Source: Acidithiobacillus ferrooxidans ATCC 23270
Lineage (GTDB): Bacteria; Pseudomonadota; Gammaproteobacteria; Acidithiobacillales; Acidithiobacillaceae
NCBI RefSeq assembly: GCF_000021485.1
Contig: NC_011761.1
Span: 588,001 to 652,000 of the forward strand
Length of the DNA stretch: 64,000 bases
Direction: 5' to 3'
Shown: one piece after another, positions 1 through 64,000 of the stretch
Layout of the letters: each line of letters opens with the position of its first letter
Position numbering within the stretch: the stretch's first letter is position 1
The notes under the pieces: model-generated
Database searches by the model: none
What the model saw: only the letters and a program-made list of their open reading frames with translations
What the model was told of the DNA's origin: nothing
Position numbers and translations under genes: made by a program

Positions 1-123
1 AAGAAGTACTTATCTGCGGGCGCCATCCGGCGCATGTGGTCTCGGGTTAAATCCCTCGAACGATAAAAATCTCATGAATATCCACCGAAGCGTTGTACCC
101 AACTGACTGAGGAGCTCTCTCCA

Positions 124-450
124 ATGAGTGACGCCATTCTTTATGTGTCTGATGACAGTTTTGAAACGGATGTATTGAAGTCCTCCAAACCGGTATTGGT
201 CGATTTCTGGGCCGAATGGTGCGGACCTTGCAAGATGATCGCCCCCATTCTGGAAGAGATCGCTGATGAATATGCCGATCGCCTGCGGGTTGCCAAATTC
301 AACATCGACGAAAATCCCAATACTCCCCCTCAGTACGGCATTCGCGGTATTCCCACACTGCTCCTTTTCAAGGCTGGCAAGCTTGAAGCGACCAAAGTGG
401 GTGCCCTGAGCAAAGCCCAGCTGACCGCATTCCTGGATAGCCAACTTTGA
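124..450 (+). CDS. trxA: thioredoxin
   Basis: Thioredoxin of 108 residues, the usual size of the family. The redox motif WCGPC lies at residues 32-36, preceded by the standard strand VLVDFWA, and the conserved cis-proline segment GIPTLLLF is present near residue 75. It acts in the cytoplasm as a general disulfide reductant for enzymes such as ribonucleotide reductase. A GAGG-type ribosome binding site lies about 8 bases before the ATG. The trxA-rho order is common in proteobacteria. The 123 bases before it show no other gene. Confidence 0.97.
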
Positions 451-566
451 ATACGCCACGTCCCCGCCGTAAACCCCCCCGGACGCCCAAGTCCTTTCCC
501 AACGAAGATATTCTGGTAGACGACGAAGACGAGAACGCGCTTTGTCCGTCACCTGGCGCTGCGGCG

Positions 567-1823
567 ATGAATCTGACCGACCTCAAACGCAAAACGGCCG
601 CTGATCTGGCGGTGATCTGCCAGGACATGGGGTTGGAGGGTACCGCCCGTCAGAAGAAACAGGAAATCATTTTCAATATCCTCAAGGCGCACGCGCGCAA
701 TGGCGACGCCATTTACGGTGAGGGGGTGCTGGAAATTCTGCAGGATGGATTTGGCTTTCTGCGTGCCGCTTCCGGGTCTTACATGGCGGGGCCGGATGAC
801 ATCTATGTCTCGCCCTCACAGGTGCGGCGCTTTCACCTGCAGACCGGAGACACGGTGTCCGGCCAGATTCGCCCTCCCAAAGAAGGTGAACGCTATTTCG
901 CGCTGCTCAAGGTGGAGAGCATCAATTTCGAAGCGCCGGAAGCAACCCGCAACAAAGTCAATTTTGACGATTTGACGCCTTTGTTCCCGGACGAGCGTTT
1001 GCGCCTGGAATACGACGCGGTACCTTATGGCGAAATGGCTCCGCGGATCATCGATCTGGTATCACCCATCGGCAAGGGCCAGCGCGGTCTGATCGTCGCC
1101 CCGCCCAAAACCGGCAAGACGGTGTTGTTGCAGCAGATTGCCCACGCCATTACCGCCAACCATCCGGAATGCTATCTGATCGTGCTGCTGATCGACGAGC
1201 GTCCTGAAGAAGTGACGGAGATGCAGCGCTCGGTGAAGGGCGAAGTGGTTTCTTCCACCTTTGACGAACCGGCGACGCGCCACACCCAGGTTGCGGAAAT
1301 CGTCCTGGAAAAGGCCAAGCGCCTGGTGGAGCACAAGCACGATGTGGTCATCCTGCTCGACTCCATCACCCGCCTGGCGCGCGCCTTCAACACCGTAGTG
1401 CCGTCTTCCGGCAAGGTGCTGACCGGCGGCGTGGATGCCAATGCGCTGCAGAAGCCCAAGCGCTTCTTTGGCGCCGCACGCAACATCGAAGAGGGCGGCA
1501 GCCTCACCATCATCGCCACGGCGCTGGTGGAAACCGGTTCCAAGATGGACGAAGTCATCTTCGAAGAGTTCAAGGGTACGGGCAATATGGAAGTACATCT
1601 CGACCGTCGTCTAGCCGAGAAACGTACTTACCCGGCCATCAATCTCAATAAATCCGGCACCCGTCGTGAAGAACTGCTGGTCCCGGCCGAGATGCTCAGC
1701 AAGATGTGGGTATTGCGCAAATTGCTCGCGCCCATGGATCCGGTGGAATCCATGGAGTTTCTGCTCGACAAGGTGCGCAGCACCAAAAATAACGCAGAGT
1801 TCTTTGACTCCATGAACCGTTAA
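567..1823 (+). CDS. rho: transcription termination factor Rho
   Basis: Hexameric RNA helicase that ends transcription at Rho-dependent sites. From the ATG at 567 it has 418 residues, almost the E. coli length, and starts MNLTDLKRK as typical Rho does. The N-terminal RNA-binding domain (about residues 1-125) precedes the RecA-like ATPase with the Walker A segment APPKTGKT and the Walker B segment [14 protein letters not shown]. The frame stays open upstream to a TTG at 447 that overlaps the trxA stop; this would add 40 residues, basic then acidic (PRPRRKPP, then [10 protein letters not shown]). No good ribosome binding site precedes 567, so the longer form cannot be excluded. Confidence 0.95.
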
Positions 1824-1844
1824 GCGGGCCTGCTGGACGCCCGC
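1824..1844 (+). terminator. hairpin just after rho
   Basis: GCGGGC and GCCCGC form a 6-bp GC-rich stem with a 9-base loop directly after the rho stop codon. No T-run follows, so this is at best a weak or Rho-assisted terminator. It overlaps the proposed -35 region for rpmE. Confidence 0.35.
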
Positions 1845-1862
1845 CCCCTCCGTCCCTATAAT
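1834..1862 (+). promoter_or_regulatory. sigma-70 type promoter for rpmE
   Basis: TGGACG (4 of 6 matches to TTGACA), 17 bases, then a perfect TATAAT. It lies 36 bases upstream of the rpmE start codon and would give rpmE its own transcript separate from rho. Confidence 0.55.
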
Positions 1863-1897
1863 TCGCCTCTTTGTATCAAGGCCCGAGAGTAGCTAAC

Positions 1898-2104
1898 ATG
1901 AAAAGCAATATTCACCCCAAGTACGAAGAGATCACCGTCACCTGTAGTTGCGGCAACGTTTTTAAGACGCGCTCGACCGCGAACCGCGACCTGCATATTG
2001 ATCTCTGCTCCGAATGCCATCCTTTTTACACGGGTAAACAGCGTGCGGTTTCCGCTGCGGGCCAGGTAGAGAAATTCCGCAAGCGTTACGGCGGCGGGCA
2101 GTAA
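1898..2104 (+). CDS. rpmE: 50S ribosomal protein L31, zinc-binding form
   Basis: Small large-subunit ribosomal protein of 68 residues. It starts [12 protein letters not shown], the family N-terminus, and carries the four zinc ligands C16, C18, C37 and C40 (TCSCGN and LCSEC), so it is the zinc-containing (C+) paralogue rather than the zinc-free YkgM form. An in-frame ATG 27 bases upstream (1871) would only add an unconserved leader. Malic enzyme follows after 6 bases. Confidence 0.96.
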
Positions 2105-2110
2105 ATCGGG

Positions 2111-3349
2111 ATGGTGGAGGCCGACCCTCAGGCGGATTTGCGGCGCCGGTCGCTGGACTATCACGCCCGTATGCCGGCAGGCAAGCTTTCCGTCGTGCCA
2201 AGCAAGCCCTGCGCCAGCCCCGAGGATCTGTCCCTGGCCTACACGCCAGGAGTGGCGGCCCCGGTGCGGGAGATCGTCGCCGACCCGGATAAGGCTTACG
2301 ACTATACGGCCAAGGGTAACCTGGTGGCCGTTATCAGCAACGGTACGGCGGTGCTCGGCCTGGGTAACGTCGGGCCGTTGGCGGGTAAGCCCGTCATGGA
2401 AGGCAAGGCGCTGCTTTTCAAGCGCTTCGCGGATATTGACGCGTTTGATATCGAAGTGCAGGCGCGCGACGCCGAGCATCTCATCGACGTAGTGGCGGCC
2501 ATCGCCCCGGGTTTTGGCGGCATCAACCTGGAGGATATCGGTGCGCCCGTATGTTTTCAGGTGGAAGAAGCTTTGCAGGCCATGCTGGATATCCCCGTAT
2601 TTCACGATGATCAGCATGGTACGGCAGTGATCGTGGCGGCGGCGCTGCAAAATGCACTGGAATTGCAGGGTAAGGAGTTGGGCCGCGCCAAGGTCGCTAT
2701 TGTTGGTGCCGGTGCCGCCGGAATTGCCATTGCGCGTATGTTGCGGGCACTGGGGGTAGCGGATATCTTCCTGAGCGATTTGCATGGCGTGCTGCACAGC
2801 AAGCGTACGGACCTCACCCAATGGCATAAACCTTTTGCCGTGGCACCCCAGAACTGGGATCTGGCGGCGATGTTGCGCGGTGCCGATGTGGTCATCGGCG
2901 TCTCTGTGCGCGGCGCCATTCCGGAAGCGGCGCTGTCGACGCTGGCGCCCAAGCCGGTAATTTTTGCGCTCGCTAATCCCGATCCTGAGGTGGACCCCGC
3001 CCTGGCGCGGCACCTGCGTCCTGATGCCATTATCGCCACGGGTCGATCGGATATGCCCAATCAGGTCAACAATGTGTTGGGCTTTCCCTTCCTCTTCCGC
3101 GGCGCACTGGATTGCCGGGCTCGGCAGATCAACCAGCCCATGCTGCTGGCGGCCGTGGATGCTTTGGCGAAGCTGGCGCGGGAGCCGGTGCCGGACGCTG
3201 TGCAGACCGTTTACGGGCTGACTGCCCCGCAAGGTCTGACCTTCGGCCCCGAGTACATTATCCCCAAACCTCTGGACCCCCGCCTACGGCCATGGGTCTC
3301 TGGCGCGGTAACCGCTGCCGCCCGGGAAAGCGGCGTCGCGCGGCGCTGA
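2111..3349 (+). CDS. maeB: NAD(P)-dependent malic enzyme (decarboxylating)
   Basis: Oxidative decarboxylation of malate to pyruvate and CO2. The 412 residues match the short malic enzymes that lack the C-terminal phosphotransacetylase-like domain of long MaeB. Visible family signatures are the N-terminal [12 protein letters not shown], the metal-binding segment [11 protein letters not shown] near residue 165, and the nucleotide-binding [11 protein letters not shown] near residue 200. The start ATG at 2111 is 6 bases after rpmE, so the two may be co-transcribed. Cofactor preference (NAD or NADP) cannot be decided by eye. Confidence 0.9.
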
Positions 3350-3355
3350 ATCGCG

Positions 3356-4411
3356 ATGCGTCTCGCGGATCTGACGGTTCGCGATCTGCGATTCGCCTTC
3401 GGCCAACTGCTCGCCGCCGTTCTGTTTTTTGCTCTTGTCTGGAAAATTCTTTCCCCCTTTTTGCCAGCCCTTGGCTGGGCTGCCATTCTCGTTTATGCGA
3501 CCTGGCCGCTGGCTGGTCCCATGCGCCGACATTGGCCGCCGGTGCCGGCGGCAGCAGGCGCCACGCTCATGTTGGCGCTGATTTTTATTCTTCCCGTAAT
3601 TTTCCTGAGCATCAGCCTGGGGACGGAGTTGCACCATGTACTGACCGATCTCGGTAGCGTGGATGCACACACGACCCTGGAAGCAAGTCTGAATCGGATA
3701 CCTTGGCTGCATGAACTGCTCGCGCAGATTCCTGCAGCCTGGAAGACGAAACTGATGCCCGGTGCCCTGACCCCCGACCTGTCCGCCTGGGCGGGGCGGC
3801 TGGGTAGTGTTGCGGGTGGAATCGGTCGTTTCGGTACTTTGCTTATACTTGTTCTCATCACCGCCTTTTTCTTCTACCGGCATGGTGAAGTGCTGGTGGA
3901 CCAGTTGCGCCGTTTTGTCGGCCAGGTGCTGGGACAGCGCGGCGATGCTTATCTGCGGACGGTGGCCAGCACCATCCGTGCGGTGATTTATGGCATTCTG
4001 GCGACCGCGGTGGCGCAGGGGGCGCTGGCGGGATTGGGTTACTGGGTGGCGGGACTGCCCGCACCCGTACTGCTGGCCATCGTCACCCTGCTGTTTTCCT
4101 TTATCCCCTTCGGTACCCCGCTGGTCTGGGGGGCAGCGAGCATCTGGTTGCTATCTCAGGGCGAGATTTGGGCGGGAGTGGGCCTGGCCCTGTGGGGTAC
4201 GCTGGTGGTGAGCTGGATCGACAACCTGATCCGCCCGCTGGTGATTTCCAATGCGGTACGGATTCCATTTCTGCTGGTTCTATTCGGGGTGCTGGGCGGT
4301 ATTCTCGCCTTCGGTTTCCTCGGTTTGTTTCTGGGGCCGGTGCTGCTGGCCGTGCTGTTGGCGATCTGGAGTGAGTGGTTGCGGCCAGCGCCTGCTGCGC
4401 CGCAGGGTTGA
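3356..4411 (+). CDS. AI-2E family transporter (PerM/YdiK type)
   Basis: Polytopic inner-membrane protein of 351 residues. Hydrophobic segments lie near residues 15-55 and 70-95, and from about 155 to the C-terminus. The pattern, with a soluble loop around residues 95-150 and the terminal glycine-rich segment FGVLGGILAFGFLGLFLGPVLLAV, is that of the AI-2E/PerM exporter family. Members have been linked to efflux of signalling molecules or to Na+/H+ exchange, but the substrate here is unknown. It begins 6 bases after the malic enzyme stop, suggesting one transcript. Confidence 0.85.
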   Translation: MRLADLTVRDLRFAFGQLLAAVLFFALVWKILSPFLPALGWAAILVYATWPLAGPMRRHWPPVPAAAGATLMLALIFILPVIFLSISLGTELHHVLTDLGSVDAHTTLEASLNRIPWLHELLAQIPAAWKTKLMPGALTPDLSAWAGRLGSVAGGIGRFGTLLILVLITAFFFYRHGEVLVDQLRRFVGQVLGQRGDAYLRTVASTIRAVIYGILATAVAQGALAGLGYWVAGLPAPVLLAIVTLLFSFIPFGTPLVWGAASIWLLSQGEIWAGVGLALWGTLVVSWIDNLIRPLVISNAVRIPFLLVLFGVLGGILAFGFLGLFLGPVLLAVLLAIWSEWLRPAPAAPQG

Positions 4412-4541
4412 ATGTCCGCTCCATGCAGACAGTCAGTTGTCGGCACAGATAAATGTATATGAGCATGTGCCCCAAAAACCCTTTGATCTGTCACCGGAGG
4501 AAAAAACTCGGCGGATTTGCAGCCCGGCGAGCGTCTACTTC

Positions 4542-4570
4542 TTGGCCTGTCTCACGCTAGGCCCTATACT
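4542..4570 (+). promoter_or_regulatory. sigma-70 type promoter for ilvD
   Basis: TTGGCC (4 of 6), a 17-base spacer and TATACT (5 of 6) lie about 110 bases upstream of the ilvD start codon. Transcription would begin near 4577, leaving a structured leader of about 100 bases. Confidence 0.45.
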
Positions 4571-4592
4571 GCGGATACTAACCAGACGGTCA

Positions 4593-4613
4593 GTGTGCCT
4601 TTACTCGGCACAC
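4593..4613 (+). promoter_or_regulatory. perfect hairpin in the ilvD leader
   Basis: GTGTGCC and GGCACAC form a perfect 7-bp stem with a 7-base loop, about 70 bases before the ilvD start and just after the predicted transcription start. No T-run follows and no leader peptide rich in Ile/Val/Leu codons is seen, so it is not a classical attenuator. It could be an operator or an RNA structure. Confidence 0.35.
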
Positions 4614-4681
4614 GGCCACGCTGCCATCGTGGGTGGCATCCACGCGATGCATCCCCTTGCCGAACTTGCCACGAGGACCTC

Positions 4682-6358
4682 ATGCGCTCCGATATGATCA
4701 AAAAGGGTTTTGAACGCACTCCTCACCGCGCCCTGCTCAAGGCCTGCGGTGTCACCGACCAGGATATGGATAAGCCCTTCATCGGAGTGGCCAACTCGTT
4801 CATCGACATTATTCCCGGCCATGTGCATTTGCAGGAGTTCGGACGCATCGTCAAGGAGAACATCCGTGCGGCAGGGGGTGTGCCCTTCGAGTTCAATACC
4901 ATCGGTGTGGATGACGGCATCATCATGGGGCACGACGGTATGCGTTACTCGCTCCCGAGCCGTGAGCTGATTGCGGACTCCATCGAGACGGTGGTGCAGG
5001 CCCATCATCTGGACGCGCTCATCTGTATCCCCAACTGCGACAAGATCGTGCCCGGTATGATCATGGGCGCGCTGCGCTGTGACGTCCCCACGGTGTTCGT
5101 CTCCGGCGGCCCTATGGAGGCCGGTCATCTGTCTGACGGAACGGCGATCGATCTGGTGACGGCCTTTGAGGCGGTCGGCCAGTTCAAGCGCGGGCAGATC
5201 ACCCAAATCCGTCTCAAAGAGATCGAGGACAAGGCCTGTCCGACTTGCGGCTCCTGCTCCGGCATGTTCACGGCCAACAGTATGAACTGCCTGATGGAGG
5301 TCCTCGGTATCGCGCTGCCGGGCAACGGTACCATCCTGGCGACGGCGGCGGCGCGCCGCGACTTGGTGCGGCAGGCTGCGGATCGTGTGGTGGCCCTGGC
5401 CATGGCGGGCGGCCCGACCATGCGGCAACTGGTGGATTTCGATGCCATCGATAATGCGTTCATACTGGATATGGCCATGGGCGGTTCCACCAACACGGTG
5501 CTGCACACCCTGGCCATCGCCCGGGAGGCCGGTCTGGATTATCCCCTGGCGCGGCTGAACGATCTGGCGCAGAAGGTGGCCTACCTTGCCAAGATATCGC
5601 CCGCCCTGTCCACGGTGCATATCGAGGACATCGGCCGTGCCGGTGGTATCCCGGCCATCCTCCATGAGGTCCACAAGCGCAACCCCGATGTGCTGCATCT
5701 GGATAAGCCGACAGTGAGTGGTCAGAGCCTGCGCGAGATCGTATCGGCGGCGGCGGTCAAGGATAGCAGGATCATCCATCTGGCCAGCGATCCCATTTCA
5801 CCCACCGGCGGCCTGCGGGTGGTCTTTGGCAATCTCGCGCCGGAAGGCGGTATCGTCAAAATCGGTGCGGTATTGCCCGCGATGCGCAAGTTCTCCGGGC
5901 CAGCGAAGATTTTTGAGAGTATGGAAACGGCGGCAGACGGTATTCTTGCCGGTGAGGTCAAGGGCGGTGATGTGGTGGTGATCCGTTACGAAGGCCCGAA
6001 GGGTGGCCCCGGAATGCCGGAGATGCTGACGCCTACCGCCAACATCATGGGTATGGGCCTGGGCGAAAGTGTGGCATTGATTACCGACGGCCGTTTCAGT
6101 GGAGCAACTCGCGGGGCCTGTATCGGCCACATCTCCCCGGAGGCGGCGGAGGGCGGCCCCATCGGTCTGTTGAAAGATGGTGACATGATTTCTCTTGACC
6201 TCGACAACGGCAAAATTCATGTCGACCTGAGTGACGAGGAATTGGCCGAACGCCGCAAACATTGGGTGCCGATAGAAAAGCCCCTGAAGTCACCGTGGTT
6301 GCGCCGTTATCGTAAGCTGGTGACTAACGCCGCCAACGGCGCGATCCTGGAGTCCTGA
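4682..6358 (+). CDS. ilvD: dihydroxy-acid dehydratase
   Basis: Dehydrates 2,3-dihydroxy-isovalerate and 2,3-dihydroxy-3-methylvalerate in valine and isoleucine synthesis; a cytoplasmic Fe-S enzyme. From the ATG at 4682 it is 558 residues, the usual length, and begins [19 protein letters not shown]. Cluster-ligand regions are [10 protein letters not shown] and [18 protein letters not shown]; the C-terminal segment [19 protein letters not shown] is also diagnostic. The frame is open 165 bases further upstream, but that part has no family similarity. The partner pathway gene ilvA is far away at 60 kb. Confidence 0.97.
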
Positions 6359-6364
6359 GCATTC

Positions 6365-7321
6365 ATGAGTAATGGTGAGCTGCATATCGGTGTCTATGTG
6401 GATGCCGAAAATATTCGTTACAACGGTGGTTATGCCATGCGTTATGACGTACTGCGACGTTTCGCCGGGCGGGAAGAGGAGGCGCGACTACTACGCCTGA
6501 ATACCTACATGGCGGTGGATGGCGAGCGCATGAAGCGTGACCGCGAGTACCGGGAACGGATTCGCGGTTATCAGCAGGCGGTGCGCGATCTCGGTTGGAA
6601 AATCATCGAAAAGCCGGTGCGCTGGTTCGTGGACGAAGAAGGCAACAGCATGTCCAAAGCCAATGCCGATCTGGATCTGGCGGTGGATGTGATGCTGCAA
6701 TCCGAGCGCCTGGATCAGGTGCTGCTGGTTACGGGAGACGGGGATTTCCTGCAGGTGGTTCGCGCGTTACAAAATAAGGGATGCCGGGTCGAGGTGCTGG
6801 CGTTCAGGAATGTTTCCAGAGAACTGCAGTATGAAGCGGACGCTTTCTACCCCGGTTATCTGGTGCCCGGGCTGATTCCCACCCGCGGCGACATGCGGGT
6901 GCCGTGGGGGGAGATGGGATCACGCATCCGCGGTATCTGCATCCGCTGGGAGGCGGACCGCGGCTTCGGCTTCGTCCGCTTTTTGACGGGTATTTCCCCA
7001 CGGTTGTGGGTGACCGATACCCGGCAGGACGACTCTCCCTACGAGTCGGCCTTTGTCCACATTTCTGACCTGCCGCGCGAACTGGATACGGATGATCTCC
7101 CGAGCCGGGATATCATTCTGGAGTTTGATCTCGAGCCCAGCGAGACGGAAAAGGGCGGCTTTATCGCTCGCCGCTGCACAGTGGTCAATCGCTATGATGG
7201 CCGCACCGGGGGCTTGTCGAAGCAGCCCGACCGCATCTCCACCACGGAACGGGGGGAGGATGCGGGGTTCATCCGGCAGGACGAAGCCGAGGAGCATGAG
7301 GCGGTCGCCGAATCCTCCTGA
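6365..7321 (+). CDS. NYN-domain (PIN-like) RNase-type protein with C-terminal cold-shock-like domain
   Basis: Protein of 318 residues in two parts. Residues 1-165 form a NYN/LabA-like PIN fold: the early YVDAENI, the central ANADLDLAVDVM and the VTGDGDF motif supply the acidic residues expected for metal-dependent RNA cleavage. Residues about 185-275 hold IRGICIRWEADRGFGFVRFL and later SAFVHISDL, the pattern of a cold-shock/S1-like nucleic-acid-binding domain. An RNA processing or decay role is inferred. It starts 6 bases after ilvD and ends convergent with argA. Confidence 0.8.
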   Translation: MSNGELHIGVYVDAENIRYNGGYAMRYDVLRRFAGREEEARLLRLNTYMAVDGERMKRDREYRERIRGYQQAVRDLGWKIIEKPVRWFVDEEGNSMSKANADLDLAVDVMLQSERLDQVLLVTGDGDFLQVVRALQNKGCRVEVLAFRNVSRELQYEADAFYPGYLVPGLIPTRGDMRVPWGEMGSRIRGICIRWEADRGFGFVRFLTGISPRLWVTDTRQDDSPYESAFVHISDLPRELDTDDLPSRDIILEFDLEPSETEKGGFIARRCTVVNRYDGRTGGLSKQPDRISTTERGEDAGFIRQDEAEEHEAVAESS

Positions 7322-7335
7322 CGCCGCTTCGGTCT

Positions 7336-8643
7336 CTACAGGTTGCGAAAAAATACCTGACTGCGGCGCTGGAAGTTGTAGAGGTGCTGCCGCGGCACCG
7401 GTAAATCCTCCAGGGCGCCGGGGCGAAAGTTGCGCTCCAGAAACCAGTGGGTCGTCTGGGTGCTGAGCACAAAGATCCGCTCCAGTGCCTGCTCCCGCGC
7501 ACGTTCCTGACAGTAGTCGAGCAGCCGCTCGCCGCGCCCCTGACGACGATAGCGGCTGTCTACGGCGAGACAGGCGACTTCGGCCATTCCCTGATCAGGG
7601 AAGGGATACATGGCCGCGCAGCCGATGATCTTGCCGTCCCGTTCCATGACCACGAAGTGGTCCGCTTCGATTTCGAGGCGTTCCCGGCTGCGCCGTACCA
7701 GCACCCCGCGTTCTTCCAAGGGGCGAATCAGATCGAGGATGCCGGGAATATCGGCGACCGTGGCCGTCCGCAGATGCTCGAAGGGGTCTCGGGAAATGAG
7801 GGTACCGAGGCCATCGCGGGTGAAGAGTTCGCGTAGCAGGGCGCCATCCACATGCCGGGATATCAGATGGACGCGGTCTACGTTTCCCGTGCAGGCAATT
7901 GCCGCACTGTGCAGATGCTCGCGCAGCCCGCCCTGGATATCCTCCCGCGCCAGTAATTGCGGTAGTTCGGAGAGGGTGATCTGGCGTATCAGTTGCCCCT
8001 GGGCATCGGTCACACCATCCTCATCCATGAAAAATACCAGCTTGGCGGCGTGCAAGGCCAAGGCCGCCGCTACCGCCACTTCCTCTGCACGGATGTTGAA
8101 CAGGGTACCCGTCGGCGAGACGCCGATGGGGGAGAGCAGGACGATTTCGTCGGCGGCAAGATGGCGTTGGATGGCCTCTGTCGCCACCCTCCGTACCTGC
8201 CCGGTATACTGGTAATCCACCCCCTCCAGCACCCCAAGGGGCTGGGCGATGATGAAGTTGCCGCTGACCACCTGCAATCCCGCATGAGCCATGGGCGAGC
8301 CCATTTGTCCTTCGGACAATGCCGCCTCCACTACTAGACGGGCACCGCCCACCGCTTCACGGAGTACCTGCATGGCCGCCAGGTCGGTGATGCGCTTGCC
8401 GTTGACCCGTTCGGTGCGGAGTTGGTGGGCCAGCAGGGCTGCGTCGATCTGCGGCCCGGCCCCGTGTACCAGGACGACATTGATGCCCAGGCTGTTGAGC
8501 AGGGCGATGTCATGGGCGAGGCTGCGGATACTGCCATCCGCCAGAGCGTCGCCACCGAAATTGATGACGAAAGTCTGCCCGCGAAAGCGATGAATGTAGG
8601 GCGAAGACTCGCGGAAGCTGCGGACGAAGCTATCGGCTGGCAT
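7336..8643 (-). CDS. argA: amino-acid N-acetyltransferase (N-acetylglutamate synthase)
   Basis: First step of arginine synthesis, making N-acetylglutamate from glutamate and acetyl-CoA. The 435 residues show the fused classical layout. An amino-acid-kinase-like domain (about residues 20-285, FVINFGGDALADG and VLVHGAGPQID) is the probable arginine-binding part. A GNAT domain (about 290-435) carries the acetyl-CoA loop YRRQGRGERLLDYC. It is the last gene of the minus-strand run yciB, yciI, bolA, argA. Confidence 0.95.
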   Translation of the reverse strand: MPADSFVRSFRESSPYIHRFRGQTFVINFGGDALADGSIRSLAHDIALLNSLGINVVLVHGAGPQIDAALLAHQLRTERVNGKRITDLAAMQVLREAVGGARLVVEAALSEGQMGSPMAHAGLQVVSGNFIIAQPLGVLEGVDYQYTGQVRRVATEAIQRHLAADEIVLLSPIGVSPTGTLFNIRAEEVAVAAALALHAAKLVFFMDEDGVTDAQGQLIRQITLSELPQLLAREDIQGGLREHLHSAAIACTGNVDRVHLISRHVDGALLRELFTRDGLGTLISRDPFEHLRTATVADIPGILDLIRPLEERGVLVRRSRERLEIEADHFVVMERDGKIIGCAAMYPFPDQGMAEVACLAVDSRYRRQGRGERLLDYCQERAREQALERIFVLSTQTTHWFLERNFRPGALEDLPVPRQHLYNFQRRSQVFFRNL

Positions 8644-8658
8644 CTGAGCACACCGCCC

Positions 8659-8970
8659 CTAAAGGACGTTCAGGGCGATGGCTGGACGCTGTGTTTTGGG
8701 CTGGTTTTGGGCGGCAAACTCCTCCGGGCTATAGGCCTTGATCGTCAGTGCGTGTATCTCCTGACGCACCGGGTCGGTAGCCGCATTGACCAGACGGTGA
8801 CGTGCCAACGGAGGCAAGCCCGCGAACCGACTGCTGACAATGCGTACCTCGTAATGCCCGCCGCCGCCGGACGACGCATGACCACTGTGGGATTTCGTCC
8901 GGTCATTGATTTCCAGGAATTCCGGATTCAGGGCGTCACGCAATAAATTACCAAGGATTTCTTTATTCAT
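8659..8970 (-). CDS. bolA: BolA family protein
   Basis: Small protein of 103 residues with the BolA/IbaG fold signatures: the alpha-beta start [19 protein letters not shown], the [17 protein letters not shown] strand-turn-strand and the helix RHRLVNAA followed by [14 protein letters not shown]. BolA proteins work with monothiol glutaredoxins in Fe-S trafficking. The start codon overlaps the yciI stop by the ATGA arrangement, and its ribosome binding site lies inside yciI, indicating translational coupling. Confidence 0.9.
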
Positions 8971-9269
8971 GGCAAAAATACTCCTTTATAAGGGCGAACG
9001 CTGACATCTGCGTAAACACCGGCACTGAGATAAGGTTCGGCGGCAGCCCAGGTATGGGCATCTTCCAACGAGTCAAAACGGGCAATGATCAGGCTGCCGG
9101 TAAACCCTGCTTCGCCCGGTTCTTCACTGTCTATGGCGGGAAATGGGCCCGCAGTCAGTAAGCGCCCCTCGGATTGCAACTGATGCAGGCGCGCCAGATG
9201 ATCGCCTCGCGCCGCCTGGCGTTTGCCCAGAGAGTCGGCATTGTCCGTGCCAATAATGCAGTAATACAT
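8967..9269 (-). CDS. yciI: YciI family protein
   Basis: Protein of 100 residues starting [17 protein letters not shown], with the family pattern [25 protein letters not shown] and a conserved [16 protein letters not shown] segment. YciI proteins are dimeric ferredoxin-like-fold proteins with a proposed His-Asp pair and no settled reaction. An alternative start nine codons upstream gives an unconserved leader. The yciB-yciI neighbourhood is conserved in gammaproteobacteria. Confidence 0.88.
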
Positions 9270-9351
9270 GAACCTTTTCCTGTTGGTGAGATGCATGCCC
9301 TAAAGCTGCCCCATTTGTGGCAAGTTGGCAACCGTCTCCGCTGATCAGAGG

Positions 9352-9909
9352 CTATGCCGACGAATCGCCATCTTTAGCCTCTTGCGGCAAAGCACGCGAG
9401 ATCACCACCGCTTGAAAGAGTACGAAAATGACGGTGATGGCGAGCATGCCGAAAAGCTTGAAATCCACCCAGATACCTGTTGAAAACGCATAGGCCACGA
9501 TCAGGTTCAGGACCGCGCCGAAGAGAAAGAAGGCAATCCAGTAGCCGTTGAGGCGCCGCCAGAAAGACAGGGGCAGTGCAGCCGGCAGTTGTCCGCCCAT
9601 CAGGCGTTGCAGGAGCGGCTCCTCGCGCCAGTGGGTAAAGAGCAGTGCCGCCGCGAACAGCACATAGAGAATGCTGGGTTTGATCTTGATGAAGGTGTCG
9701 TTATGAAAATACAGGGTCAGGCCGCCAAAGGTCAGGATCAGCAGGGTGGAGACCCAGGTCATGGTCTCGACCCGGCCCCGCCGCCACCACTGCCAGGCCA
9801 TCAGCAGGATGGCGGCGACGATGAGCACTTCGGTGGCCGTGTAGATCCCGTGAATCCTGTAGGCCACGAAAAAGAGGATGATGGGGAGGAAATCGGTAAG
9901 CAGTTTCAT
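9352..9909 (-). CDS. yciB: YciB / septation protein A family inner-membrane protein
   Basis: Integral membrane protein of 185 residues with about five hydrophobic helices. The start MKLLTDFLPIILFFVAYRIHGIYTATEVLIVA (given here in part as KLLTDFLPIILFFVAY) and the middle segment KIKPSILYVLFAAALL are typical of YciB. The family is implicated in cell-envelope and septum integrity. It lies 82 bases upstream of yciI on the same strand. The divergent DUF815 gene starts 62 bases away, so the gap holds promoters for both directions. Confidence 0.9.
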   Translation of the reverse strand: MKLLTDFLPIILFFVAYRIHGIYTATEVLIVAAILLMAWQWWRRGRVETMTWVSTLLILTFGGLTLYFHNDTFIKIKPSILYVLFAAALLFTHWREEPLLQRLMGGQLPAALPLSFWRRLNGYWIAFFLFGAVLNLIVAYAFSTGIWVDFKLFGMLAITVIFVLFQAVVISRALPQEAKDGDSSA

Positions 9910-9971
9910 GACGCGCCACGGTAAATGGGGTTAAGCTACGCTATCTAATCACAGAAAGGAGTTCGTGGACA

Positions 9972-10835
9972 GTGGAACGTCAACAGGTGATTCAGGGTTT
10001 AGCCGCTCTTTTGGGGGACAGCAGCAGCCATCCTCTGCCCGATTTTGCCGGGGTAAAGGCCGCGCGCTGGCGCCATCTGCCCCTCGGTGGCCGTCTGGAA
10101 GGGGTGGCGCGCGTGGATTTGCCGGAGATGGACGAACTGCTCGGCATCGAGGATACCAAGGCCGCACTGGACCTGAACACCCGCCAGTTTGTCGCCGGTT
10201 TTCCCGCCAATGACGCCTTGCTCTGGGGCGGGCGGGGCACGGGCAAGTCTTCGCTGGTCAAGGCGCTCCTGCGTCGCTATGCGGATCAGGGACTGCGGGT
10301 GATTGAAATCGACCCGGACGGCATCCTCGACCTCCCGGAGATTCTGGCGGCGTTGCAGGCGGCCGATCCGCAGCAGGCCTACTACTTTGTGCTCTTCTGC
10401 GATGACCTGTCTTTTGGTGCCGACGACCCCGGCTACAAAGCCCTCAAGTCCCTGCTCGATGGCGGTGTGGAGGCGCGTCCGGATAATGTGCTGCTTTACG
10501 CCACCAGCAACCGGCGGCATCTGATGCCGCGCCATTTTGCCGATAACGAGGAATATCACCGCCACGGTGAGGAAATCATCCCCGGCGAGACGGCGGAAGA
10601 AAAAATCAGCCTCTCCGAGCGCTTCGGCTTATGGCTGGGCTTTTATCCCTTCGATCAGGCCATGTATCTGGATATTTGCATTATCCATCTGCAGCGTCTG
10701 GGGGTGCGGACGCCGCAGGCGGAATGGCGGGAGGAGGCCCTGCGCTGGGCCTTGCAGCGCGGCTCGCGCAGTGGCCGCGTGGCGCGGCAGTTCGCCCGCC
10801 ACTGGGCAGGATCCAGGGCGCTGGCGGCACGATAG
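9972..10835 (+). CDS. DUF815 family AAA-type ATPase
   Basis: Cytoplasmic ATPase of 287 residues of the DUF815 family. Walker A is GGRGTGKSSLVKALL near residue 92, followed by EIDPDGILDLPEI, a Walker B-like YFVLFCDDLSF near residue 140, and YATSNRRHLMPRHF, a sensor-1-like segment. The function of the family is not established. The start is a GTG preceded by AAAGGAG at good spacing. It is convergent with suhB. Confidence 0.82.
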   Translation: MERQQVIQGLAALLGDSSSHPLPDFAGVKAARWRHLPLGGRLEGVARVDLPEMDELLGIEDTKAALDLNTRQFVAGFPANDALLWGGRGTGKSSLVKALLRRYADQGLRVIEIDPDGILDLPEILAALQAADPQQAYYFVLFCDDLSFGADDPGYKALKSLLDGGVEARPDNVLLYATSNRRHLMPRHFADNEEYHRHGEEIIPGETAEEKISLSERFGLWLGFYPFDQAMYLDICIIHLQRLGVRTPQAEWREEALRWALQRGSRSGRVARQFARHWAGSRALAAR

Positions 10836-10919
10836 CCGCTTATCCGTCCGATCGTGGGCCTGGTTCACATTGAGCCAAGCCATCAGTGAGGTGGCCTGGT
10901 CATAGCGGAAATCGACGTT

Positions 10920-11723
10920 TCAACGGGCTGATTGCGGCTGGTTGATTTCCTGGCTGATGATATGCAGCATCTGGGCATGGATGCGCAGATTGCCGGCGAC
11001 GATGTTGCCGTTTTGCAGGTAACCCTGATCACCCTTGAAGTCGGTGGCGACACCGCCCGCCTCCTGCACCAGTAGCGCGCCGGCAGCGAGATCCCAGGGC
11101 TTGAGGTTGAACTCCCAGAAGCCGTCATAGCGGCCTGCAGCGACATAGGCCAGGTCCAGCGCCGCAGAGCCGGGCCGGCGGACGCCCGCAGTCTTCAGCA
11201 TGAAAGCCTTGAGGGTGGCGAGGTAGGTGTCCAGGTGGAAAAAGTCGCGGAAGGGGAAGCCGGTGCCGAGCAGGGCACCATCCAGGTCCTTGCGCTGGGC
11301 AATGCGCAGGCGGCGATCGTTGAGGTGTGCTCCACTGCCGCGACTGGCGGTAAACAGCTCGTTATGCACCGGATCATAGACTACCGCGTGCTCCAGGCGG
11401 TCGAAATGGCGGACGGCAATGGAGACGCCGACCTGCGGCATGCCGTGGATGAAGTTGGTAGTGCCATCGAGGGGGTCAATGATCCATTCGAAGTCTTTAT
11501 CGGAGATGCGGCTGCCTTCTTCGGCGAGAATGCCGTGCTCGGGGTAAGCGCGACGGATAATCTCCACGATGGCGGCCTCGGCGCGCTGATCGACGTCCGT
11601 GACAAAGTCATTGTGCGCCTTGCTGGTGATGCTGATTTCATTGACCCGGTCGAAGCTGCGGTTGATGATATCGCCAGCTTTGCGGGCCGCACGAATGGCG
11701 GTAACGAGAATAGGATGCTGCAT
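10920..11723 (-). CDS. suhB: inositol monophosphatase family protein (SuhB)
   Basis: Metal-dependent phosphatase of 267 residues, the SuhB length. It carries the family motifs FVTDVDQRAE, GILAEEGS, the metal-site WIIDPLDGTTNFIHG near residue 85 and the C-terminal WEFNLKPWDLAAGALLVQEAGG. It hydrolyses inositol-1-phosphate; in E. coli SuhB also takes part in rRNA transcription antitermination. The frame remains open far upstream, but the family N-terminus MQHPILVTAIRAARKAGD fixes the start. It is divergent from trmJ across 48 bases. Confidence 0.95.
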   Translation of the reverse strand: MQHPILVTAIRAARKAGDIINRSFDRVNEISITSKAHNDFVTDVDQRAEAAIVEIIRRAYPEHGILAEEGSRISDKDFEWIIDPLDGTTNFIHGMPQVGVSIAVRHFDRLEHAVVYDPVHNELFTASRGSGAHLNDRRLRIAQRKDLDGALLGTGFPFRDFFHLDTYLATLKAFMLKTAGVRRPGSAALDLAYVAAGRYDGFWEFNLKPWDLAAGALLVQEAGGVATDFKGDQGYLQNGNIVAGNLRIHAQMLHIISQEINQPQSAR

Positions 11724-11771
11724 GGGAACCTTGTGCGAGGATGAGTCGGAATTGGGAGAGTATAAAGGAGA

Positions 11772-12575
11772 ATGGCGGTGGCCGCACGGGCGAGCGCTGC
11801 GGGCATGATCGGGACGTCTTTGCAGGGCTTGCGTATTGTCCTTGTTGAACCCAGTCACCCCGGCAATATCGGGGCGGCGGCACGGGCCATGAAGGTGATG
11901 GGGTTGCGCCATCTGGTGCTGGTCAGTCCGCGCTTTTTCCCCGACCCGGAGGCCACGGCTCTCGCCTCCGGTGCCGAAGATATTCTGGAATCGGCGCAGG
12001 TCTGTACCAATCTGGATACGGCCCTGCAGGGTTGCCACAAGGTCTATGGCACCAGCGCCCGCGGTCGTCGTATCCAGTGGCCCGCCAGCAATGCGCGGGA
12101 GGCGGCGGGGGAGATCCTCGCGGATCTGGACACGGGAGATTGTGCCCTGCTCTTCGGCCGGGAGCGGACGGGGCTGACCAATGCGGAGATGGATCGTTGT
12201 CAGGTGCTGGTGCATATCCCTACGGCGGATGAATACCACTCCCTGAATCTGGGGCAGGCGGTGCAGGTGCTTGCCTATGAGCTCCACATGGCCGCCCTGA
12301 CGGCCCAGCCAGCGCAGGATGTGCCCGCAGAGGATGTGCCGGAGCAACCCGCCCCCATCGAGGATATGGAAGGCTTTTATGGGCACTTGCAGCATGTGCT
12401 GCGCCGCAGTGGTTTTCTGCAGGAGATTCGCGCTACGCGCATGATGCGTCGCTTGCGCCGTCTTTTCGACCGCGCCAGGCCGAGCCAGAACGAGGTGAAC
12501 ATCCTGCGCGGTATCCTTACCGAAATCGAGCGCTGGGCGTCTAAAGTAGACAGAAAGGATCAGGATAGTCTTTAA
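11772..12575 (+). CDS. trmJ: tRNA (cytidine/uridine-32-2'-O)-methyltransferase TrmJ
   Basis: SPOUT-class RNA methyltransferase of about 267 residues. The N-terminal domain has [20 protein letters not shown], and the knotted SAM site includes [17 protein letters not shown] and [20 protein letters not shown]. The C-terminal extension about residues 195-267 is typical of TrmJ as opposed to TrmL. The ATG at 11772 is only one base after AAAGGAG, so the GTG at 11778 or the ATG at 11805 may be the real start. Confidence 0.9.
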
Positions 12576-13369
12576 TGCGGGGCTTGGTAGTGGCCGGGGC
12601 AAATACGGGGGGTGTGGCTATGGGTGGACGCTGGCGGAGTGACCTCGACGCAGTTTTTGCGCGCGATCCCGCAGCGCGTACCCGTCTGGAAGTGTTGCTC
12701 ACCTATCCCGGTGTTCACGCCCTGTTCCTGCATCGGATCGCTCATGCCCTGTGGCGTCACCGCTGGCGTCTGTTGGCGCGCAGTCTGGCAGCCGTTTCGC
12801 GGTTCTGGACTGGTATCGAGATTCATCCGGGGGCGCAGATCGGTAAGGGTTTCTTCATCGATCATGGAATGGGGGTGGTGATCGGTGAGACGGCGGAGAT
12901 CGGCGACGATTGTACCCTCTATCACGGCGTGACCCTGGGCGGAACTTCCTGGAAGCCGGGTAAACGCCATCCGACTCTGGGGCGTGGTGTCATCGTCGGC
13001 GCTGGTGCCAAGGTGCTGGGACCGGTCGTTATCGGAGATGGCGCGCGGATCGGCTCCAATGCGGTGGTGGTCAAGTCGGTGCCGGAGGGTGCCACCGTGG
13101 TGGGCATCCCTGGGCGGGTCGTCAATAAGGGTGAGCATACGGACAACTTCGAGGCCTATGGCCTGACCGGACAGATGCCCGATCCGGTGGCGCGGGCCGT
13201 GGAATGCATGCTGGAGCACATGCATCGCCAGGATGCGGAGATTGCGCAACTGCGGGATGGGGTGCAGCGCTTGCAGCCCCTGGAGACCATGATGCCTGTG
13301 GAGGAGATCGTCTGTGTGCTGGATGATGATGCACCGGAAGGCGAGGGAACTCGTGCGGGTAATACTTGA
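12575..13369 (+). CDS. cysE: serine O-acetyltransferase
   Basis: Makes O-acetylserine for cysteine synthesis. The core carries the left-handed beta-helix hexapeptide repeats [36 protein letters not shown] and the loop [15 protein letters not shown]. An alternative start, [17 protein letters not shown] at 12620, fits the family N-terminus better than the ATG at 12575, which overlaps the trmJ stop. Standing first before iscR is a known arrangement that supplies cysteine to IscS. Confidence 0.93.
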
Positions 13370-13393
13370 CTAATTTGGTACGGATAGTAGGAT
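13362..13393 (+). promoter_or_regulatory. isc operon promoter with a probable IscR type 1 half-site
   Basis: ATACTTGACTA matches the left half of the IscR type 1 consensus (ATASYYGACTR) exactly, followed by an AT-rich centre and a degenerate right half. The same bases give a -35 TTGACT, a 16-base spacer and a -10 TAGGAT. The site overlaps the end of cysE and lies just before iscR, which fits autorepression by [2Fe-2S] IscR. The right half-site fits only with a one-base insertion. Confidence 0.5.
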
Positions 13394-13414
13394 GTCGTGC
13401 AGAGGGCACCAGAT

Positions 13415-13903
13415 ATGAAACTGACGACAAAAGGACGCTACGCGGTGACCGCCATGCTGGATCTGGCACTCAATCAGCGTGGCGGTGTGGTGACCGTGGC
13501 CGATATCTCGCAGCGTCAGCAGATTTCTGTGGCTTACCTGGAGCAGCTCTTTGGGCGGCTGCGCCGTTTTGGTCTGGTGGAAAGTGTACGCGGGCCGGGC
13601 GGCGGTTACCGACTGGCCATGCCGGACTCGGAGATTCCGTTGACGCGGATTGTGGAGGCCGTCAATGAGTCCATCAGTACGACCCAGTGTGGTGGTGACC
13701 CGCATCTGTGTTGTAAGGGGGATGGGCAGCAGTGCCTTACTCACGACCTGTGGGAAGAATTGGGAAATCGTATCGCCGAGTTTCTCGGGGGGATTACCCT
13801 TGGTCAACTGGTACAGAAGCAGTTGCACAAGGAGTTGATGCAGGCAGCTCCGATCGCGATGACGGATAAAACACCACTGCGCGAGACGCATGACACCGCT
13901 TAA
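13415..13903 (+). CDS. iscR: Fe-S cluster assembly transcription factor IscR
   Basis: Rrf2-family winged-helix regulator of 162 residues starting [18 protein letters not shown]. The recognition helix region is [17 protein letters not shown], and the wing [10 protein letters not shown] is intact. The C-terminal half carries the three clustered cysteines ([20 protein letters not shown]) that bind a [2Fe-2S] cluster. It heads the isc operon and probably represses it when holo. A start six codons upstream is possible but not conserved. Confidence 0.96.
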
Positions 13904-13922
13904 AACCGAGAGGTACGGAAAA

Positions 13923-15188
13923 ATGGATCAACCCAAAATCATTGAACTGAATGTCGAGCAGCCTTTGCGGATCGATCCGGATCGTCCCATTTATCTGGAC
14001 TACCAGGCGACGACCCCCGTCGACCCGATCGTCCTGGAACAGATGCTGCCCTTTCTGACCCATGACTTTGGTAATGCGGCCAGCCGTTCCCATCCCTACG
14101 GCTGGACGGCGGAAAAGGCGGTGGAGAAGGCGCGTCAGCAGGTTGCGGATACCATCCACGCCGACCCCCGTGAAATCGTCTGGACGTCGGGCGCGACGGA
14201 AGCGACCAATCTGGCCCTCAAGGGCGCGGCGCATTTTTATTCCGGCAAAGGCAGGCATCTCGTCACCCTGCGTACCGAACACAAGGCGACTCTGGACACT
14301 TGTCGCCAACTGGAGCGCGAAGGCTTTGAAGTTACCTATCTGGAAGTACAGGAAGACGGTCTGGTCGACCTCCAGGTCTTTGAAGCGGCCCTCCGTCCAG
14401 ATACCATCATGGCTTCCGTGCTGTATGTGAACAACGAAATCGGCGTCATCCAGCCCATGGAAGAAATCGGCAGGATACTGCGCGCCCACAAGATATTGTT
14501 CCATGTGGATGCGGTGCAGGCCCTGGGCAAGATCCCGGTAGATGTGGAAGCCATCCAGGCGGACATGATGAGTCTATCCGGACATAAGATCTACGGACCC
14601 AAGGGCATTGGTGCCCTCTACGTGCGGCGTAAGCCCCGGGTGCGGGTTGAGGCGCAGATACATGGTGGAGGCCACGAGCGCGGCATGCGTTCCGGGACTT
14701 TGCCTACGCACCAGATCGTCGGCATGGGTGCGGCAGCCGAACTGGCCGTGCAGTCGATGGAGAGCGATGGCAAACGTATCCGCCAGTTACGTGACCGTCT
14801 GCTCGAGGGCATTCGGGAACGGGTGGAAGAAACCTATATCAATGGCAACATGGAACACCGGGTGCCGCACAACCTCAATATCAGCTTTGCCTTTGTGGAA
14901 GGCGAGTCGCTGATCATGGCGCTGAAGGAAATTGCCGTATCCAGCGGATCGGCCTGTACCTCGGCCAGCCTGGAGCCTTCTTATGTGCTCCGCGCCTTGG
15001 GTAAGTCCGATGAGCTGGCGCACAGTTCCATCCGCTTTGGCATCGGTCGCTACACGACGGAAGAGGAAATTGACGCTACTATCGGACTGATTGCTGCGAA
15101 GGTGGACAAGTTACGGGAGTTGTCTCCCCTCTGGGAGATGCATCAGGAAGGCATTGATATCCACAGCATTCAGTGGGCCGCGCACTAA
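13923..15188 (+). CDS. iscS: cysteine desulfurase IscS
   Basis: PLP enzyme that takes sulfur from cysteine for Fe-S clusters and tRNA thiolation. It shows [13 protein letters not shown] at the N-terminus, [14 protein letters not shown], the PLP lysine in [10 protein letters not shown] and the mobile catalytic loop [17 protein letters not shown]. From the ATG at 13923 it has 421 residues, slightly longer than E. coli IscS (404) because of an N-terminal extension of about 20 residues. An in-frame ATG at 13890 would overlap iscR by 14 bases. Confidence 0.97.
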
Positions 15189-15212
15189 GGTCCTTACAAG
15201 AGGAGAACCATC

Positions 15213-15644
15213 ATGGCATACAGTGAAAAGGTGATCGATCATTATGAACATCCCCGCAACGTGGGGGCACTGGACAAGGATGACAGCGGCGTCGGCACCG
15301 GTATGGTGGGTGCACCGGCCTGCGGCGATGTGATGCGTTTGCAGATCAGGGTGAACGGGCAGGGCATTATCGAAGATGCCAAGTTCAAGACCTATGGCTG
15401 CGGTTCGGCCATTGCGTCCAGTTCGCTGGTGACGGAGTGGGTCAAGGGCAAAACCCTCGATGAAGCGATGGCCATCAAGAACAGCCAGATCGCCGAAGAG
15501 CTGGAACTGCCTCCGGTCAAGATTCACTGCTCCGTGCTGGCCGAAGACGCCATCAAGGCGGCGGTGGAGGATTACCGCAAAAAGCAGGGTGGCGCGTCGA
15601 CGGCGGCGCAACCGGAAATGGCCGGTGCCCAGGCGGCACACTAG
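15213..15644 (+). CDS. iscU: Fe-S cluster scaffold IscU
   Basis: Scaffold on which IscS and frataxin-type partners build [2Fe-2S] clusters. The 143 residues include all three cluster cysteines C37, C63 and C106, and the HscA recognition motif LPPVK just before C106. A 15-residue Ala/Gln-rich tail extends beyond the usual length (about 128). A strong AGGAG ribosome binding site precedes the ATG. Confidence 0.97.
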   Translation: MAYSEKVIDHYEHPRNVGALDKDDSGVGTGMVGAPACGDVMRLQIRVNGQGIIEDAKFKTYGCGSAIASSSLVTEWVKGKTLDEAMAIKNSQIAEELELPPVKIHCSVLAEDAIKAAVEDYRKKQGGASTAAQPEMAGAQAAH

Positions 15645-15653
15645 GATACCGTC

Positions 15654-15977
15654 ATGGCTTTGACCTTATCGGAAAGTGCGGCGCGGCAGGTGCGCAAGAG
15701 TATTGCCAAACGTGGCAAGGGTCTGGGTATCCGCATCGGCGTGAAAACCAGCGGTTGCTCGGGGCTGTCGTATGTCATGGAGTTTGTGGATGTCCCCAAC
15801 CCGGAAGATCTGGTGTTTCCCCATGATGACGTGAATCTTTTCGTGGACCCCAAAAGTCTCATTTATCTGGATGGCACCGAACTGGACTTCACCCGGGAAG
15901 GCTTGAACGAGGGATTCCGTTTTAATAATCCCAACGTGAAGGATGCCTGCGGTTGCGGTGAGAGCTTTACGACCTGA
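15654..15977 (+). CDS. iscA: A-type Fe-S carrier IscA
   Basis: Carrier of assembled clusters, 107 residues. The three conserved cysteines are in [10 protein letters not shown] and the C-terminal DACGCGESF. It lies 9 bases after iscU, and its stop overlaps the hscB start (TGATG), so translation is probably coupled. Confidence 0.96.
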
Positions 15978-16594
15978 TGGTGGACTCCTGTTGCCGCTGC
16001 GGGGCGGAGTTGGGTGCTCCGCCCGCGCTTTGCGCTTCTTGCGGGGCGGTGCAGCCCTTCCGCGCGGACCTGTCCCTGTATGCGGTGGCGGGCCTGCCCG
16101 AAACTTATGATCTGGACGTGCAGGCGCTGCGCACCCAAGTATTGGCGCTGCAAAAAGGCCTGCATCCGGACCGCTTCGCCAATGCAGAACCGGCGGCAAG
16201 ACGCTATTCCCTGGAGTGGAGTACCCGCCTCAATGAGGCCTTAGCCATATTGCGGGACCCCCTGCGGCGTGCCGATTATCTCCTGCAGCGGCAAGGCGTG
16301 GACGCGCTGGGTGAGCAGGTGAAGGTCGCTGACCCGGAACTGCTGATGACCCAGATGATCTATCGCGAACGTCTGGAAGATCTGGTGGCGGCACACGACC
16401 TGTCGGGCATGGAGGCTTTGCGTCAGGAAGTGGATACGGCAGTGAGCGGCGTGGTGCAACGTCTCAGGGGATTGTTGGGCATTTTACCCTGTGTTGAGCC
16501 GGAAGCAGCGGGTGCTGCGCTGCGCGAGTTGCAGTTTCTCGATAAGCTTCTCGGCGAGATCGATCGCTGCGAAGAGTCTTTGCAGAATGCCTGA
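15977..16594 (+). CDS. hscB: co-chaperone HscB with N-terminal tetracysteine domain
   Basis: J-domain protein that brings IscU to HscA. The 205 residues have an N-terminal extension with two CxxC knuckles (C5/C8 and C19/C22), probably a zinc site, then a J domain with the HPD triad at residues 63-65, and the C-terminal three-helix IscU-binding domain. E. coli HscB lacks the cysteine extension, whereas the mitochondrial homologue has a comparable one. The start overlaps the iscA stop. Confidence 0.93.
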   Translation: MVDSCCRCGAELGAPPALCASCGAVQPFRADLSLYAVAGLPETYDLDVQALRTQVLALQKGLHPDRFANAEPAARRYSLEWSTRLNEALAILRDPLRRADYLLQRQGVDALGEQVKVADPELLMTQMIYRERLEDLVAAHDLSGMEALRQEVDTAVSGVVQRLRGLLGILPCVEPEAAGAALRELQFLDKLLGEIDRCEESLQNA

Positions 16595-16627
16595 GCGGCG
16601 GAACCTTTACAATCAGGGCGATATATC

Positions 16628-18493
16628 ATGGCGTTAATGCAAATTGCAGAACCGGGCACGGCCGCTGATCCCCATCAGCGGCGGCTGGCTATCGGTATCG
16701 ACCTGGGAACCACCCATTCGCTGGTGGCCTCCGTATTGTCGGCGGTGCCCACCGTCATGCGCGATCATGACGGTAAATATCTCCTGCCTTCGGTGGTGCG
16801 CTACCTCGGCGGCGGCGGTATTCATGTAGGCTATCCCGCGGTCGCTGCCGCCGGGCAGGACCCGCACAATACCATCGCCTCGGCGAAACGCCTGATGGGG
16901 CGCGGCCACGGCGATGTGCAAACCCTCGCCGGGCACCTACCTTACGACCTTGTTCCTGGAGAGGGTATGGTGCGCCTGCGTACAGTGGCGGGTGAAAAAT
17001 CCCCCGTAGAGGTGTCTGCCGAAATATTGCGGGTGCTCAAAGAGCGGGCGGTGGAAACCCTGGGTGGCGAACCGGAGGGCGCGGTGATCACGGTGCCCGC
17101 TTATTTCGACGAGGCCCAGCGTCAGGCCACCAAAGATGCGGCCCGTCTGGCGGGACTGAACGTGTTGCGTCTACTGGCCGAGCCGACCGCGGCGGCGGTG
17201 GCCTATGGCTTGGACAAGGGCAGTGAAGGCATTTTTGCCATCTACGATCTGGGCGGCGGAACCTTCGATATTTCCATATTGCGCCTGCAGGCCGGAGTCT
17301 TTGAGGTGCTGGCGACCGCCGGTGATTCCGCCCTGGGCGGTGACGATATGGATCATGCGCTGGCCGAATGGCTGATGCAGGAGGAGGGCGGCGATGCGTC
17401 CGATCCCCTCTGGCGGCGGCAGGTGCTGCAGCAGGCGCGTACCGCCAAGGAGGCGCTCAGTGCCGTTGCTGAAACGATGATAGTGCTGACGCCTTCCGGT
17501 CGCGCGGCCCGCGAGATAAAACTGTCGCGTGGCCGGTTGGAGTCACTGATTCAGCCGGTGATCCAGCGGTCCCTCCCGGCTTGTCGGCGGGCGCTGCGGG
17601 ATGCCGGTTTAAAGCTGGATGAGATTGAAGGCGTGGTGCTGGTGGGCGGCGCCACCCGTGTCCCCGCCGTGCGCGCGATGGTGGAGGAATTCTTTCGGCA
17701 GAAGCCGCTGACGGACATCGACCCCGATCAGGTGGTGGCCATAGGGGCCGCCATTCAGGCCGATGCCCTGGTAGGCAATCAGCGTGAAGATTTGCTGCTC
17801 ATGGACGTGCTGCCGCTGTCCCTTGGTCTGGAGACCATGGGCGGACTGGTGGAGAAAATCATTCCCCGCAATACCCCTATTCCGGTGGCACGGGCGCAGG
17901 AGTTCACCACCTTCAAGGATGGTCAGACGGCCATGAGTATTCACGTCGTGCAGGGGGAGCGCGATCTGGTGCAGGACTGTCGTTCTCTGGCGCGTTTCAG
18001 TCTGCGCGGCATTCCCCCCATGGTGGCCGGTGCCGCAAGGATTCGCGTGACTTTTCAGGTGGACGCCGATGGCCTGCTGGCGGTGCGTGCAGAGGAAACC
18101 AGTACGGGGGTGCGTTCGGAAGTCGTCGTCAAACCGTCTTACGGTCTGAATGATGAAGAAATCGCCAGGATGTTGCAGGACTCGTTCATCCATGGCGCCG
18201 AAGACGTGGTCAGAAGACGCCTGTCAGAAGCCAAAGTGGAGGGTGAGCGCGTACGCGAAGCCTTGCGTACGGCTTTGGCCGCCGATGCCGACCTGCTGGA
18301 TCCGGCGGAGCGGGAAGCCCTGGACAAGGCCGGTACCGCGTTGACCAACGCCTTGTCGGGTGACGACGCCGGCGTGATCACGGCCGCCGCGGAGGCGGTG
18401 GAAACCGCCGCAGAACCGCTGGTGCAACGGCGTATGGACAGTGCCCTACGCCGCGCCATCACTGGCCGTTCCATTGACGAACTGGGAGACTGA
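16628..18493 (+). CDS. hscA: Fe-S assembly Hsp70 chaperone HscA
   Basis: Specialised Hsp70 of 621 residues that remodels IscU. ATPase-domain signatures are [12 protein letters not shown] near residue 25, [28 protein letters not shown] and [17 protein letters not shown]; the substrate-binding domain follows from about residue 390. The N-terminal extension before IGIDLG (about 20 residues) is usual for HscA. It is followed directly by fdx with no gap. Confidence 0.97.
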
Positions 18494-18832
18494 ATGACAA
18501 AAATACGCGTCCTGCCGAACCCGGAAGTCTGTCCCGAGGGGGCGGAGTTCGACGCTGAGCCGGGGGAGACCATCATCGCCGCGGCACTGCGCAATGATAT
18601 TCACATCGAGCATGCCTGCGAGATGTCCTGCGCCTGCACTACCTGTCATGTGATTCTGCGCGCGGGTTTTGACAGTCTCGTCCCTGCGGAAGAAAAAGAA
18701 GAGGATTTGCTCGATAAGGCCTGGGGCCTGGAGCCGACCTCCCGCCTCAGTTGCCAGGCGAAAGTGACGAATACCCAACTGGTCATCGAAATCCCCAAAT
18801 ACACCATCAATCTGGAAAAGGAGCGGCACTGA
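18494..18832 (+). CDS. fdx: [2Fe-2S] ferredoxin, Isc type
   Basis: Adrenodoxin-like ferredoxin of 112 residues that supplies electrons to cluster assembly. Ligands are C42, C48, C51 and C87; the extra C46 that is characteristic of Isc ferredoxins is also present. It starts immediately after the hscA stop, and its own stop overlaps the iscX start. Confidence 0.96.
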   Translation: MTKIRVLPNPEVCPEGAEFDAEPGETIIAAALRNDIHIEHACEMSCACTTCHVILRAGFDSLVPAEEKEEDLLDKAWGLEPTSRLSCQAKVTNTQLVIEIPKYTINLEKERH

Positions 18833-19026
18833 TGCGCTGGACCGACACCTCGGAGCTTGCCATTGCCCTGGATGAAGCCCACCCGGACGCCGATGTGGCC
18901 CATCTGCGTTTCACCGACCTGCACCGCTGGATATTAGAGCTGCCTGATTTTGAAGGCGAACCAGAAAAGTCCAGCGAAGGCATCCTCGAAGCCATCCAGA
19001 TGGCCTGGTTGGCGGAGAAGGACTGA
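18832..19026 (+). CDS. iscX: IscX (YfhJ) Fe-S assembly accessory protein
   Basis: Acidic protein of 64 residues starting MRWTDTSELAIALDEAHPD, with DLHRWILELPDFEGEP and the C-terminal ILEAIQMAWLAEKD, all typical of IscX. It binds IscS and iron and adjusts desulfurase activity. The start codon overlaps the fdx stop (TGATG). Confidence 0.95.
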   Translation: MRWTDTSELAIALDEAHPDADVAHLRFTDLHRWILELPDFEGEPEKSSEGILEAIQMAWLAEKD

Positions 19027-19039
19027 GTCGGACCGCGCC

Positions 19040-20098
19040 ATGGCCGATAAAAAAGCCCTCATCGCCCTCTCGGGAGGAGTGGATTCCGCCGTGGCGGCCC
19101 TGCTCATGCAGGGGCAGGGCTACGAACTCACCGGCGTGACCATGCGCCTGTGGCCCAGGAGCCGCTGCTGCGATGAAAAAGATATCGAAGACGCCGCCGA
19201 GATCTGCGCCCGTCTGGGGATTCCCTACACGGTGCTGGATTATCGCGAGGCGTTCCGACGTCAGGTGGTCGACGTATTTGTCGCCGAATATCAGGCGGGG
19301 CGTACGCCCAATCCTTGTGCGCGCTGCAATCAGTTCCTCAAGTTCGATGCTTTGCTGGCGGAAGGCGAAAAGTTGGGCGCCACGATGCTGGCGACGGGCC
19401 ATTATGCGCGGCTGGCGGAAACCTCCTCGGGTACTGCTCTGCTGCGTGGCCGTGACCATGCCAAAGATCAATCCTATTTTCTTTTCGCCATTGGCGCGGG
19501 GATACTGTCCCGCCTGCGCTTTCCCGTGGGTGGCATGAACAAGGACGAGGTGCGCGCCATGGCCCGTAAGCATGGCCTGCCCGTGGCCGCCAAGCAGGAC
19601 TCACAGGATATCTGCTTTGTCCCGGACGGCGACTACCGCCGCTTTCTGGAGGATTACGCCGGGCTGGACATGGCGCAGGAAGGAGAGATGGTTGACAGCA
19701 GCGGGCAGGTGCTGGGCCATCATCCGGGTACGCTCCACTTCACCGTAGGGCAGCGCAAAGGTCTGGGTGGCGGCAGTGACCAGCCGCGCTATGTCCTTGC
19801 GCTGGACCCGGCGCAGAACCGGGTGATTGTCGGAGGTGAGGATGAGCTCTACCGCGGTGTGGTCAGCCTGGCCGAGTGCAACTGGCTGACGGATTTGTCC
19901 CCCGGCGAAACCCACGCCGTGACCGTAAAACTGCGTTACCGCTCCCGCGCCGAGTCGGCCATGCTGCATCTGCTCTCCGATGCCCGGGCCGAACTCCGCT
20001 TTCGCGAGCCGCAACGCGCCGTTACCCCCGGTCAGGCCGCCGTCTGCTATCAGGGTGAGCGCCTGCTGGGCGGAGGGTGGATTCAGGGCACGGAATAG
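19040..20098 (+). CDS. mnmA: tRNA-uridine 2-sulfurtransferase MnmA
   Basis: Thiolates U34 of tRNA Glu, Gln and Lys with sulfur that starts from IscS, which makes its place at the end of the isc operon meaningful. 352 residues. The PP-loop is ALSGGVDSAVAALL at the N-terminus; the two catalytic cysteines are in NPCARCNQFLKF and QDSQDICFVPDGDY. The ATG at 19040 lies 13 bases after iscX; a longer frame exists upstream but overlaps iscX. Confidence 0.96.
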   Translation: MADKKALIALSGGVDSAVAALLMQGQGYELTGVTMRLWPRSRCCDEKDIEDAAEICARLGIPYTVLDYREAFRRQVVDVFVAEYQAGRTPNPCARCNQFLKFDALLAEGEKLGATMLATGHYARLAETSSGTALLRGRDHAKDQSYFLFAIGAGILSRLRFPVGGMNKDEVRAMARKHGLPVAAKQDSQDICFVPDGDYRRFLEDYAGLDMAQEGEMVDSSGQVLGHHPGTLHFTVGQRKGLGGGSDQPRYVLALDPAQNRVIVGGEDELYRGVVSLAECNWLTDLSPGETHAVTVKLRYRSRAESAMLHLLSDARAELRFREPQRAVTPGQAAVCYQGERLLGGGWIQGTE

Positions 20099-20116
20099 TC
20101 CACGGGCGCGCCTGGG

Positions 20117-21016
20117 TCAGGATATACCCAACACACGCTGTATTTCCGGTAACATGCTCTTTACGCATTCTTTCCCCTCCGTGATGGCTTCACCGGCGCG
20201 ATAAAACTCCAGTAAGCCAATGTGGGACAGCCTTGGAGAAAGCAGGATATCCGGAGGATCTCCGGCCATGCGACTCCTGGTGATCCTGTCCTGCATGATA
20301 TTCACCGAGCCGGCGATGGCATCAAAGAGGCTGGGTGGTTGCTCCTCATCGCCTGTCGCCGGAAATATCGAGGCGGTATATGCCGTGATCAGGTCTGATA
20401 TTTTTCCGGTAACGCCGGCATCCTGTGTTTTCAGGATTTTGTTATTTTGAAGATGTTTTCCAACGATATCATCGTTCAACGTTACGGCAATAACCACATC
20501 GGCGCCAAGAGCCCGACAGACCGAAACGGGGACGGGATTCACCAATCCGCCATCTATGAGCCACCTGCCGTTGTTCTTGACCGCCGGAAAGAGGCCGGGC
20601 ATGGATATGGACGAAAAGACGGCATCCAGAATTGAACCGTCCGTCAACCAGATCTCGCTGCCGGTTTGCAAGTCGGTTGCTACCGATGCATATTTTTTGT
20701 TAACTATATCCTCTATTTTTGAGTCATCATCTGCCACATATTTATTGAGAAAATAATGTAGCCGCTCTTTATTGACAAAACCATTCAATGACATGTTGAT
20801 GGCAAAAAATTTGGCTGTTTCAAACTTTGTCAGTGAACAAACCCATTTCTCCAGCTTCTCAAGATTGTTGGAAACATAGGATGCGCCGACCAGCGCGCCT
20901 ATGGACGTGCCACAAACGATATCCGGTACGATTCCTTGATCATTCAGCGCGTTTATTACCCCTATATGCGCCCACCCGCGGGCCGCGCCACTGCCAAGAG
21001 CCAGGCCAATAGTCAT
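20117..21016 (-). CDS. patatin-like phospholipase family protein
   Basis: Serine acyl hydrolase of 299 residues of the RssA/YlbK type. It has the oxyanion loop GSGAARGWAHIGV near residue 10, the nucleophile elbow GTSIGALVG near residue 38 and the second dyad residue in IDGGLVNPVPV near residue 155. No signal peptide is seen, so it is probably cytoplasmic or peripheral. It is convergent with mnmA and marks the left edge of the accessory region; its codon use is more AT-rich than that of its left neighbours. Confidence 0.87.
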   Translation of the reverse strand: MTIGLALGSGAARGWAHIGVINALNDQGIVPDIVCGTSIGALVGASYVSNNLEKLEKWVCSLTKFETAKFFAINMSLNGFVNKERLHYFLNKYVADDDSKIEDIVNKKYASVATDLQTGSEIWLTDGSILDAVFSSISMPGLFPAVKNNGRWLIDGGLVNPVPVSVCRALGADVVIAVTLNDDIVGKHLQNNKILKTQDAGVTGKISDLITAYTASIFPATGDEEQPPSLFDAIAGSVNIMQDRITRSRMAGDPPDILLSPRLSHIGLLEFYRAGEAITEGKECVKSMLPEIQRVLGIS

Positions 21017-21218
21017 GCTGATCTTCACCTCCCATGCGTTTTTGATGCCGCAACGTCCAGACTGCACTGTAGCGCGCCCGCGAAGTGCGCGATAGGGAAG
21101 AGATGCGGATGAGGCCGCCCCTTTCGCGACCGCGGAGTCCTTTCCGCTTCCCAGCCGGCGGTTTTTGTCCTAATCTGGCGAACATTCTATAAAAGCAGCC
21201 GCCCCGGAGTCGCTAACC

Positions 21219-21326
21219 ATGTCCAATCCCGAGCAGGAAGCCCGCCAGACCATTGATCAGCTTCTGGGTGCTGCGGGCTGGCATATTTGTGATGCGGATG
21301 CGGTCAATATCCGTGCCGCGCGCTAG
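21219..21326 (+). pseudogene. remnant: 5' end of a second type I restriction hsdR
   Basis: An ATG-initiated frame of 35 codons, MSNPEQEARQTIDQLLGAAG and on to NIRAAR, then TAG. In sequence it resembles the N-terminus of EcoEI/EcoKI-type HsdR proteins (EQ.AR..ID.LL..AGW....D..NI.AARG). It is unlike the start of the intact hsdR next to it. The reading frame ends 13 bases before the intact hsdR ATG, and the bases around its stop (AGGAAG) act as the ribosome binding site of that gene. Family assignment is from memory of the family pattern, not a search. Confidence 0.6.
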
Positions 21327-21338
21327 GAAGCGTTCGTG

Positions 21339-23693
21339 ATGGATAGCAAAGAGAAGAAAAAACTAAGCGAGTCTGACATCTGCGACCTATTCATCACGCC
21401 CGCGATCAATAAAGCTGGCTGGGAACCAATGACGCAGATTCGTCGCGAGGTGACGCTCACGCCCGGCCCGGTCGTCGTGCGCGGCAACATGTCCTCGCGC
21501 AACAAGAAGAAAAAGAAATTCGCCGACTACGTTCTGTCCTGGGAGCCGGGCGTACCCGTCGCCGTGGTTGAGGCCAAAGACAATAATCACATCGTCAGCC
21601 ACGGCATCCAGCAGGCGCTCGGCTATGCGGAAATCCTCGATGTGCCGAGCGCCCTCAGTTCAAACGGCGATGCCTTTGCTTCCCATAACAAAGCTCCCGC
21701 CGCTGGCGAAAACATCGAGACAGAGTTTCCGCTCGAATCCTTCCCTACACCTCAGGACTTGTGGAAGCGCTACAAATCCTATCGCGGCATCGAAGATGAA
21801 GCAGAAAAACTGGTCGTGCAGCCTTACCACCTGGATGTGTCGGGCAAGGAGCCGCGCTACTACCAGGTGGAGGCGATCAACCGTGCCGTCGAAGCCGTGG
21901 CCGGCGGCAAGAAACGCGTGCTGCTCGTCATGGCAACGGGCACCGGCAAGACCTACACGACATTTCAAATTATCTGGCGCTTGTGGAAAGCGGGCGAGGT
22001 CAAACGCATCCTGTTTCTGGCTGACCGGAACATCCTCATCGACCAGACCCTCGTCAACGACTTCAAGCCCTTCGGCTCGGTCATGACGAAGATCAAGAAC
22101 CGCAAGATCGACCCGTCCTACGAAATCTATCTCGGCCTGTATCAGGCCATTACCGGCCCGGACGAAGAAGACAAGATATTCAAGTATGTCTCGCGCGATT
22201 TTTTCGACATGATCGTCATCGACGAATGCCATCGCGGCAGCGCGGCGGACGATTCCGCCTGGCGCGAAATCCTCGAATACTTCAACAACGCAGTTCAGCT
22301 CGGTCTCACCGCCACGCCCAAGGAAACCAAATACGTTTCGAGCAGCACCTACTTTGGCGAGCCGGTTTACACCTACAGTCTCAAGCAGGGGATCGAAGAT
22401 GGCTTTCTCGCGCCCTACAAGGTCGTGCGCATCGACATAGACAAAGACATCGAAGGCTGGACGCCGCCGCCAGGCATGACGGACGATCTGGGCCAGGAAA
22501 TCGAGCACCGCGAGTACAACCAGAAGGACATGGATCGCATTCTGGTGCTCAACCAGCGCACCAAGCTGGTTGCCAGGCGCATTATGAAATATCTCAATGC
22601 GACCGACCCGTTTTCCAAGACCATCGTTTTTTGCGAAGACATCGACCACGCCGAACGCATGCGTGTGGCACTGGTGAATGCGGCAGGCCAGCTCGCGCTG
22701 GACAATCCGAAATACATCATGCGCATCACCGGCGACAGCGTCGAGGGCAAGGCCGAGTTGGACAACTTCATCGACCCGGAGATCAAGTTCCCGGTTATCG
22801 CGACCACCTCGGAATTGCTGACCACGGGCGTCGATGCCAAAACCTGCAAGCTCATCGTGCTGGACAAGACCATCACCTCGATGACCAGCTTCAAGCAGAT
22901 CATCGGGCGCGGCACCCGCATCGACGAGGAAAACAACAAGTGGTTCTTCACCATCATGGATTTCAAGAAGGCCACCGAGTTGTTCCGCGACCCGGACTTC
23001 GATGGCGAAGCCGTGGTCATCTACGAGCCCGGCGATGACGACGACCCCGTGCCGCCCGATCCGGAGCCCGGCGAAGGGGATGACGAGGGCGATGGCGGTG
23101 TCGACGAAACACCCGGCGTCTACAAAGTCCGCGTCAGCGGGGTGGACGTGAATATCATCTCCGAGCGCGTCGAATACATCGGGCCGGACGGCAACCTGAT
23201 CACCGAGTCCTACAAGGACTTCAGCCGCAAGCAGATTCGGAAAGAATTCACCTCGCTGGATGACTTCCTCAAGCGCTGGAACAACGCCGCGAAAAAGCAG
23301 GCCCTCATCGACGAGCTGGAAGAACACGGCATCGTTCTGGACAACCTCGCCACGGAAATTGGCAAGGACTACAGCGACTTCGACCTGATCTGCCATATCG
23401 CCTGGGGCCAGCCCCCGCTCACCCGCAAAGAGCGCGCCAATAAGGTCAAGAAGCGCAACTACTTCACCAAATACGGCGAACAGGCCCGCGCCGTACTCAC
23501 CGCGCTGCTCGACAAATATGCCGACGAAGGTATCGCCACACTGGAAAGCGCCAAGGTGCTGCGCCTCGATCCTTTCAAGACCATAGGCACGCCCGTGGAA
23601 ATCATCAACACCATCTTCGGCGGCAAAGAAAAGTACGAATCCGCCATCCAGGAACTGGAACAAGAGCTGTTTAAGAAGGAAGAATCTGCATGA
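21339..23693 (+). CDS. hsdR: type I restriction enzyme, R (translocase/endonuclease) subunit
   Basis: Restriction subunit of 784 residues in the shorter EcoEI-like group. The nuclease domain has a PD-(D/E)xK triad at about D63, E78 and K80. The helicase core has Walker A GTGKT at 201-205 and DECH at 295-298, followed by RecA2 with QIIGRGTRIDE. A very acidic linker (about residues 562-590) precedes the C-terminal domain that binds HsdM/HsdS. ATG at 21339 is preferred over the GTG one codon earlier. The hsdM start overlaps its stop. Confidence 0.95.
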   Translation: MDSKEKKKLSESDICDLFITPAINKAGWEPMTQIRREVTLTPGPVVVRGNMSSRNKKKKKFADYVLSWEPGVPVAVVEAKDNNHIVSHGIQQALGYAEILDVPSALSSNGDAFASHNKAPAAGENIETEFPLESFPTPQDLWKRYKSYRGIEDEAEKLVVQPYHLDVSGKEPRYYQVEAINRAVEAVAGGKKRVLLVMATGTGKTYTTFQIIWRLWKAGEVKRILFLADRNILIDQTLVNDFKPFGSVMTKIKNRKIDPSYEIYLGLYQAITGPDEEDKIFKYVSRDFFDMIVIDECHRGSAADDSAWREILEYFNNAVQLGLTATPKETKYVSSSTYFGEPVYTYSLKQGIEDGFLAPYKVVRIDIDKDIEGWTPPPGMTDDLGQEIEHREYNQKDMDRILVLNQRTKLVARRIMKYLNATDPFSKTIVFCEDIDHAERMRVALVNAAGQLALDNPKYIMRITGDSVEGKAELDNFIDPEIKFPVIATTSELLTTGVDAKTCKLIVLDKTITSMTSFKQIIGRGTRIDEENNKWFFTIMDFKKATELFRDPDFDGEAVVIYEPGDDDDPVPPDPEPGEGDDEGDGGVDETPGVYKVRVSGVDVNIISERVEYIGPDGNLITESYKDFSRKQIRKEFTSLDDFLKRWNNAAKKQALIDELEEHGIVLDNLATEIGKDYSDFDLICHIAWGQPPLTRKERANKVKKRNYFTKYGEQARAVLTALLDKYADEGIATLESAKVLRLDPFKTIGTPVEIINTIFGGKEKYESAIQELEQELFKKEESA

Positions 23694-25159
23694 GTAATGT
23701 TTCCGGCGTCATCAAGTCCATACAGGACATCATGCGCAAGGATGTCGGCGTCGATGGCGACGCCCAGCGCATCAGCCAACTGGTCTGGATGTTTTTCCTG
23801 AAAATTTTCGATGACCGCGAAGCCGAACTGATGCTGCTGGAAGACGACTACAAATCCCCGCTGCCCAATCACCTGCGCTGGCGCGCATGGGCCACCAACC
23901 CCGAAGGCATGACCGGAGATGCGCTGGCCGACTTCGTCAACGTGCAACTGTTCCCCTACCTGAAGGAAAGGCTGCCCACGGCAGGCGCCCAGGGCAAGCG
24001 CGCCCAGGTGGTGCGCAGCGTGTTCGAAGACGCCTACAACTACATGAAGTCCGGCACGCTGATGCGCCAGGTCATCAACAAGATTTGCGAAATCGACTTC
24101 AACAACAGCGGCGACCGCCACACCTTCGGCAGCATCTACGAACAAATCCTGCGCGACCTGCAAAGCGCCGGCAACGCGGGCGAGTTCTACACCCCGCGCG
24201 CCGTCACCCGTTTCATCGTCAACCGCGTCAATCCCAGGCTGGAAGAAACCGTGCTCGACCCCGCCTGCGGCACCGGCGGCTTTCTCACCTGCGCTATCGA
24301 CCACAAGCGCGAGCACTACGTCAAAACCCGCGAAGATGAAGAGACGCTGGTCAACACCATCCGGGGCTTTGAAAAGAAGGCGCTGCCGCACATGCTGGCC
24401 GTCACCAACATGATCCTGCATGGCATTGACACCCCCACCCATATCAGGCACGACAACACACTGAGCCGCCCCTACAAGGACTACGGCAACGCCGACCGCG
24501 TCAACGTCATCATCACCAACCCGCCCTTCGGCGGCATGGAAGAAGACGGCATCGAAAACAACTTCCCCGCCCACCTACGTACCCGCGAAACGGCGGACCT
24601 GTTCATGGCCCTCGTCATCAAGCTGCTCAAGGATCAAGGCCGTGCCGCCATCGTCCTGCCCGATGGTTTCCTGTTTGGCGAAGGCATGAAGACCCGCCTC
24701 AAACAAATCCTTCTGGAAGAATGCAACCTACACACCATCGTGCGCCTGCCCAACGGCGTGTTCGCGCCCTACACCGGCATCAAGACCAACCTGCTGTTCT
24801 TCACCAAGGGCAAACCCACCGAGCACGTCTGGTACTACGAGCACCCCTACCCGGAAGGCGTGAAGAACTACAACAAGACCAAGCCCATGCGCTTCGAGGA
24901 ATTCGAAACCGAGATCGCCTGGTGGGGCGACGAGGCGGACGGCTTCAAGGCGCGCGTGCAGACCGAGCAGGCCTGGAAAGTCCCAGTCGCCGACATCGTC
25001 GCCCGCAACTACAACCTCGACATCAAGAACCCCCACGTCGGTGAACAGATCAGCCACGACCCGGACGAACTGCTGGCCCAATACCAGCAGCTCATGAACG
25101 AGGTCGCCGACATCCGCGGCGCGCTCAAGCGTGAACTGGCGGCAGCCCTGGGCAGGTGA
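23690..25159 (+). CDS. hsdM: type I N6-adenine DNA methyltransferase subunit
   Basis: Modification subunit of 489 residues. The N-terminal HsdM helical domain (about 1-150) is followed by the methyltransferase fold, with the SAM-binding DPACGTGGF at residues 190-198 and catalytic NPPF at 277-280. With HsdS it methylates adenine in the recognition site and with HsdR it restricts. It overlaps hsdR by the ATGA arrangement and is 5 bases from the RhuM/Fic gene. Confidence 0.96.
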   Translation: MSNVSGVIKSIQDIMRKDVGVDGDAQRISQLVWMFFLKIFDDREAELMLLEDDYKSPLPNHLRWRAWATNPEGMTGDALADFVNVQLFPYLKERLPTAGAQGKRAQVVRSVFEDAYNYMKSGTLMRQVINKICEIDFNNSGDRHTFGSIYEQILRDLQSAGNAGEFYTPRAVTRFIVNRVNPRLEETVLDPACGTGGFLTCAIDHKREHYVKTREDEETLVNTIRGFEKKALPHMLAVTNMILHGIDTPTHIRHDNTLSRPYKDYGNADRVNVIITNPPFGGMEEDGIENNFPAHLRTRETADLFMALVIKLLKDQGRAAIVLPDGFLFGEGMKTRLKQILLEECNLHTIVRLPNGVFAPYTGIKTNLLFFTKGKPTEHVWYYEHPYPEGVKNYNKTKPMRFEEFETEIAWWGDEADGFKARVQTEQAWKVPVADIVARNYNLDIKNPHVGEQISHDPDELLAQYQQLMNEVADIRGALKRELAAALGR

Positions 25160-25164
25160 CCACC

Positions 25165-26139
25165 ATGAGCGACGTTGTCATCTACGAGGCCGAGGGCGGC
25201 CAATCCCAGCTGCGGGTGCGGCTGGACCACGAAACCGTGTGGTTGACCCAAGAGCAGATGGCAAGCCTGTTCGGACGCGAACGGTCGGTGGTGACCAAAC
25301 ACATCCGCAATATCTTCCAGGAAGGCGAACTGGCCGAGGATTCAGTGTGTGCAAAATTTGCACTTACTGCCGCCGACGGCAAAACCTACGATACCGCCCA
25401 CTACAACCTCGACGTCATCATCTCCGTCGGCTACCGGGTCAAGTCCCGCCAGGGCACCCGCTTCCGCCAGTGGGCCACGGGCGTGCTGCGCCAGCACATC
25501 GTCTCCGGCTACACGGTCAACGAACAACGGCTGCGCGAGGAGGGCGTCAAGCTGCGGGAGATGCAGCGCACCGTGGCCCTGCTGGCCCGTACCCTCACCC
25601 ACCAGGAACTGGTGACCGAAGCGGGCCGGGATGTCCTGGCGGTCATCACCGACTACGCCTATGCGCTCACCCTGCTCGATCGCTACGACCACGGCACCCT
25701 GGCCATCGAAGGCACCACCGGCGGACTGCGCCAGGCCATCGGCTACGAAGAAGGCATCGCCATCGTCGCCGGCATGAAAGGCCAATTCGACGGCCTGTTC
25801 GGTCTGGAAAAGGACCAGGGCTTCAAAAGCGCCCTGGCCACCATCCACCAGACCTTCGACGGCCGCGAGCTCTATCCCAGCGTCGAGGAAAAGGCCGCCC
25901 ACCTGCTCTACTTCATCGTCAAGAACCACGCCTTCAGCGATGGCAACAAACGCATCGCCGCCGCCCTGTTCATCACCTTCCTGGCCCGCAACGACATCCT
26001 CTACCGCCCCGACGGCGGCAAACGCCTGGCCGACAACGCCCTGGTGGCCCTCACCCTGCTCATCGCCGAAAGCCGCCCGGACGAGCGCGACACCATCGTC
26101 AAGGTGATTGTCAACCTGATCAACCGGAGCAACGACTGA
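25165..26139 (+). CDS. RhuM family protein with C-terminal Fic/Doc domain
   Basis: Protein of 324 residues. Residues about 10-110 are the RhuM domain (WLTQEQMASLFGRERSVVTKHI and YNLDVIISVGYRVKSRQGTRFRQWA), a probable DNA-binding module found near phage and R-M genes. The C-terminal part holds the Fic motif HAFSDGNKR at residues 255-263, complete with catalytic His and the GNxR, so AMP-transfer or a Doc-like kinase activity is possible. Its place between hsdM and hsdS, with an overlapping stop/start to hsdS, shows it is part of the operon. Confidence 0.88.
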   Translation: MSDVVIYEAEGGQSQLRVRLDHETVWLTQEQMASLFGRERSVVTKHIRNIFQEGELAEDSVCAKFALTAADGKTYDTAHYNLDVIISVGYRVKSRQGTRFRQWATGVLRQHIVSGYTVNEQRLREEGVKLREMQRTVALLARTLTHQELVTEAGRDVLAVITDYAYALTLLDRYDHGTLAIEGTTGGLRQAIGYEEGIAIVAGMKGQFDGLFGLEKDQGFKSALATIHQTFDGRELYPSVEEKAAHLLYFIVKNHAFSDGNKRIAAALFITFLARNDILYRPDGGKRLADNALVALTLLIAESRPDERDTIVKVIVNLINRSND

Positions 26140-27830
26140 TGGCGATGGATCACCCGCAGGCGCTGCCCAGCCTCGATGTCTGGACCTCGGCGCTGCTCAG
26201 CAAATCCACCGCCGGGCGCGGCAGCAACGGCAAGCTGGAGGCCTATGGCATCAAGAAATTGCGCGAGCTGATTCTGGAATTGGCGGTGCGGGGGAAGTTG
26301 GTGCCGCAAGACCCGAAGGACGAACCGGCGAGTGCGTTACTCAAACGCATACAGGCTGAAAAAGCTAGATTGATTGCGGAGGGCAAGATTAAGAAAGACA
26401 AGCCGCTACCGCAGATTAGCGAGGAAGAGAAACCTTATGCTTTGCCTCTGTGTTGGGAATGGGTGCGGCTTCCAGAAATTTATTTATCGATTTCACCAAG
26501 CGGAAGCAAGTTGCTCTCCTCTGCGATAAAGGATGCTGGAACTTTTCCGGTTGTCGATCAAGGTCAGCGTTATATCGCAGGTTATACCGATGACGCTGCA
26601 TTATTGATTAACCTGCCAGGCCCAGTAATTGTGTTTGGAGATCACACAACAGAGAGAAAATACATTGATTTCGACTTCGTCGCGGGAGCTGATGGAGTAA
26701 AAATTCTCAGGCCGATTTTGCAAGATGAGCATTTTTTCTTTCGCCAGCTACAAGGTTACCGCCTTGAAGAACGAGGCTACGCAAGACACTTCAAAGTATT
26801 AAACGACAATCTGTATGCATTGCCTCCAATCGAAGAACAACACCGCATCGTCGCCAAAGTCGATGAACTCATGGCCTTGGGCGACCAACTGGAGCAACAG
26901 CAAACCGACAGCCTCGCAGCACACCAAACCCTGGTCGAAACTCTGCTCGGCACGCTCACCCGCGTCGGGTCACAACAGGAATTCAGCGCAGCCTGGACGC
27001 GCATCGCCAGCCACTTCGACACCCTGTTCACCACCGAAGCCAGCATCGACCAACTCAAACAAACCATCCTCCAACTCGCCGTCATGGGCAAACTCGTCCC
27101 CCAAGACCCCAACGACGAACCGGCGAGTGTGTTGTTGGGAAAAATCGCGAAAGAAAAAACGCGGTTGTTCAGCGCCGGTGAAATACGGAAGCAAAAATCG
27201 CTGTTTGAGATTGGTGAAGGGGAAAAACCGCATCCGTTGCCCAGATCGTGGGAATGGGCAAGATTTGGGGATATTTCATATCAAATAACTGATGGTGCTC
27301 ACCATACGCCGACATATGTAAACGAAGGCATACCATTTCTGTCAGTGAAAGACATGAGCGCCGGCAGGCTCGACTTTTCTGATACTCGCTTCATATCAAG
27401 AGAACAGCACGAGGAGCTGATCAAGCGCTGTTTCCCGCAAAGGGGTGATCTGCTTCTTACCAAGGTGGGTACGACCGGCATACCCATCCTTGTTGATACA
27501 GATGAGGAATTTAGTATTTTTGTGAGCGTCGCATTAATTAAGTTTCCGCTGAACCATATACATGGACGCTACTTGTCATTGTTAGTTAGTTCGCCATTGG
27601 TCAAACGGCAGTCGGAAGAAGGTACAGAGGGAATCGGTAACAAGAATTTGGTGTTGAGGAAGATCGCAGCGTTCGTCTTGGCAATTCCGCCGCTCGCCGA
27701 GCAACACCGCATCGTCGCCAAAGTTGATGAACTCATGGCCCTGTGCGATGCCCTCAAGGTGCGCCTCGCCGATGCCCAAACTACCCAACTCCACCTCGCC
27801 GACGCCATCGTCGAGCGGGCCGTCTGCTGA
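26139..27830 (+). CDS. hsdS: type I restriction specificity subunit
   Basis: DNA-recognition subunit of 563 residues with two target-recognition domains and two conserved helical spacers. The half-repeats are easy to see: GKLVPQDPKDEPAS and GKLVPQDPNDEPAS near residues 50 and 320, and EEQHRIVAKVDELMALGDQLE and AEQHRIVAKVDELMALCDALK at the end of each TRD. The TRD segments are clearly more AT-rich than the spacers, as expected for swapped modules. The start ATG overlaps the RhuM/Fic stop. The reading frame extends upstream in a non-coding frame of that gene. Confidence 0.94.
   Translation: MAMDHPQALPSLDVWTSALLSKSTAGRGSNGKLEAYGIKKLRELILELAVRGKLVPQDPKDEPASALLKRIQAEKARLIAEGKIKKDKPLPQISEEEKPYALPLCWEWVRLPEIYLSISPSGSKLLSSAIKDAGTFPVVDQGQRYIAGYTDDAALLINLPGPVIVFGDHTTERKYIDFDFVAGADGVKILRPILQDEHFFFRQLQGYRLEERGYARHFKVLNDNLYALPPIEEQHRIVAKVDELMALGDQLEQQQTDSLAAHQTLVETLLGTLTRVGSQQEFSAAWTRIASHFDTLFTTEASIDQLKQTILQLAVMGKLVPQDPNDEPASVLLGKIAKEKTRLFSAGEIRKQKSLFEIGEGEKPHPLPRSWEWARFGDISYQITDGAHHTPTYVNEGIPFLSVKDMSAGRLDFSDTRFISREQHEELIKRCFPQRGDLLLTKVGTTGIPILVDTDEEFSIFVSVALIKFPLNHIHGRYLSLLVSSPLVKRQSEEGTEGIGNKNLVLRKIAAFVLAIPPLAEQHRIVAKVDELMALCDALKVRLADAQTTQLHLADAIVERAVC
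26838..26876 (+). repeat. direct repeat in hsdS, copy 1
   Basis: 39 bases that recur at 27702-27740 with a single mismatch. The repeat encodes the conserved helical spacer (QHRIVAKVDELMA) and could support recombination between the two TRDs. Confidence 0.85.
27702..27740 (+). repeat. direct repeat in hsdS, copy 2
   Basis: Second copy of the 39-base repeat at 26838-26876, differing at one base. It lies at the end of the second half of hsdS. Confidence 0.85.
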
Positions 27831-27840
27831 GTGGCAAGAC

Positions 27841-29682
27841 ATGACGCCGGCGCTGCATAAAATCTGGTGTGACGAAGACGAGCATTACCGCTACGAGCAC
27901 TTTGCCGATTTCAACGAGTGGCTGCATAGCGAGGACGGGCAGGCTGCCCGGGTTGAATATGGCGTCGATGTCTTGCCCCAGCCCAGCAAGGCGCTTTTCG
28001 CGGGTGACAGAAGCAGTTATGACGAAGCGTTTCAGGCGTTTCGCAAAGAACGCCGCCACGAAGCGCTGGGCGAATCCTGGTTTCAAGAGCAGCTTGGTGA
28101 TGATCACTGGTTCCAGCGCAATGTGGATCACTTCATTCAGCTTGTCGATCTCATGGATGCCGGGGCGGTGGTGCCGTTTGTCGGGGCGGGCATCTCGGCA
28201 TCAGCCGGTTTCTCAAGCTGGAAAGATCATCTGCGGCACCAGGGTAAAACAGCGCATATCCCTTCGAACCGTATTGAAGCGCTATTAGCCGGCGGCGACT
28301 ACGAAACCGTTCTGGAAGAGATTGAGGCCATCCGTGGCCGCGAGGTGTTCATCAACGAAATTCGCGATGAGTTCTCCCGTAACCTCACCATCCCCGATGT
28401 GGTCTGGCGCATCGCCGAAATGTTCACCGATACGGTCATTACGACCAATTACGATCGTCTGCTGGAGCAGTCTTTTGAAACCGGCGAGGCAGGCGGGGTT
28501 CAGGTGATCAATGGCCTGAATGCACTGGAGCAGCCCGATCCGAAGAAGATCACAGTCATCAAGCTGCACGGCGATATTCGCGAGCCGAAGCGTTGCATCC
28601 TCAGCAAGAACCAATACGACGAAGCCTACGGCAACGGCAGCCTGAATATGCACAAGTCCATACCCAAGCTGCTCGCCTACCACTACAAGAACAGCAGCCT
28701 GCTCTTTCTGGGCTGTAGCCTGAGCAATGACAGGACGGTTCAGGTGTTCAGGAAGATCAGGGAAGGCATGGGCGAAGAGGAGGCCAAACAGCACTTCTCC
28801 ATCGAGCAAGCCCCCGAAAGTCTGGAAGAGATTGCGCAGCGCAACGCGGAACTGGCCAAGCTGGGCATCACCCCGATCTGGTTTGAAAAAGGGCGTTATG
28901 AGTTAGTCGAAAGCATACTCAGCCTCGCCAAGAACGAGCTGCGACACCGGGGCATCGCGCCTCAGCGGCTTCCCGTTGAAGAGCCGCCAATCAAACTGGA
29001 TATGGACCTGAGCCATTTCCTCGGCGACTTCATCGACCTGATGCCATTACTGCACTGGTTGCACCGGGCTGTTCCTCAGACCGCAACGCGCCAATATCTT
29101 TCTGCCATGCAGCGCGTGTTTCATGGGCATTCTTTCGCCACCCGGCAAGCGGACGAGAATCTGCGGATGGCGCTGGATAATCTGCTTCGTGTTTTGTCGA
29201 ATTCGGTAGAGTTTGACGGCTATGCCCATGGAAAACTTTCAGTGGCCTTCAGGTGCCTGCAGCAATACCTGAAGTCCATAGGCGAAGATAATCATCTGGA
29301 CGATGATTTTGAGTGGAACATTTACGAACTGTTGACCATTCCCGAGTTGCAGCTTGAAACGATCGTGGCGAATAAAGTCGATGGGAGCTTTGATTATCAT
29401 GCGATACGTTTGATTTCTGCCCTGTTGCAACACGGGCAGAAGCAGCGCATGTCGCCAAAATCATTTTGTGAATTGCCGAGTGCGGTAAACCATGAGTTTG
29501 GCGACTACATATCACTGGCGCTCTCCGCAAGTCTGGGCGTCAGCGTCCCTGATCGCCTTGATCAAATCTATACGGGTGATATTCAAAGCTTATGCGAAGA
29601 CGCCTGGAATAACTTGGGTAAGCCAATTGATCTCAGGTTTTTTGATCGAGTGAAATGGCTGTTTGCACAAATTCTTCAGTAG
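27841..29682 (+). CDS. SIR2-domain protein, probable NAD-dependent defence effector
   Basis: Protein of 613 residues starting 10 bases after hsdS. Residues about 105-350 form a SIR2_2-type domain: GAGIS at 115-119, TNYDR at 202-206, KLHG at 241-244 and the LFLGCSLSNDRTVQ segment near 300. Such domains in anti-phage proteins degrade NAD+ (known for ThsA, DSR and short-Ago partners). The first 100 residues and the C-terminal 230 residues (helical, no motif recognised) are probably sensing or regulatory. No partner of the Thoeris or pAgo type is adjacent, so the link to the R-M operon is inferred from position. Confidence 0.85.
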   Translation: MTPALHKIWCDEDEHYRYEHFADFNEWLHSEDGQAARVEYGVDVLPQPSKALFAGDRSSYDEAFQAFRKERRHEALGESWFQEQLGDDHWFQRNVDHFIQLVDLMDAGAVVPFVGAGISASAGFSSWKDHLRHQGKTAHIPSNRIEALLAGGDYETVLEEIEAIRGREVFINEIRDEFSRNLTIPDVVWRIAEMFTDTVITTNYDRLLEQSFETGEAGGVQVINGLNALEQPDPKKITVIKLHGDIREPKRCILSKNQYDEAYGNGSLNMHKSIPKLLAYHYKNSSLLFLGCSLSNDRTVQVFRKIREGMGEEEAKQHFSIEQAPESLEEIAQRNAELAKLGITPIWFEKGRYELVESILSLAKNELRHRGIAPQRLPVEEPPIKLDMDLSHFLGDFIDLMPLLHWLHRAVPQTATRQYLSAMQRVFHGHSFATRQADENLRMALDNLLRVLSNSVEFDGYAHGKLSVAFRCLQQYLKSIGEDNHLDDDFEWNIYELLTIPELQLETIVANKVDGSFDYHAIRLISALLQHGQKQRMSPKSFCELPSAVNHEFGDYISLALSASLGVSVPDRLDQIYTGDIQSLCEDAWNNLGKPIDLRFFDRVKWLFAQILQ

Positions 29683-29849
29683 GCATGGGAATGGCCGCTG
29701 ACGCGATCCGGCCGGCCAAGCCGCCGCCGCTGGCTTTTAGGCTTCAATCAGCCGTATGCCTACCCAGCCCCTGATTACCCGTTTTATTGAGTGTGGTCAC
29801 CCAAATCGATGGTTCACTGGTCAACATATTTGAGGGGCAGACGGCGGCA

Positions 29850-29896
29850 TAAAAAAGCCACGCAGCCCGATTTTGTGGGTGGGCGACGTGGTTTTG
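29850..29896 (-). terminator. Rho-independent terminator (minus strand, possibly bidirectional)
   Basis: CCACG/CGTGG and GCCC/GGGC pair around a loop, forming an interrupted 9-bp stem. On the minus strand it is followed by CTTTTTTA. On the plus strand TTTT follows, so it may also end the defence operon transcript. Confidence 0.6.
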
Positions 29897-29910
29897 GATT
29901 TAGCGGTTTT

Positions 29911-30114
29911 TCAGAGCGGCGGGTCGTCGGCGGATGGCGGATCGGCAGCTTTCCTATGGGCCTGTGATCGTTCTTCGTAATACCGATGAATCTCCCCTTA
30001 GTACTGGCTTTCGAAGCATTCCGTGAAGCGCTGCAGAAACTCCAGGACCGTGACGGCGGCCTCGTCGGAGAGCGGCGGCATGGGCGTCTGGTCGTTGCAG
30101 GGGTAAGAGATCAT
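29911..30114 (-). pseudogene. small mobile-element-type protein, interrupted by an in-frame TAA
   Basis: A frame starting MISYPCNDQTPMPPLSDEAA runs 38 codons to a TAA at 29998-30000. It continues in the same frame with GEIHRYYEERSQ to a TGA at 29911, ending in ADDPPL. Both halves look like one protein of about 67 residues, and the pattern resembles small hypothetical proteins found beside insertion elements. The downstream minus-strand terminator at 29850-29896 fits this gene. It is probably a decayed gene; the family is not firmly recognised. Confidence 0.5.
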
Positions 30115-30116
30115 GA

Positions 30117-30521
30117 CGGGCTCCTCAGCGGCGACAGCCACTGGTCTTGCACTCCGACAATGGCGCCCCGATGAAATCATCCACCCTGCCGGCCAAGCTC
30201 TACGATCTGGGGATCACCCCGTCCCGGGGCCGACCACGGGTCAGCAATGACAACCCGTATTCAGAGCCCTTGTTCCGAACGCTGAAATACTGTCCGCAGT
30301 GGCCGGAGAGTGGCTTTGCGGACCTCGACACCGCACGAATCTGGGTGCGTGATTTCATCGCCTGGTATAACCATGAGCATCGTCACAGCCGCATTCGCTT
30401 CGTGACGCCGGCCCAGCGTCACCGGGGCGAGGGTCACGCGCTGCTGGCGAAACGTCATGGGCTCTATGAGGCGGCCAAGGCGAGAAATCCTGCGGTACTG
30501 GGGGCTTTCATCTGGCGGCCC
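30117..30521 (+). mobile_element. IS3-family transposase remnant (C-terminal half of OrfB)
   Basis: The frame encodes LVLHSDNGAPMK, then SNDNPYSEPLFRTLKYCPQWP and WYNHEHRHSRIRFVTPAQRH, the classic IS3 OrfB integrase-core C-terminus. It keeps the second catalytic Asp (HSDNG) and the Glu (NPYSE) of the DDE triad. The first Asp and the whole HTH part are missing, as is OrfA. No terminal inverted repeats were found. The frame then runs without a stop into an HsdM-like tail. Confidence 0.8.
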
Positions 30522-30707
30522 ACGATCGACTACGAAGATCTGGTCAGCCGCGACAAGGCGAGCCTGGACATTTTCTGGCTCAGGGACGAATCCCTGGAGG
30601 ATGCAGAGAATCTACCTGCCCTCGCACTGATCCTGCAGGAGATCATGGAGGATCTGGAAGGGGCCTTGGCGCAGTTGCGGGAAATGGCGGGAGATTTGGG
30701 GGGCTGA
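30522..30707 (+). pseudogene. remnant: 3' end of a second type I hsdM, fused to the IS3 fragment
   Basis: About 60 codons, IDYEDLVSRDKASLDIFWLR and on through DESLEDAENLP to a stop at 30705-30707. This is the typical C-terminal tail of another HsdM subfamily (YEDL..RDK.NLDIFWLKD.SLED..LPPP). It is read in frame with the upstream transposase remnant, the junction lying at about 30477-30520. The intact hsdM at 23.7 kb has a different C-terminus, so this is not a copy of it. Confidence 0.6.
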
Positions 30708-30715
30708 TTCAGGCA

Positions 30716-31573
30716 CTACCCGTTTTCACAGAGCAGGTCGTGGATTGTTGCAGCATTCCCGCGAAAGCGTTCGCCGTGGGCGTAGATGGTCAGGCGCTGA
30801 TCCCGCGCGTAACCGACAAGGGTAAGATTGTGGGTCTGTGCAATCCGGATCGCCAGACTGCTGACTCCGGAGATCGCCGCTACGATGGGAACCTGAAAGC
30901 TCAAGGCCTTGAGGGCAATCTCAAAAGTCAGCCGCGAAGACACGCCCAGCAGGATATTTCCGGAAGGCGGCCATCCCTGCCGGAGCGCCGCGCCGATGGT
31001 CTTGTCAACGGCATTGTGGCGGCCGATGTCTTCCCGCACCAGGGTCATGCCGTTGGTGGCGGCCAGGACGGCGGCGTGTGCGGTTCCGGTATGCCGGTTC
31101 AATCGCTGATGAGCGCGCATCTCATGAAGCAGATCATGCACCAGTGCGGGTTCCGCACAGACATCGTGGTCTATGGGTATGGGTGCGAAAGGGACGAGGT
31201 GCTCGAAGTTCGGGGTGCCGCAGAGACCGCAGGCGCTGCCGCCGATTACCAGACGCCTTTTTCGGGCGGCTCTGGCTTCGGCCTCCGCCGAAACCTGCAG
31301 GTAGAGGGTCGACCCTTCCGGAATACAGACAGACTCCCAGGTGATGATATCGGCGACCGACCGGATCACCCCCTCACCGTAAAGGAACCCCATAAAGAAA
31401 TCTTCCAGATGATCGGGGGTGATCATCATCACCGCATAGGGCTTGCCATTGAGGATCAACGAAACCGCCATTTCCTCCAGGATGGCTTCTTCGCATTTCA
31501 CTGAACCGTGCGCGCCGTCCATGCGCCTGGCCGGAGACCAAACTATTCCGTTGCCGCCTGCATCTGTGCGCAT
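30716..31573 (-). CDS. fdhD: formate dehydrogenase accessory sulfurtransferase FdhD
   Basis: Transfers sulfur from IscS to the molybdenum cofactor of formate dehydrogenases. The sulfur-carrying CxxC is in GGSACGLCGTPNFEHL; VREDIGRHNAVDK and the C-terminal YARDQRLTIYAHGERF are family hallmarks. From the ATG at 31573 it is 285 residues and overlaps the upstream small gene by 31 bases; the ATG at 31522 gives 268 residues and is also plausible. It is last in the minus-strand fdhF operon. Confidence 0.93.
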   Translation of the reverse strand: MRTDAGGNGIVWSPARRMDGAHGSVKCEEAILEEMAVSLILNGKPYAVMMITPDHLEDFFMGFLYGEGVIRSVADIITWESVCIPEGSTLYLQVSAEAEARAARKRRLVIGGSACGLCGTPNFEHLVPFAPIPIDHDVCAEPALVHDLLHEMRAHQRLNRHTGTAHAAVLAATNGMTLVREDIGRHNAVDKTIGAALRQGWPPSGNILLGVSSRLTFEIALKALSFQVPIVAAISGVSSLAIRIAQTHNLTLVGYARDQRLTIYAHGERFRGNAATIHDLLCENG

Positions 31574-31842
31574 AGGGCCCTCCCTTCCGATGTCAGCGTG
31601 ATGACGGTTCTGCCCCGTTGTTCTTCCGGGCGAACATAATGAAGCCCACCCCATTGTTCCGAGCTTCCCAAGAGCAGAAGCAGGCGCTCCATCTGGCTGC
31701 GGGGAAGGCCGAGAGACTTGCAGGCTCTGGCCACCGACACTGGCCCTTCCGTGCAAAGCATCCGGAGTAGGGCAATGATCAAGTCCTCCGGAGCGGCATC
31801 GGGTGTATTCCGGTCGTTCTCCGCCTTACGGTCAGGCGACAT
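31543..31842 (-). CDS. small winged-helix-like protein of the formate dehydrogenase operon
   Basis: Protein of 99 residues. Residues 20-90 fit a winged helix-turn-helix: IIALLRMLCTEGPVSVARAC, then KSLGLPRSQMERLLLLLG as a recognition-type helix, then a wing with GRTVITLTSEGRAL. It overlaps the oxidoreductase gene by 11 bases upstream and fdhD downstream, so it is translationally coupled to both. Function unknown; a local regulator is one option, a protein-protein adaptor another. Confidence 0.65.
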   Translation of the reverse strand: MSPDRKAENDRNTPDAAPEDLIIALLRMLCTEGPVSVARACKSLGLPRSQMERLLLLLGSSEQWGGLHYVRPEEQRGRTVITLTSEGRALCAQMQAATE

Positions 31843-34108
31843 GGTGTTCGCCTCCCTTTGTCCGCGCCAGGGTCACCGGGATCGATTTGGACGTCGGCGT
31901 GCGGGCGCGATCAGCGTAGCTGGACAAGGGCACCAATACGTTCAATTCCGGGTAATAACCCGCGAGCATCCCTTTGGGAATATCGAACGCAACCAGCAGG
32001 AAGTCTCGAGCCACACGTTCACCGTCTGTCCAGTGCGAGGTGATGTCCACCCAGTCATTGGCCTGAAAACCCATGTCCCGAATATCCTCCGGATGCATGA
32101 AACACACGTTGCGCAGGCCGGATACGCCGCGATAACGGTCCTCGTAACCATAAATCGTGGTGTTGTACTGATCGTGGCTGCGAATCGTCATCAGGGTGAA
32201 GAGCTTTTCGGAGGTCTGCGGCACAAAATGGTCGTCGGCGATGGTGGACAGCGCCTTGGCCAGAAAATTGGCCTTGCCGCTGGCAGTGGGCCATACCCGT
32301 GAACGGGGTGGCAGATCCAGATGAAAACCCCGTGGTTTATGGACCCGTTCGTTGAAATGCTCGAAACCCGGCACCACGCGCGCAATGCGGTCGCGAATGA
32401 GGTCATAGTCCCCCATGAGTTGCAGCCACGGGGTGGGGCTGAGCGGCAGGGTCGCCCGCGCCAGACGCGCCACGATGGCACATTCCGACAGCAGGGAAGG
32501 GGAGGCCGGCTCGTTCATCCCCTGGGAGATGTGCACCATGCAGAAGGTGTCCTCCACCGTCACGCCTTGGGGGCCAGTTTTTTGGATGTCGATCTCCGTG
32601 CGTCCCAGGCAGGGTAAAATCAAGGACTGTTCGCCGTGGACGATGTGGGACCGGTTGAGTTTGGTGGTCACATGTACCGTCATCGCGCAGCGCCGGAGCG
32701 CTGCGTGGGCGCGCGCCGTGTCGGGTGTGGCGTTGGCAAAATTGCCACCCAGCCCGAAAAAGAACTTGGCTCGCCCATCCTCCATCGCTTCGATGCTGGC
32801 TACCGTATCGTAGCCATGCTGCCGCGGCGGCGCAAAATGGAACTCCGCCCCGAGGCGTTGCAGAAACTCCGGGGAAGGTTTCTCATATATCCCCATGGTC
32901 CGGTCACCCTGCACATTGCTGTGACCGCGAATCGGCGAGGGCCCGGCGCCAGGTTTGCCGATATTACCCTTGAGCAGCAGCACGTTCAGGAACATCTGGA
33001 TGGTGGCCACCGCGTGCTTTTGCTGGGTAATGCCCATTCCCCACGTAAATATGGCGGCCTGTCCCTGATCATAGATGCGCCCGATCTCCTCCAGATCGTG
33101 GCGGCTGAGGCCGCTCTGTTCCTCGATCTGTGTCCAAGGCGTGTTCATGACCAGATCGCGGAAACCGTCAAACCCCTGGGTATGCTCCTCGATAAACGCC
33201 TGATCGGGGTTCCCGGACTCCAGGATGGTGCGGGCAATCCCCATGGCAATGGCGTAATCGCCACCGCTCCGGGGCTGGTAGTAGTGGCTGGCGATGGGGG
33301 TGGCGTGATTGGTGAGCATCTCCACCGGATGTTGGGGATGCAGGAATCGCTCCAGTCCGCGTTCATGCAAGGGGTTGAAGACCAGGATACGCGCACCCCT
33401 TTTGGATGCCTCGCTCAGCGTCGCCAACATACGTGGGGCACAGGTCCCAGGATTATGACCGAACATCAGGATGGTATCGGTCAGTTCAAAATCATCCAGG
33501 GTTACCATGGCCTTACCTACCCCGATGGATTCGGGCATGGCCAGGCTGGTTGGCTCATGACACATGTTGGAACAGTCGGGGAGATTATTGGTACCGAATT
33601 CCCGCACAAAGAGCTGATATAAAAATGCGGCTTCATTGGAGGTACGCCCAGACGTGTAAAATATGGCCTCGTCGGGGGATGCCAGGGCATTGAGTTGCGC
33701 GGCGATCCGCGCAAAGGCGGTATCCCAGCTGACGGGTACGTAGCGGTCACTCTGCGGATCGTAAGCCATGGGCTCGGTCAGACGCCCCTGCTCTTCCAGA
33801 AAATAGTCCGTTTGCTCCGCCAGCCAGGACAGGGTGTGCGCTGCAAAAAAATCCGCGGTCACCCGTTTGCCGGTAGCTTCGGCGGCGACGGCCTTGACCC
33901 CATTCTCACAGAACTCGAAACTGGAATGCGCCTCGGGATCTCCCCAGGCGCAACCCGGACAATCAAAACCTTCCGCCTGATTCATTTTGAGGAGCAGGGC
34001 GGCACCGTCCGTCAGCGCGTGTTCCTGACGCAAGCTGCGCAGCGAGGCACGCAGGGATCCCCAACCTCCCGCCGGTTGTTGGTAATGGGTGATCTTGAAC
34101 GAAGACAT
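31832..34108 (-). CDS. FdhF/YdeP family molybdopterin oxidoreductase (probable formate dehydrogenase)
   Basis: Molybdopterin-dependent oxidoreductase of 758 residues. The N-terminus has FDCPGCAWGDPE instead of a full [4Fe-4S] CxxCxxxC set. SCNMCHEP-type cofactor contacts appear as LPDCSNMCHEPTS near residue 175, then MFGHNPGTCAPRML and the dinucleotide-binding C-terminal domain. This is the YdeP/FdhF (TIGR01701-type) family, present in acidophiles and in E. coli acid resistance. No beta or gamma subunit gene is adjacent, although FdhD is, which favours formate as substrate. ATG at 34108 follows a GGAGGGA site. Confidence 0.85.
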   Translation of the reverse strand: MSSFKITHYQQPAGGWGSLRASLRSLRQEHALTDGAALLLKMNQAEGFDCPGCAWGDPEAHSSFEFCENGVKAVAAEATGKRVTADFFAAHTLSWLAEQTDYFLEEQGRLTEPMAYDPQSDRYVPVSWDTAFARIAAQLNALASPDEAIFYTSGRTSNEAAFLYQLFVREFGTNNLPDCSNMCHEPTSLAMPESIGVGKAMVTLDDFELTDTILMFGHNPGTCAPRMLATLSEASKRGARILVFNPLHERGLERFLHPQHPVEMLTNHATPIASHYYQPRSGGDYAIAMGIARTILESGNPDQAFIEEHTQGFDGFRDLVMNTPWTQIEEQSGLSRHDLEEIGRIYDQGQAAIFTWGMGITQQKHAVATIQMFLNVLLLKGNIGKPGAGPSPIRGHSNVQGDRTMGIYEKPSPEFLQRLGAEFHFAPPRQHGYDTVASIEAMEDGRAKFFFGLGGNFANATPDTARAHAALRRCAMTVHVTTKLNRSHIVHGEQSLILPCLGRTEIDIQKTGPQGVTVEDTFCMVHISQGMNEPASPSLLSECAIVARLARATLPLSPTPWLQLMGDYDLIRDRIARVVPGFEHFNERVHKPRGFHLDLPPRSRVWPTASGKANFLAKALSTIADDHFVPQTSEKLFTLMTIRSHDQYNTTIYGYEDRYRGVSGLRNVCFMHPEDIRDMGFQANDWVDITSHWTDGERVARDFLLVAFDIPKGMLAGYYPELNVLVPLSSYADRARTPTSKSIPVTLARTKGGEHHVA

Positions 34109-34308
34109 AATCCCTCCGGGAATGATCGAAATGTACGGGGCAGCATCACCAACCAGTTGCGACTCATGATACAATGACAACACCATTAGCAGTTTTCGCG
34201 CCAGGGGTGCATGATCGTGTCGATTATTATATCTCCAAACGCTTATTTGACTCGGTATTCCCCCAGAACCAGACTATTGGCAAACCGGATGAAGGTGGAC
34301 ATACGATA

Positions 34309-36267
34309 ATGTCTCATTATGATACGGATCCATCAATGGATAATGACTATATAACCCATGCCTGGGATCGTTGCACCGGACAATATCGGTTGGACGTGAA
34401 TGGTGCCCCGGAACTGCAAAGACTGGATGCGGGCAACCTCGGGCGACTGCTCGAGGAACAGCATCTTTTTGTAGAGATCGGATCTGCGGAAATGACGCGT
34501 CTGATTAAACAGACGTTGCGATTTTCCGAGGATGCCATGCTGCCGTCACCAGATTGTACATTGCTGTTGCTGGATGCCGGCGGTGTTGCTCTGCACGCTG
34601 TCGGAACGGAACTCGAGAGCGGACGTGATGCCCGCTATTCGGGTATGGACGCCGGATTCATATGGCGGGAAGAGTATGTCGGGGTGACCGGACCGAGCCT
34701 TTGTCTGCATGACATGAAGCCCCGCATGGTCCACCGGGAGGAGCATTTATTTAGGAACTTTGTGGAGATGGCGTGCTGCGCGATGCCTATTTGGGCGCCA
34801 TCTGGCGCACTGCTGGGGGTGATCGATTCAACCTATTCCCGCAGCGGTTATGCGAAGTCGGCATATGTCTCGGTCATGCCGCTGCTGGCGCAACTGGCAC
34901 GGCGGATCGAAATGAAATATTTCGCCCGGAATTATCAGGACCATGTCATTCTGTCGGTGAACAGGCTGAACGACTATACCGACCATGATGATGAAGCATT
35001 GTTTGCAATTAACGAGAATGGCGTCATTGTTGCGGCGGAATTCGCGCTGACGAAAGGCACTATCGGTGATGCCAAGGGCGGTCTTGTTGGTGCGAACTTG
35101 CGGGATGTGTTCGACGTTTCGCTGGACAAGATGCTGGACGATCACCATCGTGCCGAAAAGTCGCACTCCAGAACCCTGCTCCGGAATACCGGAAGGCATG
35201 ATGGTCTGCGGGTATTTTCGCTGCCGGACAAAGTGTCGTTCACGGCTGTCGTGAACGGTATTCTCCGGAATACACCGCATTCCAGGGACGAAGCTTCGGT
35301 TCAGGTGCATGATTCCCTGTTGGCGTTGTCGGGCGATGACGCGGTGGTATCGGAGAATATTCGTCGTATCCATAAAGTATTGAACAAAAACATCAGTATT
35401 CTGCTACTGGGCGAAACCGGCACTGGCAAAGATACCCTTGCGCGCGCCATACACCGCGCCAGCGATAGAAGAGATAAACCTTTTGTTGCGATCAATTGTG
35501 CAGCCATACCCGAATCGCTCATCGAGAGCGAGCTATTCGGGTATGAGCCCGGCTCCTTTACCGGGGCGAGTCGCGTGGGCAAGCAGGGTAAGGTGATGGC
35601 CGCCAATGGTGGCACGCTGTTCCTCGATGAAATCGGAGACATGCCCGCCGCGCTTCAGGGGCGTCTGCTGCGAGTTCTCGAAGAACGGGAGGTTACCCCC
35701 CTTGGTACCACCAAAGCCAGCCCCGTAGATATTCGGGTGATCAGTGCAACCAATAAGTCGATCAATGATCTGGTGCAGCAGGGAGGCTTTCGGACTGACC
35801 TGCTTTATCGGATTAATGATGTCGTGCTAAGCCTGCCGCCACTGCGGGAACGGAGCGATAAAATCCGGCTCGTGGAAACCATTTGTCAACAGGAATGTGG
35901 CGTATCTGAAATGGAGATATCAGCGGAAGTATGGAATATTTTTCTGGGTTATTCCTGGCCTGGTAATATCCGCGAACTTCGTAGTGTGATTCGTACTGCC
36001 CTGGCGCTGAGTGATGGTAATGCCATCCGCTGCGAAGACCTGCCGGAACGGCTGGTGACCGGCGAAAGGGCCGGTGGCCGCGTAACAACGGCACCGGCGA
36101 CCACACCACCATGGAGCGATAGCGACGCGCTGGAGCGGAACAGAATCCTCGCGGAGTTGGAGCGTCACCACTGGCGGGTGATCGATACCGCGAAATTCCT
36201 CAAGGTCAGTCGTAATACTTTGTACCGTAAAATGCGCCTGTATGGCATTATGGACGCTGACGCATAA
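34309..36267 (+). CDS. AcoR-like sigma-54 dependent transcriptional activator
   Basis: Enhancer-binding protein of 652 residues. An N-terminal GAF-like sensor region (about 30-340) precedes the AAA+ domain. That domain has Walker A GETGTGKD at 368-375, the sigma-54 contact loop GSFTGA at 415-420 (Ser in place of the usual Ala), Walker B GGTLFLDEIGD, and a Fis-type HTH at the C-terminus (DTAKFLKVSRNTLYRKMRLYG). There is no receiver domain, so a small ligand is the likely signal. It is divergent from the formate dehydrogenase and upstream of gfa. An earlier in-frame ATG at 34174 would consume most of the divergent promoter region. Confidence 0.9.
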   Translation: MSHYDTDPSMDNDYITHAWDRCTGQYRLDVNGAPELQRLDAGNLGRLLEEQHLFVEIGSAEMTRLIKQTLRFSEDAMLPSPDCTLLLLDAGGVALHAVGTELESGRDARYSGMDAGFIWREEYVGVTGPSLCLHDMKPRMVHREEHLFRNFVEMACCAMPIWAPSGALLGVIDSTYSRSGYAKSAYVSVMPLLAQLARRIEMKYFARNYQDHVILSVNRLNDYTDHDDEALFAINENGVIVAAEFALTKGTIGDAKGGLVGANLRDVFDVSLDKMLDDHHRAEKSHSRTLLRNTGRHDGLRVFSLPDKVSFTAVVNGILRNTPHSRDEASVQVHDSLLALSGDDAVVSENIRRIHKVLNKNISILLLGETGTGKDTLARAIHRASDRRDKPFVAINCAAIPESLIESELFGYEPGSFTGASRVGKQGKVMAANGGTLFLDEIGDMPAALQGRLLRVLEEREVTPLGTTKASPVDIRVISATNKSINDLVQQGGFRTDLLYRINDVVLSLPPLRERSDKIRLVETICQQECGVSEMEISAEVWNIFLGYSWPGNIRELRSVIRTALALSDGNAIRCEDLPERLVTGERAGGRVTTAPATTPPWSDSDALERNRILAELERHHWRVIDTAKFLKVSRNTLYRKMRLYGIMDADA

Positions 36268-36306
36268 ATTGGTGTCTATTGCATCAATGCAGTCTTATGA
36301 TTGGCA

Positions 36307-36332
36307 GGAAAAGCATGATATCCTGCTTTTCC
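36307..36332 (+). terminator. 9-bp inverted repeat after the activator gene
   Basis: GGAAAAGCA and TGCTTTTCC pair perfectly around an 8-base loop, 40 bases after the stop codon. An alternative, overlapping pairing GCAGGA/TCCTGC exists. It could be a terminator of the activator gene, although the T-run lies in the stem, or a protein-binding palindrome. Confidence 0.4.
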
Positions 36333-36382
36333 GTACATCATTTCACCGGAACATTCTTGCATCGTTTTTCTCTGGTGCCGGT

Positions 36383-36402
36383 TCTGCTGCAATCGCAGCA
36401 GA
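36383..36402 (+). promoter_or_regulatory. 8-bp inverted repeat, candidate upstream activating site
   Basis: TCTGCTGC-AATC-GCAGCAGA is a perfect inverted repeat about 160 bases upstream of the sigma-54 promoter at 36549, a usual distance for an enhancer-binding protein. Confidence 0.4.
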
Positions 36403-36426
36403 GCCGGGCGGGATGCATCGCCCGTG

Positions 36427-36439
36427 TGACATTATGTCA
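36427..36439 (+). promoter_or_regulatory. palindrome TGACATTATGTCA, candidate upstream activating site
   Basis: A perfect 13-base palindrome about 115 bases upstream of the -24 element. Together with the repeat at 36383 it is a candidate binding site for the AcoR-like activator encoded just upstream. Confidence 0.45.
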
Positions 36440-36548
36440 TCTTCAGATGAACATTATGTGCAGCGTCGGGCCGGATAATACGATCATTGCGGCGTGATGG
36501 CCCATGCCCCCTTTCCCCAAGAACACGTGGAAATCCGTCGGCGCACAA

Positions 36549-36564
36549 TGGCACAATAATTGCT
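36549..36564 (+). promoter_or_regulatory. sigma-54 promoter of the gfa-adhC-fghA operon
   Basis: TGGCACAATAATTGCT matches the -24/-12 consensus TGGCAC-N5-TTGCW at every defined position. It lies 117 bases before the gfa start codon, downstream of the sigma-54 activator gene. Confidence 0.85.
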
Positions 36565-36680
36565 AATCATTTGTGGATCCGGATTTCATGTCTCGAAAAG
36601 TTTTTTGCCGCACCATTGTCCTTGGGCGTCAGATGGTGCTCAAGCATATACCGTTGAATTCTGCTTAGGAGGTATTGGAT

Positions 36681-37265
36681 ATGCCAAGCTCGGTTACCAT
36701 TCATCCGTCCGTGGATCATGGGGTCACAGCGGGATCGTCCCATTTTCATGGGGGTACCTTACATTGCCATTGCACCCATAACCCGGTGCTGGTGGAGGTG
36801 AAGTCGCAACTGGCCCACAATCATGCGTGTGGTTGCACCAAATGCTGGAAGCCCAAAGGCGCCAAGTTTTCGGTGGTTGGGGTCGTGCCCAGGGATTCGG
36901 TCACGGTGCTCGAGAACGGCGATAAACTCCATGTGGTCGATCCGAGTGCGGTGATTCAGCGCCACGCGTGCAAGGGGTGCGGCGTTCACCTGTTTGGCCG
37001 CATTGAAAATAAAGACCACGCGTTTTATGGTCTGGACTTCGTTCACTCCGAACTGTCGCCGGAGAAGGGTTGGGCGGCCCCCGAATTCGCGGCCTTCGTC
37101 TCGTCGATCATTGAAGGCGGTTTGGCTGCCCCGTCGGAAATGGCGGGAATCCGCGCGCGGCTGACGGAACTGGGGCTGGCGCCCTATGACTGCCTCTCGC
37201 CACCGCTGATGGATGCGTTGGCGACCCACGCCGCAAGGCAAAAAGGCGTTCTCAAGGAAGCCTGA
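36681..37265 (+). CDS. gfa: S-(hydroxymethyl)glutathione synthase (formaldehyde-activating enzyme)
   Basis: Zinc protein of 194 residues that speeds condensation of formaldehyde with glutathione. The family cysteines are in [24 protein letters not shown] and [12 protein letters not shown]. The length equals that of the Paracoccus Gfa protein as I recall it. The ATG at 36681 follows AGGAGG. It is first in the operon gfa-adhC-fghA, under a sigma-54 promoter. Confidence 0.93.
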
Positions 37266-37363
37266 TGATATCGCAGATCCGCCCCATGGTGCACCCGACC
37301 GAAAATGCGGTGGCGCCGAAGGCGGGGTTTTAGCAAAAATGATTCTTACAGGAGTCCACAGTC

Positions 37364-38473
37364 ATGGATGTTCGCGCAGCAGTCGCCTTTGAGGCGGGTA
37401 AACCACTGGTCATCGAAACCGTGCAACTGGACGGTCCCAAGGAGGGGGAGGTACTGGTGGAGCTCAAGGCCACCGGCATCTGCCACACCGACCATTTTAC
37501 CCTTTCCGGTGCAGATCCCGAGGGCCTGTTCCCGTGTATTCTCGGCCATGAAGGCGCCGGGATCGTCGTTGACGTTGGCCCGGGTGTGAAGAGTGTCAAA
37601 AAGGGCGACCACGTCATTCCCTTGTATACTCCGGAATGTCGCGAATGCGAGTATTGTCTTTCGCGCAAGACCAATCTCTGTCAGAAGATTCGGACGACCC
37701 AGGGGAAGGGACTGATGCCCGACGGGACGACGCGCTTTTCGTTCAAAGGCAAGCCGTTGTTCCATTACATGGGTTGTTCGACCTTCGCCAATTATACCGT
37801 GATGCCCGAAATCGCCTTGGCCAAAATTCGGGAGGACGCCCCCTTTGACACCACCTGCTATATCGGCTGCGGGGTAACCACGGGCATTGGTGCCGTGGTG
37901 TTTACGGCGAAGGTGGAACCGGGTGCCAATGTGGTGGTTTTTGGACTGGGCGGCATCGGCCTGAATGTGATTCAGGGCGCCAAACTGGTGGGCGCCAACA
38001 TGATCATCGGGGTGGACATCAACCCGGCCCGGGAGGCCATAGCCCGGAAGTTCGGCATGACGCATTTCGTCAATCCGAAGGAGGTGGAAGGCGACCTCGT
38101 ATCCCATCTGGTCGAACTGACTCATGGTGGTGCGGATTACAGCTTCGAGTGCATCGGTAATGTAAAAGTCATGCGTCAGGCCCTGGAGTGCTGTCATAAA
38201 GGCTGGGGTGTTTCCTGCATCATCGGTGTTGCCGGCGCCGGCCAAGAGATATCGACCCGCCCCTTCCAGTTGGTTACCGGACGGCGGTGGATCGGCAGTG
38301 CGTTCGGCGGCGCCCGCGGGCGTACCGACGTTCCGAAAATAGTCGACTGGTACATGGAGAAGAAGATCAATATCGACGACCTGATCACTCACCGCCTCAA
38401 GCTGGAAGATATCAACGAAGGGTTCCATCTTCTGGAAACGGGGCAATCCATTCGCAGTGTGGTGGTGTATTGA
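37364..38473 (+). CDS. adhC: S-(hydroxymethyl)glutathione dehydrogenase / class III alcohol dehydrogenase
   Basis: Zinc alcohol dehydrogenase of 369 residues that oxidises S-hydroxymethylglutathione to S-formylglutathione with NAD+. Catalytic zinc ligands are C40 (GICHTDH) and H62/E63 (GHEGAG). Structural zinc cysteines are C92, C95, C98 and C106. The coenzyme site is FGLGGIGLNVIQGA. Its stop overlaps the fghA start (TGATG), so the two are coupled. Confidence 0.96.
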   Translation: MDVRAAVAFEAGKPLVIETVQLDGPKEGEVLVELKATGICHTDHFTLSGADPEGLFPCILGHEGAGIVVDVGPGVKSVKKGDHVIPLYTPECRECEYCLSRKTNLCQKIRTTQGKGLMPDGTTRFSFKGKPLFHYMGCSTFANYTVMPEIALAKIREDAPFDTTCYIGCGVTTGIGAVVFTAKVEPGANVVVFGLGGIGLNVIQGAKLVGANMIIGVDINPAREAIARKFGMTHFVNPKEVEGDLVSHLVELTHGGADYSFECIGNVKVMRQALECCHKGWGVSCIIGVAGAGQEISTRPFQLVTGRRWIGSAFGGARGRTDVPKIVDWYMEKKINIDDLITHRLKLEDINEGFHLLETGQSIRSVVVY

Positions 38474-39327
38474 TGGCTCCGCTAGAAACACGGGAAGAGC
38501 ATCGCTGCTTTGGTGGACGCATGGGTTATTATGCCCATGCGTCCAGTGCCACGGGGGTGTCCATGAATTTCGCGGTGTACCAGCCGCCCCAGGCATTGGG
38601 TGGTGCCCTGGTCCCAGCCCTGTATTACCTGGCGGGGTTAACCTGCACTGAAGAAACGTTCATGATTAAGGCTGGCGCCCAGCGTCTGGCCGCCGAACTG
38701 GGGCTGATGCTGGTCGCCTGCGATACCAGTCCCCGCGGACTGAACATCCCCGGTGATTCTGATAGCTGGGACTTCGGCGTAGGGGCAGGGTTTTATCTCA
38801 ACGCAAGAATGCTGCCCTGGACCCGGAATTACCGGATGGGCAGTTATGTTGATCATGAGTTGCCTACCTTCATCGAAGAACATTTCCCGGCCTCTCCGGA
38901 ACGCCGGGGTATTTTTGGGCACTCCATGGGCGGTCACGGGGCACTGGTGCTCGCTTTGCGCAATCCGCAACACTGGCACTCGGTATCGGCATTTTCGCCC
39001 GTCTGTAGCCCCAGTACGGTGCCCTGGGGAGAAAAAGCCTTTGGGAATTATCTGGGGCCTGACCGTGAGCAATGGCGGGAATGGGATGCCAGCGTGCTGA
39101 TGCGCCAGCGTCCCCACCCCAGCGAGATACTGGTGGATCAGGGGGAAGCGGATCCTTTTCTTGCGGCGCAATTGATACCGGAGGCTCTGGAGGCCGCCGC
39201 GGAGGCTTCCGGACAACAACTCCGTCTGCGACGGCATCCGGGCTATGATCATTCCTACTGGTTCGTCCAGACCTTTGTGGAGGATCACCTCCGTCACCAC
39301 GCCCTGCAACTGGGCTGCGCCGCCTGA
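38473..39327 (+). CDS. fghA: S-formylglutathione hydrolase
   Basis: Alpha/beta hydrolase (esterase D family) of 284 residues that releases formate and glutathione. The nucleophile elbow is GHSMGGHGA with S151; LYYLAGLTCTEETFMIKAGAQ is the oxyanion-loop region, and a catalytic His is in GYDHSYWFVQTF. It completes the formaldehyde-to-formate pathway; the formate could go to the FdhF-type enzyme encoded nearby. Confidence 0.95.
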   Translation: MAPLETREEHRCFGGRMGYYAHASSATGVSMNFAVYQPPQALGGALVPALYYLAGLTCTEETFMIKAGAQRLAAELGLMLVACDTSPRGLNIPGDSDSWDFGVGAGFYLNARMLPWTRNYRMGSYVDHELPTFIEEHFPASPERRGIFGHSMGGHGALVLALRNPQHWHSVSAFSPVCSPSTVPWGEKAFGNYLGPDREQWREWDASVLMRQRPHPSEILVDQGEADPFLAAQLIPEALEAAAEASGQQLRLRRHPGYDHSYWFVQTFVEDHLRHHALQLGCAA

Positions 39328-39351
39328 GATTTTCTGTCTTGCGGATTTGAA

Positions 39352-40314
39352 TCACGAACCGGAGGGTAACGGCAATAACGCCCTGGAAGCAACTGTGGAA
39401 TCCAGGGCCCGATCCACCGTGTTGCGATCGAGGTGTGGCGCGTATAACGCTATGAAGGTGTATAGATACCCGCGTAAATAGGTTCCCTGCCTCAAGGCCA
39501 GGTAGGTGGTGCTGGGATCGAACAGGTGACTCGCATCGATCACCTCCAGCTTGATGTCCCGTACAGGGTCATAAGCCATTTTGGCGACGATGCCTATCCC
39601 TAACCCCAGTTCCACATACGCCTTGATGACGTCGGAGTCTATGGCGGAAAGCACGATGTTGGGGGACAGGCCGCGATTGGCGAAAGTCTTGTCGATCAGG
39701 GAGCGCCCAGCAAAGGCCTGGTCGTAGGTTACTATGGGATAGGCGGCGACTGCTTCCAGTGTCAGTGGCTGGCTTTGCAGCAGCGGATGGCCGGTAGGGG
39801 TGATCACGACGCGATTCCACTGATAACAGGGCAGGGCGACAAGGCCCGCGTAGGAATTCAACGACTCCGTTGCGATCGCCACGTCTGCCTCCCCCGCCGC
39901 AAGCATCTCCGCGATCTGGGTAGGGTTGCCCTGGCGCAGGCGCAACTGAACCCCTGGGTAGCGTTCCGTAAAGGTCTTTATCGCCTTGGGCAAGCTGTAT
40001 CGCGCTTGGGTATGGGTGGTGGCGATCACAAATTCCCCACGATCGCCCTGAGAAAACTCCTGACCTACTTTTCGGATATTCTCGATATCGCCGACTACCC
40101 GCTGTGCAAAAGTGAATATCTGCTCGCCCGCCGGGGTCATTCCGATGATGCGCTTCCCTTTGCGCACGAAAAGCGCCACATTGATCTCCTCTTCCAGGAG
40201 TTGGATCTGTTTGCTCACCCCCGGTTGTGAGGTATACAGACTGTCGGCGGCGGCCGACGCATTGAAGTTCTGGCGTACCACCGCGCAGATGAAACGAAGC
40301 TGTTGCAGGTTCAT
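39352..40314 (-). CDS. cysB: LysR-type regulator, CysB-like
   Basis: Regulator of 320 residues. The N-terminal HTH is MNLQQLRFICAVVRQNFN followed by LYTSQPGVSKQIQLLEEE, and the effector-binding domain begins IATTHTQARYSLP, the ligand-site signature of CysB/Cbl proteins that sense O-acetylserine or sulfate-related ligands. It is convergent with fghA and 55 bases downstream of the HupR-like gene on the same strand. A sulfur-assimilation role is likely, but no cys genes adjoin it. Confidence 0.85.
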   Translation of the reverse strand: MNLQQLRFICAVVRQNFNASAAADSLYTSQPGVSKQIQLLEEEINVALFVRKGKRIIGMTPAGEQIFTFAQRVVGDIENIRKVGQEFSQGDRGEFVIATTHTQARYSLPKAIKTFTERYPGVQLRLRQGNPTQIAEMLAAGEADVAIATESLNSYAGLVALPCYQWNRVVITPTGHPLLQSQPLTLEAVAAYPIVTYDQAFAGRSLIDKTFANRGLSPNIVLSAIDSDVIKAYVELGLGIGIVAKMAYDPVRDIKLEVIDASHLFDPSTTYLALRQGTYLRGYLYTFIALYAPHLDRNTVDRALDSTVASRALLPLPSGS

Positions 40315-40369
40315 GGTCTGCTGCTCACCCAGGCCGGTTGGCCTGCGCTGCGATAGGTCAGCAGTCGCA

Positions 40370-41818
40370 TCAGGCGATCTCTATATCAATGGCGTAACGC
40401 TTGATTTTGTTGGCCAGGCCCACCCGGGAAAGGCCGAGCGCCTCGGCGGCACGACTTTGATTGCCGTGGAAACGTTTCAGCGCGGAGATGACCATGCCAC
40501 GTTCCAGACTTTCCGTATGTTCCTTTAATGTGCCGCCTTCCGTTGCCGGCGTGGGCTGTTCCGGCTCTTTCCTCCGGTAGTTGATGATCGTGTCGGAAAG
40601 GCGATCCGCGGTGATGGGTTGCCCGGATGGGGCGAGGGCTACGGTCCGGCGAATTTCATTTTCCAGTTCCCGCACGTTTCCCGGGAATGGATACTGGCGC
40701 AACAGGTTCAATGCCTCATGATCGATACCGGCATAGGATTTACCCAGACTCATGGAGAATTGTCTGGCAAAATGTTCCGCAAGCAATCGAATGTCTTCCG
40801 GTCGTTCACGCAGTGGCGGAATGCGGATTTCGAGGCCCTTCAAACGATAATACAAATCCTGCCGAAAGCTGCCCTGCTCCACCAGTTGGTCGAGCGGCAC
40901 ATTGGTGACGGCGATGATCCGTACATCGGAATAATGCGTTTTATCGCTGCCGAGCGGTTTTACTTCGCCGGATTGCAGAAAGCGGAGCAAATTGGCCTGC
41001 AAGGAGACGGACATATCTTCTATTTCGTCCAACAGGACCGTGCCACCATCCGCGGCGGAGAACAGACCGAGACGATCACTCAGCGCCCCGGTATAAGCGC
41101 CGCGGCGATGTCCAAACAATTCCGACTGGAGCAATTCTGCAGGCACGCCGCCGCAGTTTTGCGCGAGAAATATCTGTTCGCGGCGATGACTGTGGTAATG
41201 AATGCCGCGCGCGAGCAATTCTTTCCCGGTGCCCGTCTCACCATAGATCAGTATGGGTAAATCCGTGGTTGCGGCATGCTTCGCCAGATTGCATATTTTG
41301 TTCATGGCCTGACTGCAGAAGAATAATTCGTCGAACTGGTGCGGCGATTGATCTGGATTCGAGTCGGCTGCTGCTGCCTTGGATTTCAGCTGTCTGGATA
41401 AATCATGGGTGAGTTGGCGATGTTCGCGGGAGATTTCACGGTATTCCAGCGCCCGCTTCAGGCTCAGGGCTACCAGCTCGGGGAACAGGGGCTTGCGCAG
41501 GTATTCGTAAACGGCGGCCACATGCAGGGCGTCGGCAAACTCGCCGGAGTCCGTACCCAGGCCACACAGAAATCTTATCGCCGTCGGTTGCCGGGTGCGG
41601 AAGTCGAAGAGGCACTGGGTGCCCGACATATCCTCCAGTTGTGCGTCGCAGATGATGGCATCCACATGATGTGTGCTGGCGAGGCCCAGCGCCTCGGCTC
41701 CGCTGGAGACGATGATGCATTCATAGTGTATGGACAGTGCCCAGCTCAGGTTGCGGGCTTCCTGCTCGTCCATCAGGGCCAACAAAATGGCGGGAACCGC
41801 ACGCTGGCTTGCTTCCAT
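40370..41818 (-). CDS. hupR: HupR-like sigma-54 dependent response regulator
   Basis: Response regulator of 482 residues: receiver (about 8-130) with phospho-acceptor D58 and K109, AAA+ domain with Walker A YGETGTGKELL and the sigma-54 contact GAYTGA, Walker B GGTVLLDEIEDM, and a C-terminal Fis HTH (NQSRAAEALGLSRVGLANKIKRY). It is divergent from hupS across a region with a sigma-54 type promoter, so it very probably controls the hydrogenase operon. No partner histidine kinase (HupT) is in the window. Confidence 0.88.
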   Translation of the reverse strand: MEASQRAVPAILLALMDEQEARNLSWALSIHYECIIVSSGAEALGLASTHHVDAIICDAQLEDMSGTQCLFDFRTRQPTAIRFLCGLGTDSGEFADALHVAAVYEYLRKPLFPELVALSLKRALEYREISREHRQLTHDLSRQLKSKAAAADSNPDQSPHQFDELFFCSQAMNKICNLAKHAATTDLPILIYGETGTGKELLARGIHYHSHRREQIFLAQNCGGVPAELLQSELFGHRRGAYTGALSDRLGLFSAADGGTVLLDEIEDMSVSLQANLLRFLQSGEVKPLGSDKTHYSDVRIIAVTNVPLDQLVEQGSFRQDLYYRLKGLEIRIPPLRERPEDIRLLAEHFARQFSMSLGKSYAGIDHEALNLLRQYPFPGNVRELENEIRRTVALAPSGQPITADRLSDTIINYRRKEPEQPTPATEGGTLKEHTESLERGMVISALKRFHGNQSRAAEALGLSRVGLANKIKRYAIDIEIA

Positions 41819-41910
41819 CTGTACCTCGGCGTGAAAAGGAAGTATGCATATAGTATATTAACTTTCTTTGCAGCGACGCAAGCCGTTCCAGGCATGTTTT
41901 ATATATCTAG

Positions 41911-41934
41911 TTGTTCAATAACAATATTATTGTT
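41911..41934 (+). promoter_or_regulatory. overlapping palindromes upstream of the hupS promoter
   Basis: TTGTT-CAAT-AACAA (41911-41924) and AACAATA-T-TATTGTT (41920-41934) are two perfect inverted repeats that share AACAA and abut the -24 element. The first resembles a CRP/FNR-family site (TTGAT-N4-ATCAA) with one change per half. The position suggests a repressor or an architectural protein site rather than a remote enhancer. Confidence 0.5.
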
Positions 41935-41950
41935 TGGCATCCTTTCTGCT
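41935..41950 (+). promoter_or_regulatory. sigma-54 type promoter of the hydrogenase operon
   Basis: TGGCATCCTTTCTGCT keeps the invariant GG and GC at the right spacing and has one mismatch in each element (TGGCAC and TTGCT). It lies 50 bases before the hupS start codon and divergent to a sigma-54 activator gene. Confidence 0.7.
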
Positions 41951-41999
41951 TAATGGCTCATGTGGTACCCATATGACCATTTTAGAGGAGGTCACGACG

Positions 42000-42962
42000 A
42001 TGGCGAACGTGCTTTGGCTCCAGGGAGGAGCCTGTTCTGGAAATACCATGTCTTTTCTCAATGCGGAGGAGCCGAGCGCCTGCGATCTGGTGACGGATTT
42101 TGGTATCAACGTGCTCTGGCAGCCCTCTCTCGGGATGGACATGGGGGACAATGTTCAGAAGTTGCTTCGGGATTGTGTGTCTGGGGCAATTCCCCTGGAT
42201 ATATTCGTTTTCGAGGGTACCGTGGTCAACGCCCCCAATGGTACGGGTACCTGGAATCGCTTTGCCGGTCGTCCGATGAAAGACTGGGTGAAGGAGTTAT
42301 CAGGTGCAGCCCAGTTCGTGGTGGCGTTGGGAGATTGCGCGACATGGGGAGGCATCCCGGCGACCGCCCCGAACCCCAGTGATTCCAAGGGACTTCAGTT
42401 CCTCAAAAAGCAGCATGGCGGTTTCCTGGGGGCGGGCTTCAAGAGCAAGGCCGGGCTTCCTGTCATCAATATCCCCGGTTGTCCCGCCCATCCGGACTGG
42501 GTCACCCAAGTACTGGTGGCGGTGGCGACAGGCCGCGCCGGAGAACTGGAACTGGATGATCTGCAGCGTCCAAAGACGTTTTTCAAGAGCTTCACCCAGA
42601 CGGGATGTACCCGCAACATGCACTTTGCCTACAAGGTTTCCGCCACGGAATTCGGGCAGCGAAAGGGCTGTCTCTTTTATGACCTGGGCTGCCGTGGCCC
42701 GATGACCCATTCGCCCTGTAACCGCATCCTGTGGAACCGGCAGTCGTCCAAAACCCGGGCGGGGATGCCCTGTCTGGGTTGTACCGAACCGGAGTTCCCC
42801 TTCTTCGATCTGGCGCCGGGCAGTGTGTTCAAAACCCAGACCATGATGGGGGTGCCGAAAGACCTGCCAGAGGGTGTGGACAAATCCGCTTATATCAAAC
42901 TTACGGCAGCCGCCAAGAGTGCTTCGCCGGCCTGGGCCGAAAAAGACATCTTCGTGGTCTGA
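42000..42962 (+). CDS. hupS: uptake [NiFe]-hydrogenase small subunit, group 2a (cyanobacterial type)
   Basis: Electron-transfer subunit of 320 residues, starting MANVLWLQGGACSGNTMSFL and without a Tat signal, so the enzyme is cytoplasmic. Proximal-cluster ligands are C12, C113 and C161, with N15 where standard enzymes have a fourth Cys. The distal cluster has C203, C224 and C231, with Q200 in place of the usual His. Medial ligands are C240, C258 and C261. It resembles cyanobacterial HupS throughout. An AGAGGAGG site 8 bases before the ATG at 42000 decides the start; in-frame upstream starts (41973) are less likely. Confidence 0.96.
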   Translation: MANVLWLQGGACSGNTMSFLNAEEPSACDLVTDFGINVLWQPSLGMDMGDNVQKLLRDCVSGAIPLDIFVFEGTVVNAPNGTGTWNRFAGRPMKDWVKELSGAAQFVVALGDCATWGGIPATAPNPSDSKGLQFLKKQHGGFLGAGFKSKAGLPVINIPGCPAHPDWVTQVLVAVATGRAGELELDDLQRPKTFFKSFTQTGCTRNMHFAYKVSATEFGQRKGCLFYDLGCRGPMTHSPCNRILWNRQSSKTRAGMPCLGCTEPEFPFFDLAPGSVFKTQTMMGVPKDLPEGVDKSAYIKLTAAAKSASPAWAEKDIFVV

Positions 42963-43012
42963 GGCGCTGAGCGACCCATTTCTGTTTATTGCATATTCGA
43001 GGAGATATTGAC

Positions 43013-44611
43013 ATGGCAACAGCCGTACAGACACTGGATATCAGCCCGGTTGGTCGGGTTGAGGGGGATCTGGATGTACGCGTGGACATTCGGGACGGCG
43101 TGGTGGTCGAAGCCTACACGCAAGCTGAATTGTTCCGTGGCTTCGAGGTCATTTTAAGAGACAAGGATCCGCAGGCGGGGCTGGTGGTAACGCCGCGTGC
43201 CTGTGGTATTTGCGGCGCTTCGCACCTGACCTGTGCCGCCTGGGCGCTGGACACGGCTTGGCAGACGGAAGTCCCGCGCAACGCCATCCTGGCCAGAAAC
43301 ATCGGTCAGCTTGTGGAAAGCCTGCAAAGCATGCCGCGTCATCATTATGGATTGTTCATGATCGATATGGTGAATGAGAACTATCGGCACGGTAAGTTCT
43401 ACGATGAGGCGGTCAGGCGTTACGCCCCATTTACGGGCACCAATTACGAAATCGGCGTGACGATTTCCGGCAAGCCTGTAGAAATCTATGCCCTCTTCGG
43501 CGGGCAGTGGCCGCATTCCAGCTACATGGTTCCCGGCGGCGTCATGTGCGCGCCCACCCTGTCCGACGTTACACGTTCCTGGTCCATATTGGAGTATTTC
43601 CGTACCAACTGGCTGGAACCGGTATGGCTGGGGTGTTCGATGGAGCGTTATGAGCAGATCAAGTCCTATGATGATTTCATGGCGTGGCTGAACGAGCGTC
43701 CGGAACACGCCGATTCCGACCTGGGGATGTATTATCGGATCAGCGAGGATGTCGGGCTGATGAAGTTTGGCGGGGGGTTGGGCAAGTACGTCTCGTGGGG
43801 CTATATTCCCCATGAGGATCGTTACCAGCATCCGACCATCGACACGCGGCAGCAGTCCGTCGTCATGAAGGGGGGCGTCTACGATGCGAAGGCCGACAAG
43901 TTTCATCCCATGAACCAGTCCTTCACCCGTGAATCGACGACCCACGGCTGGTACGATGAGGGAAGCAATCCCGTCCATCCCTTCAACCGGACCACGAGGC
44001 CGATGCAGTCCAACGATCGGGACTTCAGTGGGGCCTACACCTGGTGTACCGAAGTCGCCCACGAGCAGTTGGGGCGCATGGAAGCCGGTCCCCTATCCCG
44101 GCAACTGATCGCCGGCGGCGACCACGGCGAATCCTGGCAACATTCCGACCCCTTCATTCTGGACGTCTACAAGAAAATGGGGCCCAGTCTGTGGTTGCGG
44201 CATTTCGCGCGGATGCACGAGGTGGTGAAGGTTTATCGCCAGATCGAACATTGTCTGCGTGAGTTCCGCCTGAATGAGCCATTCTATATCAAGCCCCGCG
44301 AGCGGGATGGACAGGGGTGGGGTGCCACGGAGGCCATGCGCGGCGCCCTGGCGCACTGGATCGAGGTGAAGGGTGGCAAGATCAGCAATTACCAGATCAT
44401 CGCTCCCACCACCTGGAATGTGGGCCCCCATGATGCGCAGGGCGGCCGTGGTCCCATCGAAGAGGCTTTGGTTGGCACGCCTATCACGAATCCGGCGGAT
44501 CCGGTGGAGGTCGGGCATGTGGCCCGTTCGTTCGATTCCTGTCTGGTCTGCACGGTGCATGCCCATGATGCCAAGTCCGGAAAGGAGCTCGCACGTTTCC
44601 GCACTGCCTGA
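43013..44611 (+). CDS. hupL: uptake [NiFe]-hydrogenase large subunit, group 2a
   Basis: Catalytic subunit of 532 residues. The Ni-Fe ligands are the N-terminal C64/C67 (RACGICGASH) and the C-terminal C510/C513 (SFDSCLVCTVH). Cleavage by the maturation protease is expected after H516, removing 16 residues. The enzyme oxidises H2, probably at low concentration, as known for group 2a enzymes. It lies 50 bases after hupS behind a GAGGAG site. Confidence 0.96.
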   Translation: MATAVQTLDISPVGRVEGDLDVRVDIRDGVVVEAYTQAELFRGFEVILRDKDPQAGLVVTPRACGICGASHLTCAAWALDTAWQTEVPRNAILARNIGQLVESLQSMPRHHYGLFMIDMVNENYRHGKFYDEAVRRYAPFTGTNYEIGVTISGKPVEIYALFGGQWPHSSYMVPGGVMCAPTLSDVTRSWSILEYFRTNWLEPVWLGCSMERYEQIKSYDDFMAWLNERPEHADSDLGMYYRISEDVGLMKFGGGLGKYVSWGYIPHEDRYQHPTIDTRQQSVVMKGGVYDAKADKFHPMNQSFTRESTTHGWYDEGSNPVHPFNRTTRPMQSNDRDFSGAYTWCTEVAHEQLGRMEAGPLSRQLIAGGDHGESWQHSDPFILDVYKKMGPSLWLRHFARMHEVVKVYRQIEHCLREFRLNEPFYIKPRERDGQGWGATEAMRGALAHWIEVKGGKISNYQIIAPTTWNVGPHDAQGGRGPIEEALVGTPITNPADPVEVGHVARSFDSCLVCTVHAHDAKSGKELARFRTA

Positions 44612-44628
44612 GCCGTATGGTCTAAAAA

Positions 44629-44659
44629 GGGTCGGATACCGGACTGCGGTGTCCGGCCC
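44629..44659 (+). terminator. 13-bp hairpin between hupL and the accessory genes
   Basis: A stem of 13 pairs (including two G-T) with a 5-base loop lies 17 bases after the hupL stop. There is no T-run on the plus strand; on the minus strand it is followed by CCCTTTTT, a proper terminator, although no minus-strand gene is near. On the plus strand it may stabilise the hupSL message or reduce readthrough. Confidence 0.5.
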
Positions 44660-44700
44660 CCAAAAATTCAGCCGCTTGAATCGGGAAAGGCAGGGTCATC

Positions 44701-45021
44701 ATGAATCACATGGCACAGGAAGAGGACGCATTACGGGCACAAATCGCCAGCATGCTCAAAGCGGGACTGAAGACAGAGATCACCCCATTTCCCGAAGACA
44801 GTAATGCTTTCGCGCAACTATTGCAGCGTATCCGCGAAGAGGCGGGGTCGGATCTGGAGAAAAAACTGGTGATTGGCGGTTTTACGGATTATCCCATGGG
44901 AGAAGATCAGCAGCGTTGCCAGGAGTGCATGTATTATCTCAACCACCGCCGCTGGTGTGACCTGCCGGAACTGGACGTTCCGGTAGAGCCGGACTGGTGG
45001 TGCCGCCTGTGGCGCATCTAG
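44701..45021 (+). CDS. small four-cysteine protein A, HiPIP-like pattern
   Basis: Protein of 106 residues, no signal peptide. An alpha-helical N-terminal part (about 1-65) is followed by a C-terminal module with C73, C76, C86 and C101 in the spacing C-x2-C-x9-C-x14-C, and ends DWWCRLWRI. The arrangement, with aromatic residues beside the cysteines and W-C-x-x-W at the end, recalls high-potential iron-sulfur proteins, although those are exported and have longer second gaps. A metal or Fe-S site is inferred. It is the first of two tandem paralogues directly behind hupL; an electron carrier for HupSL is the main hypothesis. Confidence 0.75.
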   Translation: MNHMAQEEDALRAQIASMLKAGLKTEITPFPEDSNAFAQLLQRIREEAGSDLEKKLVIGGFTDYPMGEDQQRCQECMYYLNHRRWCDLPELDVPVEPDWWCRLWRI

Positions 45022-45039
45022 GCAAGGGGGTATCTGGAT

Positions 45040-45372
45040 ATGCAAACCATGGAAGAATTCCCGGAGGACGCGCTGATACGTGCGCAACTGGAAAAATTGC
45101 TGCTCGCTGGCCTGCGTACCGAAGCGGAACCGCGTGCGTACGATCTGGAGATGCAACAATCGGTGCTGACGCGTTTGCAGAATGTACCGGCGGAAGAGAT
45201 CGCCAAACGTGTCGGGATAGCCGGATTCACGCTGCATCCTTATGCAGCCGAGGGTATTGAGCAAGCGTGCGAAACGTGTATGTATTTCCTTTCGCACCGG
45301 CAGTTCTGCGCGCTTCCTGAATTGATGTTACCGGTCAGGCCCGACTGGTCCTGTCGGTTGTGGCGAATTTAG
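45040..45372 (+). CDS. small four-cysteine protein B, HiPIP-like pattern
   Basis: Protein of 110 residues, paralogue of the gene 18 bases upstream. C77, C80, C90 and C105 have the same C-x2-C-x9-C-x14-C spacing. The shared blocks are CMYxLxHRxxC, LPELxxPVxPDW and the identical last residues CRLWRI. The N-terminal halves differ more, but both contain a helical ALRAQI/LIRAQL segment followed by AGL(K/R)TE. An old tandem duplication is likely. No signal peptide. Function unknown; a redox or assembly role with HupSL is inferred from position. Confidence 0.75.
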   Translation: MQTMEEFPEDALIRAQLEKLLLAGLRTEAEPRAYDLEMQQSVLTRLQNVPAEEIAKRVGIAGFTLHPYAAEGIEQACETCMYFLSHRQFCALPELMLPVRPDWSCRLWRI

Positions 45373-45374
45373 TC

Positions 45375-45848
45375 ATGCGCGTGGTGGTGGGATGCGGCAA
45401 CTTGTACCGACGCGATGACGGGGTCGGTATCACGGTTATTCAGCGGTTGCGGGGCGCGCTGGATCCCCTGTCCGCAGATATCGCCCTCCATGATGCGGGC
45501 ACATCCGGCATGGACGTGATTTTCAAGGCCCGCGATTGTCGGCAGCTCATCATTGTGGATGCATGCCGGACGGGTAGCGATCCGGGATCGGTGTTCAGGT
45601 TGCCTGGCAGTGAGCTGGAATTGCCCCATACCCCTACCCTCACATTGCACGACTTTCGCTGGGAACATGCGCTTTATGCCGGAAAACGCCTGTTTGGAGA
45701 GCGATTCCCCGAGCGGGTGACCGTCTTTCTGGTGGAAGGCACCGATTTCGGTTTCGGCGACGGGCTCACTCCACCGGTGGAGGGGGCGATCCCCGCAGTA
45801 TTGGCCCAGGTGAAAGCGGCGTTGGCCGAGGCGGAAGCGACCCCATGA
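45375..45848 (+). CDS. hupD: hydrogenase maturation endopeptidase
   Basis: Protease of 157 residues that removes the HupL C-terminal peptide after Ni insertion. It has the M52-family start VVGCGNLYRRDDGVGITVI, the nickel-sensing Asp/Glu positions in DAGTSGMDVIF, and LTLHDFRWEHAL. The ATG at 45375 is 2 bases after the previous stop; an in-frame TTG at 45360 would overlap it. Its stop overlaps the next start (ATGA). Confidence 0.93.
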   Translation: MRVVVGCGNLYRRDDGVGITVIQRLRGALDPLSADIALHDAGTSGMDVIFKARDCRQLIIVDACRTGSDPGSVFRLPGSELELPHTPTLTLHDFRWEHALYAGKRLFGERFPERVTVFLVEGTDFGFGDGLTPPVEGAIPAVLAQVKAALAEAEATP

Positions 45849-46174
45849 CTGACAGGGTCGTAAATCTCCTGTTGAAAGACGGGTACCTATTTATTCCCGC
45901 GCCCGCCTATCGCGGTACCATGGCCGGTCTCCTGGCGGTTGCCGTGCTCTGGCGATCGCCATGTTTGCATTTGATCCCATTGCATCCTGGTACCGTCGGC
46001 GGCTTTTTGCTGAAGCAGCGCAACCTTGCCGGTGACCGCGTGGTCGATCTCCGCCTCTTCCTGCGGGATCATGAACTGGCGGAGAACTTCGAGGGGGTTC
46101 TTTCCTTTCTGTGGATGCCGGAACAGGGAGCGTGGCAGACGAGACAGCTATGCCCGGAATCGCTTGATAAGTAA
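45845..46174 (+). CDS. uncharacterised protein of the hydrogenase operon
   Basis: Protein of 109 residues overlapping the protease gene by 4 bases. No signal peptide, no cysteine cluster (two isolated Cys) and no motif that I recognise. It has a mixed alpha/beta look with a hydrophobic stretch GTMAGLLAVAVLW near residue 24 and a C-terminal segment FEGVLSFLWMPEQGAW. Tight coupling to the protease suggests a maturation or structural role, but nothing in the sequence proves it. Confidence 0.6.
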   Translation: MTDRVVNLLLKDGYLFIPAPAYRGTMAGLLAVAVLWRSPCLHLIPLHPGTVGGFLLKQRNLAGDRVVDLRLFLRDHELAENFEGVLSFLWMPEQGAWQTRQLCPESLDK

Positions 46175-46180
46175 CTTATC
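46166..46180 (+). promoter_or_regulatory. 15-base palindrome GATAAGT-A-ACTTATC
   Basis: A perfect inverted repeat covering the stop codon of the preceding gene and lying 17 bases before the -35 of the internal promoter. It is a candidate operator for the TPR-gene promoter. Confidence 0.4.
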
Positions 46181-46196
46181 ATATATGTAATTATTC

Positions 46197-46224
46197 TTGA
46201 CAGATCCATTTCCTGCGCTACACT
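46197..46224 (+). promoter_or_regulatory. sigma-70 promoter inside the hydrogenase island
   Basis: A perfect TTGACA, a 16-base spacer and TACACT (4 of 6), about 50 bases before the TPR gene. It would transcribe the TPR-to-hyp part independently of the sigma-54 promoter at hupS. Confidence 0.6.
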
Positions 46225-46272
46225 GAGATTGCAAATAAACATTACATTTCGTGTTTCATTCGGGGGTCTTTC

Positions 46273-47253
46273 ATGTCCGGGACTTTGGCAGAAACGGAAT
46301 ACCAGGTCGCCTTGAGAACCGCCCGGGATGACACCATTCCGGCCGGCGAACGTGCGGAAATGCTCATGGAGATCGCCCTGGGTCTGCAACGGCGCCCGCG
46401 CCGACCGGAGGACCTCGAACAGGTCAACCACCTATACAAAGAAGGTTTACAGGTCTGCCCGGATGAGGACACCCTGCTACGTGCGCGGCTCCTGGCCGGA
46501 CAGGCGACCGCCTTGCTGGCGACGCCCGGCGATACCGGGGTGCTCGAAGAGGCTGTCGCTTGCCTGCGCGGTGCGTTGCCAGTGCTGCAGACCCTGGGAA
46601 ACGCCGAAGAGGCTGCCGAAGCCGAGATGAACGAGGGACTGGCCTTACAGGGGCTCGCCGTGGCGGGGAAGGCGCCGTTCCCGGATGCCGTACGGAAGTA
46701 CCACAGCGCCTTGCGGGTTTTTACCGCGGATAAATTCCCGCGTGAATACGCGATCCTCCACAACAATCTGGCCACCGCCTATCTGTCCATGACCATGGGT
46801 GATGAGACTTCCAGAATGCGTGAGGCCCTGGCCGTGCAATCCTACGAGTCCGCGTTGCGTGCCATCACCCTCGATGCACATCCGGCGGAGTACGCCATGC
46901 TGCAAAACAACCTCGGTAATGCTCTGCAGTACAGCAGCAGCGCGCATCCGGTCGAAAATAATCTGCGTGCTCTGGAAGCCTATCGGGAGGCGTTGCGGGT
47001 GCGGACTCCCAAAGAGCGGCCGGGCGAATATGCAAACACCATCAGCAATATGGCCAATGCGCTGCGGAACCTGCCCGACGACCCGGAAAACCCGGAACTG
47101 GGCAACGTCCGGAATCTGGGTGAGGCGGTCAGACTGTATGAAACCGCGGAAAAGATCTTCACGGAAACGGGAGAACTGGATAAATCAGCACTGGTCCGCG
47201 TGGCCCTGGACGAAACCCTGGCACTGGTACGCGAACAGGGATCTGTACATTAA
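46273..47253 (+). CDS. TPR-type helical repeat protein of the hydrogenase island
   Basis: Protein of 326 residues, cytoplasmic (no signal). Helical repeats are visible, such as EYAILHNNLATAYLSM near residue 160, EYAMLQNNLGNALQYS near 200 and EYANTISNMANALRN near 250, about 42-48 residues apart, each starting PxEYA. These are TPR-like protein-binding repeats. TPR proteins of this kind occur in group 2a hydrogenase clusters of other bacteria as far as I recall. A scaffold or assembly role is inferred. Confidence 0.8.
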   Translation: MSGTLAETEYQVALRTARDDTIPAGERAEMLMEIALGLQRRPRRPEDLEQVNHLYKEGLQVCPDEDTLLRARLLAGQATALLATPGDTGVLEEAVACLRGALPVLQTLGNAEEAAEAEMNEGLALQGLAVAGKAPFPDAVRKYHSALRVFTADKFPREYAILHNNLATAYLSMTMGDETSRMREALAVQSYESALRAITLDAHPAEYAMLQNNLGNALQYSSSAHPVENNLRALEAYREALRVRTPKERPGEYANTISNMANALRNLPDDPENPELGNVRNLGEAVRLYETAEKIFTETGELDKSALVRVALDETLALVREQGSVH

Positions 47254-47277
47254 CTGGAAAAATATCGGAGAGCACCT

Positions 47278-47505
47278 ATGTCGGCACTGGACGCATTCGA
47301 CGGTCAGCATATACAGGCGATCGCCATTTTATGGATTTTGCTGGGTGGATTGGTCGGGGTGTTGGCGGGAGCCGTGTCGGGGGCGCTGATCTGTGGCAAA
47401 AAGCTGGGCGATAACAAGCTGGCGGCGATGATGGGGGGCATGTACGGAGCGATGCCTGTCATTCCCGGGCTGGTCCTGGGCACGATCATCCTTGTACTGA
47501 TCTGA
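47278..47505 (+). CDS. small membrane protein 1 of the hydrogenase island
   Basis: Protein of 75 residues with two hydrophobic helices, about 14-38 (IAILWILLGGLVGVLAGAVS) and 50-75, separated by a short basic-polar loop CGKKLGDNKLA. Gly-rich helix faces suggest tight packing. No family is recognised. Its place between TPR and NifU-Rieske genes makes it a candidate membrane anchor for the hydrogenase chain. Confidence 0.65.
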   Translation: MSALDAFDGQHIQAIAILWILLGGLVGVLAGAVSGALICGKKLGDNKLAAMMGGMYGAMPVIPGLVLGTIILVLI

Positions 47506-47533
47506 AGCCAGGGTATACCAACAGGAGGATGTT

Positions 47534-47758
47534 ATGTGGGACATGATATGGAACTCGGCGGGATTGTTCCTGCGCGGAAAGCTTTTCAGGGATACCCGAT
47601 TGGTCCTGATGCTGCTGACGGCCAACAGTCTCCTGGCTGCCGTGGTCGTCGTTGCCGGACATTTCGCCGGCATTCCGTATCTGGTGGATTGTCTGGTTGC
47701 CGGCGCCCTGTGTGGCGCCCTGCAGCCCTTCCTTTTCGTGAATTTGAAGTACGCATGA
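47534..47758 (+). CDS. small membrane protein 2 of the hydrogenase island
   Basis: Protein of 74 residues with two predicted membrane helices, about 22-43 (LVLMLLTANSLLAAVVVVAG) and 48-70 (YLVDCLVAGALCGALQPFLF). It follows the other small membrane protein by 28 bases behind an AGGAGG site and is 1 base before the NifU-Rieske gene. No family recognised. Confidence 0.65.
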   Translation: MWDMIWNSAGLFLRGKLFRDTRLVLMLLTANSLLAAVVVVAGHFAGIPYLVDCLVAGALCGALQPFLFVNLKYA

Positions 47759-47759
47759 C

Positions 47760-48665
47760 ATGGCTACGTCACCCGTGCCGGATGACATTGGACGCAGGGA
47801 AGCAGATACCCTGACGGAAGATATCGCCAGATTGGGCAGCCTCGAAAAAATCGTGCAGGGATGGGATGAAACGCAGCAAAGAACGGTGCTGGCACTGCGC
47901 GATGGCTGGGAGGCGATGTATAGAGAATGCCTGCGGCGTCTTATCCGTACCGTACAGAGTGCTCCGCAGGGTGCCACCGGCTTGCGGGAAGCCGCCGCGG
48001 ATCCGTACGTCTACGCGGTGTTGCGGACGCTGGGTCTGGTTCGGCCCTCCCTACAGGAACGTATCGAAGCCGCGCTGGACAGCGTGCGGCCGGGGCTGGA
48101 AGGACATGGCGGCAATGTCGAGCTGGTCGAGCTGCGTCTACCCGATACCGTGATTTTGCGCCTGCTGGGGTCTTGTCACGGTTGCCCGTCTTCCTCGCTG
48201 ACCTTGTCGGATGGGGTGGAGAAAGCGATTCGCGATGCCTGCCCGGAAATACGCCATATTGAAACGGCGGGTCGGCAGTACGCCGCCACCGCGCTGACCG
48301 GGGAAGGGTCTGAACAGCGTATCAGCCCCTTCGCCATTGGCGGGCGTCATCCCTGGCTGCCGGCCATGCGGCTGGAGGATCTGCCGCGAAATAGCCTGCT
48401 CGCCCGGGAAGTGCTTTCCGATGCCCTGCTGTTCTGGCGCGATCCGGATGGAGATGTGCACTGTTACCGCAATGCCTGCGCCCATCTGGGTATGCCCCTC
48501 GAAGAGGGGAAAGTGGATCCGGCCGGGGTTCTGACCTGTCCGCATCACGGATTCCAGTTTGCGTTGGAGAGCGGGGAATGTCTGACGATACCCGAGGTCC
48601 AGTTGGAGCCCTGGGCGGTGCGGGTGGTCGACGGCGAGATCCAGGTGAGGAAGGATCATGACTGA
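47760..48665 (+). CDS. NifU-type domain fused to a Rieske [2Fe-2S] domain
   Basis: Protein of 301 residues. An N-terminal helical part (about 1-85) is followed by a NifU C-terminal-like domain (about 95-165) with C139 and C142 in the motif GSCHGCPSSSLTL. A Rieske domain (about 190-295) has the ligands C240/H242 and C260/H263. Both domains can hold Fe-S clusters, so electron transfer from the hydrogenase or cluster delivery to HupS are both possible. Proteins with this combination are reported in group 2a hydrogenase operons; the role here is inferred. The stop overlaps the next gene. Confidence 0.85.
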   Translation: MATSPVPDDIGRREADTLTEDIARLGSLEKIVQGWDETQQRTVLALRDGWEAMYRECLRRLIRTVQSAPQGATGLREAAADPYVYAVLRTLGLVRPSLQERIEAALDSVRPGLEGHGGNVELVELRLPDTVILRLLGSCHGCPSSSLTLSDGVEKAIRDACPEIRHIETAGRQYAATALTGEGSEQRISPFAIGGRHPWLPAMRLEDLPRNSLLAREVLSDALLFWRDPDGDVHCYRNACAHLGMPLEEGKVDPAGVLTCPHHGFQFALESGECLTIPEVQLEPWAVRVVDGEIQVRKDHD

Positions 48666-49854
48666 ATATACCCATCCCCTGAGTGCCGCTATCCGGAACC
48701 GGCCAGCCGCCATCCCTTCGGAGCAGTTGCTGGTTGGGGCGGGGGCAAGGGTCATCCTGGGGGAGCAGGTACGGCCCAGGGGGGTCGTCGTACCTGTCGT
48801 TCCTTCCGCGCAGACGCTTTTCGGCCCGCGTGGTGCCAGCCTCATGGCTGACGGATCCCTTTGGGTGGCTGATACCGGCCATCATCGCTTGCTGGGGTGG
48901 CCCACGCTACCCGAAGCCGATGGCCAACCTGCCACCTGGCTCATTGGTCAGCCAGATTTTGAACGGGACGGGGGGCGCAACGCCCACGGCCCTGTCGGCG
49001 CGGCATCACTGAATGTTCCCACCGGGATCTGTCCGGTTGGCAATGGGATGGCGGTGGCGGACGTCTGGAACCATCGGGTGCTGATCTGGTATGAAGTACC
49101 TCATGAAAGCCATGTTCCGGCGGATCTGGTTCTCGGCCAAACCGATTTTGTGTCGGCGGAAATCAATCGCGGTGCGCCCCAACCATCCGCGTCCACCTTA
49201 TACTGGCCTTATGGGGTCTTTTGGGATGGTGCCCGGCTCTATGTCGCGGATTCGGGTAACCGCCGCGTCCTCTGGTGGGAGGGCATTCCCACGGAAAAAG
49301 GACAACCCGCGGACGGGGTCCTGGGCCAGGCGGATTTTCATTGCCGGGACGAGAACGGAGGTCACGAAGCCGACGCCATGAGCATGCGCTGGCCCCATGC
49401 GGTAACCCATTTCTGGGATTGGCTGGTCGTGGGGGATGCGGGGAACAACCGGGTGCTGCTCTGGCGTGGGGCGCCACAGCGCAATGGTCAGGCGGCCGAT
49501 ATGGTTCTCGGACAGCCTGATTTTGCTCAGAACGCCCACAATCGCGGTAATTATTTCCCCAATGCGGCCTGCTTCAATATGCCCTATGGGGTGACCGCCA
49601 CGGGAAACTGGCTGATCGTGGCGGATACGGCCAACAGCCGGCTGCTGGGCTGGCAGGCGGACGATCTATTGACGGGCGCTTCGGCACGCACCCTCGCCGG
49701 TCAGGATGGTTTCCAGCACAAGGGGGACAACCGCTGGGGCGTGGTGGGGCGCAATACGCTGTGCTGGCCTTATGGGATTTCTGCTGCGGGAAGGAGCGTG
49801 ATCATCGCCGACTCGGGTAACAACCGCGTGCTGCTTTGGGACAGGCGGCCATGA
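48658..49854 (+). CDS. NHL-repeat beta-propeller protein of the hydrogenase island
   Basis: Protein of 398 residues with at least five NHL-type blades, each containing a VADxxNHRVLxW-like strand (VADTGHHRLLGW, VADVWNHRVLIW, VADSGNRRVLWW, VGDAGNNRVLLW, IADSGNNRVLLW) and repeated LGQxDF segments. No signal peptide, so it should be cytoplasmic. It is a likely protein-binding scaffold. It overlaps the NifU-Rieske gene by 8 bases and hypF by 4. Confidence 0.87.
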   Translation: MTEYTHPLSAAIRNRPAAIPSEQLLVGAGARVILGEQVRPRGVVVPVVPSAQTLFGPRGASLMADGSLWVADTGHHRLLGWPTLPEADGQPATWLIGQPDFERDGGRNAHGPVGAASLNVPTGICPVGNGMAVADVWNHRVLIWYEVPHESHVPADLVLGQTDFVSAEINRGAPQPSASTLYWPYGVFWDGARLYVADSGNRRVLWWEGIPTEKGQPADGVLGQADFHCRDENGGHEADAMSMRWPHAVTHFWDWLVVGDAGNNRVLLWRGAPQRNGQAADMVLGQPDFAQNAHNRGNYFPNAACFNMPYGVTATGNWLIVADTANSRLLGWQADDLLTGASARTLAGQDGFQHKGDNRWGVVGRNTLCWPYGISAAGRSVIIADSGNNRVLLWDRRP

Positions 49855-52262
49855 ATTCCCCCGCGGACCGGGTCGCAACCCTGGGCGAGGAAGTCCGGGT
49901 GCGCGGACTGGTTCAGGGCGTTGGGTTCCGTCCTGCGGTTTGGCGCATTGCCCGCGACTGCGGGTTGTCGGGCGATGTGTGCAACGATGGAGAAGGGGTG
50001 CTGATCCGGATCTGGGGGCCTGCAACGGAGCGGGATCGATTTTTGACCCGCCTGCGCGACGAACACCCCCCCCTCGCGCGCATTGACGAGGTGGTCCGCG
50101 GATCTTTGCGCGAAGACCCTCCTGAGGGACCTTTCGGGATCAGTACCAGCCGCTCCGGGCACGTACATACGGGAGCGGTGCCGGACGCCGCTACCTGTCC
50201 CGCCTGCCTGGGGGAGATTTTCGACCCCTTCCATCGGCGTTATCGTTACCCTTTCACCAATTGCACGCACTGTGGTCCGCGTTTTTCGATCCTCGAAGAC
50301 ATCCCCTATGACCGCGCCCATACCTCCATGGGCGTCTTTCCGCTCTGCAGGGATTGCCGTGCCGAATACGAAAATCCGGAAGACCGGCGCTTCCACGCGC
50401 AACCGGTGGCCTGCCATGCCTGCGGCCCGAAGGCCCGGCTCGTCCGGCTCGATGGCCACGCGGTCAGTGCCGACCGGTATACCCAACTGGACGCGGTGGA
50501 CGCGGCGACCAACCTCCTCAAGTGTGGGGAAATCGTGCTCATCAAAGGGCTCGGCGGTTTTCATCTCGCCTGCGATGCCACGAATGACCGTGCGGTGTCC
50601 GGCTTGCGCCTGCGCAAACACCGTCCCCATAAGCCCCTGGCGTTGATGGCCAGGGATCTGGAGGTCGTGCGTCGCTATGCGCACGTGAGCCGCGCAGAGG
50701 AGAAGTTGCTGCAGTCTCATCAGGCGCCCATCGTGCTGCTGAACCGTCTGGACAACGACTCCCTGGCGCCCGGCATTGCGCCGGGGATGCGGCGGCTCGG
50801 GTTTATGCTGCCTTATACCCCCCTGCACCATCTCCTGATGCGCCGGATGGACCGACCGATCGTCCTGACGAGCGGCAATCTCTCGGATGCTCCACAGGTC
50901 ACTGACGACGCGGCCGCCGTCCGGGCGCTGCGGGGAGTGACCGACTGGATGCTGACCCATGACCGGGCGATCATCAACCGCGTCGATGATTCTGTGGTGC
51001 AGATGGCGGGAGACGACACCATGATTCTGCGCCGGGGGCGTGGCTACGCGCCGGAGTCGTTGCCGCTGCCCGCGGGTTTCGGAGCGTCGCCGGACCTGCT
51101 GGCGCTGGGTGGGGAGCTCAAGAACACCTTCTGTCTGATCAAGGACGGACAAGCCATCCTTTCCCAGCACATGGGCGATCTCGAACAGGCCGCGGTCTGG
51201 GACGACACTGTCCGGAATCTCGCCCTCTACGCCCGGCTCTTCCAGCATGTGCCCAAGGCCGTCGTGGTGGACCGCCATCCCGAATATCTGTCGCGCAAGT
51301 GGGGGGTGGAGATGGCGGAGGAGGGCGATCTCCCCCTGATTTCCGTGCAACACCATCACGCCCATATTGCCGCGGTCATGGCGGAACATGGCCTGCCGCT
51401 GGAACATCCGCCGGTCATCGCCCTGGCTCTGGACGGTATGGGTCTGGGCGATGGGGGCGCTTGGTGGGGTTGTGAGTGCTTGCAGGTGAGTTACCGCGAA
51501 GTTCGCCACCTGGGTGGGTTGCGCCCTTCCGCCCTGCCGGGGGGTGGTCTCGCGATGCGTGAACCGTGGCGCAACGCCTTTGTACAGCTTGCGGACGCCT
51601 TCGGCTGGTCCGTGGCACGCCAACGATTCGCCGATCTGGCCATCGTGGAATACCTTGTCGAAAAGCCGGTCGCACAGTTGTTGCACATGCGGGACAGGAA
51701 TATCTGCACGCCGCTCTGCAGTTCTGCCGGGCGGCTGTTTGACGCCGTCAGCGCGGTCTGTGGCCTGTGCATGGACCGGGTGAGTCATGAAGGGCAGGCG
51801 GCCATGCTGCTGGAGGCATGCGTCGATCCGTCTATCATGGGGGACGCCTCGGAGCCGGGCTATCCTTTCGGCATCGCCGAAAGCGAAAAGGGCTTCATTC
51901 AAATGGATCCGCGAACCCTGTGGCAGCCTCTGCTGGGCGATCTCCAGGGCGGGGTTCCGGTGGCGACCGTTGCCGCGCGCTTCCACAAAGGCTTCGCCGC
52001 CGGCTTGGCGCAGTTGCTCAGGGAGGCCCTGGGTGCTACGCCCTGGACGTCCACCGTCGCTTTATCCGGGGGTGTTTTTCAGAATCTGACCCTGCTGCGG
52101 GCAACCCGGGAGGCTCTGGAATCCCAGGGGCTGGAGGTTCTCATTCCGCATCTGATCCCCGCCAATGACGGCGGCCTGGCTTTTGGGCAGGCTGTGGTGG
52201 CGGCCGCTCAAATCGTCGCTGGTCAACATCCTATTGCAGGAGGGCATGAGCCATGTGTCTAG
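49851..52262 (+). CDS. hypF: carbamoyltransferase HypF
   Basis: Makes the cyanide ligands of the NiFe site from carbamoyl phosphate. 803 residues: acylphosphatase domain (RVRGLVQGVGFRPAVWRIA near residue 20), two CxxC zinc fingers (CPACLGEIF.. and CTHCGPRF, CRDCRAEY), a YrdC-like domain (LIKGLGGFHLACDATND) and the Kae1-like carbamoyl-transfer domain (VQHHHAHIAAVMAEHGL). The start overlaps the NHL gene stop (ATGA). Confidence 0.96.
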   Translation: MNSPADRVATLGEEVRVRGLVQGVGFRPAVWRIARDCGLSGDVCNDGEGVLIRIWGPATERDRFLTRLRDEHPPLARIDEVVRGSLREDPPEGPFGISTSRSGHVHTGAVPDAATCPACLGEIFDPFHRRYRYPFTNCTHCGPRFSILEDIPYDRAHTSMGVFPLCRDCRAEYENPEDRRFHAQPVACHACGPKARLVRLDGHAVSADRYTQLDAVDAATNLLKCGEIVLIKGLGGFHLACDATNDRAVSGLRLRKHRPHKPLALMARDLEVVRRYAHVSRAEEKLLQSHQAPIVLLNRLDNDSLAPGIAPGMRRLGFMLPYTPLHHLLMRRMDRPIVLTSGNLSDAPQVTDDAAAVRALRGVTDWMLTHDRAIINRVDDSVVQMAGDDTMILRRGRGYAPESLPLPAGFGASPDLLALGGELKNTFCLIKDGQAILSQHMGDLEQAAVWDDTVRNLALYARLFQHVPKAVVVDRHPEYLSRKWGVEMAEEGDLPLISVQHHHAHIAAVMAEHGLPLEHPPVIALALDGMGLGDGGAWWGCECLQVSYREVRHLGGLRPSALPGGGLAMREPWRNAFVQLADAFGWSVARQRFADLAIVEYLVEKPVAQLLHMRDRNICTPLCSSAGRLFDAVSAVCGLCMDRVSHEGQAAMLLEACVDPSIMGDASEPGYPFGIAESEKGFIQMDPRTLWQPLLGDLQGGVPVATVAARFHKGFAAGLAQLLREALGATPWTSTVALSGGVFQNLTLLRATREALESQGLEVLIPHLIPANDGGLAFGQAVVAAAQIVAGQHPIAGGHEPCV

Positions 52263-52546
52263 GTATTCCGGGTCAGATCACGAGAATCATCAGTGCGCGT
52301 GAACGAAGAGCGGAGGTGGCAATCAACGGGGTACGGCGGGAGGTCAATATCGCCTGCATTACCGATGCGGGGCACCCCGCGGAGTCCTGTGTCGGTGACT
52401 GGGTGCTGGTGCATGTGGGTTTTGCCATGAGCCGCATCAGCGCGGAGGAGGCAGCCCTGACGCTGGATGTGCTGACGCAACTGGGTGAAGCTCAACTGGA
52501 AATGGATCGTATGCGGGAGTCCGCGCCAACAGGTCCCATGGCGTAA
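52253..52546 (+). CDS. hypC: hydrogenase assembly chaperone HypC
   Basis: Chaperone of 97 residues that carries the Fe(CN)2CO unit with HypD. It starts MCLGIPGQITRI with the essential C2, and GDWVLVHVGFAMSRI is the family core. It overlaps hypF by 10 bases. Confidence 0.96.
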   Translation: MCLGIPGQITRIISARERRAEVAINGVRREVNIACITDAGHPAESCVGDWVLVHVGFAMSRISAEEAALTLDVLTQLGEAQLEMDRMRESAPTGPMA

Positions 52547-52561
52547 TCGCCAGGAGGTGCA

Positions 52562-53260
52562 ATGATGGATCCTCTGCAGGAGCTCTATCCTTTTCTGCAC
52601 GGTCAAGCCAAAAATCCGCAGCGGGAAAAGATGGCGCTGCTGGAGTCTGTGCGGCAGAAATCCGCCGAAAGCCGGAACGTCAAGGCGCAGTTTTTTGCCG
52701 CGCATGCGGAGGCGCTGGTTTCCATGGCGGCGGCCCTGGCTGCGGTTTATCAGAGAGGCGGCATGCTCTACACCATGGGTAACGGCGGCTCCTCCTGTGA
52801 TGCGGACCACTTGGCGGTGGAGTTCATGCATCCCGTTACCACGGGCCGCCCGGCCCTGGCGGCGCACAGTCTGGTGAGTGACCGGGCCATGCTGACCGCT
52901 GTCGGTAATGACGTGGGTTTTCAGCATGTGTTTTTACGGCAACTGACGGCCCTGGCAAGATCGGGGGATGCGCTGTTCGGCTTTTCGACCAGTGGCAACT
53001 CCGCCAATCTCATGGCCGCCTACCGGAAGGCCCGGGAAACCGGCATGGTGACCTTCGGCCTTGCCGGCATGCAGGGGGGTGAGATGCAGGCAAGCGGCTT
53101 GGTGGACCACCTCTTGGTGGTGGCGACGGACAGCATCCACCGTATCCAGGAATGCCACGTCACGACCTTTCACATACTCTGGGACCTGGTGCATACCATC
53201 CTGGCAGACCGGCGCGGAGACTTGCGGGCGGAGGTAACCGAAGATGCGTTACGTGGATGA
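52562..53260 (+). CDS. SIS-domain protein of the GmhA (phosphoheptose isomerase) type
   Basis: Protein of 232 residues. The sugar-isomerase fold is marked by MLYTMGNGGSSCDADHLAVE near residue 70 and GDALFGFSTSGNSANLMAAY near residue 135. The pattern is that of GmhA/DiaA. Its place between hypC and hypD, overlapping hypD by 17 bases, ties it to hydrogenase maturation rather than lipopolysaccharide. No known step of NiFe cofactor synthesis needs a sugar isomerase, so its role is open. Confidence 0.85.
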   Translation: MMDPLQELYPFLHGQAKNPQREKMALLESVRQKSAESRNVKAQFFAAHAEALVSMAAALAAVYQRGGMLYTMGNGGSSCDADHLAVEFMHPVTTGRPALAAHSLVSDRAMLTAVGNDVGFQHVFLRQLTALARSGDALFGFSTSGNSANLMAAYRKARETGMVTFGLAGMQGGEMQASGLVDHLLVVATDSIHRIQECHVTTFHILWDLVHTILADRRGDLRAEVTEDALRG

Positions 53261-54389
53261 GTTCCGGGATCCCGAAAAGGCCCGCTATCTGGTCAAGGAT
53301 ATTCAAAGGCTGGCGGCGCTGATCCCGGCCACCGCGAACCGGCCGTTACAACTCATGGAGTTTTGCGGTGGCCACACCCATACCATTTTCAAATACGGTA
53401 TCGAGCAGATGCTGCCGCCCTCCGTGGAGCTGGTGCATGGGCCGGGTTGTCCGGTCTGCGTGCTGCCCATGGGCCGGGTGGATGATTGCGTGACCATTGC
53501 CGAGTATCCGGAGGTGATATTCACCACCTTCGGCGACGCCATGCGGGTTCCCGGCTCGCGCAAGAGCCTGCTGCAGGCCAAGGCCACGGGCGCTGATGTG
53601 CGGATGGTCTATTCGCCGCTGGATGCGCTGGCCATCGCCAGAGATAACCCGGACCGGGAAGTGGTGTTTTTCGGTCTCGGTTTTGAAACGACCATGCCGG
53701 CGACGGCGCTGACCATTCTCGCCGCAGAACGCCAGCGGGTGGCCAATTTTTCCGTATTCTGCAATCACATCACGACGCTGCCCACCATCAAGGCCATTCT
53801 CGACTCCTCCGATATGGAGCTGGACGGTTTCCTGGGCCCCGGCCATGTCAGCATGGTGATCGGTACCCATCCCTATCACTTTATCGCCGGGCATTACCAC
53901 AAACCCGTGGTGATCGCAGGGTTCGAGCCTCTGGACATCCTGCAGTCCCTGTGGATGCTGCTGAAACAACTGGCCGAGCGGCGCTGCGCGGTGGAAAACC
54001 AGTACGCGCGGATCGTTCCCGAAGCCGGCAACACCCAGGCACTCGACGCCGTCCAGCAAGTGTTCGAGATCCGCGAGTACTTCGAGTGGCGGGGGCTCGG
54101 CTCCATCGACCACTCCGGCGTGAGGATCCGCAATCGCTTTGCCGCCTTCGACGCCGAGCGCCGCTTTACCGTACCCAATCTGTCCATTGCCGACCCCAAG
54201 GCGTGTCAGTGCGGAGAGGTGCTCAAAGGGGTCATAAGGCCTTGGGAATGCAAGGTCTTTGGCGTCGCATGCACCCCGGAAACCCCGCTGGGCTCCTTGA
54301 TGGTTTCTTCGGAAGGGGCATGTGCCGCCTACTTCAATTATGGAAAGATGCCGGGAGAGGTTCCCGCTACGGCAGAGGAGGTGTCCTGA
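53244..54389 (+). CDS. hypD: hydrogenase maturation protein HypD
   Basis: [4Fe-4S] protein of 381 residues that, with HypC, is the scaffold for the Fe(CN)2CO group. Signatures are FCGGHTHTIFKYG near residue 38, GPGCPVCVLP near 65, GFETTMPATA, GPGHVSMVIG and the C-terminal cysteine region PKACQCGEVLKG with WECKVFGVACTPE. The stop overlaps the hypE start (TGATG). Confidence 0.96.
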   Translation: MRYVDEFRDPEKARYLVKDIQRLAALIPATANRPLQLMEFCGGHTHTIFKYGIEQMLPPSVELVHGPGCPVCVLPMGRVDDCVTIAEYPEVIFTTFGDAMRVPGSRKSLLQAKATGADVRMVYSPLDALAIARDNPDREVVFFGLGFETTMPATALTILAAERQRVANFSVFCNHITTLPTIKAILDSSDMELDGFLGPGHVSMVIGTHPYHFIAGHYHKPVVIAGFEPLDILQSLWMLLKQLAERRCAVENQYARIVPEAGNTQALDAVQQVFEIREYFEWRGLGSIDHSGVRIRNRFAAFDAERRFTVPNLSIADPKACQCGEVLKGVIRPWECKVFGVACTPETPLGSLMVSSEGACAAYFNYGKMPGEVPATAEEVS

Positions 54390-55447
54390 TGGCTGCAAAT
54401 CCGCAACCGCGCGTCAAAAGACCCCATGGTGATGTGGTCAATCTTTCCCATGGCAGTGGTGGCAAGGCCATGCGGGATCTGATCGAAGGATTGATTCTGC
54501 CCGCCCTGGGTGCCTCCAGTGCCACGCCGCTGGAGGATCAGGCCCGCATCGATGTACCGGAAGTCCTTGGGAACGGTGGCCGGATCGCCTTCACCACGGA
54601 TTCCTACGTCGTCGATCCCCTCAGCTTTCCGGGCGGCGACATCGGCACGCTGGCCATCAATGGTACCGTAAACGATCTGGCGGTGGGCGGCGCACGGCCC
54701 ATCGTGCTGAGTTGCTCCCTGATCCTGGAAGAGGGTCTGCCCTTCACCATTCTGGAGAAGATGATGTGCAGCATGGCGCGGGCGGCACAGGCGGCGCGGG
54801 TCAGGATCGTCACGGGGGACACCAAAGTGGTGCCCCGGGGCAGCGCGGACAAGCTGTTCATCAACACCGCCGGCATCGGAATCATCCCGAAGGGCGTCCA
54901 TCTGGAGATCGCCCGGATCCGACCGGGTGACCAACTGCTGTTGAATGGCCACTTGGGGGATCATGGCGCCGCCATTTTGAAGGCGCGCGGCGATCTGGCC
55001 CTGGACGCGGATGTGGAGAGCGATTGCCAGCCCCTGCACGGGATTATCGCCGCACTGCTGGCGGCGGCGCCGGGCACCCGATGCATCCGCGACGTGACCC
55101 GCGGCGGGCTGGCCACGGTGCTCAACGAATTTGCCGGAGGGGCTGGCGTGGGTATGCGCATCGTGGAGGATAGCATTCCCGTCCGCCCCGTGGTCAGAGG
55201 CATCTGCGAAGTGCTCGGCCTGGATCCCCTCTATCTGGCCAACGAAGGCAAACTCCTTGCGGTGGTGCCAAAGGAAGAGGCCGGGGCTGCCCTGGAGGCG
55301 CTGCGCTCCTGCCCGGAAGGCACCTACGCCGGGATGATCGGCGAGGTGCTCGCGGGGCCTCCCGGAAGGGTCGTGCTGAGCAGCCATTTCGGCGGTGAAC
55401 GCATCGTCGATATGCTGGTGGGCGAACAGTTGCCGCGAATCTGTTAG
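54389..55447 (+). CDS. hypE: hydrogenase maturation protein HypE
   Basis: Dehydrates the carbamoyl group on its own C-terminal cysteine to a thiocyanate. 352 residues, ending in the required PRIC. PurM-like ATP-binding segments are LSHGSGGKAMRDLI, FTTDSYVVDPLSFPGGDIG and VTGDTKVVPRG. The ATG at 54389 overlaps the hypD stop; the frame is open further upstream inside hypD without family similarity. Confidence 0.96.
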   Translation: MAANPQPRVKRPHGDVVNLSHGSGGKAMRDLIEGLILPALGASSATPLEDQARIDVPEVLGNGGRIAFTTDSYVVDPLSFPGGDIGTLAINGTVNDLAVGGARPIVLSCSLILEEGLPFTILEKMMCSMARAAQAARVRIVTGDTKVVPRGSADKLFINTAGIGIIPKGVHLEIARIRPGDQLLLNGHLGDHGAAILKARGDLALDADVESDCQPLHGIIAALLAAAPGTRCIRDVTRGGLATVLNEFAGGAGVGMRIVEDSIPVRPVVRGICEVLGLDPLYLANEGKLLAVVPKEEAGAALEALRSCPEGTYAGMIGEVLAGPPGRVVLSSHFGGERIVDMLVGEQLPRIC

Positions 55448-55460
55448 ACGAGGAACGGCG

Positions 55461-55790
55461 ATGCACGAACTCGGAATCACCCGCAACATTGTCTCCATCT
55501 GCAGCGAGCAGGCCCGTGGTCGTAAGGTGGTCCGGGTGCGGCTGGAAGTGGGGTTGTTATCGGGGGTGGTTCCGGACTCCATCCGCTTTTGCTTCGACGT
55601 GTGCAGTCAGGGCACGCCGCTGGAGGGCGCGGATCTGGAAGTGCTGGAGATTCCCGGTGAGGGTGAATGCCGGTCCTGTGGCAAACGTGTCCCTCTCCGG
55701 CAGGTATTCGGGCATTGTCCGTGTGGTGCGGGCGACCTGATCTGTGTGGCCGGCAAGGAACTCAACATCAAGGATATGGAGGTGCAGTGA
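55461..55790 (+). CDS. hypA: hydrogenase nickel-insertion protein HypA
   Basis: Nickel chaperone of 109 residues. It starts MHELGITRNIV with the Ni-binding H2, and the zinc site is CRSCGKRVPL with CPCGAGDLIC (CxxC, then CxC rather than the usual second CxxC). The stop overlaps the hypB start region. Confidence 0.93.
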   Translation: MHELGITRNIVSICSEQARGRKVVRVRLEVGLLSGVVPDSIRFCFDVCSQGTPLEGADLEVLEIPGEGECRSCGKRVPLRQVFGHCPCGAGDLICVAGKELNIKDMEVQ

Positions 55791-56708
55791 TGTGTAAGAC
55801 CTGTGGATGTTCCGATGGAGCACAAACGCGGATAACGCACCTGAGTGTTGCCGGGGGGTGCGGCTCCGGATACCTTGGAATCATCGCACAACGTGCCGGG
55901 ACATACCCATGAACACCGGCACGGAGATGAAGCGGTGCATGACCATGCTGCGCATTCGCATGCCCACGGCGGTGCGGGCTTCCATCTCCACCCCCATCCC
56001 CATGTACCGGCGGACGGGGATGCCCACCTGGTATCTCTGGAGGCGCGGATTCTGGACAAAAATGACCGCCTTGCGGAACGCAATCGCGGCTGGCTGGCAG
56101 GACGGGGCGTGTTTTCCCTGAATCTCATGAGTTCACCCGGCGCCGGGAAGACGACCCTGCTGGAAAAAACCCTGGCAGAACTGGCGGGCGAGTTCCCCCT
56201 GGCGGTAGTGGAGGGCGATCAGGAAACCACCCACGATGCGGAACGCATACGCCAGGCGGGTTGCAACGTGGTGCAGATCAATACCGGTCAGGGCTGTCAT
56301 CTGGAGGCGGATATGGTGGCGCAGGGACTGCAGGAGATCGACCCGGCCGCCGGTTCCGTCGTCTTCATCGAGAACGTGGGAAACCTGGTGTGCCCGGCCC
56401 TCTTTGATCTCGGTGAAGCGGCACGGGTGGTCATTCTGGCGGTCACCGAGGGCGAAGACAAGCCGGCAAAGTACCCCCACATGTTTCACGGCGCGGACCT
56501 GATCCTGATCAACAAGATCGATCTGCTGCCCTACCTTTCCTTCGACCTGGAACGTTGCCTCGGTTACTTGCACGAAGTCGCGCATCATGCCGAGGTGTTG
56601 CAGATCTCCGCCGCCACGGGAGCGGGGTTGGAGCCATGGTTTGCCTGGTTGCGCGCGCATCGTAACAGGGCGTTGTCGGAGGCCGGAAAAGTGTTGGCCG
56701 GTTCCTGA
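55790..56708 (+). CDS. hypB: hydrogenase nickel GTPase HypB, frameshifted as sequenced
   Basis: The start MCKTCGCSDGAQTR (CxxCxC high-affinity Ni site) is read from the ATG at 55790, but this frame stops at 55912. The rest continues one base out of phase: a His-rich stretch (about 20 His near 55890-56010), then the GTPase with P-loop SSPGAGKTTLLEKTL, NTGQGCHLEADM, INKIDLLPYL. Removing one G from the run of six at 55853-55858 joins both parts into one protein of about 305 residues. It is either a sequencing or assembly error, a real mutation or slippage. A GTG at 55845 could start the body alone without the Ni site. Confidence 0.85.
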
Positions 56709-56733
56709 GTTACCTTGTGCCCAGGAGGCGGTC

Positions 56734-58143
56734 ATGTCCGCGGAGAGCCGTCAGACGCTGCACAAGACATTTCAGCTCGTTGATTTGTCCAGTCTGTCCA
56801 TCTCCAGCGTGGGTCCCATCTTCAGCGTGGCGGCGGCGGGGTCGGCCATGGTCCAGGCAGCAGGAGCAGAGGTGCCCCTGGCGATCGTGCTGATCGCCAT
56901 TCCCTTCATCCTGTGTTCCTGGATATTTCTGTCGCTGAATCAGCATTTTCCCAACGCCGGTGCCTCCTATCACTGGTCCCGGCGGATAATGGGCATCGAT
57001 TACTCGAATTTTCAGGCATGGATCGTGATCATGGCCTATTTCTGGTCGATCCCGCCGATCCTGATCCCGGCGGCGCGGTTCACTCTGGAGGCGCTGGGAG
57101 TACCGCACCCCGGCGCCGGATTGCAGATCGTGGTGGCCACGTTCTGGGCACTGTTCGCGGCGGGTGTTTTGTTGCTCGGGGCGCGCATCACCGCCAGGGT
57201 CACCCAGATATTTCTGCTCATCGAAATCGTATCCGTCGCCTTCATGGCCATTGTCGGCTATTCCCATTGGGGGCCGCCGGCAGTGGGGGCGGGCTCATTT
57301 TCCCTCAGCCATGTTCACTGGGCCGGCGTCATCGTCTGCATGGTGGTGGCCGCCACCATCGTGGACGGCTGGGAAATCGACTCCTACGCCTCGGAAGAAT
57401 CCAGAAAACCGCGCGTCACCCCGGGATGGGGAGGAATCATCGGGGCCGTGAGCGTCGTGCTCTACTACCTGCTGATCTGGCCCCTGCTCCTGCATCAGGT
57501 GCCCCTCGACCAGTTGCAAAACACCAGTGATACCCTGAGTCTCTGGGCGGCGACGGTATCCCCGCAACTGCTCCCGTGGATGCGCATAGCGATTATCGCG
57601 TCCACCGCCGGTGGCCTCTGGCTCACCACCTTCATCCTGTCTCGCGCCCTTTTCGCCATGTCCCGGGATAGGGTGATGCCGGGGTGGCTGGGCCGACTGA
57701 ATCGTGGACACGTACCGTACTGGTCCGTCATCCTGCCGATCCTGCTGGCCATGGCGGTTGTCCTCATGCAGGTTTTCTTCCCCAGTATGCGGGACCTCTT
57801 CAACCTGGTGCTGAGCGCGGCGGGGTTCTTTCTGGTGGCGGAGTTCTTATTGGATGGGGTCAACATGATGCGTTTTTTATTGCTTCAGCACCGCTCCATC
57901 CGGCACCATTTCAGGGCGCATCATCATGCGGGTCTCCTGCTCGGATCGTTGGTCGTGATCATCAGCCTTTCCGCCGTGGAGGTGCTGTTCTTCATCTATG
58001 GCCCGAAATATATTGCGGCCGGCATCGATCAGACCGTTGGGGTGTTTTTGCTGTTGGGTATCCTTTATGTGTTCTGGCTGCGCTGGCGGAAGGCGGGGCA
58101 AGGCATTTACGTCTTCGATGAGCTGGAGTTGCAGGAAGATTGA
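56734..58143 (+). CDS. APC superfamily amino acid permease
   Basis: Inner-membrane transporter of 469 residues with about 12 hydrophobic helices. It starts with the soluble MSAESRQTLHKTFQLVDLSS, then SISSVGPIFSVAAAGSAMV as helix 1, and contains FPNAGASYHWSRRIMG, a pattern of APC permeases. Paired with the following FAD amino-acid-oxidase-like gene it may import an amino acid or amine for oxidation. It follows hypB by 25 bases, so it may be read through from the hydrogenase operon, but its function looks unrelated. Confidence 0.85.
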   Translation: MSAESRQTLHKTFQLVDLSSLSISSVGPIFSVAAAGSAMVQAAGAEVPLAIVLIAIPFILCSWIFLSLNQHFPNAGASYHWSRRIMGIDYSNFQAWIVIMAYFWSIPPILIPAARFTLEALGVPHPGAGLQIVVATFWALFAAGVLLLGARITARVTQIFLLIEIVSVAFMAIVGYSHWGPPAVGAGSFSLSHVHWAGVIVCMVVAATIVDGWEIDSYASEESRKPRVTPGWGGIIGAVSVVLYYLLIWPLLLHQVPLDQLQNTSDTLSLWAATVSPQLLPWMRIAIIASTAGGLWLTTFILSRALFAMSRDRVMPGWLGRLNRGHVPYWSVILPILLAMAVVLMQVFFPSMRDLFNLVLSAAGFFLVAEFLLDGVNMMRFLLLQHRSIRHHFRAHHHAGLLLGSLVVIISLSAVEVLFFIYGPKYIAAGIDQTVGVFLLLGILYVFWLRWRKAGQGIYVFDELELQED

Positions 58144-58207
58144 CCAGGACTGCGGCCTCTGCTATATCGGGCGGACCCTAACCTTCTCGACTTTCCGCGG
58201 GGTTCTT

Positions 58208-59458
58208 ATGGCAGCACATGGCGACGTGGTGGTTCTGGGAGCAGGCATCGTCGGGGTTTCCATTGCCCTGCAGCTGCAGTTACGGGGCCGTCCCACCATT
58301 CTTCTGGACCAGCAAGGGGCCGGGGAGGGGACATCCTTCGGCAATGCCGGCCTGATTCAGCGCGAGGCGGTCATGCCGCACCCCTTCCCCCGTGCCCTGG
58401 CGACGTTGCTCAGCTATGCCCGCAATCAGTCGACCGAGGCCTACTACCGGGGGACGATGCTGCCGCGTCTGGCGATTCCCTTCCTGCAGTACTGGTATAA
58501 CTCCCGTGAAGACCGTCACCGGACGATCGCCCGGCATTATGCGGCATTGATCGCGCACTGCCTGGATGACCATCTGGCTCTGGCCGGCGCGGCGGGGGCG
58601 GTCGATCTGCTCCGTCCCGGTGGCTGGTTGCAGGTGCATGAAAAGGCAGAATCTCTGGATCATGCCCTGAAAGAAGCGGCATATAAGGCCGGGAATTTCG
58701 AGGTGGCTTACGACGCACTCGACGGCGCGCAGGTGGCGGCGATGGAGTGCAGTCTGCGCCCCGGGCTGGCCGGTGGTATCCACTGGACCCAGCCGCTGGC
58801 CGTTGTCGATCCCCACGCGCTCACTCGCGCGTACCTGAACTATTTTACCCGGATGGGCGGCGAGTTTCGCACCAGCGCCGTGCGGAGCGTAGAGCGCAGT
58901 TCGACGGGGTGGCGCGTCGCTACGGTGCATGAACCGGTCGACGCCATAGAGGTGGTAGTGGCCTTGGGCGCCTGGTCGCCGGATGTGACCAAACCTCTGG
59001 GTTACCACCCGCCGCTCTTTGTAAAAAGGGGCTATCACATGCACTACGCCCACCCGGAGGCCACACCACTCGGTCACCCGGTGCTCGATGCCGATCAGGG
59101 TTATATGCTGGTGCCCATGCAGCGTGGTATCCGGCTGACGACCGGTGCGGAGTTTGCGCATCGGGACGCCCCGCCTTCCGCTATTCCGCTTACTCGGGCG
59201 GAGGCGCAGGCACGGCGGTTATTGCCTGCCCTCGGCAGACGTCTGGACGCCGACCCCTGGATGGGGGTGCGCCCCTGCACCCCCGACATGCTGCCGATCA
59301 TTGGTCGGGCGCCGGGGCATCCGGGTATGTGGTATGCCTTCGGACATTGTCACCAGGGTCTGACCCTGGGGCCGACCACCGGGCGTTTGCTGGCCGAGAT
59401 GATGTTGGGTGAAACGCCGTTTACGGATCCCGCTCCCTACCGCCCCGAGCGGTTCTGA
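58208..59458 (+). CDS. DadA-like FAD-dependent oxidoreductase
   Basis: Protein of 416 residues of the D-amino-acid dehydrogenase family. The N-terminal FAD motif is VVVLGAGIVGVSIALQLQLR, followed by GTSFGNAGLIQ, and the C-terminal GHCHQGLTLGPTTGRLLAEM closes the FAD site. It probably oxidises a D-amino acid or related amine with electrons passed to the quinone pool. ATG at 58208 starts at the Rossmann strand; upstream codons overlap the permease. Confidence 0.85.
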   Translation: MAAHGDVVVLGAGIVGVSIALQLQLRGRPTILLDQQGAGEGTSFGNAGLIQREAVMPHPFPRALATLLSYARNQSTEAYYRGTMLPRLAIPFLQYWYNSREDRHRTIARHYAALIAHCLDDHLALAGAAGAVDLLRPGGWLQVHEKAESLDHALKEAAYKAGNFEVAYDALDGAQVAAMECSLRPGLAGGIHWTQPLAVVDPHALTRAYLNYFTRMGGEFRTSAVRSVERSSTGWRVATVHEPVDAIEVVVALGAWSPDVTKPLGYHPPLFVKRGYHMHYAHPEATPLGHPVLDADQGYMLVPMQRGIRLTTGAEFAHRDAPPSAIPLTRAEAQARRLLPALGRRLDADPWMGVRPCTPDMLPIIGRAPGHPGMWYAFGHCHQGLTLGPTTGRLLAEMMLGETPFTDPAPYRPERF

Positions 59459-59542
59459 ACGTCGGATTTTCGGATATTGACCCGCAGTTGCTCCATCAGC
59501 AATACTGCATATTTTCACAGTCTGCGGACACCGGAGCCGATC

Positions 59543-59941
59543 ATGGAGCAGGTAAGCCCTCCCAAACGCCGCCTCGAACCCCTTTGCGAAAAGATTACGC
59601 TGCCGGTGATCCGTGCCGTGGTGGATGATTTCTACAATCGCATCCAGCATCACCCGACCTTGGCGGAGCCTTTCTCCATCGTCCAGGACTGGGAGTTGCA
59701 CAAGGATCGTCTCGTTCACTACTGGTGGACCGTGTCTGGCGGACTTCCCTACAAAGACTACCGCTATGCGCTGGGCGACAAGCATGCTCCGCTCGGAATA
59801 ACCCATTCGCTGGTGGACGACTGGCTCGCGCTTTTTCACGAAACCATGCTGGACCACATGGATGCCGATATGGCCCGTCGCTGGCACGGTATGGCCGCTG
59901 GTATTGGCGAGTCTCTGCGCCTGATGTTCGCCCCGCGCTGA
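59543..59941 (+). CDS. group III truncated hemoglobin
   Basis: Small globin of 132 residues. It carries VVDDFYNRIQHHPTLAEPF (B/C/E-helix region), a Trp-rich central part WELHKDRLVHYWWTVSGG and LVDDWLALFHETML containing the proximal His of the F-helix. Such globins bind O2 or NO; the physiological role is uncertain. The start MEQVSPPKRRLEP fits the family; a longer frame begins at 59477. It is convergent with ilvA. Confidence 0.85.
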   Translation: MEQVSPPKRRLEPLCEKITLPVIRAVVDDFYNRIQHHPTLAEPFSIVQDWELHKDRLVHYWWTVSGGLPYKDYRYALGDKHAPLGITHSLVDDWLALFHETMLDHMDADMARRWHGMAAGIGESLRLMFAPR

Positions 59942-59955
59942 GAGGCGAACACGGG

Positions 59956-61476
59956 TCAGTGCTGACCATGATCCAGAAAGAACCGGTAGGCCGGGTTGGC
60001 GGTTTCCGCCACATGCGGGTAATCGAGCCGGGCCAGCAGTGATTCGAATCGTGCCATCTCGCTGTCCGGCACCTCAAAGCCCGCCAGCACCCGGCCCAGG
60101 TCGACGCCATTATTGCGATAGTGGAAGAGACTGATATTCCAGTGCCCGCCCAGTTTGTCGAGAAACTCCATCAGCGCGCCTGGTCGTTCCGGAAACTCAA
60201 AACGGTAAATCCGCTCGTTCTGCGCGGCCGCCGCATGCCCGCCCACCATATGGCGGATGTGCAGTTTGGCCATTTCGTCGTCACTCAGGTCCAGCGCTTC
60301 GTGACCCGTGACTCGTAAGCTCTCCAGCAACGCACTGGCGTCTTCCCGGTCGCGGATGGCCACTCCGACGAAAATATGCGCCCGATCCCGGTGGTGCAGG
60401 CGGTAATTGAATTCCGTCACGACTCGCTGACCAATCGCCGCGCAGAAGGCGCGAAAGGCCCCCGGTCGCTCCGGGATGGTGACCGCAAACAGCGCCTCGC
60501 GCGCCTCGCCCAGTTCCGCCCGCTCGGCGATGAAGCGCAGGCGGTCAAAGTTCATATTGGCGCCGGAGAGGAGGGCAACCCAGGCCCCGCCCCGACCGGG
60601 GTCGGTTGCCGCCATCCGCTTGAGACCCGCCAAGGCCAGCGCGCCCGCCGGCTCCATGACGGAACGGGTTTCGTCAAACACATCCTTGATGGCCGCACAG
60701 ATCTCGTCATTAGTCACCCGCACGATCTCATCCACATATTTGCGGCAGAGGGCAAAGGTGTGTTCTCCCACCTGGCGCACCGCCACGCCATCGGCGAAAA
60801 TACCGACCTGGGGCAGTGTAACGCGTTCCCCCGCCTGCAAAGACTGGTACATGGCGTCGGCCTCAAAGGGCTCTACGCCGATGATGCGAATCTCGGGCAC
60901 AATGGATTTCAGGTAAGCCGCCACCCCGGCAATGAGGCCGCCGCCGCCCACCGGAACAAAAATCGCCTCCAGGCCGGCGCCCCGCTGACGGAGTATCTCT
61001 GCGCCTATGGTCCCCTGTCCCGCAATCACCAGCGGATCGTCAAAGGGCGGAATGAAGACCAGGCCCGACTCGGCGATCAGGGCGTCGCAATGCGCCTGCG
61101 CGTCGGAGTAGCTGTCGCCATGAAGAATGACCTCCGCACCCCGCGCTCGTACCGCGTTGACCTTGATCTCCGGAGTGGTGCCGGGCATGACGATCACCGC
61201 ACGGATGCCCAGCTTCTGGGCGGCATAGGCGACGCCCTGCGCATGATTGCCGGCGCTGGCGGTGATGACACCGCGTGCCTTTTCAGCATCCGAAAGCTGG
61301 GCGATCTTGTTGTAGGCGCCGCGCAGTTTGAAGCTGAACACCGGTTGCAGGTCTTCGCGCTTGAACAGCACCTCGCGCTGCAGGCGCGCGCTCAATTTGG
61401 GCGCGGCTTCCAGGGGCGTTTCCCGGGCCACATCGTAGACCCTGCTGCACAGCACCTCGCGCAGAAGATTTTTCAC
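59956..61476 (-). CDS. ilvA: threonine ammonia-lyase, biosynthetic
   Basis: Converts threonine to 2-oxobutanoate, the first step to isoleucine. 506 residues: PLP domain with the Schiff-base lysine K50 in SFKLRGAYNK and the glycine loop VPVGGGGLIAGVA, followed by two C-terminal ACT-like regulatory domains (about 330-415 and 425-506), which suggest isoleucine feedback. It overlaps the ModE-like gene upstream by 4 bases. Confidence 0.96.
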   Translation of the reverse strand: MKNLLREVLCSRVYDVARETPLEAAPKLSARLQREVLFKREDLQPVFSFKLRGAYNKIAQLSDAEKARGVITASAGNHAQGVAYAAQKLGIRAVIVMPGTTPEIKVNAVRARGAEVILHGDSYSDAQAHCDALIAESGLVFIPPFDDPLVIAGQGTIGAEILRQRGAGLEAIFVPVGGGGLIAGVAAYLKSIVPEIRIIGVEPFEADAMYQSLQAGERVTLPQVGIFADGVAVRQVGEHTFALCRKYVDEIVRVTNDEICAAIKDVFDETRSVMEPAGALALAGLKRMAATDPGRGGAWVALLSGANMNFDRLRFIAERAELGEAREALFAVTIPERPGAFRAFCAAIGQRVVTEFNYRLHHRDRAHIFVGVAIRDREDASALLESLRVTGHEALDLSDDEMAKLHIRHMVGGHAAAAQNERIYRFEFPERPGALMEFLDKLGGHWNISLFHYRNNGVDLGRVLAGFEVPDSEMARFESLLARLDYPHVAETANPAYRFFLDHGQH

Positions 61477-61844
61477 GAAGCGTTTTCTTCCGGTTTGTGG
61501 AGCTGCATGAGTTTGCGGAATTCGGCGATATCGGGCGCCAGGGTCAGGTTTGCCTTGGCTTCCATGGCCTCGTAACGGGTGAGTATTTCTTCGCCCATTT
61601 CGGTCAGATGCGCACCGCCGCCGTGGCTACCCCCGGTGGCGGTACTCACCACCGGTGCCAGAAAACAGTGATTCATGGTGTCCACCAGCAACCAGGCGCG
61701 CCGGTAACTCATATTCATCGCTCGCGCCGCCGCAGAGATGGAGCCTTCTTCGCGAATATGGCGAAGCAACTCGGCCTTGCCGGGGCCGATGGCGATGGCT
61801 TCCGCCAGCAGGACGCGAAGACGGGGTTGCAGGTGGTCTGTCAT
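61473..61844 (-). CDS. ModE-type winged-helix DNA-binding protein (no molybdate domain)
   Basis: Protein of 123 residues equal to the N-terminal LysR-like domain of ModE. It has LLRHIREEGSISAAARAMNM, SYRRAWLLVDTMN as the recognition helix, and TGGSHGGGAHLTEMGEEILTRY as wing and dimer helix. The C-terminal TOBE molybdate-binding domains of full ModE are missing. Stand-alone forms are known in many bacteria. It is coupled to ilvA (ATGA overlap) and overlaps the hydrolase gene, so its target may lie in this minus-strand operon or elsewhere. Confidence 0.85.
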   Translation of the reverse strand: MTDHLQPRLRVLLAEAIAIGPGKAELLRHIREEGSISAAARAMNMSYRRAWLLVDTMNHCFLAPVVSTATGGSHGGGAHLTEMGEEILTRYEAMEAKANLTLAPDIAEFRKLMQLHKPEENAS

Positions 61845-62806
61845 GGGATCCTCCTTTCAAAATAGTCCAGCAGCGTGTTTGGCAACCAATGCAGATAACC
61901 CGGAAAGGCGCCATCTACAAAGCCAACATGACCGCCTTGCTCGGTGATGCAACGTGTCACGGCCGGGCTTATCTGAACATGGCGCAGGCTGTCGACGGGT
62001 ACAATAGGGTCATCCGCGCTGTTCAGAAGCAAAGTGGGCACCTGTATCTGCGGCAACAACGGCGCCGCCGAGCCCTCCTCCCAGAGATGCCGGGCGCCCG
62101 AGAAACCATGTACTGGCGCCGTGAAATATTCATCGAAATCATACACGCTTTTTGCCGAAAAGACCCGTGGCCAATCCGCCATGTCCGGGTACTTGGCCTC
62201 GTAACGGCGGACAGACGCCTTCATTTTCTGGAGAAAATACCGGTTGTAGAAGCGAAGATGACCGGATTGCAGATACTCTGCCGTCGCGACCAGATCAACT
62301 GGGGCGCAGACCGCAGCCGCGGATTCCAGATTTTTATGCGCCTCGTCTCCTGCCTCGCCCAGATATTTGAGCAAGGCGTTGCCGCCGAGGGAAACACCGA
62401 CGGCGTAGCGAGAGCGACGTGGAAACAGTGCAGTCGCGCGCTCCAGCATCCAGCGAATCTCGGCACTATCTCCCGCGTGGTAGCTGCGCGGCAGTAAGTT
62501 GTCTATTCCTCCGCAACCGCGGAAATTGATAAAACAGCCTGCCCAGCCCCTCCGCCGCAGGCCTGCCGCGAGGGCGCGGGCATAATGTCCCCGCGAACTA
62601 CTTGCCAGGCCATGAAAGAGCAGGACCACCGGCGCGGCGGCTGACGCGTCCACCCAGTCTACGGCGACCCGGTCGCCATCGGGCGTTTCCCAGATTTCCC
62701 GGCGAAAATCGACAGGATCCGAGCGCGCAAAAAAGGGCGCCCAGATGGTCTGAAAGTCACCACCCCGCGACCACCAGGGCGGATGAAAAGCGCAGAAAGG
62801 ATTCAA
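61841..62806 (-). CDS. YheT family alpha/beta hydrolase
   Basis: Esterase-type hydrolase of 321 residues. It has VVLLFHGLASSSRGHYARAL (oxyanion loop), the nucleophile elbow VGVSLGGNALLKYLGE near residue 140, and PTLLLNSADDPIVP with a late GGHVGFVDG carrying the acid and His residues. The PWWSRGGDFQTIW start is typical of YheT. The substrate is unknown. It overlaps genes on both sides by 4 bases. Confidence 0.88.
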   Translation of the reverse strand: MNPFCAFHPPWWSRGGDFQTIWAPFFARSDPVDFRREIWETPDGDRVAVDWVDASAAAPVVLLFHGLASSSRGHYARALAAGLRRRGWAGCFINFRGCGGIDNLLPRSYHAGDSAEIRWMLERATALFPRRSRYAVGVSLGGNALLKYLGEAGDEAHKNLESAAAVCAPVDLVATAEYLQSGHLRFYNRYFLQKMKASVRRYEAKYPDMADWPRVFSAKSVYDFDEYFTAPVHGFSGARHLWEEGSAAPLLPQIQVPTLLLNSADDPIVPVDSLRHVQISPAVTRCITEQGGHVGFVDGAFPGYLHWLPNTLLDYFERRIP

Positions 62807-63012
62807 TCCTCTAGGTAGGCGTCATGGCTGCGCAAGTAGGCTTCGAGATCGCCGATGCAACTGCCGCAACCAGCGCCACAGCCGGCGTGGACCATCAACA
62901 GCTCCATAAAGGGCAGGGGATTGGCGCGCTGGCGCTCAAGTATTTCCTGAAAAGTGGCGGCCGAACAGCAGCAATAGGGGCTGTCATCGACTTCCTCGGG
63001 GACGGCGGACAT
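62803..63012 (-). CDS. BFD-like [2Fe-2S] protein
   Basis: Small protein of 69 residues with cysteines C14-C16 near the N-terminus and C45, C49 and C52 in HAGCGAGCGSCIGDLEAYL. The CGxxCGxC end resembles the BFD domain (bacterioferritin-associated ferredoxin), here with a triple Cys in place of the first CxC. It could carry a [2Fe-2S] cluster for iron mobilisation. The start at 63012 is the conserved one; the frame extends upstream without similarity. It is first in the minus-strand operon ending with ilvA. Confidence 0.7.
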   Translation of the reverse strand: MSAVPEEVDDSPYCCCSAATFQEILERQRANPLPFMELLMVHAGCGAGCGSCIGDLEAYLRSHDAYLED

Positions 63013-63357
63013 GACGGGACTTTCACCTCTGATACAGCGCAAAAAAGCAAAGGTATACAGTAGCCATTGAGAGCGTGTGGTGCAAGAGGCCCACCACGAT
63101 CCGTTCTGAAAACACCGTGACCGAAGGCGCGGGGCTGCTATTGTCCCTGTCATGATATAAAATGTCTGTATCGGCGTTGGCGCCCGATGCAACGGCCGCC
63201 ACAGAGAAGCCAACACCCTTCTGGTGAAGAGGTTCCCAGGTCTTTGAGCGTCAGCGGGTCGTTGTCACAAAAAGTTCATAACAGTGCCGCACTATTGTCA
63301 TATTTATGAGTCATAATGGGTAGAGATTTGCTATCGTTTTTGCACGGAGAACTCTGC
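63013..63357. other. divergent intergenic region, no gene seen
   Basis: 345 bases between the BFD-like gene and the acyltransferase. It must hold promoters for both directions. AT-rich patches near 63150 (ATGATATAAAAT) and 63300 (TCATATTTATGAGTCATAAT, including the short palindrome ATGAGTCAT) are candidates, but no -35/-10 pair with good spacing was found. Confidence 0.6.
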
Positions 63358-64000
63358 ATGCTCAGCACTCAGTCTCACGGCAGTACCAGTCACGCCGCCA
63401 CCAGGAAAGAGCGCTCATTGCGACTCTATCTGGCGCGTCACCAGGATGACGTAGAAGCGGCGCAACGCCTGCGCTATGACGTGTTCAGCGCCGAGTATGG
63501 CGCGCAGCTCAGCGGTCGTCCCGGGCTGGACCAGGATGAATACGATCCATTTTGTGAGCATCTGATCGTCGAAGATGAGGCCCGTCAGGAGGTGGTCGGT
63601 ACTTATCGGCTCTTTCTTCCCGAGAAGGTCGCCCGGGTGGGCCGCTATTATGCCGAGACCGAGTTTGATCTCTCCCGTCTGCTGACCATGAATGCGCGGA
63701 TTATGGAGTTGGGACGGTCCTGCGTACATCCCGGATACCGTCAGGGCGCGGTGATCGCGCTGCTCTGGTCGGGGCTCGCCGAGGCAATGACGATGTGGCA
63801 GATTGATTATCTCATGGGATGCGCCAGTGTCCACAGCACGGATGGCCAGGCGGTCGGCGCCCTGTATCAGAGTCTCGGCACCCATCTTACGCCACTGGAA
63901 CAACGCGTATTCCCCTTGCGTTCCCTGCCCCATTTTGACGCGCAGGCGCAGGTCGAACCGGCGCCACTGCCGAGCTTGCTCAAGGGGTATTTGAGGGCCG
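63358..64000 (+). CDS. OlsB-like N-acyltransferase, 3' end beyond the window
   Basis: Partial protein, at least 214 residues with no stop before the window end. It has the GNAT-type acyl transferase pattern of OlsB/putative hemolysin: RLRYDVFSAEYGAQ, DEYDPFCEHLIVED, VVGTYRLFLPE and MELGRSCVHPGYRQGAVIALLW. OlsB acylates ornithine with 3-hydroxyacyl-ACP, the first step to ornithine lipids. The ATG at 63358 follows a GGAGA site. Confidence 0.82.
   Translation, partial: MLSTQSHGSTSHAATRKERSLRLYLARHQDDVEAAQRLRYDVFSAEYGAQLSGRPGLDQDEYDPFCEHLIVEDEARQEVVGTYRLFLPEKVARVGRYYAETEFDLSRLLTMNARIMELGRSCVHPGYRQGAVIALLWSGLAEAMTMWQIDYLMGCASVHSTDGQAVGALYQSLGTHLTPLEQRVFPLRSLPHFDAQAQVEPAPLPSLLKGYLRA

Follow-up and report, generated by a model that had tools for sequence, protein, structure and literature searches.

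The hup locus

The window—by which we mean the whole stretch of 64,000 nucleotides that was analysed—belongs to a genome of 2.98 Mb and carries the genes of a group 2a [NiFe]-hydrogenase, which are listed with the neighbouring features in Table 1. Among PDB sequences, the best match to the small subunit HupS is the small subunit of the hydrogenase Huc (7uur/8dqv; E 3.9e-162). Behind the large-subunit gene hupL lie two short genes, here called p1 and p2, and then the gene for a hydrogenase maturation protease; the closest named relatives of p1 are from Acidithiobacillus. A gap of 18 nt separates p1 from p2 and one of 2 nt separates the p2 stop from the in-frame ATG of the protease gene—spacing that suggests that the three genes lie in one transcription unit. 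We set the protease start at this ATG; the list of open reading frames has a GTG at 45360.

Table 1. Features of the hup locus; positions are those of the window
Feature	Positions	Strand	Basis or remark
hupS, group 2a [NiFe]-hydrogenase small subunit	42000..42962	+	Pfam Oxidored_q6 and NiFe_hyd_SSU_C
hupL, large subunit	43013..44611	+	Pfam NiFeSe_Hases 8.8e-72
Hairpin in the gap between hupL and p1	44629..44659	+	13 uninterrupted pairs, 2 of them G-U
p1, 106-aa four-cysteine HiPIP-like protein	44701..45021	+	Cys 73, 76, 86, 101
HiPIP-like core of p1, residues 48-106	44842..45018	+	Predicted model
p2, 110-aa four-cysteine HiPIP-like paralogue	45040..45372	+	Cys 77, 80, 90, 105
HiPIP-like core of p2, 61 aa, modelled alone	45187..45369	+	Predicted model
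Hydrogenase maturation protease (HycI/HupD type)	45375..45848	+	TIGR00072 6e-37
109-aa protein without family	45845..46174	+	Counterpart in 74 of 80 related loci
Probable TPR protein	46273..47253	+	Sub-threshold Pfam SNAP match; in Thermus and Sulfobacillus the gene in this position carries a TPR annotation
Small putative membrane protein, asr0689-like	47278..47505	+	42 bits where the cut-off is 95; a membrane protein as judged by eye
Second small putative membrane protein	47534..47758	+	Judged by eye; counterpart in 65 of 80 loci
NifU and Rieske protein (HucE-like)	47760..48665	+	Pfam NifU 3.2e-21, Rieske 1.2e-19
NHL-repeat protein	48658..49854	+	Pfam NHL 1e-18

The 95-nt gap between hupL and p1 contains a hairpin without a T run; on folding, the gap gave a minimum free energy of -35.1 (z -2.43), and 3 of 200 shuffled sequences folded equally well. 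This hairpin is possibly an mRNA end or a processing or stability element, and it may keep the output of hupSL in excess over that of the downstream genes. Further downstream, the 109-aa protein has no Pfam or NCBIfam family at E <=1 and matches its counterparts in other loci with 25-87% identity; short unnamed genes occupy its position in four of five group 2a plasmid loci from other phyla. The tandem small putative membrane proteins might provide the hydrogenase with a contact to the membrane. The NHL gene is followed by a HypF-like gene, named from its position and from its likeness to other group 2a loci. Near the hup cluster, at 37364-39327, lie what we take from their likeness to be a glutathione-dependent formaldehyde dehydrogenase and an S-formylglutathione hydrolase.

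The p1/p2 family

The proteins p1 and p2 are 46% identical and have in common the pattern C-x2-C-x9-C-x14-C-x2-W and the terminal residues CRLWRI. An earlier reading of the sequence alone (the sequence-only reading) had described them as adjacent paralogues with this cysteine spacing and ending, which we confirm and can extend to relatives elsewhere. Family loci were collected by a scan of genome contigs that gave 202 pattern matches, 146 of them confirmed as relatives, and the best 80 of the 146 were used. Because the search patterns included a portion of the motif, one copy at each locus is biased towards it; the tandem partner of that copy is less so. The exact spacing is found in 150 of the 152 family copies at the 80 loci, the exceptions being a copy truncated where its contig ends and another whose third cysteine position is unread.

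The 80 loci comprise 48 from alphaproteobacteria, 18 from gammaproteobacteria, 6 from betaproteobacteria, 3 from Acidithiobacillia, 2 from Nitrospiria, 1 from an Acidobacteriota MAG, and 2 others; they are not independent cases, since clustering of the 79 complete p1 copies at 95% identity leaves 65 groups. Gene order is nearly fixed: hupL stands directly before p1 in all 78 loci whose upstream sequence exceeds 700 bases, p1 precedes p2 in all 70 loci that carry both paralogues, and the protease gene lies at most 1.5 kb away in 78 of the 79 loci with downstream room (the exception is L032). Across 398 genomes of the phylum, large subunits of the hupL type (72-100% identity) occur in four, that of the window included, and the p1/p2 family occurs in the same four; it is absent from the 14 other genomes whose large subunits are 36-40% identical. 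The position behind hupL that had been pointed out from the letters alone thus proves to be a strict tie to HupSL.

The alignment and tree used 105 rows: the two proteins of the window plus 103 of 132 copies, chosen as complete, without X, non-identical, and shorter than 125 aa. In the FastTree phylogeny p1 and p2 separate with a support of 99 (the labels were taken from the residue pattern at the first cysteines), and the duplication is probably older than the spread of the family. Nine loci have p1 only. One of these (L016) is cut by a contig end; for the other eight we searched the whole genomes and found no second full-length p2-type copy, which rejects the explanation that p2 had been overlooked there. 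None of the 80 loci has p2 only (p1 of L070 is partly unread). The existence of p1-only loci and the lack of p2-only ones suggest that p1 is the more indispensable paralogue.

Several variants of this arrangement were seen. Locus L057 has three tandem copies, and at L030 (10365-10592) and L046 (2304-2531) the second gene behind hupL encodes 76 aa, a nearly bare HiPIP-like core without most of the N-terminal helical part. Methylocapsa acidiphila, whose hup locus (L085) is p1-only, has a second p1-like gene elsewhere in its genome (L168), and the genome of L025 holds a stand-alone short core away from hup (L169:1495-1893, minus strand), which we leave unassigned and the upstream frame of which looks doubtful. 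In each of the 12 plasmid records, the gene that p1 matches is annotated as hypothetical; four of these matches also touch the protease gene. A phage or viral origin was considered and rejected—of 25 pattern matches in a scan of viral contigs, none was confirmed as a relative.

Nine residues are strictly invariant across the 105 rows (the four cysteines, Tyr78, Pro89, Trp99, Trp104, and Gly60), and all of them are in the cysteine core, none in the N-terminal part. The stretch from the third to the fourth cysteine contains two nearly invariant motifs, LPEL and PV.

Export signals and cellular location

To detect export signals we looked for a twin-arginine-like motif with a hydrophobic stretch no more than 40 residues behind it, and applied this rule identically to the family and to true high-potential iron-sulfur proteins (HiPIPs). 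Such a Tat-like signal is present in 18 of 19 true HiPIPs and in none of the 105 family members; the bare twin-arginine motif, without the hydrophobic stretch, occurs in 3 of the 105 in its strict form and in 15 in its loose form. The absence of an export signal, claimed at first for the two window proteins, therefore extends to the family, and section 10 of PMC7735108 locates Hup itself in the cytoplasm.

Relationship to high-potential iron-sulfur proteins

The sequence-only reading had described the cysteine module as a shortened HiPIP, and had proposed a profile comparison with HiPIP and zinc-ribbon families. In Pfam, NCBIfam, and PDB sequence searches, neither p1 nor p2 matched a zinc ribbon or any other known family above the cut-off; matches to SecB, Bromo_TP-like, BIR, and DUF6455 families were weak, and we assign the pair to none of them. 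Against Pfam HIPIP, p1 scores 13 bits where 22 are needed, and among the matches listed no family member reaches the cut-off; HIPIP is the commonest weak Pfam match, reached by 12 of the 105 members at E <=1 (best 0.057). A profile-profile comparison with the 19 true HiPIPs brings the four cysteines into register with a score of 22.5 and an hhalign probability of 20%; this score was reached by none of 200 column shuffles, and by 1 of 200 when the cysteine columns were held fixed. The evidence from sequence is borderline and falls short of the Pfam cut-off.

A six-frame search of the 398 genomes with the core profile returned the eight hup copies, then a match containing a stop, a match of 18 residues, and a true HiPIP from genome G104. 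The latter is the best non-hup match in an open frame with all four cysteines, among the matches listed, and its E value of 0.0014 per genome corresponds to about 0.6 chance matches expected over 398 genomes. It is the only HiPIP that the core profile recovered from 14 HiPIP-bearing genomes, and two family profiles (A3 and A5) found no HiPIP among PDB sequences. Kinship between the pair and HiPIPs is likely, at the limit of what sequence comparison detects; convergence could also account for the likeness. In the genome of the window (G000) no HiPIP gene exceeds the Pfam cut-off (best E 0.76); G004 and G021, of the same family, have such genes.

Structural models were built with AlphaFold2 without templates, and reached a pLDDT of 93 for p1 and 89 for the 61-aa core of p2. 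For the p2 core, HiPIPs are the top five of 12 Foldseek matches; the best is 3h31 (E 0.023, prob 0.99, TM 0.64), the fifth is weak (E 5.1), and the lower rows are unrelated and weak. With VIA-align the same core gives a Z of 7.2 and an rmsd of 2.1 over 56 residues, and all 15 rows are HiPIPs, PioC among them. Plain Foldseek with the full p1 model gave no HiPIP at E up to 10 and two unrelated weak matches; with VIA-align, 14 of the 22 top-ranked Foldseek chains have a Z of at least 2, and the 11 rows in which they are shown are all HiPIPs, at Z 4.6-5.3. VIA-align re-scores Foldseek's own candidates, so that rows filled with HiPIPs exclude no other family, and intermediate Z values often arise by chance; what carries weight is that a single small family occupies both lists. 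A structure unrelated to HiPIPs had been named as one outcome that would speak against the HiPIP reading, and the predicted models rank HiPIPs first or alone. At the level of predicted fold, the HiPIP reading is supported.

The models also bear on the supposed shortening. The cysteine domain aligns with 52 of the 62 residues of the R. tenuis HiPIP and with 51 of the 54 of PioC, and in the p1 model a helical part of nearly 50 residues precedes it; as modelled, the protein is a near-complete HiPIP core with an added N-terminal helical part, without clear shortening. The models support the HiPIP-like module and give no clear sign of truncation. The pair shares with HiPIPs (PF01355) the order of the cysteines, an aromatic residue two positions after the second of them, and a C-x2-aromatic ending, and its predicted fold is like those of R. 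marinus 3h31, R. tenuis 1isu, and PioC 6xyv. It differs from them in the N-terminal helical part, in LPEL and PV, and in its occurrence as tandem copies linked to hupL, as well as in the missing Tat-like signal and the sub-threshold Pfam score.

Hydrogenase class and access to quinone

Group 2a hydrogenases are described in PMC7784904 as having a Proteobacteria-associated radiation that includes A. ferrooxidans. In five plasmid loci from other phyla (Runella, Thermus, Sulfobacillus, Hymenobacter, and Mycobacterium intracellulare) hupL is 53-56% identical and is followed by the protease gene; a six-frame motif scan of these loci gave one match, far downstream in L152 and unlike the family. The pair looks like a mark of the Proteobacteria-associated radiation, with Nitrospira in addition.

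The best-described relative is Huc of Mycobacterium smegmatis (group 2a; 7uus, 8dqv), in which, according to PMC10017518, menaquinone is brought by a stalk of HucM, HucM forms the scaffold of the oligomer, and three [3Fe-4S] clusters are present. The window HupS is close to the Huc small subunit and shares its quinone-contact residues, with Lys212 and tyrosines 227 and 298 kept; conservation of the residues that contact menaquinone in HucS means that direct, carrier-free reduction of quinone may persist. Gene order downstream is as in the actinobacterial locus L152, where a DUF1641 protein encoded before hucS is HucM by its PDB match (E 2.9e-34). Unlike Huc, the window locus has the pair and has no HucM-family gene at the locus.

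Neither the window genome nor any of the 22 genomes searched among those of the 80 family loci has a member of the HucM family (DUF1641). Within the Acidithiobacillus family, DUF1641 occurs in three of five genomes, away from hup, and among the five plasmids without the pair it lies near hupS in three. The other two, from Runella and Hymenobacter, lack both the pair at the locus and a DUF1641 gene on the plasmid, which contradicts a strict exchange of HucM for HiPIPs unless the gene is on the chromosome. A simple ubiquinone rule was also rejected: UbiG is present in 24 of 27 family-carrying genomes and missing from two Nitrospira and one Henriciella MAG, so the rule is not absolute, and the two Nitrospira, with the pair and without UbiG, indicate that the pair is not simply tied to ubiquinone.

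Proposed roles

The HiPIP idea for this operon is partly anticipated in print, and here it is extended to a whole family. Section 10 of PMC7735108 names DN052_04130 of At. ferrooxidans CCM 4253, near hupLS, as a putative HiPIP and a candidate link to ubiquinone; that section treats the one gene, without fold, family, or distribution. Going by position near hupLS alone, DN052_04130 is probably the orthologue of p1 and DN052_04125 that of p2. In our literature search no report of a cytoplasmic HiPIP came up, and a HiPIP with a group 2a hydrogenase appeared in PMC7735108 alone; the pair goes unmentioned in the accessible portions of PMC13098282 and PMC2621215.

Taken as a whole, the explanation that we prefer is that p1 and p2 are cytoplasmic relatives of HiPIPs which relay electrons from HupSL toward the respiratory quinone with one [4Fe-4S] cluster each, and we consider the chances for and against it to be evenly balanced. 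The four cysteines of each HiPIP-type core would hold the predicted cluster, and the helical N-terminal part, which stands where HiPIPs have their export signal, probably docks. The pair would take electrons singly from the distal cluster of HupS and pass them on towards the respiratory quinone, with or without the HucE-like Rieske protein and the small membrane proteins as intermediates, and so might stand in for the HucM stalk that serves mycobacterial Huc. We infer the cluster, its potential, its partner, and the direction of electron flow. That high-potential carriers match high-potential clusters and a final acceptor such as ubiquinone is established chemistry; its application to HupSL is our reading. 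On the side of expression, PMC7735108 gives the transcripts of DN052_04125-04130 and the 04130 protein as higher in anaerobic than in aerobic growth on H2; the same paper describes purified At. ferrooxidans Hup as two subunits, which counts against the carrier reading, as do the conserved quinone site of HupS, the two Nitrospira with the pair and no UbiG, the Runella and Hymenobacter plasmids, and the eight loci where p1 has no p2 beside it.

A rather unlikely alternative is that the pair has the HiPIP fold and stays outside the electron path, as maturation or protection factors that help to place or shield the clusters of HupS, or the active site, while the enzyme is assembled in air. Its genes lie between hupL and the maturation protease, and the intact quinone site of HupS agrees with such a role. 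Hydrogenase loci also encode other iron or iron-sulfur proteins: mycobacteria require HucE (NifU-Rieske), which has a counterpart in the window, to oxidise H2, and in M. smegmatis even the dye-linked activity depends on it, its role as carrier or in assembly being left open in PMC6883350, and a rubredoxin-related protein of R. eutropha, cited there, is important for aerobic maturation—the domains of both, however, are unrelated to p1 and p2. The five group 2a loci from other phyla weigh against a maturation role, as they lack the pair at the locus despite a highly conserved HupS. So does the company that the fold keeps, the HiPIPs of known role being, to our knowledge, electron carriers.

The strict synteny and fixed order, the helical N-terminal part, and the absence of the HucM scaffold family from the pair-bearing loci of the genomes searched would fit structural subunits or docking adaptors that attach HupSL to the membrane or build its oligomer, with a mainly structural cluster. 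We regard this as improbable, given the purification of Hup as two subunits (PMC7735108) and the confinement of the invariant residues to the cysteine core, outside the N-terminal part. Least probable by our estimate, and a slight prospect only, is that p1 and p2 bind zinc and resemble HiPIPs through a chance arrangement of four cysteines: the sub-threshold HIPIP scores would allow it, and single members among the 105 match the predicted metal-binding family DUF2284 (E 4e-4) and a zinc-finger family (0.018), but HiPIPs come first or alone in the rankings for two models, and the cysteine order, the aromatic residue after the second cysteine, and the C-x2-W ending fit a HiPIP.

Implications for group 2a hydrogenases

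For the route by which electrons pass from non-mycobacterial group 2a hydrogenases to the respiratory chain, proposals so far have named HucE and, in one case, a putative HiPIP. Our analysis gives a defined pair of proteins that is placed strictly behind hupL, is predicted to have the HiPIP fold, and has an experimentally tractable role. A broader and more doubtful proposal, which we put forward tentatively, is that group 2a hydrogenases of the Proteobacteria type swapped HucM for a soluble cytoplasmic HiPIP pair, such that electrons from H2 leave HupSL on high-potential [4Fe-4S] carriers and quinone no longer has to be brought to the enzyme; if true, this would mean a cytoplasmic HiPIP pathway and a second mode of energy coupling in an enzyme class able to consume atmospheric H2. 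The carrier reading itself would point to a HiPIP-type family that works inside the cytoplasm, in alpha-, beta-, and gammaproteobacteria and in Nitrospira.
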